Source: a virus. From it: a stretch of DNA of 26,954 bases. Below, piece after piece: positions 1 through 26,954 of the stretch. A model generated the notes under the pieces. It was not told where the DNA came from and did not search any database. It saw nothing but the letters and a program-made list of their open reading frames with translations. A program made the position numbers and the translations under genes. Numbering within the stretch: position 1 is the first letter of the stretch; each line of letters opens with the position of its first letter. The DNA is taken from the IMG/VR virus record IMGVR_UViG_3300014962_000044, positions 1 through 26,954 of that record; one strand, written 5' to 3'.

Positions 1-1190
1 AGATTTCTATATGCAGTTGTTGCCGACTGGTCTATGCCAGCATCTTTTGCTGCTTGAGTACCAGCAGTTTTAATTTCTTGAAGTTCTTTTCCAATTTTTG
101 AGACTTGAGAATTTAAATTCTTAACAAGTTCCTCTCTAGACATAATAGGTTTAATAATACCACTTTCTCTTGTTAGTTGAACCATTCGCTCTAAATCTGC
201 TGGCGCATAGCCTTCTATTGCCGATTCAACTGCTTCACCTGGATGCATAAGCTTAACAAGTGCTTTTTGTGGATTAGTAAAACCTTCTAGTGGGCCTTTT
301 TCCAACGCCTTTTTAACACTGTTAGTTAGTTTAGAGCCTGCTACGCCAACAAGCTCACCGCCTGCTCCAAAAGCTCCTCCTAAAATTGCTCCAGTACCTA
401 CGTGTGTTAGCAAGTTTTCTGCGTTGAATTCAGCTTTTCCTAAAGCGTCTTCGGATAATAATTGGCCAGCACTAGCTATTCCACCCTCTACAGCAGAACC
501 TGTAACAGCAGCAATACCTGGGGCTAGTTTTTGCACTAATGATTTGGCAACAACTTTACTAGCTCCTTCTTTTACTAAAGCTTTTTCAATAGCCACCGTA
601 GTAGCTGTTCCTGCTTTTGCCATTACACCTGCTGGCGTTGCAGCTAAAACTCTTGCTGCTAGTCCTCGTGCTCCAGCTATTGGTGCAGCTGCTGTTCCAC
701 CAGTTAGTGCTGTTGCGGCAACAGGTAAGATTGCTCCAGTAGTTTCAAAAACTCCAGACGTTAGTGGGTTAGCCTCCTGAAGCCCAGCTAAGGTTTCAGC
801 GGTAGTTATTCCAAGTGCCGGAGCAATTATATCAGAAGTGCCAAGCGTAATACCTCTGGCAATTCCGGCCATGGCTGCTGCCGCTTCTCTATCTCCAAAT
901 TCTTTATTAACTTGAAACTTTCTTAATTCTTCTGATGTCGTAGGTCTAAATCCACCTTCAGTAATTGCAGATTTAAACTGTTCTGATGGAATAGTAACAA
1001 GGTCACCATCCGGGTTTACGACATCAATCTGAACACCTTTTTTAAGCGCATAGCGAGGGTCAGTGGCAAATTGTGCTAGCTGGTCCCTAGGTATATCAAC
1101 AGCCTGATTAAGCTGACGGTCCCAAACCTGTATTGAGTTTTGTGTACCATCAGTTTTTATTTCTGGCTGCTGATTGTCAATTTCGTCCAT
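1..1190 (-). CDS. Internal virion / DNA-ejection protein candidate, N-terminal part (cut by window edge)
   Basis: An open frame starts at ATG 1190 and runs without a stop off the left edge, giving about 396 residues of a longer protein. Residues 1-100 are polar and include a segment reading NPDGDLVTIPSEQF. From about residue 105 to 290 it becomes Ala/Gly-rich with several amphipathic or hydrophobic stretches (for example around GVFETTGAILPVAATALTGG), then turns into a charged, coiled-coil-like segment. It is the last gene seen of the minus-strand virion cassette, 26 bases after the preceding stop, with a weak AGTAGG ribosome site. Long proteins with membrane-active stretches at this place in short-tailed phages are usually ejected internal virion proteins. 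The role is inferred from position and composition; no catalytic motif is visible in the part present. Confidence 0.75.
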   Translation of the reverse strand, partial: MDEIDNQQPEIKTDGTQNSIQVWDRQLNQAVDIPRDQLAQFATDPRYALKKGVQIDVVNPDGDLVTIPSEQFKSAITEGGFRPTTSEELRKFQVNKEFGDREAAAAMAGIARGITLGTSDIIAPALGITTAETLAGLQEANPLTSGVFETTGAILPVAATALTGGTAAAPIAGARGLAARVLAATPAGVMAKAGTATTVAIEKALVKEGASKVVAKSLVQKLAPGIAAVTGSAVEGGIASAGQLLSEDALGKAEFNAENLLTHVGTGAILGGAFGAGGELVGVAGSKLTNSVKKALEKGPLEGFTNPQKALVKLMHPGEAVESAIEGYAPADLERMVQLTRESGIIKPIMSREELVKNLNSQVSKIGKELQEIKTAGTQAAKDAGIDQSATTAYRN

Positions 1191-1216
1191 ATTACCTACT
1201 TTGTAGTTGATATGAC

Positions 1217-2815
1217 CTATTTTTTAGGTGTTATAGTATAAGTTGGAGTAGCAACAAAAGATTTTCCACCTTTAACATAAGGATTAACAATGCTTCTCAT
1301 GTCACGGTCAAGCTTATTAGCTAAAGCTAGTATTTTTTTCCTAGTAGTTTCATCTGATTCAAGTTTAAAAACTTTTGTAGGGTCACCAATCATATCATCA
1401 ACTATTCTTCTGTACTCATTTTCTTGCATAACTCCAGGTCCTTGAAGTGGCTCTCTAAGACGGCCAACTAGTAAATTAACCTTTTGTTGAGCTAAGGCTC
1501 TTTGGTCTTTATCGTACTTGCTCCAAGTTTTTGGGTTTGTGAGGGCGTGCAGCTCTCTAAGTCCGTTTATAGAAACTCCAGCATTACCAATTTGTTTCTC
1601 CAGGTCTCTCCTGGTTTCTTTGTCTGGTACAACTATATTAGTTCCAGCTATTGTCAGCTCTTTTTCTTTTTGCTGTGCTTCAATTACATTTTTTGGAAGA
1701 CCGGCCTGTTCTAGTTCTAAAGGACTCATTTGCATAAGCTTATCTTTACTTATAGTACTTAAATAAGCCTTTTGCTTTATTGCAGCATCAAATTGTTGAT
1801 AGGCTTGCTGTTGTTGCCTTGTTAGTTCTGCATTTAAAATAGCGGCTTGTTGCGGAGCTTGTGCTTGTCCTGACATAGCAGCTATTTCGTTCAGTTTATT
1901 TTTTGTTTGTTCTAGTTGCATACCTCTAGTGTAAGCAGCGGCGGCATTTTCGTCATCAAAGGTTTTAAGAGCTTTGCTATACAGATTGTCTATTGCAGCT
2001 AATTTTGACTTTTTCCCTGCTAAACCTTGCTCATATGCATACTTCTGTTGAGCCATATCATCGTCTATAGCTTTATTAATAATTTCCATAGCTGTATTTT
2101 TAGTTCCGGTCATAGCTGCTGCATATTGTCCTATACCCATTACAATAGCTGCTAAAATTTTATTTCCAGTACCTTGTTTTTCCCAGTAATCTTTAAAGTT
2201 TGGTTTAGATTCTTGAATTTCATTTGATAGCGTTTCTATTTGCTTTGTATATCCGTCGACTGTATTTTTATATTTCTCAAGTCTTTCTGCTTGAGCTATT
2301 TGCTGTCCTTCCAACGTGTCGTTTGCATTTGCTATAGCATCTGCTGTATCTTTGAAAGATTTAGCTTGTGCAGCTGCAATTGCAGCATTTGCATTCATTT
2401 GTTTTTGGTACGAACCTACTGCTGTACGCTCAGCTGGCCCCATAACAGGAATTTGCTGGGTTTGTTGCTGTGGAATCTGTTCAGGTTGGTTTTGGTCAAC
2501 CATAAACTGGTCTACAGTTGCAGCTGCTGGAACAGGTTGAGCAGGCATATTTTTTGCCGCTCTAGCTTCTGCATCGGCTTGGTTTATTGGTATTCCTCCA
2601 GCTTTCAACATCTCGTCATATTTAGATATAAGCGATTCTTTAGGCCAATTAATCTGTCCTTCAAGTGGGTTGATTTGGTTCATTTGTTCAACACCAACAC
2701 CTGGATTCATAACAGGGTTTATTGCAGCATCTAAAGGCTCAGCGGTTGGTTGGTTCGCAAAGTCGACGGTAGGAGATAAAGCCACATCTTGTTCTTCAAG
2801 TGGATTTTTAGCCAT
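1217..2815 (-). CDS. Internal virion / structural protein, Gln-Ala-rich coiled coil
   Basis: This is a 532-residue protein. The first 130 residues are Pro/Gln/Asn-rich and probably disordered. Residues about 140-215 (many AQA/ERLEKYKNT-type heptads) and 290-390 look like long coiled coils. A short small-residue hydrophobic segment (ILAAIVMGIGQYAAAMTG) lies near residue 220 between them. The last 130 residues are charged and end in TYTITPKK. The start ATG lies one base beyond the preceding stop, and the ribosome site AAGAAGGG sits inside the end of the upstream gene. I recognise no named family. Composition and its place between the S74-domain protein and a second membrane-active protein suggest an internal virion protein ejected with the DNA. 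That role is an inference. Confidence 0.75.
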   Translation of the reverse strand: MAKNPLEEQDVALSPTVDFANQPTAEPLDAAINPVMNPGVGVEQMNQINPLEGQINWPKESLISKYDEMLKAGGIPINQADAEARAAKNMPAQPVPAAATVDQFMVDQNQPEQIPQQQTQQIPVMGPAERTAVGSYQKQMNANAAIAAAQAKSFKDTADAIANANDTLEGQQIAQAERLEKYKNTVDGYTKQIETLSNEIQESKPNFKDYWEKQGTGNKILAAIVMGIGQYAAAMTGTKNTAMEIINKAIDDDMAQQKYAYEQGLAGKKSKLAAIDNLYSKALKTFDDENAAAAYTRGMQLEQTKNKLNEIAAMSGQAQAPQQAAILNAELTRQQQQAYQQFDAAIKQKAYLSTISKDKLMQMSPLELEQAGLPKNVIEAQQKEKELTIAGTNIVVPDKETRRDLEKQIGNAGVSINGLRELHALTNPKTWSKYDKDQRALAQQKVNLLVGRLREPLQGPGVMQENEYRRIVDDMIGDPTKVFKLESDETTRKKILALANKLDRDMRSIVNPYVKGGKSFVATPTYTITPKK

Positions 2816-2816
2816 G

Positions 2817-3908
2817 TTAACCCTTCTTTCCTTCTACTTTTTGAAGTCGTCTATTTAGGTCTGCCTGAGCAGCTAAAATCGCACCAAATCCACGACCATA
2901 GTTAACCACTTTACCCTCTGGTGTATCTTCTACCATACTTTTTCCAACAGGTCCAGCTTTTTCAAGCTCTTGGGCCATTGGGGATAAAAATGTACCCTTT
3001 CCATCTTTTGTGTCTTTATATTTATAACTATGGCTACTTAGTTTACTTAAAAAATGCTCAGGGTCCATTGGTGTATTTTTAGCGCTCTTAATATCTTTTT
3101 TTGCATTTTTATCTGAAATAGCTGGTAGAAGGGCCGCTCCCATAGTTGCAATACCTTCAAGTTGTGCAGCGCTCCTTCTTGCCCCAGCTTCTTCTCTAGC
3201 ACCAGCTAAACCAAGTTGAGATGCGTAGTTTTTAGCGGCTACCTCATCCATTCCTTGAATACCTTGCTGTGCCAAACCTTGTTGACCTTGTAAAAACTGA
3301 CCAAATTGTTGTTGGGCATTGGCCAAACTAGAGGCTCCTTGTAAAGCACTTTGCTGAGCTGCCGCTTGACTTATGTTTCTAGATGCTAAAGCAGAGCTTC
3401 CGCCGCGAGCTGCTTTTGCTGCAGCAACTTGTTGACTTAGATTCATTTGCTGTTGCAAAGCAGCTGCTGGGTCAATTTTTTTCCCTTGAGATATAGCTTG
3501 CAGTTGCTGACCAAATTCACTGGCTCGGCCTCTATTTTCAGCTTCCTGTTTTAATAGGTCCATCTGTCTAGCTGCATTTAACTCTGGAGCACTGGGCATC
3601 GCTCCTCCGCCGCCGCCACCACCTTCCAGTAAATTTTTTAACATTAGTCCGCCAACGGCTGTTTTTGCAAGACCAGCTGCTGTAGCACTTCCTCCCAATC
3701 CTGCCAAACCAGAAAGCCCTCCGGTAGCATACAATGCGGCAGCTGCTACTGCAGCTCTTCCAGCTGGAGTGTCTAATTCTCTATTAATGTTATTACCAAC
3801 ATTACTTAAGTTTTTATTAATCGTATTTCCAGCAGCACTGAGATTTCTATTTACTGTATTTGAAATATCAGAAATTGGATTTCTTATTTTTGGTCCACCA
3901 CCACCCAT
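2817..3908 (-). CDS. Virion protein with C-terminal S74 intramolecular chaperone domain
   Basis: The protein has 363 residues. The N-terminal third has Asn-rich near-repeats (TVNRNLSAAGNTINKNLSN) followed by a Gly/Ala stretch containing GGGGGGG. The middle is an Ala/Gln-rich helical region. From about residue 260 the pattern SDKNAKKDIKS, then YKYKD, MAQELEKAG and a final LNRRLQKVE helix is characteristic of the peptidase S74 (endosialidase-type) chaperone, whose Ser-Asp/Lys pair self-cleaves after trimer assembly. In known phages this domain ends tail spikes or fibres, but no beta-helix body is visible here. The gene has a good AGGAGAG ribosome site and follows the tail-stabilisation gene. 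It may be a tail needle or fibre-anchor protein. The domain call is fairly firm; the role is not. Confidence 0.8.
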   Translation of the reverse strand: MGGGGPKIRNPISDISNTVNRNLSAAGNTINKNLSNVGNNINRELDTPAGRAAVAAAALYATGGLSGLAGLGGSATAAGLAKTAVGGLMLKNLLEGGGGGGGAMPSAPELNAARQMDLLKQEAENRGRASEFGQQLQAISQGKKIDPAAALQQQMNLSQQVAAAKAARGGSSALASRNISQAAAQQSALQGASSLANAQQQFGQFLQGQQGLAQQGIQGMDEVAAKNYASQLGLAGAREEAGARRSAAQLEGIATMGAALLPAISDKNAKKDIKSAKNTPMDPEHFLSKLSSHSYKYKDTKDGKGTFLSPMAQELEKAGPVGKSMVEDTPEGKVVNYGRGFGAILAAQADLNRRLQKVEGKKG

Positions 3909-3916
3909 AAACTCTC

Positions 3917-6900
3917 CTAAGTAGCTCCATGTGTATTAACTGTTTTGTTTAAGCCTTCTTTTACACCTAATTCCATAGCAAGTCCAGAAATAGTTAAACC
4001 TTCCCCATATGTTCCAACATCTGGTGGCAATTCTTCTATTTTGAACTTAACCATAGAGCATTTTTGTCGCTTTGGCCTTATTTCTAAATTATAAAAATTT
4101 GTATCTATAACCGTTGTAGTATCTACTATAACTGAATCTACATAAGTTTCTGACATATTATAAGCAAAAGATATTTTTAACTTATGCGGAGATTTATAAG
4201 TTGCTAATATCATTAATTTATACAAACGCTGATACCCTTGTAATCCGGCAAATGAAATCCATGAGGATGTTAACTTTATTGGTACGTAAACTCCGCCATT
4301 ATTATCAGTAAAAGATACAGGTAAAGACCTATTTTTTGCATATTTATAGACTTTTCCAGTATTTGTTAAATGATACAATTCTGTATCTTCTCCAATTATC
4401 ATGTCTACGATATTATCAAATGCAACCGGCGGTGTTAATTGGTCCCAACGTGGTTGTGTACTCCATCGGTTTGAAAAGTAGTCGTAGTTAACGATAACAC
4501 TATCAGCCATAACAAATCTAATTTCATTTGTTTTTGGCAACATAACTGCTGTGGTTACATTAGTATTATATTTTTCTGCTGGAGCACCTTTGTATTGAAT
4601 TGAGAAATTTCTACCAAGTAAATAAATACCTTTAGCAGAATTGAATAGTAGGCCTTCTGGAGTATTGATTATGGAGTTTTTGTCTATACAACCTGCATCT
4701 GTTGTAATAAGTTGTGGAGTAGTAAAATCATCTTGCTGACCTAAATTATTAGGCCCATCTCCATTCATGGCATAAATAAAGTTTTCTTTAAAAATTATCA
4801 GTGAGTTATCCAATGAACCGATTCCAGTCAGCTTTCCACCGGCCTCAGGTATATCTTTTTTTAAAGCACCATTAAATGCTATTGGATTTCCTTGAGTTAG
4901 CAATTGACTGTAGCTCAAAGTCTGTCTATTGTCATCTATAGAAAAAACTCGGTTTTTATGGGTAGCTAAGTGATAAGATGCGTTTAGAGCGTCGTTTTCA
5001 AGTGCATTGCCTGATGTATATAACAATTCTCCGGCAACTAAGTCAGGAGTATTTTCGGTAGTTAGATTCGAAACACTAAAATACGAAGAAATGCTGTTAA
5101 AAACAGTAAACTGTGAATCTAATTTATGATAAGTAATTCCATTAGTACTAGTCATGTAAATTTCTGGTACAACATTTTCTTTTAATGTAAAGTTTAGTCT
5201 GGAAACATATACAAAAATTGTATTTACGTTTGTTGCCGTAACTTGAACATACTGATTATCACTTGGCGCACTTCTATAAACGTTACCATTATTATCTCTA
5301 TATGACCAGACAATATAAAATCTATAAATTCCAACTGGAATACCAACAAATCCTGGAATTGGACTAACAGTCTGTTGTATGTTTAAAATTTGAGGTCTAT
5401 CTATAAATCCTTGCTCTGATATTAACTTACCATCATACAGTAATGGTAATGCTCCATTAAAAAGCAGTTGATTTTCTATGTTTATTTTACTTATATCGGA
5501 ATATATGCTTGGCTGCAAAGTAGTTTGAGTAACTTTTGTAGTAGTCCACTCAGTTGGTTTTGTTATTGAATAGTATGGAACCGACGAAAATGCAATATTA
5601 ACCAGTGAAAGTTTACCGTCTACAATTATCAGAGAGCTTGGCAATAAAATTTCTGATTTTTTTGATGACGTAGTTTTTCTAGAGTAAGGTACCGTTTCTT
5701 CCTTATCTCTTGCAGATACAATTGTCCAGTTTGTATCGTCAGAACTTTCCAGTAAATATGTTGTATACCCATATGTTTGCTGCTGAGAACCAGATGTTCT
5801 GTCAAGTGGTGGCAATGGAATTGCTGTATATGTTAAAGTAGGTTTAACAGCTACATAGTGTTTATTTTGATATAGTAAAAATTCAGATACTAAATTTGTT
5901 TCAGTGTATATTGTTGTATTGGAGACTACTGTTCCAGCAGATGTAACTTCTGCTTTTTTTAAATTGTTATCTCTAGTAGAGTATAAAATAACAGATGTGG
6001 TTGCTGTAGAAATATGTTGAATAGAAGTTATAAATTGAACGTAAACAGAGCTATCAAATGATACTGGAGCATGTACAACGGTAGCCAAGTTAGACTTAAG
6101 TCTTGCCAAAGTGAATAAAGATGTTGAACTTCCACTTGTAGAATTCGTTGCTCCGGTTAATCTAATCGTAGCACCATTATTTTCAAAAGACAATGCAACC
6201 ACGCTTGGTGAAAAAGGAGTTCCAGAAGATACATTAGTAGAGCTTAAAAATGAGCCCGATGAATCGTATTTACTTATTGTTAAATTGCCTGATTTTATAT
6301 GTGCTAAATAAAAATTTGTACCGTCATTTATTAATGAGCCTGGATAAGATGAAACTCCAGAAGATGTTGTTGTTAAAGTTAGCGTGGTAGAATTAAAAAA
6401 GTAAGTATAGTTATTATCAGTAATAAAAAAACCGTTGCTTGTTCCGCTTATATTCCCAAGTCCATCTATTGTTGGAAAAAGCGTAGTAACTAAAGTCGTA
6501 GAGAATAAGATAGTTTCAGTATTTTTATCCTCAATTATTAACTTTGTATTAGTCAAAGTTGCATTGCTACTATCTTCAATAATAACATATCCAACAAGAT
6601 TGTTAGAAACTGCATGTCTAACAGAAACAACGCTTGTGTCTGCATCATATTTAATACCATAGTCAGATGAAAATGGTCTAAAATTGCCTTTTTTGTCCCA
6701 TTTGGCTGCTGACGGTGAATAAGAATATAAAGAATTGTTATCAGTCATTATTAATTGATTATTAAATTTGGCCAAAGATGTACCAGATGATATGGTATTG
6801 CCAGATACTGTCTCGTTAGATAGTTTAGCATTGCCAAGCCTTTTCTGTACTCCACCAAGCTTAGCGAAGTTTACATTTTCAGCTTCAGTAAATCTTGTAG

Positions 6901-6979
6901 CTAAAACACTTGGGCCGTCAGACTTTGTGTCTATTCCATCGGCAATATTTAATTGTACTTTTTGCTTTTGTAATGCCAT
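3917..6979 (-). CDS. Tail tubular protein B-like / tail stabilisation protein
   Basis: This is the largest gene of the window, about 1020 residues, almost entirely Ser/Thr/Asn-rich beta structure with no signal peptide or membrane span. The N-terminus (ADGIDTKSDGPSVLATRF, then a segment ending GGVQKRLGN) has the layout of phage stabilisation proteins of the P22 gp10 / T7 gp12 type. Those proteins form the lower tail nozzle, with repeated beta-propeller-like modules. I chose ATG 6979, which overlaps the stop of the upstream gene as TAATG; an in-frame GTG four codons upstream is possible. It lies directly after the adaptor genes, the usual order in short-tailed phages. The nozzle role is inferred from length, composition and position. 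Confidence 0.78.
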   Translation of the reverse strand: MALQKQKVQLNIADGIDTKSDGPSVLATRFTEAENVNFAKLGGVQKRLGNAKLSNETVSGNTISSGTSLAKFNNQLIMTDNNSLYSYSPSAAKWDKKGNFRPFSSDYGIKYDADTSVVSVRHAVSNNLVGYVIIEDSSNATLTNTKLIIEDKNTETILFSTTLVTTLFPTIDGLGNISGTSNGFFITDNNYTYFFNSTTLTLTTTSSGVSSYPGSLINDGTNFYLAHIKSGNLTISKYDSSGSFLSSTNVSSGTPFSPSVVALSFENNGATIRLTGATNSTSGSSTSLFTLARLKSNLATVVHAPVSFDSSVYVQFITSIQHISTATTSVILYSTRDNNLKKAEVTSAGTVVSNTTIYTETNLVSEFLLYQNKHYVAVKPTLTYTAIPLPPLDRTSGSQQQTYGYTTYLLESSDDTNWTIVSARDKEETVPYSRKTTSSKKSEILLPSSLIIVDGKLSLVNIAFSSVPYYSITKPTEWTTTKVTQTTLQPSIYSDISKINIENQLLFNGALPLLYDGKLISEQGFIDRPQILNIQQTVSPIPGFVGIPVGIYRFYIVWSYRDNNGNVYRSAPSDNQYVQVTATNVNTIFVYVSRLNFTLKENVVPEIYMTSTNGITYHKLDSQFTVFNSISSYFSVSNLTTENTPDLVAGELLYTSGNALENDALNASYHLATHKNRVFSIDDNRQTLSYSQLLTQGNPIAFNGALKKDIPEAGGKLTGIGSLDNSLIIFKENFIYAMNGDGPNNLGQQDDFTTPQLITTDAGCIDKNSIINTPEGLLFNSAKGIYLLGRNFSIQYKGAPAEKYNTNVTTAVMLPKTNEIRFVMADSVIVNYDYFSNRWSTQPRWDQLTPPVAFDNIVDMIIGEDTELYHLTNTGKVYKYAKNRSLPVSFTDNNGGVYVPIKLTSSWISFAGLQGYQRLYKLMILATYKSPHKLKISFAYNMSETYVDSVIVDTTTVIDTNFYNLEIRPKRQKCSMVKFKIEELPPDVGTYGEGLTISGLAMELGVKEGLNKTVNTHGAT

Positions 6980-7290
6980 TAAAACACCCACAGGGAAACT
7001 GTTGTAGCAGCAGAAGCTGTAAGGTTAAAGCTTTTTGTATCAGCAGATGGAATATTATCGGAAAAGTTAGCAGCGGCAGAGCTTGATACGACTATATAAC
7101 CATTGGCTTTTCTGTTAAGACCATGGTTAATTACAGTAGACGTATCAACGGATATTCCGGTTATTAATTTACCATCAATTAATTCTGTTTTTAGAATAGG
7201 ATTCAGTGAGTCTGCTACATTAGACTGCAAAAGCTTAATATCCATTTCTTGAGATGTAAATGTTTTAAAAGCTTTTGATGTAATAGCCAT
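6979..7290 (-). CDS. Small beta-rich tail-associated protein
   Basis: A 103-residue protein. Its middle carries the signature VINHGLNRKANGYIVVSSS and it ends in TTVSLWVF. Short proteins or domains with this NHGLGR...GWIVV...SLWVF pattern are common next to tail-tube and fibre genes of podophages and appear to be small beta-sandwich virion modules. It shares its stop with the start of the tail-stabilisation gene (TAATG) and starts at the stop of the adaptor gene, so the three are translationally coupled. Its exact place in the particle is unknown. Confidence 0.75.
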   Translation of the reverse strand: MAITSKAFKTFTSQEMDIKLLQSNVADSLNPILKTELIDGKLITGISVDTSTVINHGLNRKANGYIVVSSSAAANFSDNIPSADTKSFNLTASAATTVSLWVF

Positions 7291-7964
7291 TATTTAACTC
7301 CGTAAAGCCAAATATTATTCACCGCGTGTACATCGCTAACGCTATCTCCCTGACCAGAATCTCTATTTTGAGCCATAGCTATAATTCTTTGACCCATAGC
7401 TTGTTTTAAAGCGGCCAATTCTGAAATATCACTTTCTTCTTTTACTTTCATTTTGATTGCTGCGTCAATAATTACATACTCTGCAAATTGATTTAAGTCA
7501 GCTAATGTATCACTATCATTAACGAGCTTTGTAGCTACTGGAATATACCAAAGTTTTACTGGAGTTGTACTATCAGGAACTGGTGCAAAAACTAGGTTTC
7601 CGCCTACTATTCTGTATCGTGGAATTGCTGCTCCTGGAATCGCCCATCCAAGACCTTGATTAACGTTACGTTCATTGAAATTAAAAGGCTGTAAATTTTG
7701 AATTGTTGAATTGATTGTAATATCAACGCCACGTAATTTATAAAAATTAGCTGGAAGTGCATATGAGTCTGTACCAGCAACAGTATTAAAAGTAGTACTG
7801 CTAATATAATAATCACTATCATATGCGCTTATAAGTAAATCGTGCAGTTCAGCAATACTTGAATTTACATAGGCAGTTAATTCTGCTTCTGTAATAAAAT
7901 CGCTGTTTTCCATATCGGCACGTTGACGAGATTGATTGCGCAGTTCCAATAATGTAATTGTCAT
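7290..7964 (-). CDS. Head-tail adaptor / tail tubular protein A-like
   Basis: A 224-residue protein beginning TITLLELRNQSRQRADM and continuing with TEAELTAYVNSSIAELHDLL, then a beta region with DSYALPANFYKLRGVDI and RYRIVGGNLVFAPVP. A helical N-terminus with the LR..v..R.d...s..it..el...in.s..el.d pattern, followed by a beta barrel and C-terminal helices, is typical of adaptor proteins that ring the portal (T7 gp11 or P22 gp4-like position). A GTG lies ten codons further upstream, but ATG 7964 has the GAGG ribosome site at good spacing and is preferred. A terminator-like hairpin lies just upstream. Confidence 0.78.
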   Translation of the reverse strand: MTITLLELRNQSRQRADMENSDFITEAELTAYVNSSIAELHDLLISAYDSDYYISSTTFNTVAGTDSYALPANFYKLRGVDITINSTIQNLQPFNFNERNVNQGLGWAIPGAAIPRYRIVGGNLVFAPVPDSTTPVKLWYIPVATKLVNDSDTLADLNQFAEYVIIDAAIKMKVKEESDISELAALKQAMGQRIIAMAQNRDSGQGDSVSDVHAVNNIWLYGVK

Positions 7965-7975
7965 TATTGCCTCAA

Positions 7976-8008
7976 TTAAAAGAGGCCGGGACACTTCTGC
8001 CCTCGGCC
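7976..8008 (-). terminator. Terminator-like hairpin / attenuator upstream of the adaptor gene
   Basis: On the minus strand GGCCG and GGG pair with CCC and GGCC around a bulged A and a loop of about ten bases, followed by TCTTTT. The stem is strong but the T-run is short, so partial read-through is likely. It would lower expression of tail genes relative to the capsid group. Confidence 0.45.
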
Positions 8009-8014
8009 ATTAGA

Positions 8015-8242
8015 TTAACACATTTCTACAAAACTTTTTAGAGCTTCAGCAAGAGCTTCAGCATCTTTGGATTCAAGAGCGGCAAGAATCTCTTCAGCAG
8101 CAATTTTTTTGCCTTCCATTTCAGATTCTTCGTTTTCCATTTCGTCCATTTCAGGAGCTTCTTGATTTCCGTTTTCGTCTCTTTTTCCAGCCTTAGCAAT
8201 TATGATGCTAACAGCCTTTTTTTTATCGTCTTTTGCAAACAT
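8015..8242 (-). CDS. Small acidic protein of the head gene cluster
   Basis: A 75-residue protein with a basic start (MFAKDDKKKAVSIIIAKAGK), a strongly acidic Glu/Met-rich centre and an Ala/Glu amphipathic helix (EEILAALESKDAEALAEAL) at the C-terminus. It follows the decoration-like gene by 14 bases and precedes the adaptor. Similar small acidic helical proteins occur beside capsid genes of many podophages without a settled role. No family is recognised. Confidence 0.65.
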   Translation of the reverse strand: MFAKDDKKKAVSIIIAKAGKRDENGNQEAPEMDEMENEESEMEGKKIAAEEILAALESKDAEALAEALKSFVEMC

Positions 8243-8256
8243 TGTTGCCGCCTTTA

Positions 8257-8628
8257 TTATTTAGCAGTTGAGTCTTTTAAGACTATGTTTACGTGAATTT
8301 TAGAAGCAGTGTCAACATCAGCAACAGAGCCAGCAGTTGAGGTATTGATAACGATGGTTTTTGCACTTGTTACGTCAGCCGATTTAACAGTTAGTGCTGT
8401 TGTTACATCTGAAGACTCAAGAGTCAATGTGACGCTGCGAAGTGCAACATACTTGTCTGTCAAAGTAATTGTGTATTCACCAGTAGCTGTTTTAGCAACT
8501 GAAGCAACTAGGTGGTTAAAGTTAGTAGCGGCAACTGCTGCTGCTGATGAAAGGCTGATGGAGCCAGCAATTTGAACTTGTCTAGCGTCACCTGTTAAAA
8601 CTTTTTCTCTAAAATATCTATTAGCCAT
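8257..8628 (-). CDS. Capsid decoration / minor head protein candidate
   Basis: A 123-residue protein. After a basic opening (MANRYFREKVLTGDARQVQ) it is all beta-prone and rich in Thr, Ser, Val and Ala, with strand-turn patterns such as GEYTITLTDKYVALRSVTLTL. There is no membrane segment. It is the first gene after the promoter at 8685-8713 and has a clean AGGAGA ribosome site. High expression, small size and beta composition beside the capsid gene fit a head decoration or minor capsid protein. This is inference; I do not recognise a named family. Confidence 0.7.
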   Translation of the reverse strand: MANRYFREKVLTGDARQVQIAGSISLSSAAAVAATNFNHLVASVAKTATGEYTITLTDKYVALRSVTLTLESSDVTTALTVKSADVTSAKTIVINTSTAGSVADVDTASKIHVNIVLKDSTAK

Positions 8629-8684
8629 ATAATCTCCTGCGCACGCGCACGTTTAGGCCACTTAATTGTGTCCTAATATAGTAT

Positions 8685-8713
8685 ATAATAGGCTATTTTT
8701 GTCCTTTAGTCAA
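8685..8713 (-). promoter_or_regulatory. Strong sigma70-type promoter
   Basis: On the minus strand TTGACT (8713-8708), a 17-base spacer and TATTAT (8690-8685) form a near-consensus housekeeping promoter. Transcription should start near 8678, giving a leader of about 50 bases before the decoration-like gene. It lies downstream of the HNH gene's terminator, so it restarts transcription for the tail genes. Confidence 0.8.
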
Positions 8714-8740
8714 TAGTTATGTATATTTATATAGTTAGAA

Positions 8741-8825
8741 AGTAAGTTTATAAGTTTATACATTTATATGCCCCGATAGGGTACTAAAATCCACATTAAT
8801 ATGGCTTTATACCCCGATTGGGGTA
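8741..8825. repeat. Paired imperfect palindromes and short A/T repeats upstream of the promoter
   Basis: TACCCC-GATT-GGGGTA (8810-8825) is a perfect 6-base-arm palindrome. A related copy, CCCCGATAGGGTAC, sits at 8771-8784, about 42 bases away; both are followed by AAAAT within a few bases. Beside them TAAGTTTA is repeated (8743 onward). They lie between the HNH terminator and the promoter, where an operator or activator site would be. No binding protein is identified. Confidence 0.45.
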
Positions 8826-8831
8826 CAAAAT

Positions 8832-8866
8832 AAAAAACCCAGGCTGAGTTTCCGCAGATGCCTGGG
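8832..8866 (-). terminator. Rho-independent terminator after the HNH gene
   Basis: On the minus strand GCCTGGG would be the downstream arm of a perfect 7-base stem (8838-8844 with 8860-8866) around a 15-base loop, followed by six T. It is a sister of the terminator at 9468-9502, with the same arm length, loop length and flanks. Confidence 0.8.
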
Positions 8867-8910
8867 CCAAACAGTGATTGCGCACTGGTCTATTATAGTA
8901 TAGTTTGAGC

Positions 8911-9420
8911 TTATTTTTTTAGGTAGGATATTGCTTTTTGTAAAAGCTCGACACTATGTTCAAATTTTCCTATGCTAGTATTGCACCTATCGCATAACAA
9001 TCCTCGAACGTCTTTGGTATCGTGACAATGGTCAACAGCTAGCTTGATAGTTTTGTTTCCAACTACATTTTGACTCTCATGTTTACCGCAAATTGCACAG
9101 GAGTGGTTTTGTTCTTCTAACATTTTAATGTATTGTTCTTCAGAGATTCCATATCTGGCTTTTAGTTTTGCTCGCCGTTGAATTGCTCTTGCCTTCTCTG
9201 GATTTTGCCTCTTCCACTCAATGTTTGCATATTTTCCTACCTCGGACGTATTCCATTTTTGCTTTATTGACTTAACTTTTTCTGGATTAGCTTGATTCCA
9301 TCTTTTTGACATCTCTGTTTTGCACTTATTACAATAAGAATACAGTCCATCTTTATTTCTTTTCTCTTTTCCAAATTCAGACTCGTTTTTAAGTTCATTA
9401 CATTTTCTACATTGTTTCAT
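8911..9420 (-). CDS. Endonuclease VII-like HNH homing nuclease, apparently intact
   Basis: A 169-residue protein from ATG 9420, which has the ribosome site GGAGG; a TTG start 15 codons upstream is less likely. It opens with a CxxC...CxxC zinc knuckle (Cys4, 7, 30, 33). A basic linker follows, then the core: CAICG at 108-112, VDHCHDT at 129-135 and GLLCDRCN at 140-147. This is the recombination endonuclease VII family (T4 gp49-type His-Me finger), with catalytic His131 and Asn147 and zinc cysteines present. Free-standing copies in phages are often homing or spreading nucleases. It sits between capsid and decoration genes with matching terminators on both sides, which suggests insertion into an existing intergenic site. 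Confidence 0.9.
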   Translation of the reverse strand: MKQCRKCNELKNESEFGKEKRNKDGLYSYCNKCKTEMSKRWNQANPEKVKSIKQKWNTSEVGKYANIEWKRQNPEKARAIQRRAKLKARYGISEEQYIKMLEEQNHSCAICGKHESQNVVGNKTIKLAVDHCHDTKDVRGLLCDRCNTSIGKFEHSVELLQKAISYLKK

Positions 9421-9467
9421 ATAGCCTCCATGGTTAATTCTATTATGGAAATCTATATTTTGCAAAT

Positions 9468-9502
9468 AAAAAACCCAGGTTGAGACTTTACTTCTACCTG
9501 GG
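9468..9502 (-). terminator. Rho-independent terminator after the capsid gene
   Basis: On the minus strand CCCAGGT and ACCTGGG form a 7-base stem (9474-9480 with 9496-9502) with a 15-base loop, followed by six T. It ends the capsid transcript and overlaps the far-upstream region of the HNH gene. Confidence 0.8.
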
Positions 9503-9540
9503 CTAAAAAGTTGCTTTTTAATTTACTAAAAACGTAAAAA

Positions 9541-10743
9541 CTATAGTAAAATCACGGCGTTATAACCGGGCGCGTGACAGCCTAAATTGCCGTATCCGCC
9601 AATACGAACTTCATAAGCATCTGCTGAAGCTTCTCGGAGCATTTTGTTTCCGTCTGCATCCAAGATTCGTGGCATAGCTTTAAGTGATTTAAGAGTCAAG
9701 GTATCGAGTTGAAGCATGTAGGCTCTGTTTCCTGGGCAGTTAAGGTCAGGAACAACTTTGATGGAACCATTTGGTCCGTTGATTTGAACACCTTGGAAAC
9801 CAATTTCTGCATTCAATCGAACATCAACGTACTGAACTTTTGTTCCAAGAGAAACAACTAGCTCAGACCATTTAGTGAAGTTCATGAAACAGTGTGATGG
9901 TTTTGCACCTTCTCTTGCAAGACGTGCAGCAGTTTTGTTCAAAGCTTCTTCGATTGGCATAGCAGTTCCGTTGAATCGGATACCAGCAAGTCGAGTAGCA
10001 TCTTGGCTTCTGTTAACACCAAAAAAGCTGTCTGATGGAGATGGAGCTGTAGCAGGAATCCAACCAGCAAGACCGGTGATTTTATTAGCGTAGTCACCTT
10101 CTTTGAAGATATAGTCGCCATTAGCAGCAGCAGCGATTCCAGAAGTAACAGCAGCAGAAGCTGTAATAGTTCCAGCATCACGGTCAACACCAGCGATAGT
10201 GATAGTTCCAGAACGAACTGAACCAGAACCGTCTGTAGCAGAAAGTTCAAGTTTCATTCCAACTTCAAAGTTCATTACAGAATCAGCGTCAGCCAATGTA
10301 ATAACAGCAGTTGAAATGTTAGCAATCTGTCCAAGAGAACCAGAACCAGAACCGTAAAGAGCAGCAGCGATTGAGCGGCTAGAACTGTTGATAGCTTGGT
10401 CGATTTCTAGTGTAGCAGCTTCCATGAAAGCGTTAGCATTTCCTTCAGAAGCTTCCATTACTTCATTTTTGATAGAAGCAAAGCTGTACTCAGACTTACG
10501 TGGAATCAAGAATTTGATACCTTTTGAAGTTGAAGTGTTAGCTTGTGCTTTTGCGAAATCAGCAGAAGTTCTTTGTGGACCAGCAAACATTACTGGAAGG
10601 GTCCAAGTTCCGTCTCCGCCAAAATCTGTTTTTTTAGGGACCAAAGCCAATAAAGGGTTATCCTTTAGAGTCATTTGCTCCATTCTTTTAGAGTCATAGT
10701 GCGCTTTTAACGCATATGCAAACGATGTTACGTCTAATGCCAT
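9541..10743 (-). CDS. Major capsid protein
   Basis: A 400-residue protein. The opening (MALDVTSFAYALKAHYDSKR) is a helix, followed by NPLLALVPKKTDFGGDGTW and a long segment with PQRTSADFAKAQ. Residues 110-140 are helical and contain FMEAATLEIDQAINSSSRS, which fits a spine helix. The rest alternates beta and Gly/Ser/Ala loops, with a C-terminal segment on nucleic-acid-free, globular composition. Length, lack of any catalytic motif and position directly after the scaffold and portal genes fit an HK97-fold major capsid protein. A good AAGGAT ribosome site lies upstream, and a strong terminator follows, as expected for the most abundant virion product. Confidence 0.85.
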   Translation of the reverse strand: MALDVTSFAYALKAHYDSKRMEQMTLKDNPLLALVPKKTDFGGDGTWTLPVMFAGPQRTSADFAKAQANTSTSKGIKFLIPRKSEYSFASIKNEVMEASEGNANAFMEAATLEIDQAINSSSRSIAAALYGSGSGSLGQIANISTAVITLADADSVMNFEVGMKLELSATDGSGSVRSGTITIAGVDRDAGTITASAAVTSGIAAAANGDYIFKEGDYANKITGLAGWIPATAPSPSDSFFGVNRSQDATRLAGIRFNGTAMPIEEALNKTAARLAREGAKPSHCFMNFTKWSELVVSLGTKVQYVDVRLNAEIGFQGVQINGPNGSIKVVPDLNCPGNRAYMLQLDTLTLKSLKAMPRILDADGNKMLREASADAYEVRIGGYGNLGCHAPGYNAVILL

Positions 10744-10802
10744 TTTAATTATCCTTTTTTATATATTACAATTCACAAACTGCAAAGACCCCATGTCTTG
10801 GC

Positions 10803-11699
10803 TTAGCTTGTAAATCTTATTAATTTCGCTGCTTCCCTGAGCGACTCTTCCCTGCTTAAGTTTTTACTTCCATTCCTTGGAACTTCAGCAGCCATGCTGT
10901 TAGATATTGTTACGCTATCTTTTTTATCCGTCTGGCTCGGTGGCACTTGGCTTTTTGAGTCAGATTTTGCGGCTAATTTCTTTGCCTGAAGGACTTTTTT
11001 GGCTTCGTCCTCAAAATAAGATTCTACTAAGTCTAATGCTTCTTCAATACTGAGCACTTTCTTGTGCTCATTATAGTATTCTTCTGTCACTTCGTAGGCT
11101 AGCTGGACTGCGTCGCCTTTGTAAATGCTTGATAATTCATACTTTTCTGTATTTTGGTCAATAGTTTCTTCTAGAGACCGTTTATATGCGATTTGTTGTC
11201 TTTCTAGATTGGTTTGGGCCTCAGATTCTTCTTTTTCTTGTAGTTGTTTTTTCAATTCTGCTAGTTCTCGGCTATATTTGCTGTCCATTTCTTCTTGCAG
11301 TCTTCGAATTTGCATTTCAACTGTTGGATTACTATCGTTTAGGGCAATATTGTTAAGGTCCTCAAAACTAAACCCTTCTTCTTCCAAAGCTTTAAGCGGA
11401 TTTTGTTTTAGTTTTGTTTTCCAAGATTGCTTTTCCTGTTCAATTTCTTCTCTCATACGCTGAATTTCTGCTTGCTGCTGTTTAAATTCAGACATCTGCT
11501 GCTCATGGAGTTTTCTAGCAGCGGCAATTTCTTTTTCTTTTCTTGTTAAAGCTGCAAATTTAGATGCAAACTTGTCTTCAACTTTAATTTCTGGTTTAGT
11601 TTCTGGCTGTTGTCCTTCTACTTGTTGACCTTCTGCAGGACTTTGACTTGATATGTCTGGTACAACACCAGCTGTTTGTGAACTGTTATCTTCTGACAT
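10803..11699 (-). CDS. Capsid scaffolding protein
   Basis: A 298-residue, highly charged protein. Residues 1-45 are Ser/Gln/Pro-rich and disordered. KFASKFAALTRKEKEIAAAR (about 44-63) begins a continuous coiled coil with runs of Glu, Lys and Gln to about residue 190. A short helical tail ends REESLREAAKLIRFTS. This KFAALxRKE start followed by a coiled coil is typical of podophage scaffolding proteins, which shape the prohead and leave before DNA packaging. It lies between portal and capsid, the canonical place, with an AAGGAGA ribosome site. Confidence 0.85.
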   Translation of the reverse strand: MSEDNSSQTAGVVPDISSQSPAEGQQVEGQQPETKPEIKVEDKFASKFAALTRKEKEIAAARKLHEQQMSEFKQQQAEIQRMREEIEQEKQSWKTKLKQNPLKALEEEGFSFEDLNNIALNDSNPTVEMQIRRLQEEMDSKYSRELAELKKQLQEKEESEAQTNLERQQIAYKRSLEETIDQNTEKYELSSIYKGDAVQLAYEVTEEYYNEHKKVLSIEEALDLVESYFEDEAKKVLQAKKLAAKSDSKSQVPPSQTDKKDSVTISNSMAAEVPRNGSKNLSREESLREAAKLIRFTS

Positions 11700-11710
11700 T
11701 GTAATTCTCC

Positions 11711-13522
11711 TTAGCCTTGCGGCACGTTTGGTAATAATTCAGATTGTGGTGCTGCCATTGGTGCTGCCATTGGTTGACCATCAGGTCCAATTGGCATTTG
11801 TGGCATTTCCGGTTGAGTAGCCTGGTCTAAAATGTCTTGGGCATCTACTATCCATCGACGGAAAAGGTCCAAAATTTCTTCTGGTGCCCCTTCACTTTTA
11901 TATAGTAAATACGCTTCTTGAACTGTTGGTATTCCGTAAACTAAGTTCTGGTAAGGTTCTGGAGCTTGATATTCTCCAGTGTCCAGCATAAGTTCTATAG
12001 TTCTGTGTATATCTTCAACTGGGCTATTTTTTCTGTTATACATAGCTTTCAAATCTGGAAAGTCTAGAAGTCTCATGCCTTCTTCTTTATCAAGCAGACC
12101 GGCTTGCATTAATTCTTGAACTTCTTGTAGTTTAGCTGCTGGAGTTTGACTTAGTGCTGAAGTTGGGAATATTTGCATCATATATTGGTCGTCGGTCATT
12201 TCTACTTCTGACCATTTTACTTTTTTCAAGAAACCAGAACCTGGGGCAGCAACCTCAAAATCGTTTGTTTCAGCAGCAATTTCTTTAACGAGGTCTATGC
12301 AAATTTTAGCGGCGTCTAAATAGCACTGTTCATACCGCTTTGCGCAGTCCATGAAGCGTTCTGTTTCTAAATCATTGTAAACTCGAAGGGCTTTTCCAGA
12401 GTTCAATCCTTGTGGTTTTTGGCTTTGTGCACTAAGTTGACTAATTCCAAGAATTTCGTATGCTCGTTGGTATAAGTAGTTCAAGTGTGTGAATAACTCT
12501 TGTGGTATGCTTCCAAGTTTTCCTTCTTGAGGAGGTGTTCCAGCATACTTGATAATTCCGCCAATTTTATTGTTTAAGTGTGATGTAACAATTTTGCTAC
12601 TAGCTTCTACAAAAATTTTTGGAACGCTTACAAGGTGCATAGAAACTTGAATAGTTCGTAGTATTTTGTTAATTTCCAACTGAATACCAGTTAACTGTTC
12701 GGCAACACCCTGGCCAAAAAATCCTAGTGGTCGCTCATTCCACCTAAAGAAAACAAATGGAAAATATTGTTTATCGTATCCTTCGTCTAATAAAGTTTCA
12801 TTTTGAATGCTGATACAGTGTCTGCCGTCTGTTGCGCCTTTTCCTGATGGAAGTCTCCAGCTTTCAATGACCATAATCATTTCTTTATTGTATGGATGCA
12901 TAGTTCTGCCAGTTTCAAGTGACGCCTCTAAGTCAATTGCTCCAGCATAGCTTGGAAAAACATGTTTTAGTACGTCTTTATGAATCCATTTTCGCTGATG
13001 AAGCTGTCTTGGCTCTCCATAGTATGCTTCACTGTCATCAACAATAAGCTCATCCGTGAACACATTTTCAGCCTTGATTTCATTATTTTGCTTATAAAAT
13101 TTAACTGCGCCTGTTCCTAAAATCGTACCCAATTGAAAAGCTTTAGCGCCTTTTCTATACATATCAATGCTGTAAAATACACCAGTTATAAATTTATTTA
13201 GCTTTTCAGCTTTTCTTTTAAGTGACCAGTCGGCTCCATCGGTCAAAAAGTACGGAAGTGGTTTATTTTTTGTAATTTTGCTTAATACTGTATCGCACAT
13301 GCTTTGAACAATATTAAATGTAACTCGATTTTGTACTGAATTTACTGGTTCAGCTCTTGCAAAGTTGAATGTATTTAGGCCATTGAGTTCCATGTTGCCA
13401 TAAAGTCTCATGTGGCGTAGATTGTCATCTGAGCGGTACTGTTGTTTTTGTTCCAACAGCGATACGTAATTAAATATGGCGCGGTTTACATTTTCTTTCT
13501 GTTTATACCAGATACTGTCCAT
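11711..13522 (-). CDS. Portal protein (head-to-tail connector)
   Basis: A 603-residue protein. It opens with a helical wing region (NVNRAIFNYVSLLEQKQQYR), then NRVTFNIVQSMCDTVLSKIT and NKPLPYF, a pattern typical of podophage portals at the start of the wing. The middle carries RWNERPLGFFGQGVAEQL followed by LEINKILRTIQVSMHLVSVP, matching the stem helix and nearby crown segments of the family. The C-terminus is a Pro/Met/Ala-rich tail. Twelve such subunits normally form the DNA gate and dock the terminase. It is followed by scaffold and capsid genes and has an AAAGGA ribosome site. The call rests on pattern, length and gene order. Confidence 0.85.
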   Translation of the reverse strand: MDSIWYKQKENVNRAIFNYVSLLEQKQQYRSDDNLRHMRLYGNMELNGLNTFNFARAEPVNSVQNRVTFNIVQSMCDTVLSKITKNKPLPYFLTDGADWSLKRKAEKLNKFITGVFYSIDMYRKGAKAFQLGTILGTGAVKFYKQNNEIKAENVFTDELIVDDSEAYYGEPRQLHQRKWIHKDVLKHVFPSYAGAIDLEASLETGRTMHPYNKEMIMVIESWRLPSGKGATDGRHCISIQNETLLDEGYDKQYFPFVFFRWNERPLGFFGQGVAEQLTGIQLEINKILRTIQVSMHLVSVPKIFVEASSKIVTSHLNNKIGGIIKYAGTPPQEGKLGSIPQELFTHLNYLYQRAYEILGISQLSAQSQKPQGLNSGKALRVYNDLETERFMDCAKRYEQCYLDAAKICIDLVKEIAAETNDFEVAAPGSGFLKKVKWSEVEMTDDQYMMQIFPTSALSQTPAAKLQEVQELMQAGLLDKEEGMRLLDFPDLKAMYNRKNSPVEDIHRTIELMLDTGEYQAPEPYQNLVYGIPTVQEAYLLYKSEGAPEEILDLFRRWIVDAQDILDQATQPEMPQMPIGPDGQPMAAPMAAPQSELLPNVPQG

Positions 13523-13541
13523 TTATCGTCCTTTGTAGGCT

Positions 13542-13784
13542 TTATGTGCCAGCTGGGGTTGACCAGAGTAGCATTTTCTCATCGTCTTCTTGGTCTATAT
13601 CGTCTGCTAAAGTACGGGATGAGCCTTTTTCCTCTGGTAAGTCAGATACTTGGGCCATGTTTTGATAAAAATAGGTTTCTGATAGCTCAAGTTTGATGTC
13701 TCCACATTCTAGTTTTTTAATGTGGCCATCGTGCATTAACTTAATAAGGTCTGAAACTTCTTTAATTTTGTCCATAGAGTCCAT
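13542..13784 (-). CDS. Small protein opening the virion operon
   Basis: An 80-residue acidic protein: an N-terminal helix (MDKIKEVSDLIKLMHDGHIK), a short beta segment (LECGDIKLELS), and a Glu/Asp-rich tail. No family is recognised. It is the first gene of the minus-strand cassette, 19 bases before the portal gene. ATG 13784 overlaps a possible -10 box, so the second ATG at 13775 may be the true start; neither has a ribosome site, which would fit a leaderless message. Confidence 0.6.
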   Translation of the reverse strand: MDSMDKIKEVSDLIKLMHDGHIKKLECGDIKLELSETYFYQNMAQVSDLPEEKGSSRTLADDIDQEDDEKMLLWSTPAGT

Positions 13785-13852
13785 TTATATCATTTTGATG
13801 CAATAGTCAAAATAAATTTTCTATTTTGTTTTATGTGTGTTATTGTTTTTAT
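13784..13852. promoter_or_regulatory. Divergent promoter region between the two operons
   Basis: The 68 bases between the minus cassette (from 13784) and the plus cassette (from 13853) must hold both starts of transcription unless far-upstream promoters are used. On the minus strand TTGACT (13810-13805) and TATAAA (13789-13784) are 15 bases apart, shorter than ideal. On the plus strand the sequence is T-rich with only weak -10-like TATTGT (13841-13846). The minus call is moderate, the plus call weak. Confidence 0.4.
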
Positions 13853-14179
13853 ATGAAGAAATTGAGAAAACCAAAAATTGTGCAAAGAAAGCCACTGGAT
13901 AGGACTGCTAAAAGAATGCCTATAGTTAAAGGGCCAGTTAGAATTGCTACTAAGCAAAAACCAACGCGAGCCGTCGTTTGGCTTAAAGGAGGAGAAGTGA
14001 AGCAAGTTGAGTATACATTTGTAGGGCTTAGAAAAGAGGTTATTTTTAAGCTTAAAGATATGAAATTAGCAGAAATACGTAAAATTGTTAAGGCCTTGGG
14101 AATTGACTGGGAGCCGGTCGCTGGTGATGCTGATGCTGATTATATTAAGTTTATTCCTAGAACAGGAGATGTACAGTGA
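13853..14179 (+). CDS. Small basic protein of unknown function
   Basis: A 108-residue protein. The first 50 residues are very basic (MKKLRKPKIVQRKPLDRTAK), suggesting nucleic-acid contact. The second half (VEYTFVGLRKEVIFKLKDMK, then AEIRKIVKALGIDWEP) looks like a small beta-alpha fold. No family is recognised. It is the first plus-strand gene. ATG 13853 is chosen, although no ribosome site is visible before it; an in-frame TTG at 13826 is also possible. Its stop overlaps the GTG start of the next gene. Confidence 0.6.
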   Translation: MKKLRKPKIVQRKPLDRTAKRMPIVKGPVRIATKQKPTRAVVWLKGGEVKQVEYTFVGLRKEVIFKLKDMKLAEIRKIVKALGIDWEPVAGDADADYIKFIPRTGDVQ

Positions 14180-14337
14180 AACAAGAGCATACAACATCAA
14201 ATATTGTTGCCGTACTTGTATTAGTTTTTTGGGCTACTGTTTTATATCTCAGTTTGAGACAGTTGGGTAAATTTAGTAGCATTATGGAAGTTTATCATCA
14301 TACAATTAAACAGGAGGATACAGATGGAACAAATTAA
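14176..14337 (+). CDS. Small single-span membrane protein
   Basis: A 53-residue protein from a GTG start with an excellent AGGAGA ribosome site six bases upstream; the start overlaps the previous stop (GTGA). Residues 9-26 (NIVAVLVLVFWATVLYLS) form one membrane span, with a short charged N-terminus and a C-terminal tail of about 27 residues rich in Glu, Asp and His. It resembles pinholin- or spanin-sized phage proteins and stands upstream of a lipoprotein and a transglycosylase, so a lysis role is possible. That is inference only. Confidence 0.6.
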   Translation: MKQEHTTSNIVAVLVLVFWATVLYLSLRQLGKFSSIMEVYHHTIKQEDTDGTN

Positions 14338-14455
14338 ACTGCCAATCGGCAATCAACTTACTTGGGATGAGATTTTAGTTTTAGAAGCTGCTAGCGATGA
14401 AACTGATAAATCTAAAGAGGAGATATTAAATGAAGCCACTGACAATACTAATTAA
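14324..14455 (+). CDS. Small acidic protein
   Basis: A 43-residue protein that begins inside the end of the previous gene. AGGAGG lies six bases before ATG 14324, one of the best ribosome sites in the window, which supports translation. It starts MEQIKLPIGNQLTWDEILVL and ends in a Glu/Asp/Lys tail. It is too short to assign, with no membrane segment or cysteine. Confidence 0.55.
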   Translation: MEQIKLPIGNQLTWDEILVLEAASDETDKSKEEILNEATDNTN

Positions 14456-14555
14456 ATCTGCTTTGTTAATATTGATTGGTATATTAATACTAATTGCATT
14501 TGAATTTTTTATGTTTTTAACTTTTTTACTTTATACTTTTGTTATTTTAACTTAA
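14430..14555 (+). CDS. Very hydrophobic membrane peptide, possible holin-class
   Basis: A 41-residue peptide, almost all Leu, Ile, Phe and Thr after the opening MKPLTILIKS; residues 11-40 would cross the membrane once or as a helical hairpin. GAGGAGA lies six bases before the ATG, and the start overlaps the previous gene. Two tiny membrane proteins close together, next to a lipoprotein and upstream of a transglycosylase, fit a lysis module, but a host-membrane or superinfection role is equally open. Confidence 0.5.
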   Translation: MKPLTILIKSALLILIGILILIAFEFFMFLTFLLYTFVILT

Positions 14556-14566
14556 TTGGAGTATAT

Positions 14567-15031
14567 ATGAAAATACTGTTGTTTTTTTCTATAATATTTA
14601 TTGTTGGATGCGCTCCTGGATTTGAGCCTGGTGTTTTTGCAATAGATAAAAGGTTTTCTACTCAAGTTTCTAGATTTGAACAAATGTATGATATTGATGT
14701 TACCGTTTCTGTTCAAATGGCCAAACTTGCTCCCCCACAACTTGGTGTTTGTTATTATGCAGGAAGAAATAATAGTACTGTGAATTTGGTTCAGATTGAT
14801 GAAGAGTATTGGGATAGGGCTACGGATATAGAAAAAGAATTTTTAATTTACCATGAACTGGGCCATTGTGTTTTTGGCTTAAAGCATAATGATGCTTATG
14901 GAAAAGTAGGAAACTACAATTCTGCTCCATTAAGTATAATGAACACTTATAATTTTGGAGCTTATCCAGTTTATGTGCAAAATACTAATTATTATTATAA
15001 TCAACTTTTTCAACAATATAAAGTGAGGTAA
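14567..15031 (+). CDS. Lipoprotein zinc metalloprotease (zincin) candidate
   Basis: A 154-residue protein. Residues 1-14 are a lipoprotein signal ending IVGC, so Cys15 would be lipidated and the protein anchored on the outer side of the inner membrane or in the outer membrane. The middle holds YHELGHCVFGLKH: HExxH at 96-100, Gly104 and His107. Downstream PLSIMN (Met125) has the look of a metzincin Met-turn. The zinc motif has one residue more between HExxH and Gly than the metzincin HExxHxxGxxH rule. In a phage such a protein could cut envelope proteins during lysis, exclude rival phages, or open the peptidoglycan layer by peptide cleavage. Lipobox and zinc motif are seen directly; the function is inferred. 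Confidence 0.8.
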   Translation: MKILLFFSIIFIVGCAPGFEPGVFAIDKRFSTQVSRFEQMYDIDVTVSVQMAKLAPPQLGVCYYAGRNNSTVNLVQIDEEYWDRATDIEKEFLIYHELGHCVFGLKHNDAYGKVGNYNSAPLSIMNTYNFGAYPVYVQNTNYYYNQLFQQYKVR

Positions 15032-15033
15032 TT

Positions 15034-15291
15034 ATGAGTAAGGTTACGATTGAGTTTAATCTACCAGAAGAGCAAGAAGATTTGAATTTAGCATTAAAGG
15101 CTAATGATTTGGCTTGTGCAATATTTGAAATTAGAAATCAAGTTTTTAGGCCTGCACGAAAGCACGGTTATGGTCACGAGGCTATAGATGCGTTTATTCA
15201 AAAAAATCCTGATGCTGTAGACTTAATTTATATGCTTGAGCAGTTGTTTACTCAGGTTCTAGATGAGCATAATGTATTGGAGCATAGCTAA
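15034..15291 (+). CDS. Small conserved-type phage protein
   Basis: An 85-residue acidic protein: a beta start (MSKVTIEFNLPEEQEDLN) then helices with ALKANDLACAIFEIRNQVFR, a basic turn (RKHGYG) and FIQKNPDAVDLIYMLEQLF. Small proteins that start xVTxxLxxEE/D and contain an ALK..D...A..EI...LR segment are widespread in podophages; their role is not settled. An AGTGAGGT ribosome site precedes it by four bases. It is coupled to the next gene by a TAATG overlap. Confidence 0.65.
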   Translation: MSKVTIEFNLPEEQEDLNLALKANDLACAIFEIRNQVFRPARKHGYGHEAIDAFIQKNPDAVDLIYMLEQLFTQVLDEHNVLEHS

Positions 15292-15401
15292 TGGATACAA
15301 CCTATATTTACTACAGTGAGCAGATTGATGGTTTTATTATTATGTCTCAGCAGTTGCCAGATTTTTTCTTTGGAGACCTGGTCTATGTGGGTGAACTATG
15401 A
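15291..15401 (+). CDS. Mini-protein 1 of a look-alike trio
   Basis: A 36-residue peptide that starts on the last base of the previous stop and overlaps the next start. It reads MDTTYIYYSEQIDGFIIMSQ and ends DLVYVGEL. The pattern of an aromatic-rich strand, a short turn, a second strand and a final GEL recurs in the next two genes, suggesting tandem duplication of a small beta-hairpin protein. No known family. Confidence 0.5.
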   Translation: MDTTYIYYSEQIDGFIIMSQQLPDFFFGDLVYVGEL

Positions 15402-15502
15402 AAAAATTTTATGTGTACTATTATATTCCTACAAATGAAGTTTTTGTATCAACTTATTATGTTAAAAGTAATAAATCTATTAGGCTATTGGGAGAGCTAT
15501 GA
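15398..15502 (+). CDS. Mini-protein 2 of a look-alike trio
   Basis: A 34-residue peptide beginning MKKFYVYYYIPTNEVFVSTY and ending LLGEL. It resembles both neighbours: aromatic strand, Pro/Asn turn, FVST or IVST strand, and a C-terminal GEL. The start overlaps the previous stop (ATGA), as does its own stop with the next start, so translation is coupled. No separate ribosome site is obvious. Confidence 0.5.
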   Translation: MKKFYVYYYIPTNEVFVSTYYVKSNKSIRLLGEL

Positions 15503-15768
15503 TGGAAAAGTGGAGATTTTATATTCCAAAAGGTCATTATATCGTCTCGACTAATATTTATACTAGTACAAAAAAGCCTACTGATGATTATTGGGGTGAT
15601 TATGATTACGCAGATGCAGTGTATATTGGAGAGGAGTGGAAAAAGTCAAACTACAGTACTTTTGACAATAGTGGACCAAAATGTGAGTGCGGTGTATTAA
15701 TTACGTATGGTGATAAATGTCCACCAGAGTACCATTCGAGTTATTGTCCTTTATATAGAAAAATTTAA
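15499..15768 (+). CDS. Longer member of the trio with a Cys/His cluster
   Basis: An 89-residue protein. Its start (MEKWRFYIPKGHYIVSTNIY) is similar to mini-protein 2, and it then carries DAVYIGEEW, comparable to the C-termini of both shorter members. After about residue 55 it adds a tail with Cys63, Cys65, Cys74 and Cys83 plus a His, a likely zinc-binding patch. ATG 15499 or 15502 may be the start; GGAGAG stands just upstream. Its function is unknown. Confidence 0.6.
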   Translation: MMEKWRFYIPKGHYIVSTNIYTSTKKPTDDYWGDYDYADAVYIGEEWKKSNYSTFDNSGPKCECGVLITYGDKCPPEYHSSYCPLYRKI

Positions 15769-15788
15769 CATTAACAAAGGAGAAATTT

Positions 15789-15947
15789 ATGGCTAAAAAA
15801 GTAAACAAAGAGTATTTGGAAAAGATGGAAAAAATGTTAACTGAGGCATTGTCTGGAAATGTACCAGAAAAACATAAAGAAAATATACCGGCGTATATAC
15901 AATATATTAAAAAAGAAATCTTGCTAGCATCTAGGTCTGCCGGCTAA
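15789..15947 (+). CDS. Small helical protein
   Basis: A 52-residue Lys/Glu-rich protein (MAKKVNKEYLEKMEKMLTEA...) with two predicted amphipathic helices, preceded by AAAGGAGA at good spacing. It is the last gene before the terminator at 15973-16003. No family is recognised. Confidence 0.55.
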   Translation: MAKKVNKEYLEKMEKMLTEALSGNVPEKHKENIPAYIQYIKKEILLASRSAG

Positions 15948-15972
15948 AAATGACAAAAAATGGTACTTTTGG

Positions 15973-16003
15973 CGCATCAGAATGATACTCTGGTGCGTTT
16001 TTT
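15973..16003 (+). terminator. Rho-independent terminator
   Basis: CGCATCAGA (15973-15981) pairs with TCTGGTGCG (15989-15997) with one G-T pair, around a 7-base loop and followed by six T. It closes the first plus-strand sub-operon, so the transglycosylase gene either relies on read-through or has its own promoter. Confidence 0.8.
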
Positions 16004-16053
16004 ATTTCCAAATGCAGATAACTAGGTTATTCTGATATCAATAAGGAGGCTAT

Positions 16054-16431
16054 ATGTTATTACTTCAATTAACTTCATGCCTAACTTGGATGTGTATGGG
16101 AAACGTTGCAGCAGACTACTATGGTGTTGATAGAAAACTTGTTAGGGCGGTTATTTTAACCGAATCCATGGGTAGGGCTAATGTGGTTAGTAAGACTGGA
16201 GACTACGGTATTATGCAGGTTAATAAGCGTAATATTAAAGATTATAGAATATATGTGGATGTTAGATTTCAAATAGTTGCTGGAGTAGAGCACTTGGCTA
16301 AATTAAAGCATAAGAAGCACCGACCTTGTACTTATAATGTAGGAACTGCTCCATTTACACAAAATAGATTGAAAGCTTGTGTAAAATATGCTAATAAGTT
16401 AAAGAAGTACGGTTATGTTGCTAAAAATTAG
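16054..16431 (+). CDS. Lytic transglycosylase (endolysin-type), SLT family
   Basis: A 125-residue protein. Residues 1-20 are moderately hydrophobic and might act as a poor signal or signal-arrest segment. The family motifs are in order: AVILTESMGRANVVS with catalytic Glu37, GDYGIMQVN at 49-57, and CTYNVG at 92-97 in place of the usual AYNAG. These enzymes cut the glycan strands of peptidoglycan without water, forming anhydromuramic acid. A strong AAGGAGG ribosome site is present. It is the best candidate for the phage lysin. At 125 residues it is near the minimum for the fold, so no extra cell-wall-binding domain is present. Confidence 0.88.
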   Translation: MLLLQLTSCLTWMCMGNVAADYYGVDRKLVRAVILTESMGRANVVSKTGDYGIMQVNKRNIKDYRIYVDVRFQIVAGVEHLAKLKHKKHRPCTYNVGTAPFTQNRLKACVKYANKLKKYGYVAKN

Positions 16432-16439
16432 GAGATACA

Positions 16440-16769
16440 ATGGCCATTGTAGATAGAAGCTCTAGACCAAGAACAGAAATAGAAAACGTTTTATGGGCAA
16501 TCAAAAAAGCTGATGTAGTTTATGATATTGAGTTGGCAAGGGTAATAGCTTCTGTTCATGGCGTAAGCCCAGAGCGTATTGAAATTTTGCTTGGTCCACA
16601 AATTATTATAATTGACCCGAGATTTTTAAAAGAAAGAAATATTTTTGCACGAAAACCTGGAATCATTAAAAAAGTTTTGATGTATTTTAATAAAAGAGTT
16701 TTTTATAGCATTAGTTTAAAAAAACTTATTAGACTAACTGGTAATGATTTAATTTTAAAACAAAAATAG
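16440..16769 (+). CDS. Hypothetical basic protein
   Basis: A 109-residue protein. The N-terminal half (ENVLWAIKKADVVYDIELAR, SVHGVSPERIEILLGP) looks like a short helix-turn-helix-sized bundle, followed by a hydrophobic strand (QIIIIDPRFL) and a basic C-terminus. No family is recognised. AGGAGA lies five bases before the ATG, overlapping the stop of the transglycosylase gene. It is the gene directly upstream of the structured RNA candidate. Confidence 0.6.
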   Translation: MAIVDRSSRPRTEIENVLWAIKKADVVYDIELARVIASVHGVSPERIEILLGPQIIIIDPRFLKERNIFARKPGIIKKVLMYFNKRVFYSISLKKLIRLTGNDLILKQK

Positions 16770-16772
16770 TTT

Positions 16773-16981
16773 TGAGACGTAGGCGTGAAGTCGCTGTGGT
16801 GAGAGTGTAGGGAGTGTTAAACTCTAGATTAAAAGCCTCCAAATAGGCACTTGCTATCCACTAGGACACGCAGAGAGAAGATAATACTCGGAGCCGAATA
16901 TGAGGGTAATCTGCAGAGAACTTTGTTGATACGCATGAACCTCAGTAAGCTCGTAGCCATGGTCGCGTATGGCACGTCTCA
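16773..16981 (+). ncRNA. Candidate structured non-coding RNA, about 209 bases
   Basis: This interval has no plausible reading frame and, by hand count, is about 48 percent G+C in an AT-rich neighbourhood. Its ends pair perfectly: TGAGACGT (16773-16780) with ACGTCTCA (16974-16981). Inside are further helices: GCAGA with TCTGC (16870-16874 / 16910-16914) enclosing a hairpin at 16884-16901; GTGG with CCAC (16796-16799 / 16858-16861) enclosing GAGT/ACTC and GCCT/AGGC hairpins; and GCCAT with ATGGC (16956-16960 / 16969-16973), which abuts the closing stem like a T-arm. ACGC (16931-16934) can pair with GCGT in that hairpin's loop, a possible pseudoknot. It does not match group I intron, RNase P, tmRNA or tRNA signatures that I know. 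It may be processed from the operon transcript. Confidence 0.6.
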
Positions 16982-16998
16982 CTTTTTAGGAGCTTAAA

Positions 16999-17469
16999 TT
17001 GTCCAAACAATATGGATTCCAGCAGCAACTATCAAAGGGCTTACAGGCTCAAAAAGAATTTGCCGATTTTTATGAAATAGAACTATTAGACGGTACTGGT
17101 GCAGATATGAAATTGGCAAATGGCGCACTGGTGGAACTAAAAACGGACTTTAGAAACTCCAAGCGTACAGGAAATCTGTTTATTGAACGTTACAGTTCAA
17201 GTTTAAAAAAGTCTGATGGTGGTCCGTGGAAAGCTAAAACTGACGGCTGTATGTATTTTGTATATAAGTTTGATGATATTGTTTTGTGCTATTTAGTAGA
17301 TGAATTATTGGAATTTCTAAATAAAAACATACAAAATTACACATCTAAACGCATAAATAATGGCAGTTATGATACTTTGGGATATTTAGTTCCAATTCAT
17401 CATGTATCTCATATAGCTTTAGATTTTAGACAAATTGTATTAGACGCTGAAAATGAAGTAAATACTTAA
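16999..17469 (+). CDS. PD-(D/E)XK-type nuclease
   Basis: A 156-residue protein from a TTG start supported by AGGAG six bases upstream. A helix with Glu20 leads to GTGADMKLANGALVELKTD: Asp36 and Glu46-x-Lys48 form the D...ExK metal site of restriction-like nucleases, followed by the strand GNLFIERYSS. Size and layout fit phage junction resolvases or small DNA-processing nucleases (T7 endonuclease I-like role). It could also be a host-DNA degrading enzyme. The fold call is good; the substrate is unknown. It is the first gene after the structured RNA. Confidence 0.75.
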   Translation: MSKQYGFQQQLSKGLQAQKEFADFYEIELLDGTGADMKLANGALVELKTDFRNSKRTGNLFIERYSSSLKKSDGGPWKAKTDGCMYFVYKFDDIVLCYLVDELLEFLNKNIQNYTSKRINNGSYDTLGYLVPIHHVSHIALDFRQIVLDAENEVNT

Positions 17470-17510
17470 ATATCCTGATATTACTAGCATTTTTATAGTA
17501 AACAATCTAG

Positions 17511-17539
17511 TTGACTATTATGCTCCATTTTGGTACATA
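17511..17539 (+). promoter_or_regulatory. Promoter candidate giving a leaderless message
   Basis: TTGACT (17511-17516), 17 bases, then TACATA (17534-17539). The -10 box is poor but the -35 and spacing are right. The start would fall near 17546, which is the A of the next gene's ATG, and that gene lacks a ribosome site. Confidence 0.45.
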
Positions 17540-17545
17540 TTAACT

Positions 17546-17854
17546 ATGAGCAAGATAGTTACAAGAAAAGCGCCACATAATGCTACGCGTATTATTAAGC
17601 CAAACGTGTTGGCTGATGAAGTCTATAATATCTTATCTGTTGAAATAAATAAATTAAGCGTTAAGTCTAGAGGTCCAGGTTTAGAACCGGTGGATATTAA
17701 GGCTTTGAAAGAATTATCTAGTGTGCTACTTGGGCTAGATAAGGCTGAACGTGAGCGTAATAAATCAGATGCATTACTGGGCGAACTTCAGAATCTCAGT
17801 AAAGAAGAACTAGTTGAAATCGTAAAATCTGAACTGGAGCAGTCTGATGAATAA
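17546..17854 (+). CDS. Small terminase subunit candidate
   Basis: A 102-residue protein. It begins with a basic segment (MSKIVTRKAPHNATRIIKPN), then helices ADEVYNILSVEINKLSV, DIKALKELSSVLLGLDKAER and a Glu-rich C-terminal helix. Small terminase subunits of podophages often have this layout: a basic start and a central oligomerising helix with a conserved LxxLxKxxxxLxxAERE-like stretch. The large subunit lies five genes downstream. The assignment is tentative; a structural or regulatory role is also possible. No ribosome site precedes it. Confidence 0.6.
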   Translation: MSKIVTRKAPHNATRIIKPNVLADEVYNILSVEINKLSVKSRGPGLEPVDIKALKELSSVLLGLDKAERERNKSDALLGELQNLSKEELVEIVKSELEQSDE

Positions 17855-18182
17855 GCCAAGTTTGTATGCACAATATTTAGCAGAAAGGTCTAACGTAAAT
17901 ATTATTGAAAAGGACACTGGCTATATAACTTATATTTTTACAAAAGATTATTGTTATATTGAGGACATTTATGTTGTACCAGAAGCTAGAGGTACAAAGC
18001 TGGCTTCAAATTTGGCTAAAGAAGTTGCAGAAGAAGCTCTCAAGCATGGTTACAAAAAACTTTTAGGTTCTGTCTGTATATCAGCCAATGGGGCGGAGCG
18101 AAATGTAGCTTATATGTTAAACTATGGATATAAAATAAAAAGTCTTGAAGGCGATATGATTTATTTTATTAAGGATATATAA
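17847..18182 (+). CDS. GNAT-family acetyltransferase 1
   Basis: A 111-residue protein, short for the family. DYCYIEDIYVVPEARGTKLA (about 30-50) is GNAT motif A, where V-x-x-x-x-R-G-x-x binds the acetyl-CoA pyrophosphate; NGAERNVAYMLNYGYK is the motif B region. The N-terminal strands are reduced. It overlaps the previous gene by eight bases, so the two are coupled. The acceptor is unknown; phage GNATs have been found to modify host proteins or DNA bases. Right next to packaging genes, a virion or packaging protein target is possible. Confidence 0.8.
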   Translation: MNKPSLYAQYLAERSNVNIIEKDTGYITYIFTKDYCYIEDIYVVPEARGTKLASNLAKEVAEEALKHGYKKLLGSVCISANGAERNVAYMLNYGYKIKSLEGDMIYFIKDI

Positions 18183-18610
18183 TGGGACTTGTTATCAGAG
18201 AACTTACAAAAGAAGACTATCCAATTATTTTTAATAGTTGGTTAAAAAGTTATAGCAAAGAATATGTTAAGTATAAAAATGTTCCTAACCAAATTTACTA
18301 TCAAGGACAGCATCTACTAATCGAAAATTTGTTGTCTAATAGCACTACTTTAGTTGCAGTTGATAGTGAAGACCAAAACATAGTTCTTGGATATTGTGTT
18401 GGGACCAAGTCAGAAGACACTTTTGTGGTGCATTATATCTATGTTAAAAAAGACTTTAGAGGTATGAAAATTGCTTCTAATATATTAAAATATGCTGGCG
18501 TAACTCCAGAGTCTAATATTGTTTTTACTCACTATACTCCGTCGGGAGCAGCGCTCGCTTCAAAATTTAACGCTATATATCACCCTTATATATTAATGGT
18601 AGGTGCATAA
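18182..18610 (+). CDS. GNAT-family acetyltransferase-like 2
   Basis: A 142-residue protein with an intact-looking N-terminal half (LVIRELTKEDYPIIFNSWL). Motif A reads VVHYIYVKKDFRGMKIASNI, with R-G-M-K-I instead of the usual Q/R-G-x-G-x-A/G, so the pyrophosphate loop is altered. The C-terminal part after the motif is short and ends HPYILMVGA. It shares one base with the first GNAT gene (TAATG). The two are only distantly alike, so a recent tandem duplication is not evident. Activity cannot be judged by sight. Confidence 0.75.
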   Translation: MGLVIRELTKEDYPIIFNSWLKSYSKEYVKYKNVPNQIYYQGQHLLIENLLSNSTTLVAVDSEDQNIVLGYCVGTKSEDTFVVHYIYVKKDFRGMKIASNILKYAGVTPESNIVFTHYTPSGAALASKFNAIYHPYILMVGA

Positions 18611-19182
18611 TGGTTAATGAGCAAGAGCAGGGCGCACTTTCATTTGCTATTGAGCTTGCAATTGGTCAGGGCATAAATGTTCTAGATAGGTCTATACAAA
18701 TCTTTGAAGATATTGATAGTAATACGCTAAAAAAAGTAGATTATGGAGTGTCTATATTAGAAAAACTTGGCTCAGAACCAATTACAGTCCGTATTGCTAC
18801 GGCTGGTGGAGATGTTTACGCTGGATTCGGTATTGCAGGGAGACTTCGTGCTAGCAGTTGCGAAATAATCACTGAAGCATATGGAAATTGCATGAGTAGT
18901 GGCGTTATGGTGTTCTCTGCTGGTGATGTTAGGCGAGCAAAAGAGCCTGTTTTATTTATGTTACATCAGTTGTCTGCTGAAATCCCAGAAGACAAGTTAT
19001 TAGGGCTTAAGGCAGCCGTAATTCAACTAAAAAGAGACCAAGAAGTTTATATAAAGTACTTAGCACAACGCACAGGTACGTCAACAAAAGTATGGAAAAG
19101 TTTTATTAACAGGTCAGATGATACGTATTTAACTGCTGCAGAGGCGTTACATCTAAATTTGGCCACAGAGGAGGTTTTATAA
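18610..19182 (+). CDS. ClpP-like serine protease, prohead protease candidate
   Basis: A 190-residue protein. It has the ClpP/S14 pattern: ITVRIATAGGDVYAGFGIAG, then GNCMSSGVMVFSAG with nucleophile Ser96, FMLHQ with His119, and DDTYLTAAEAL with Asp171, aligned without gaps around each residue to the ClpP triad. There is no signal peptide, so it acts in the cytoplasm. In phages this fold often serves as prohead protease, trimming scaffold and capsid. It stands before the large terminase, far from the capsid and on the other strand, which is unusual. It overlaps the flanking starts by single bases. Confidence 0.88.
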   Translation: MVNEQEQGALSFAIELAIGQGINVLDRSIQIFEDIDSNTLKKVDYGVSILEKLGSEPITVRIATAGGDVYAGFGIAGRLRASSCEIITEAYGNCMSSGVMVFSAGDVRRAKEPVLFMLHQLSAEIPEDKLLGLKAAVIQLKRDQEVYIKYLAQRTGTSTKVWKSFINRSDDTYLTAAEALHLNLATEEVL

Positions 19183-19439
19183 TGGAACAACAAACGTCAG
19201 AAGTCGCTACTGAGGCTCAAAATACCGACCAGGTACTATCAAAATGGGTATCTGACTTGCGTAAATCGTTAAAAGAAAAGTCAAAAAATGAATTAGTACG
19301 TCTAGTTATTCATATGACTATTGAGCTATATAAGGAAAAGGAAAAAAATGAAAAAAATTCTAATAACTCTACTGATTCTTCTGAGCTTATCTCTAGCACT
19401 GAAGGCAGAAGAGCGCCAGATAACAGTAACCAAGACTAA
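19182..19439 (+). CDS. Small charged protein overlapping the exported protease gene
   Basis: An 85-residue protein. The first 55 residues are helical (VLSKWVSDLRKSLKEKSKNE, then LVRLVIHMTIELYKEKEK); the rest is a Ser/Asn/Asp-rich tail with low complexity. The last 92 bases overlap the next gene in another frame, and that low-complexity tail lies exactly over the neighbour's signal-peptide codons. So its C-terminus is probably shaped by the overlap. It starts at the stop of the ClpP-like gene and has GAGGAGG-like bases before the ATG. Function unknown. Confidence 0.65.
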   Translation: MEQQTSEVATEAQNTDQVLSKWVSDLRKSLKEKSKNELVRLVIHMTIELYKEKEKNEKNSNNSTDSSELISSTEGRRAPDNSNQD

Positions 19440-19929
19440 TTCTATCTGTGTTTGCGATGATTTTACGCCTATGCTTATCATGAGTATAGTAGTGCAATCT
19501 GCGTTATTTGCAAAAAAGGTAGATTATATTATCATACAAAGTCGTGGTGGTTACACAGTTACAATTTGGCCAATTCAGCTTTTATTAGAAAAGTATCCTG
19601 ATGCAACTGTTGTTATTACAGATGCTATGTCTGCAGCAGCATTTTTATCCGTGCGTTTGCCAAATAAACGTGTTATAGATAAGCAAGGAATGATGTTATT
19701 TCATAAGGTATACACAACCGTTAAAATGTCTCCAAGAGAGGATGCTAGGTTAAAGGTGGTTAATTATGCTCTTATGTGGGATGCAGCTAGACTTATGAAC
19801 ATGACTTATATGGAGTATAGGGACAAGGTAATAAATGGCGATTGGATTATACTACCAGATGAACTACTACTTCGTGGAATTGTTTCTGAGATTGTTAATA
19901 TTAAGATAGATAATAGTTATTATAAATAA
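19348..19929 (+). CDS. Exported ClpP-fold serine protease
   Basis: A 193-residue protein from ATG 19348 (AAGGAAAAGG upstream); a TTG start nine codons earlier is unlikely. Residues 1-20 (MKKILITLLILLSLSLALKA) form a classical signal peptide with a probable cut after Ala20. The mature part follows the ClpP pattern: VDYIIIQSRGGYTVTIWPIQ, ITDAMSAAAFLSV with Ser95, MMLFHK with His119, and INGDWIILPDELL with Asp165. So a second, distinct ClpP-fold enzyme would work in the periplasm or outside the cell, resembling SppA in location but not in architecture. Both proteases are next to each other, yet they share little beyond the fold. Confidence 0.85.
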   Translation: MKKILITLLILLSLSLALKAEERQITVTKTNSICVCDDFTPMLIMSIVVQSALFAKKVDYIIIQSRGGYTVTIWPIQLLLEKYPDATVVITDAMSAAAFLSVRLPNKRVIDKQGMMLFHKVYTTVKMSPREDARLKVVNYALMWDAARLMNMTYMEYRDKVINGDWIILPDELLLRGIVSEIVNIKIDNSYYK

Positions 19930-19938
19930 GGAGTTTTT

Positions 19939-20223
19939 ATGTCTACAGCAAAAAAAGTTAATGTTGAGTTAAGCGTTGAGCCAAAAAGAACAATTAAGAT
20001 TGTACGATTTTGGCAAGCAGTTTATATTGGTAATGCCCCAGCTAATTTTATTTTAAATCCAAAAGTTCAAGACAATGGTACACCAAGACTTGGAAACAGC
20101 ATCCCAGACGATGTAGAAATTATTACTGTTGATGGCGGTATTGAAATATCTTCTAAGTCAAAAAAAGAAGTTGTGTTTGTAAGCCACGCCAACATTGGTT
20201 CTATAGTCTATATTACGGAATAA
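19939..20223 (+). CDS. Small beta-rich protein, unknown
   Basis: A 94-residue protein with mostly beta character: VNVELSVEPKRTIKIVRFWQ, then AVYIGNAPANF, DVEIITVDGGIEIS and VVFVSHANIGSIVYITE. No cysteine, signal or membrane span. The composition suits a small virion protein or a cofactor for the genes beside it. It has AAGGAG before the ATG, and its stop is three bases before the terminase start. No family is recognised. Confidence 0.6.
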   Translation: MSTAKKVNVELSVEPKRTIKIVRFWQAVYIGNAPANFILNPKVQDNGTPRLGNSIPDDVEIITVDGGIEISSKSKKEVVFVSHANIGSIVYITE

Positions 20224-20226
20224 TTT

Positions 20227-21681
20227 GTGGCTAAAAGGCCTACTGTTATTAGTCCAGCAATGCGAGAATTGGCTAAACGGTTGGAGCAAGAAAAGGCTCC
20301 TAAGTTTAGCATTGACAACTTTTGCTTTGACAAGCAGAAAGAGTTTTTGCGTTCTGATGGCAGATTCAAAGTTGCGTGTACTAGTACGAGGGCTGGTAAA
20401 AGTAATGCCTTAATTGCTCATATGATTGAGACTTGTATAACGGAACGTGATGTGGTTGTGGCTTATTTTACCATTAGTGCCAACAGTGCAAGAAATATTA
20501 TCTGGGGTGAACTAAAGAAAATATTAGAAGACTATAGTATTAACTGTGACATCAATGAAACGACTATGCGTGTTAAGTTTAAAGATACGCGGTCAGAAAT
20601 TCGTATTAATGGTGCCAATAACGAAAGCGAAATTGAAAAGGTTCGGGGTTGGAAACTTAGAGCAGCCTACGTAGATGAGGCCCAGAGTTTTCGTGGTTAT
20701 TTAAAGTATTTTATAGAATCTATTTTAATGTCTCGTTTAAGAGACCAGGCTGGAACTCTAATTATCACTGGAACTCCAGGTCCTGTACCATCAGGTTTCT
20801 TCTATGACATTTATCATAACGAAAATAGCTGGAAAAAGTTTCACTGGACATGCTTTGACAATCCTCATATGCGTAATTTGGAGCAAGTGTTAGCAGAAGA
20901 AAGAGCTGCTGCTGGTATTACAGAAGAGGACCCTAGCTATCAGCGAGAGGTTTATGGACGCTGGGTCCAAGATAAAAATAGCCTAGTGTTTCAGTTTAAT
21001 AGAGATTTAAATGTAACTACAACTATCCCAGAAAAATTAGAGTATATATTTGGAGTCGATTTTGGATACAAAGACAGTGACGCTATTGCGGTTATTGGTT
21101 ATAATGAGTCTAATGTTTATCTTGTAGAAGAATTAATTACGGCTAAACAAAATATCAGTGAGCTGGCAGGGCAGATTAAGGTTTTGCAAGAGCGGTATAA
21201 GCCTACGAAGATAGTTTACGACGGTGGAGCGCTTGGTTTGAAAATTGGTATGGAGTTGCAACAGCGTCATGGCCTATATATGCAGCCAGCTGATAAGGCT
21301 CGTAAGATAGAGTTTATTGAGTTACTGAATGATGACCTTAGAACTGGTAGATTTAAGGCTTTTCCTAATAGTAGATTTGAAGAAGACTGTGGTTTGCTGC
21401 TTTGGGATAAGTCGGTTGGCAACGGTAAGCGTGTCGTTTCTGAAAGTTATCATAGCGATATAACAGACGCAGCACTTTATAGTTGGCGTGAAGCTAAGCA
21501 CTTTTTAAACGTGCCTGCTATGACTGAAAAGCCAGCACTACGTAGTTTTCAGCAACTTGAAGACCAGGTTGCAAAAGAATCTGCCGAGGTTGATGCTGCT
21601 AAGCGTGGTGAGATTTTAGATGATAACGTCAGTGAAGAAGACCTTATGTCTATATTTGATATTTATGGTAATGATTATTAG
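20227..21681 (+). CDS. Terminase large subunit
   Basis: A 484-residue DNA-packaging motor and nuclease. The start is GTG 20227 with only a weak GGA upstream. The ATPase half has Walker A TSTRAGKS (52-59, a variant P-loop), Walker B AAYVDEAQ (147-154, Asp150-Glu151) and the coupling motif TGTPG (181-185). The nuclease half has the RNase H-like acidic residues Asp278 in GVDFGYKD, Asp332 in IVYDGGALG and Asp411/Asp414 in HSDITDAALY. It would dock on the portal encoded at 11711-13522, on the opposite strand. All key residues are present, so the enzyme looks functional. The next gene ends one base beyond its stop in the opposite direction. Confidence 0.95.
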   Translation: MAKRPTVISPAMRELAKRLEQEKAPKFSIDNFCFDKQKEFLRSDGRFKVACTSTRAGKSNALIAHMIETCITERDVVVAYFTISANSARNIIWGELKKILEDYSINCDINETTMRVKFKDTRSEIRINGANNESEIEKVRGWKLRAAYVDEAQSFRGYLKYFIESILMSRLRDQAGTLIITGTPGPVPSGFFYDIYHNENSWKKFHWTCFDNPHMRNLEQVLAEERAAAGITEEDPSYQREVYGRWVQDKNSLVFQFNRDLNVTTTIPEKLEYIFGVDFGYKDSDAIAVIGYNESNVYLVEELITAKQNISELAGQIKVLQERYKPTKIVYDGGALGLKIGMELQQRHGLYMQPADKARKIEFIELLNDDLRTGRFKAFPNSRFEEDCGLLLWDKSVGNGKRVVSESYHSDITDAALYSWREAKHFLNVPAMTEKPALRSFQQLEDQVAKESAEVDAAKRGEILDDNVSEEDLMSIFDIYGNDY

Positions 21682-21682
21682 G

Positions 21683-22129
21683 CTACTTGTTCATGTCCAT
21701 TAATAGTTCTCTTAAGGCCGCTGCTAAAGATACTTTTTGTCTGCTGGCAGCTATAAGTTTACTGCAAACACTGCATACTAGGCCATAAACTGTTTTTGTT
21801 TTTTTGTTTTGCAGTACGTGGAGCTTTGAAGTTTTTGTATTACAGCATTTGCATTTGTAGTCTTGTGCAACAGACATTTGGTTAAATTCGTCCAAAGACA
21901 AATTATACATTTTGGTTAAGTTGTATTGTTTGGTTGTTAGTTTTTTAGCCTCTTTTATTGGCTTAACCATTAAAGACCTTTTGTGCTCTTTCCATTTTTT
22001 TGTTTTTTCGTATGAACACTCTTTACAAAGTGGTTGCAATCCATCTTTACTGTTTTTTCTGTTGGCAAAACTATATACTGATTTTTCTTTATTACAGCAG
22101 TTGCATTTTTTGAATTGAGTGTGGTCCAT
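21683..22129 (-). CDS. Degenerate endonuclease VII-like protein, catalytic core lost
   Basis: A 148-residue protein with AGGAGA before ATG 22129. It has the same plan as the HNH gene at 8911-9420: zinc knuckle with Cys9, 12, 35 and 38 (NRKNSKDGLQPLCKEC), basic linker, then CKCC at 93-96 and GLVCSVC at 116-122. A gapless alignment puts Leu-Gln-Asn-Lys (106-109) where the intact copy has Asp-His-Cys-His, and Ser123 where it has Asn147. The zinc cysteines remain but the catalytic His and Asn are gone. It is either an inactive remnant or a DNA-binding protein derived from a nuclease. It converges on the terminase gene, one base apart. The open frame itself is unbroken. Confidence 0.8.
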   Translation of the reverse strand: MDHTQFKKCNCCNKEKSVYSFANRKNSKDGLQPLCKECSYEKTKKWKEHKRSLMVKPIKEAKKLTTKQYNLTKMYNLSLDEFNQMSVAQDYKCKCCNTKTSKLHVLQNKKTKTVYGLVCSVCSKLIAASRQKVSLAAALRELLMDMNK

Positions 22130-22690
22130 AAATTTCTCCTATAACTCGACTTTAAACTGCTGGGGCGGGCTTGTCAAATTTTAATTTTTAGGCGTCTCAA
22201 AATGACTAGAGTAAAAACTCTAAATGGGTAAAAATTGGAACTTGTAAGCATGATTTACAAGCTGCCTGAAAATACCAGAAAGTTCAATTTTTCAAAAGGA
22301 TATTCAGTTTTACTCGTGTCGTCCAAAAGGCTCAGGTCAAATATATTCGATTTGAGTGTCAGCAGTTTAGATGGCTGGTGCGGCGCGATTTTTTTGCTAT
22401 TTTTAGTTTGGCATAAAGTTTTCTAATGGCTGTTATAATAATGACTAATTTTGTACTCGTTCTGTTGGCAAAAAGAAATTTATAGGCCATATAATTTTTA
22501 CTTATACTAATGAACTTTGCCAGCTTAAAGTCAGAAGGCCAAACTTTAAAGTTTTTGGAGATTTTAAAGCCTGACTTTGCTTTTGAAAAATTTGACTTTG
22601 AAACGGACATGAACAATTTCCAATAAATGCAACTGGCTTTAGCGAACTTTGGGTGTGGCAACGGGAGAAAGTGTGAGCGATTACCGTAGC

Positions 22691-22744
22691 TTATATATTT
22701 TTAATTACTTTACTAATTTAATAAAATATAAAAAACATATATTC
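22691..22744. other. AT-rich patch, possible unwinding element
   Basis: Fifty-four bases with four C and no G, including TTATATATTTTTAATTAC. It would melt easily and lies some 650 bases from the iterated array. Confidence 0.45.
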
Positions 22745-23140
22745 TTTCCCAAAAAGGCCGTTTTTAGAAACAACTTACTTTACTTTAAGTCTCCTTTTTT
22801 GGTCCTTTTTTTCTATGGGTATGGGGTAAACTGTTTATGTAGGCCCAGGCTATGTCTATGTCTATAGTCTATACCATGGCCTTAGCCTAAATAACATAGA
22901 ACCTGTAAACGCAAATAAACCTACGCTACGCAAATCAATTTAAAGGCCTCTAATCGCCTCACCATTGAACGAATGGCCCGCGAGGCATACCCAAGTATGG
23001 GTCACAGGTTACAGGGCTTATAAACGCGATTACGAGTTATGCCTATATTTGAGCTGACAGGCTATAATAGGCTATTAGACAAACGATTAGACCTTAGTCC
23101 ATACCTAAGCCTATCCCTGGACTATCGTGGCTTAAAAGGA

Positions 23141-23163
23141 CCGTTTGACGCGAATAGGGCCTT
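23141..23163 (+). repeat. Copy 1 of a shared element (CCGTTTGACGCGAA + CGAATAGGGCCTT)
   Basis: CCGTTTGACGCGAATA recurs as CCGTCTGACGCGAACA at 24491-24506, and CGAATAGGGCCTT (23151-23163) recurs inverted as AAGGCCCTATTCG at 24535-24547. Both partners lie within 60 bases of each other in the second location. A phage-specific promoter or protein-binding site is possible. Confidence 0.5.
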
Positions 23164-23249
23164 ACCAAGTTGTAAGTGTTAATAGTCTATACACCTGTAA
23201 AAAAAGTTATAACTATTTGAAACTAGTGCCATTTTTAGGCCTACCCTGT

Positions 23250-23339
23250 ATAAAAACACCCTTATTTAAAAACACCCCCACCATAAAAAGACACACATAT
23301 AAACGGCCCATCCCCACATTAACCCCCTATATTAAAAAA
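23250..23339. other. G-poor A/C-rich tract
   Basis: Only three G in 90 bases on the plus strand, with runs such as AAAAACACCC and CACCCCCACC. The strong strand bias is unlike coding DNA here and could expose a single-stranded or primase-binding region beside the iterated array. Confidence 0.45.
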
Positions 23340-23366
23340 GTGCCCTGCTTTCACACACTTATAACT

Positions 23367-23383
23367 TTGGCACAGTCTTTGCA
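23367..23383 (+). promoter_or_regulatory. Sigma54-type -24/-12 match, plus strand
   Basis: TTGGCACAGTCTTTGCA has GG-N10-GC at the right spacing and nearly the full TGGCAC-N5-TTGCA pattern. It sits at the left edge of the array. No plus-strand gene follows, so a promoter role is doubtful. Confidence 0.4.
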
Positions 23384-23387
23384 CCCC

Positions 23388-23622
23388 TGCAAGTTTTATG
23401 CTACGGTTTACTGTTGCAATATTTATGCCAACTAAGTAGCCTTGCAAGAATCATGCCATTGAAACTATTATGCAATTTCTATGCCAGCCCACAAGACTAT
23501 GCAATATCTATGCCAATTAAACAGCCTTGCAAGAATCATGCCAATCCACATAAGCATGCAATAATCGCGCCATACTGTGTATCACATTGAAACTGTTGAG
23601 GTATCTGCAATTTTTAGGCCAG
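23388..23622 (-). repeat. Iterated 16-17 base element at 28-29 base spacing (iteron-like / sigma54-like array)
   Basis: On the plus strand, units such as TGCAATATTTATGCCA, TGCAAGAATCATGCCA and TGCAATTTCTATGCCA recur with their conserved GC at 23416, 23444, 23472, 23501, 23529, 23558 and 23607, plus a weaker copy at 23389. Spacing is 27, 28, 28, 29, 28, 29 and then 49. Copies 23442-23458 and 23527-23543 are identical. The consensus is TGCAA-N6-ATGCCA. Read on the minus strand every strong copy is TGGC-N8-TTGCA, which fits the sigma54 rule GG-N10-GC. Same orientation and regular pitch also fit replication iterons. Confidence 0.75.
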
Positions 23623-23723
23623 CAGCTGCCATTTTCTGCCATTTTTATGTCTCAAATTGGTACATTTGCCAACAGATGTATAGCAAACATGACTCAAAAT
23701 GAGATTTTTAGGTAGATTTTAGT

Positions 23724-23740
23724 TTGGCACGGAAGTTGCG
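23724..23740 (+). promoter_or_regulatory. Near-perfect sigma54-type -24/-12 match, plus strand
   Basis: TTGGCACGGAAGTTGCG matches the published consensus YTGGCACGrNNNTTGCW in all but the last base. Transcription would begin near 23750, exactly where the 11-base tandem repeat starts, and would run antisense to the minus-strand genes. Confidence 0.45.
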
Positions 23741-23753
23741 TCAATACGAGACA

Positions 23754-23838
23754 CTTACAATGTTCTTACAATGTTCTTACAATGTTCTTACAATGTTCTT
23801 ACAATGTTCTTACAATGTTCTTACAATGTTCTTACAAT
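23754..23838. repeat. 11-base perfect tandem repeat, 7.7 copies
   Basis: CTTACAATGTT is repeated seven times without a mismatch (23754-23830), followed by CTTACAAT. Eleven bases is close to one helical turn, so any bend or protein contact is repeated on the same face. It begins after the sigma54-like site and ends 17 bases before the stop of the next minus-strand gene. Confidence 0.9.
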
Positions 23839-23854
23839 ATATCTAATTATCCTA

Positions 23855-24196
23855 CTAAGCACATTTATCATATCTACTTCGGTCCAAAGTCCCATGCCTA
23901 TCGTCTTTTTCATTTAACCAACACGTGACAATTAATCCGCCGTGTCGCAACACAAGCACAAGGTCCAGCCGACTGCTATAGCTCAATCTAACAACTAATT
24001 TTGTCGGTACATTGTTGACAGTTTCTAGTTCTATCAGCTTGCAATCACGACCCTTAATCGTCTTCGGTAGTTCAATGAAACCATATCGGTCCGTATGTGA
24101 AGCCTCTATCGCATGATTCGATGGACTTAAATTCATAATGTCTGGTAGTTTCAACTTTGGCATATATACTTGATAATGATACAGCTTAGTTTTCAT
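23855..24196 (-). CDS. Hypothetical phage protein
   Basis: A 113-residue protein: MKTKLYHYQVYMPKLKLPDI, a polar middle with HTDRYGFIELPKTIKGRDC, then beta strands (CKLIELETVNNVPTKLVVRL and LDLVLVLRHGGLIVTCWL) and a basic tail. No motif is recognised. It starts two bases after the previous stop (TAA-AA-ATG), with GGTGG as a possible ribosome site. It is the last gene of the right-hand minus operon before the repeat region. Two-strand layout suggests a small beta-fold regulator or toxin-size protein, but nothing supports a specific role. Confidence 0.65.
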   Translation of the reverse strand: MKTKLYHYQVYMPKLKLPDIMNLSPSNHAIEASHTDRYGFIELPKTIKGRDCKLIELETVNNVPTKLVVRLSYSSRLDLVLVLRHGGLIVTCWLNEKDDRHGTLDRSRYDKCA

Positions 24197-24198
24197 TT

Positions 24199-24417
24199 TT
24201 AGGCCACCTTCGTATCTTCTAAAGAATTATTTAAGGCACTAGTATATTGTTCATATGACTCAAAACGCTCACTCATACCGACCGGTATCATCCAGTCTTC
24301 TAGTAAACTCATAAGACCATCAAGCGTGTCTGCTGTCAAGCTAAATTGACGACCGCTAATATATATTATCGTTAACTCGTGGTGTGTTTTGTATTTTTTA
24401 TAAATTATCTTATCCAT
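24199..24417 (-). CDS. Hypothetical small protein
   Basis: A 72-residue protein. It reads MDKIIYKKYKTHHELTIIYI, then SGRQFSLTADTLDGLMSLLE and an acidic C-terminus. The beta-strand start followed by a helix and D-L-D-L spacing is common in small phage proteins. No ribosome site is obvious before the ATG, though the leader after the promoter at 24581-24589 is about 150 bases. No family is recognised. Confidence 0.6.
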   Translation of the reverse strand: MDKIIYKKYKTHHELTIIYISGRQFSLTADTLDGLMSLLEDWMIPVGMSERFESYEQYTSALNNSLEDTKVA

Positions 24418-24490
24418 ATTGTATTATTCGGTGTTCTTTTAAATAAACTTTAATTAATTTTCAAAGATATTTTTTATGGTTCATATTAAA

Positions 24491-24547
24491 CCGTCTGACG
24501 CGAACAAGGATTAGTGTTTCATTTTGGCACGACGAAAGGCCCTATTC
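24491..24547 (-). repeat. Copy 2 of the shared element, in a leader region
   Basis: CCGTCTGACGCGAACA (24491-24506) is the direct copy of 23141-23156, and AAGGCCCTATTCG (24535-24547) is the inverted copy of 23151-23163. On the minus strand GGTCC-GAATA-GGGCC can form a small hairpin in the mRNA leader. TTTGGCACGACGAAAGG between them resembles the array's TTGGCACG but lacks the TTGC part. Confidence 0.5.
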
Positions 24548-24580
24548 GGACCACTGTTTTACATTGAGACTGATGGTATC

Positions 24581-24589
24581 ATTATATCA
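24581..24589 (-). promoter_or_regulatory. Extended -10 promoter
   Basis: TGATATAAT on the minus strand is TGn plus a perfect TATAAT. No good -35 lies 17 bases before it, as is usual for extended -10 promoters. It would drive the genes at 24199-24417 and 23855-24196. Confidence 0.6.
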
Positions 24590-24600
24590 AACTGAGATAG

Positions 24601-24894
24601 TTAATCTTTCCACGAGTCGAAATAGCTATCGGCCCTACATATTAACGTTTCTTGCCAAAACTCATCACACCTTCTAGCCGCCTCTTCGTCGACCCAGGAT
24701 TCAATAAATTTCTGTTCCTTGATTGGTAGTGTACTCAATTCCACGCGGTCACCGTCGGTCATGTACAGCTCTATGCTCTCAACACTAAAGTCGACCTCAC
24801 TGAACACACTTACAACTACATCAACGGTCAACTTGACACAATATTCACCGTGTCCCAGGTCCGCGTCGTATTCGAAATTAAATTCATGTTTCAT
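24601..24894 (-). CDS. Hypothetical acidic protein
   Basis: A 97-residue strongly acidic protein. MKHEFNFEYDADLGHGEYCV and KLTVDVVVSVFSEVDFSVES form beta strands; then IELYMTDGDRVELSTLP and a helix with EEAARRCDEFWQETL. Proteins with this EF.YD.D.G.G....V...V..V.S....D.....I.L..DG..V.L..L layout occur in phage accessory regions; function unknown. GGGGGC stands before the ATG, just after the membrane peptide's stop. Confidence 0.65.
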   Translation of the reverse strand: MKHEFNFEYDADLGHGEYCVKLTVDVVVSVFSEVDFSVESIELYMTDGDRVELSTLPIKEQKFIESWVDEEAARRCDEFWQETLICRADSYFDSWKD

Positions 24895-24906
24895 TTTAAA
24901 GCCCCC

Positions 24907-25020
24907 TTACAGAATAGTTGCGATAAGTCTCAGTAACAGTAACCCAATAAAGCACAATACTTGAACAGACAGTAACACCTCAAGGCTCGTAACACCATAT
25001 TTATTTTTTAATTGTTTCAT
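24907..25020 (-). CDS. Short single-span membrane peptide
   Basis: A 37-residue peptide: MKQLKNKYGVTSLEVLLSVQ, then VLCFIGLLLLRLIATIL. Residues 12-37 form one membrane span with a basic N-terminus. It starts one base past the stop of the GP88 gene and has AAGGTG as ribosome site, so it is coupled to its neighbours. No family is recognised. Confidence 0.5.
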   Translation of the reverse strand: MKQLKNKYGVTSLEVLLSVQVLCFIGLLLLRLIATIL

Positions 25021-25021
25021 A

Positions 25022-25687
25022 TTAAGACACCTTTGCCCATGCGGTATTTGAATAGTTTTTAGCGCCGTGGTAGACTAAGCCAATTTTATTTAAGACACCT
25101 ACAGCTGCAACCATATCGTCTTCTGTACCGTCAACATAACCAGCGGCTTGCAGCGCCTCAATCGACTCAAACACGCGGGCATGACGGTGTTTGCTGGTGT
25201 CTATCAAATGGTCCTGTTTCCCCCCAAAGCTGAATATAAGTGTGAAATTTGAGGGCAAAATCTCACTTTGAAACATAGCGACTTGCTTGGTATATGCGTA
25301 GAATGAAACTCTATCATTATTCTCAAAATGAGACATGATGGATTTCCACCTATTGTAGTATTCAATGCTGTAGAAGTCACCAGCGTCATGTATACGAACT
25401 TTTAAGTGTTTAGTTGACCGTTTTGATAACCAACTATTAATCTCGTTAATTATGGTGTCCACGAACTCATCTGATAATGTAAGTTGCAATTTGGCCTCAT
25501 GAACCTTTGCGACATTACTAAATCTATAAGTCCCGGACCGCGCATAACATCCAGCTGCACACGCGCCGGCGTTGGGGCAGGTGATAAGGCCTAAACTTGA
25601 CCTGAATGCTGGTATTGTCCAGTTAACAACAGTATATTGACCATCACTTGACTTTTTCATTTTCTGATTTTGAGTTAATAGTTTCAT
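25022..25687 (-). CDS. GP88-family phage protein
   Basis: A 221-residue protein. The hallmark is CPNAGACAAGCYARSGTYRF (residues 37-56, Cys37, Cys43 and Cys47), preceded by YTVVNWTIPAFRSSLGLITC and followed by VRIHDAGDFYSIEYYNRW and FYAYTKQ. This is the gene product 88 family first seen in mycobacteriophages and now in many phages and plasmids. Its three cysteines in a CxxxxxCxxxC spacing suggest a metal or iron-sulfur site, reminiscent of radical-SAM loops, but the activity is not known to me. AAGGAGA lies before the ATG. It is in one operon with the DUF932 gene, a pairing seen in phage accessory regions. Confidence 0.85.
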   Translation of the reverse strand: MKLLTQNQKMKKSSDGQYTVVNWTIPAFRSSLGLITCPNAGACAAGCYARSGTYRFSNVAKVHEAKLQLTLSDEFVDTIINEINSWLSKRSTKHLKVRIHDAGDFYSIEYYNRWKSIMSHFENNDRVSFYAYTKQVAMFQSEILPSNFTLIFSFGGKQDHLIDTSKHRHARVFESIEALQAAGYVDGTEDDMVAAVGVLNKIGLVYHGAKNYSNTAWAKVS

Positions 25688-25701
25688 AAAATTATCTCCT
25701 T

Positions 25702-26097
25702 TTAATTAAATAGTCTTGAATTAATCGCGCTTTTAGCAAATAAGTGTCCGTGGTCTCGCGTATCGTATAAGGCAGCTGAAACTTTAGTATTTAAGTCTTT
25801 GTCTCTTAATTCTTTAAATTTAAAATCACTGATATCAAACATGAGTCGCAAAGTTATCAGGCCGCCCTTTGCTCGTGGGTACCTTTGTCCGTAAGACACC
25901 GGACTATAACTAGGCATTGAATTCACACCAAAGGCATCAGTTATCACGTTTTTTATTTGAGGTATGTAGTGCGCCAAAGGGTCCCCTTTTTTCTTTAGTT
26001 TGCTAAACTCTACCGAATCAAAGGACACGATAACCATTAACACCCTATCGTCTTGATATCCGACCGTGCTCGTGAAAGCTTTCATCGACTTAATCAT
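25702..26097 (-). CDS. Hypothetical protein of the GP88-DUF932 operon
   Basis: A 131-residue basic protein. A beta strand (DDRVLMVIVSFDSVEFSKL) is followed by helix HYIPQIKNVITDAFGVNSMP, a basic loop SYGQRYPRAKGG, strand LITLRLMFDIS and a charged tail ending HLFAKSAINSRLFN. No motif is recognised. It has the same AAAAGGAGATA ribosome context as its neighbours, so the three genes are one transcription unit. Confidence 0.7.
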   Translation of the reverse strand: MIKSMKAFTSTVGYQDDRVLMVIVSFDSVEFSKLKKKGDPLAHYIPQIKNVITDAFGVNSMPSYSPVSYGQRYPRAKGGLITLRLMFDISDFKFKELRDKDLNTKVSAALYDTRDHGHLFAKSAINSRLFN

Positions 26098-26127
26098 ATA
26101 AGTATCTCCTTTTAATTAATTTAAAAT

Positions 26128-26954
26128 CTAAGCAACTAACAACTTACTTGCAGCATCCCACATATTTTGATTAAGTTCAACTGTACTGTTGTCAATGTTT
26201 TTTAAACGTCTCAATTTGGTAGCTTTGTTTGCCTCCAAATCGGTCAATATGATATCACCACGAATAATCCGTTCTTGATTCAAATTGAAACAGTTCCATA
26301 GCGTATTGGAAGCGTCTTCTGTCCTATAGGGTGACGCCACTGCCGCAACTTGATATTGTGTCTCATCTTGAGTCGTGTAGATACCGCTAAACTCCGTTGC
26401 TCGAAGTCTTAAGGCTAGTAACTGCTTAAACAACTCGTGTTGTTGGTCCGCGTTCAGTATTGTGTTTTTCATCAAATAGACCTGCTCTGTTAACTTGGCT
26501 CTTTTATTTAAAAGTTGCTCAATAGCAGTTCCAGTCTGTCTATAAACATCGCCAATATGACTGATGCTGATAGCCTCAAAAGCTTTTCCAACCGCCAATT
26601 GGTTTGAGCAGACACCACGATACAAGCCTAAGTACAACTTAATTGAACCATAATAATTGGCATTTTTAACGATAATATCCAATTTTGAGTCTCCGATATT
26701 GATATCACTTGAAAACCTGAGCGTCGCAGTCTGGTATGCCTTAAGGTCTGCCTTTCGACCTTGACCTACCTTTTTATGAACCAAATTAAAACCATTATCT
26801 CCCATCGTATTAATTAAGTCTTGTGCTGATAACGCCTGATATCGCTCACTTTTGTTGTCATGTTTGAAACCGTTAGTCAATACCACATCTGTTTTAATAT
26901 TTTTAAAATCTTGTTCTAATGTTTTTCGTAAACTACCGTTATACAGTGCGGCTG
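26128..26954 (-). CDS. DUF932-family protein (5' end beyond window)
   Basis: The frame stays open from the stop at 26128 to the right edge, so at least 275 residues are coded and the true start is outside; a GTG at 26886 is inside the open frame and not needed. Family marks are visible: SERYQALSAQDLINTMGDNG near the start, LYLGLYRGVCSNQLAVGKAF in the middle, then H-I-G-D and the helix LNKRAKLTEQVYLMKN, LWNCFNLNQERIIRG and RRLKNIDNSTVELNQNMWDA at the end. DUF932 (phage/plasmid-like TIGR03299 type) proteins are common on mobile elements; their role is unknown. The gene leads the operon with GP88. Confidence 0.85.
   Translation of the reverse strand, partial: AALYNGSLRKTLEQDFKNIKTDVVLTNGFKHDNKSERYQALSAQDLINTMGDNGFNLVHKKVGQGRKADLKAYQTATLRFSSDINIGDSKLDIIVKNANYYGSIKLYLGLYRGVCSNQLAVGKAFEAISISHIGDVYRQTGTAIEQLLNKRAKLTEQVYLMKNTILNADQQHELFKQLLALRLRATEFSGIYTTQDETQYQVAAVASPYRTEDASNTLWNCFNLNQERIIRGDIILTDLEANKATKLRRLKNIDNSTVELNQNMWDAASKLLVA

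Follow-up and report, generated by a model that had tools for sequence, protein, structure and literature searches.

To our knowledge, few families of structured RNA encoded by phages have been described, and functions are known for a minority of them. In the pRNA of phi29, a helix joins the 5' and 3' ends of the molecule. GOLLD and ROOL RNAs use kissing loops to make oligomers (PMC12286853). Here we analysed a 26,954-base IMG/VR virus record (the window), in which an earlier note had proposed a phage non-coding RNA at positions 16773-16981. The record comes from a tailed phage whose portal is SU10/P22-like and whose terminase belongs to phrog_2. Our comparison with a distant homologue suggests, with a probability of roughly three in four, that this element is a member of a new family of structured non-coding RNAs encoded by phages and probably acting in trans. 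That it is a non-coding, structured and conserved RNA gene appears well supported by the same comparison, and the earlier proposal gains from it the homologue itself, compensatory changes in the stems, a predicted promoter in the homologue and shared boundaries.

The 209 bases of the element lie in a 229-base gap (16770-16998) of the phage genome flanked by ORFs 16440-16769 and 16999-17469, and the element runs in the same direction as its operon. As had been claimed, the gap holds no plausible gene on the + strand, and the element has about 48% G+C in AT-rich DNA (47.8% for 16773-16981 compared to 37.0% contig-wide). Only 1.3% of the 209-base intervals of the contig contain as much G+C, nearly all the others being coding DNA, and the gap ranks first in G+C among the gaps of the contig. 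The copy belongs to the head/packaging region, with lysis genes on one side and terminase genes on the other. Other features of this contig include a ClpP-like head maturation protease (18610-19182, + strand), an ORF (19321-19929, + strand) that overlaps a small ORF (19182-19439) and whose product, judged by eye, resembles another ClpP-fold protein and has a signal peptide, and 1.7 kb (22130-23854) where no convincing gene was seen, although the contig is otherwise dense. Two ORFs on the - strand (8911-9465 and 21683-22129), one of them near the capsid gene and one adjoining the terminase gene, are HNH endonuclease-like by eye, with paired CxxC motifs, and are probably free-standing homing endonucleases.

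The edges of the gap carry an exact 8-bp inverted repeat, TGAGACGT (16773-16780, + strand) and ACGTCTCA (16974-16981, + strand), which forms the perfect closing stem, P1, that the earlier note had described. The T-arm-like hairpin reported with it, GCCAT-GGTCGCGT-ATGGC (16956-16973, + strand), is likewise present and directly touches the 3' strand of P1. A closing stem of at least 8 bp with an abutting hairpin of at least 5 bp occurred in 77 of 80,000 dinucleotide shuffles (about 1 in 1000), and 446 native windows contained none, in a test framed after the feature had been seen. High G+C, the absence of a gene and the closing stem with its abutting hairpin are signs of RNA that are suggestive only. 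The fold energy of 16773-16981 (-60.6 kcal/mol) is no better than that of shuffled sequences (z -1.09, with 25 of 200 shuffles equally good), an outcome that the earlier note had itself listed as speaking against its proposal; further runs that covered the whole element, segments of it and the remainder of the window agree that the element is not significant, and the homologue described below is unremarkable too. Because the fold energy is ordinary, inner helices are not derivable from a single sequence, and the five or more that had been claimed remain predictions. Imposing P1 and the abutting hairpin on the fold gave a multi-branch model, which runs in the order P1, AG linker, long arm A, small arm, arm C, GTA linker, hairpin and P1. 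Elsewhere, the strongest fold-energy outliers of the window (30 shuffles each) are 14851-15000 (z about -5.1/-3.8), inside ORF 14567-15031, and 8801-8950 (z about -4.1), mostly within the gap 8629-8910.

The deciding evidence for the element being real is a homologue. From the imposed-fold model we built a search pattern, AGTAANNNNGTANNNNNGGTCGC, in which loop and linker bases were fixed and helix columns left free. It matched 51 loci in IMG/VR, only one of which, L139 in contig 3300010412_000170, has all five hairpin pairs together with extended similarity. The window RNA and L139 were aligned by nhmmer in two collinear pieces (E 8e-4 and 0.011). In L139, ACACGCAGA (16866-16874 in the window, + strand) is followed by a 33-base block, TGAACCTCAGTAA and an unchanged loop GGTCGCGT, as it is in the window. 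The 33-base block, AGATAATACTCGGAGCCGAATATGAGGGTAATC (16879-16911, + strand), lies outside the search pattern and is identical at 29 of its 33 positions (p ~5e-14). The RNA is about 210 nt long in the window and about 295 nt in L139. The pattern had five matches in 84,980 species genomes, an exact pattern for 16 bases of the 3' hairpin had four in IMG/VR and an arm C pattern had two, all of them due to chance, and blastn and nhmmer searches of the RNA against annotated phages and related contigs gave no copy. When a covariance model was run on every fetched locus and on 787 genomes from two phyla, it recovered just the two members, the window copy and L139, on which the family rests. A weak covariance match, L083, was rejected, as it is antisense and inside a gene. 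Patterns with fixed loops and free helices can detect structured phage RNAs that fold energy, BLAST and Rfam miss.

The earlier note had also proposed looking for compensatory changes in a homologue, which we regard as a stronger test than fold energy, and such changes are present in the stems of L139. The hairpin stem GCCAT/ATGGC of the window is GCCGG/CCGGC in L139, an A-U and a U-A pair each being replaced by G-C; with two sequences the shuffle control for this stem cannot reach significance, and sliding the partners abolishes pairing. P1 is largely replaced, with four pairs changed on both sides yet paired (hand alignment), and its L139 flanks, TGGACTG/CGGCCCA, pair at 6 of 7 positions at the fixed register (null 0.0096). 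The 2-nt AG linker (16781-16782, + strand) is identical in L139. Arm A (16783-16871, + strand) has the same base helix in both phages, GCGTG (16783-16787) with CACGC (16867-16871); its middle and tip are not alike, with an extra hairpin in L139, and its inner helices are predictions. Arm C (16891-16952, + strand) consists of GAGC (16891-16894) with GCTC (16949-16952) and GAGG (16902-16905) with CCTC (16940-16943), and in L139 it is extended distally by about 75 nt. Neither the base of arm A nor the core of arm C differs between the phages, and both are therefore uninformative on compensation. A further conserved block, TGAACCTCAGTAAGCTCGTA (16936-16955, + strand), holds the internal loop AGTAA and the linker GTA. 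In L139, C-A takes the place of two arm C pairs, and three named pairs are lost in addition to the outermost P1 pair. The suggested pseudoknot between the hairpin loop and ACGC (16931-16934) is formally possible in the window, but is not conserved, ACGC being missing at the matching place of L139.

This block conservation, together with compensatory changes in a phage without detectable protein similarity, in the main refutes a functionless chance G+C-rich spacer or decayed gene, a reading with which the ordinary fold energy (z -1.09) and the lack of a homologue in related phages would agree and which we find hardly credible. We also rejected a coding reading, a short ATG/TTG-AACCTCAGTAA... 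frame found in both phages, because the two compensatory pairs of the hairpin are where its amino acids change, and because there is no ribosome site and stops interrupt all frames across the rest of the region.

The pair count is 52 of 56 on the RNA-sense strand and on the complementary strand alike, therefore the strand assignment rests on other evidence. Such symmetry is what a DNA-level element (an origin, recombination or packaging site) with hairpins acting as DNA would show. That explanation is very unlikely in our assessment, as the element has a promoter at its 5' edge in L139 and a T-run at its 3' edge in both phages, and the RNA is co-directional with the operon in both. The L139 promoter is a predicted sigma-70 site, TTGACA-N17-CATACT, which agrees with the consensus at 10 of 12 positions (null 0.0023 at the given place), has a TG before the -10 and ends 6 bases upstream of the first G of the RNA; just upstream of it lies, by eye, a terminator-like AGGCA...TGCCT-GC-T8. 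No convincing sigma-70 promoter was seen upstream of the window copy. At the 3' side, a run of 4-5 T starts within a few bases of P1 in both phages (16983-16987 in the window, + strand, right after P1; TTTT at nearly the same place in L139) and likely marks the transcript end. Compensatory changes, transcription signals and the absence of a coding frame, which are the general marks of a structured non-coding RNA, are all found in this pair of sequences. Upstream of its promoter, L139 has a second G+C-rich, non-coding-looking stretch (9307-9424, RNA-sense strand), GAGGCGTTGTACTAGGACGC...CGCACGCC, possibly another structured element adjoining a terminator.

The product of the gene just downstream in the window (16999-17469, + strand) shows by eye a PD-(D/E)XK-like motif, with the spacing D-x-E-x-K, and has a weak PHROG match, phrog_13596. 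The element could be a cis-acting leader of this gene, either a riboswitch or an RNA thermometer, since TAAGCTC (16946-16952) could form a duplex with the ribosome site GGAGCTTA, to the exclusion of P1. Over 10 nt, 16946-16955 and 16987-16996 are 90% complementary and overlap the Shine-Dalgarno, with the start codon at a short distance. However, the genes downstream are not alike in the two phages, the region downstream in L139 has neither a matching sequence nor a clear ribosome site, a T-run stands between RNA and gene in both phages, and none of the related contigs searched contains a homologue of the 16999-17469 protein. A conserved class of downstream gene combined with an expression platform, as in riboswitches, was not found across the two members, and we regard a leader function as unlikely. 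Instead, three observations lead us to infer that the RNA would act in trans: the two phages have different genes downstream, the pairing with the ribosome site is lost and L139 has its own promoter and end signals.

In L139 the copy has the portal gene on one side and a small, scaffold-like gene on the other. Pairwise BLAST of the window phage proteins against L139 found no convincing relative; the terminases of both phages match the same broad PHROG family, the window large subunit being phrog_2/Terminase_6N. No copy of the RNA was found in about 80-85 contigs related to the window phage (fetched via terminase and portal), in the relatives of L139 examined or in plasmids, and the 787 genomes held no further one. 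In MW202601, an annotated relative of L139, the post-portal interval is an open frame without the RNA. Some of these absences may be apparent only, because many records are fragments. The earlier note had thought of a packaging RNA, and the location of both copies in the head/packaging region, the closed-end helix and the palindromic loop would suit a packaging or assembly RNA like phi29 pRNA, with the P1 end helix docking on the packaging ATPase and the loops forming a ring. But no copy is seen in relatives of either phage whose terminase and portal are of the same kind, and such a role is less likely because these relatives seem to package without the RNA. Rfam gave no match to pRNA either, and the terminase is of the phrog_2 large-subunit kind, unlike the phi29 ATPase, so that we hold this role to be quite unlikely. 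The trans-acting RNA that we favour would be an accessory cassette, because it is common to distant phages and absent from near ones. In the records compared, its distribution is patchy and appears to outlast protein similarity, and the cassette has probably been exchanged between phages horizontally.

As for its mechanism, the comparison of the two sequences supports a self-contained RNA that is closed end to end by P1 and bears the long arm A, the conserved arm C and, abutting P1, a 3' hairpin whose 8-nt loop is invariant; in L139 the RNA would be transcribed from its own predicted sigma-70 promoter. The invariant loop and the AGTAA/GAGGGTAATC junction may be the likeliest contact surface, which would bind a partner, either protein or RNA, while the phage grows. 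The results would be compatible with a regulator, another suggestion of the earlier note, without pointing to one. The loop GGTCGCGT contains the palindrome CGCG, and therefore loop-loop self-pairing (a homodimer) is an option; we offer it as an idea, since 8-base loops hold some 4-base palindrome about one quarter of the time. A broader proposal, speculative and rather unlikely, is a new class of small mobile RNAs that would travel as stand-alone cassettes between unrelated phages, assemble through an invariant palindromic loop and act on the host or in virion assembly with no adjacent protein. Its small size, defined ends and distant relative, together with a conservation above that of the nearby proteins, make the RNA amenable to work in vitro.

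Covariance models of Rfam 15 (including pRNA, GOLLD, ROOL, OLE, RNase P, tmRNA and group I/II introns) assigned the element to no family, even at E<=10. A further Rfam search gave one match, due to chance and on the other strand, and ARAGORN detected no tRNA or tmRNA on the element. This is in line with the earlier view that it is not an RNase P, tmRNA, tRNA or group I RNA. No match to the RNA was named in the literature, as covered by open-licence papers without a structure search. Its likeness to tRNA and tmRNA is topological only (an end stem, a 2-nt linker, arms, a short linker and a 5-bp hairpin 0 nt from the end stem), whereas its loop GGTCGCGT is no canonical T-loop and CCA is lacking; the suggested mimicry of a host RNA finds support in this arrangement of arms and nothing further. 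Like translational riboswitches, the element lies just upstream of a gene and has a segment able to pair with the ribosome site, but this pairing is lost in the homologue, the downstream genes are not alike and a T-run lies between RNA and gene. It resembles phi29 pRNA in size, in its end helix and in its packaging-region location in both phages, and differs in having no Rfam match, a packaging enzyme of another kind and no copy found in relatives. Compared to GOLLD and ROOL, it is much smaller (~210-295 nt) and has no Rfam match, the window is without tRNA genes, and the CGCG palindrome of its invariant loop may be just a hint of similar oligomers. Like these ornate phage and prophage RNAs, it is phage-encoded, structured and not protein-coding (PMC12286853). 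Phage-encoded accessory structured RNA is a kind already known, of which this element would represent a new family as far as the tools tell.

Follow-up and report, generated by a model that had tools for sequence, protein, structure and literature searches.

An array of predicted high-affinity host sigma54 sites in a non-coding region of a podovirus-like phage genome

Clusters of CtrA sites in phages of Alphaproteobacteria (LPEG phages) are a known and experimentally supported case of dense host-regulator sites in phage DNA; they lie in gaps or terminal repeats and show independent evolution and site turnover (PMC9437464). These clusters are the nearest precedent for the sigma54 arrays described here, which are likewise dense, intergenic and present in unrelated phages. 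The present arrays differ in the regulator, sigma54, in their regular 25-29 bp arrangement on both strands and in their replacement by DnaA boxes in one lineage, and they are known from sequence alone. A second comparison is offered by datA and plasmid-borne DnaA-box arrays, which titrate the initiator (PMC5835720). These too are clustered sites for a host DNA-binding protein, and DnaA boxes fill the same slot in the TerS-lineage phages considered below, but datA-type elements are chromosomal or plasmid-borne and sigma54 plays no part in them. Individual array sites share consensus and spacing with the -24/-12 sigma54 promoters of Salmonella (PMC3844500), and those of the window score as strong; unlike these promoters, they form a tandem array with no consistent downstream gene and no identified enhancer or activator. 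Iteron origins also consist of repeated units in a non-coding region, whereas the pitch and strand of the arrays are not conserved and their motif belongs to a host sigma factor. Replication origins are not known to be built on sigma54 arrays. A literature search that excluded preprints and most subscription journals yielded nothing on sigma54 arrays or decoys in phages, nor on sigma54 arrays being exchanged for DnaA arrays.

The window, meaning the whole stretch of DNA analysed, corresponds to a 26,954 bp virus record in IMG/VR; its portal, capsid, terminase and internal virion genes are podovirus-like. A gap from about 22661 to 23855 holds no credible ORF and is taken as non-coding. Within it, at 23367-23740, lie nine sigma54-type sites that match at least 11 of the 13 informative bases of YTGGCAYGNNNNTTGCW and retain an intact GG/GC core, confirming an earlier note that had described a regular array of sigma54-pattern sites in non-coding DNA. 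The features of the region, with matrix (PSSM) scores for the sites, are as follows.

20227..21681, plus strand: large terminase subunit
23367..23383, plus strand: sigma54-type site TTGGCACAGTCTTTGCA, left bracketing copy (PSSM 18.7)
23388..23404, minus strand: weaker copy GTAGCATAAAACTTGCA, TAGC...TTGCA, with the GG core broken, at 27 bp (PSSM 12.9)
23415..23431, minus strand: sigma54-type site TTGGCATAAATATTGCA, identical in 15 of 16 bases to the Salmonella hypA sigma54 site (PSSM 20.1)
23443..23459, minus strand: sigma54-type site ATGGCATGATTCTTGCA (PSSM 20.3)
23471..23487, minus strand: sigma54-type site CTGGCATAGAAATTGCA (PSSM 18.1)
23500..23516, minus strand: sigma54-type site TTGGCATAGATATTGCA (PSSM 18.9)
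23528..23544, minus strand: sigma54-type site TTGGCATGATTCTTGCA, matching 13 of 13 bases (PSSM 20.3)
23557..23573, minus strand: sigma54-type site ATGGCGCGATTATTGCA (PSSM 15.6)
23606..23622, minus strand: sigma54-type site CTGGCCTAAAAATTGCA, 49 bp from its neighbour (PSSM 13.4)
23692..23704, plus strand: palindromic copy ACTCAAAATGAGA of a second motif, TCTCA-N3-TGAGA
23724..23740, plus strand: sigma54-type site TTGGCACGGAAGTTGCG, right bracketing copy (PSSM 16.4)
23754..23838: 11-bp tandem repeat CTTACAATGTT, about eight copies, directly right of the array
25022..25687, minus strand: GP88-family gene (PF17338), a frequent array neighbour

The array is well beyond chance, as had been claimed: 500 shuffles of the region gave a mean of 0.11 such sites and a maximum of two, and the rest of the window contains none at the same score and core. 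The earlier description of the unit was right as to GG-N10-GC but wrong as to TGGC-N8-TTGCA, the actual unit being TGGC-N7-TTGCA. Similarly, a pitch of 28-29 bp for seven minus-strand copies holds for the first six, which are separated by steps of 28, 28, 29, 28 and 29 bp; the seventh follows at 49 bp and is therefore out of register. Across the units the core is constant, while mean identity is 0.39 in the spacers and 0.28 in the flanks. No plus-strand gene follows position 23740 in the window, in agreement with the earlier reading, and neither an Rfam nor a tRNA scan gave any hit in it. One frame of the tandem repeat at 23754-23838 gives a short repetitive peptide.

The sites were scored with a matrix built from 29 intergenic Salmonella sigma54 sites identified by ChIP-chip (PMC3844500). 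Seven window sites score at or above the median of the real Salmonella promoters, a level that no site in the remainder of the window and 0-1 sites per shuffled window attain, and the two best (20.3) stand beside a leave-one-out maximum of 20.2 for the real set. A logo over 583 phage sites follows sigma54 promoters also at positions outside the search pattern (a preceding Y, A after TGGC, then Y, and G/A), and conservation beyond the site itself is small. The sites thus combine GG-N10-GC with the TGGCAY...TTGCW consensus by which sigma54 (RpoN) sites are recognized. Assuming that the host has RpoN, it is very probable that they bind host sigma54, and the window array is best read as a cassette of predicted high-affinity host sigma54 (RpoN) sites.

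Arrays of this kind are widespread in IMG/VR, where a scan for two pattern units returned at least 120 stretches and a scan for three units returned 73 arrays. Controls with the wrong spacing gave 7 matches for N6 and 67 for N8, most of them coding repeats, which in the N8 set mostly have a period divisible by three. Among non-coding pairs the counts are at least 100 for N7 versus 1 for N6 and 24 for N8, and if the period must also not be divisible by three they become at least 70, 1 and 7. In the genome collection 15 stretches fit the pattern, and the matrix score identifies strong site clusters only in L184, which carries phage-like genes, and L189; most of the other matches are not sigma54-like by this score. 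The pattern match in L166 consists of identical tandem units, and some other pattern matches are coding repeats with a period divisible by three.

Nucleotide similarity sorts the IMG/VR arrays that have four or more strong sites into at least 55 groups, and these arrays occupy gaps of several hundred bases. The flanking genes of the 55 groups are divergent in 20, tandem in 17, convergent in 2 and unresolved in 16; the sites occur on mixed strands and their orientation is independent of these genes. Terminase genes of several unrelated families recur as neighbours. Overall, the sites are clustered, intergenic, high-scoring, depleted elsewhere and present in unrelated phages, the features that characterize CtrA-type clusters. 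Genes of the GP88 family (PF17338) also adjoin arrays in unrelated phages, at 16 loci including 25022-25687 of the window. The array is absent from the cultured Zobellviridae SIO1, ICBM1, ICP2, CRP-5, MEP401, P12053L and VP41s3 and present in the uncultured zobellvirid-like L041, and a blastn search with the arrays, which is a weak test, found no array-bearing cultured phage. In L027, a record of 147 kb of which 140 kb was read, 43 of 45 sigma54-like sites lie in one 14 kb part, about equally on the two strands.

As single queries against IMG/VR, the TerL and major capsid protein of the window found no relatives; these were obtained by portal alignment. L109, L154/G039, L157 and L103 share 35-60% portal and 36-44% terminase identity with the window, and the capsid protein is 52-53% identical in L109 and L154/G039. 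All four keep the full consensus at their sites, at a pitch of 26 in G039 and 25 in L157, and in G039 all strong sites except one lie inside a single clustered array. In L172, which shares the GP88 gene with the window at 66%, the sites are dispersed through one region in the last part of its 63.8 kb record, with none in the first 42 kb. Among the portal relatives whose upstream sequence spans 6 kb or more, a cluster of at least three sites is present in 4 of 21; its absence upstream of the portal gene in the other 17 suggests that the array is dispensable, and its presence in so few suggests that the cassette is often gained and lost. Relatives of the window lineage that lack sigma54 sites showed no other kind of repeat array.

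A denser sample comes from a second lineage, defined by the best 80 of 552 matches to a TerS query built from array-bearing phages and chosen without regard to arrays, in which near relatives are over-represented. In these 80 loci, sigma54 sites reach 2.92/kb within 1 kb upstream of terS, compared with 0.025/kb elsewhere, and strict-consensus sites number 172 in this slot versus 1 in about 348 kb elsewhere. Nine loci carry orthologous nine-site arrays in which TGGCA and TTGC are unchanged in 81 of 81 sites, while differences occur at Y and W, in the four-base spacer and in the flanks; as the loci were selected for having all nine sites, some ascertainment bias is included in this figure. In the arrays of the TerS lineage, which does not include that of the window, the predicted contact bases are shown to be under purifying selection. 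Many members have only one to three sigma54 sites, mostly in one orientation.

The same slot is also enriched for perfect DnaA boxes, which among the best 80 of 552 occur at 2.36/kb upstream of terS and at 0.006/kb elsewhere. The numbers of sigma54 sites and DnaA boxes are inversely related (Spearman -0.80, kinship ignored): the 12 loci carrying five or more sigma54 sites contain no DnaA box, and the 17 loci without sigma54 sites average 5.1 DnaA boxes. In an alignment, both array types are bordered by the same two conserved elements, namely a CCACACACTTGTCAA-like block and GGGGGAGGGG. On the best TerS-TerL tree the DnaA state requires 8 changes, at least 2 of them on well supported branches, and of two supported independent pairs drawn from the tree sigma54 and DnaA are opposed in 1.7 on average, a comparison of little power. 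This pattern suggests that the slot of the TerS lineage, as distinct from the window's own lineage, holds exchangeable arrays of either sigma54 sites or DnaA boxes. Fur-like boxes, mostly single, number 22 in the slot and 0 elsewhere in the same best 80 of 552. Several individual loci illustrate the variety of slot contents. Five to nine perfect DnaA boxes are arrayed upstream of terS in L289, L320, L299 and others, three Fur-like boxes lie within the 700 bp that precede the TerS match in L333, at about 280-335, and the slot of L271 has a repeated CTCGTGTTG motif instead of sigma54 sites.

That the window array is a chance or tandem-repeat artefact has a negligible probability, given the differences among its units in spacers and flanks, the wrong-spacing controls and the TerS-based sampling.

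As to function, we give roughly even chances to a main role as a sink for host sigma54, which makes the RpoN decoy, one of the options named in the earlier note, the leading reading. The sigma54 holoenzyme is known to form a stable closed complex that requires a bEBP for opening (PMC3844500, PMC7057263). On the array sites, sigma54 of the host or the corresponding RNA polymerase holoenzyme would dock as stable closed complexes unable to open without an activator. With at least nine sites in each genome, their number raised further by replication, the phage would draw off sigma54 and thereby silence or skew its regulon (nitrogen, flagella or pili, envelope stress). We infer the host binding, the sequestration and the benefit to the phage. 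Mixed site orientation, independence from the flanking genes and exchange with DnaA boxes all fit binding for its own sake. Replacement by DnaA boxes in one slot, in particular, is allowed by a regulator sink and hardly allowed by a promoter or an iteron. The TerS-lineage members with one to three sites would make weak sinks, and their mostly one-way orientation is promoter-like. More tentatively, and with a probability clearly below even, phages may carry exchangeable sink cassettes in one intergenic slot near their terminase genes, with arrays that bind sigma54, DnaA or perhaps Fur and would be replicated with the phage to drain the respective regulator.

Cis-regulation is a less likely role, though one to be taken seriously: the bound holoenzymes would be promoters, poised polymerases or a roadblock, tying phage transcription to the state of the host, a role that has been proposed for CtrA in phages of Alphaproteobacteria. 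The large gaps and the divergent flanking genes in 20 of 39 scorable groups are consistent with this, as are the low-copy TerS-lineage members in which most sites point one way, and the CtrA clusters provide a precedent (PMC9437464). In L031, at 5772-5830, a single plus-strand site starting at 5772 is followed by a Shine-Dalgarno sequence and a small ORF, about 200 bp from the array, and looks like a true sigma54 promoter. Across 321 sites, ORF starts lie downstream in 46 and upstream in 30, and by locus the forward excess is 24 versus 15 among 54 loci. The earlier note had considered ordinary promoters unlikely, and they are the less probable reading here too: orientation is independent of the flanking genes, and the ORF starts lean only slightly forward. 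Against regulation more generally, same-strand arrays place each start point onto the next site, making simultaneous productive initiation seem implausible, and site orientation is inconsistent with the flanking genes. Moreover, terS already lies behind a sigma70-like promoter (TTGACT...TATACT) in L319 and L322, DnaA boxes replace the sites in the TerS lineage, and no phage sigma54 or activator was found, both Sigma54_DBD and Sigma54_activat being absent from 50 array-bearing records, many of which are fragments.

A replication origin or iteron-like nucleoprotein structure, built on DnaA in some phages and on the sigma54 holoenzyme in others, would account for the repeated units, the perfect DnaA boxes in the TerS-lineage slot (2.36/kb against 0.006/kb) and the AT-rich conserved flank of that slot. 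We consider it improbable, as the repeated motif belongs to sigma54 and is not an arbitrary iteron, pitch is not conserved (25, 26, 28-29), strands are mixed and the sites of L172 are scattered. The window itself lacks TTATCCACA, and the GC-skew check proposed in the earlier note gave a change that tracks gene orientation. That note had left an iteron origin as one option and named loss of pitch with retained GG/GC in related phages as support for sigma54; relatives have the sites at a pitch of 25, 26 or 27-30 or scattered, with the full sigma54 consensus kept, so that sigma54 is favoured over iterons. Least probable among the functional readings, at the level of a long shot, is that the arrays are bound by a protein of the phage, for instance its small terminase, whose motif resembles sigma54 sites by accident. 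Terminase genes do often adjoin the arrays, but the full sigma54 pattern, including its weak positions, recurs across phages with unrelated terminases, and TerS-lineage members with DnaA boxes encode nearly the same TerS.

If the sink or regulatory interpretation is true, phages would manipulate or read their host via regulator-binding DNA rather than via proteins, and such elements would have been overlooked because no gene lies inside them. The exchange of sigma54 sites and DnaA boxes in one slot would make the sink, promoter and origin ideas separable with short synthetic fragments, and the sigma54 arrays offer a sequence signature for phage hosts that are RpoN-dependent.

Two further observations concern the window beyond the array itself. 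The GNAT-TerL gene block at 14567-21681 is inverted relative to the portal and capsid genes in comparison with L109 and L157; no long inverted repeat was found at its edges, and the inversion is either real or an assembly join. The second motif, TCTCA-N3-TGAGA, occurs in the window at 14247, 23692, 24585, 25261, 25321 and 26361 and is present also in L172 and L343-L346. As a general feature of arrays it was ruled out, since L172 holds 11 of the 18 near-array copies. Across its 63.8 kb record L172 has 38 copies, of which 34 lie in the last 6 kb, intermixed with sigma54 sites; the copies are possibly operators of some regulator.
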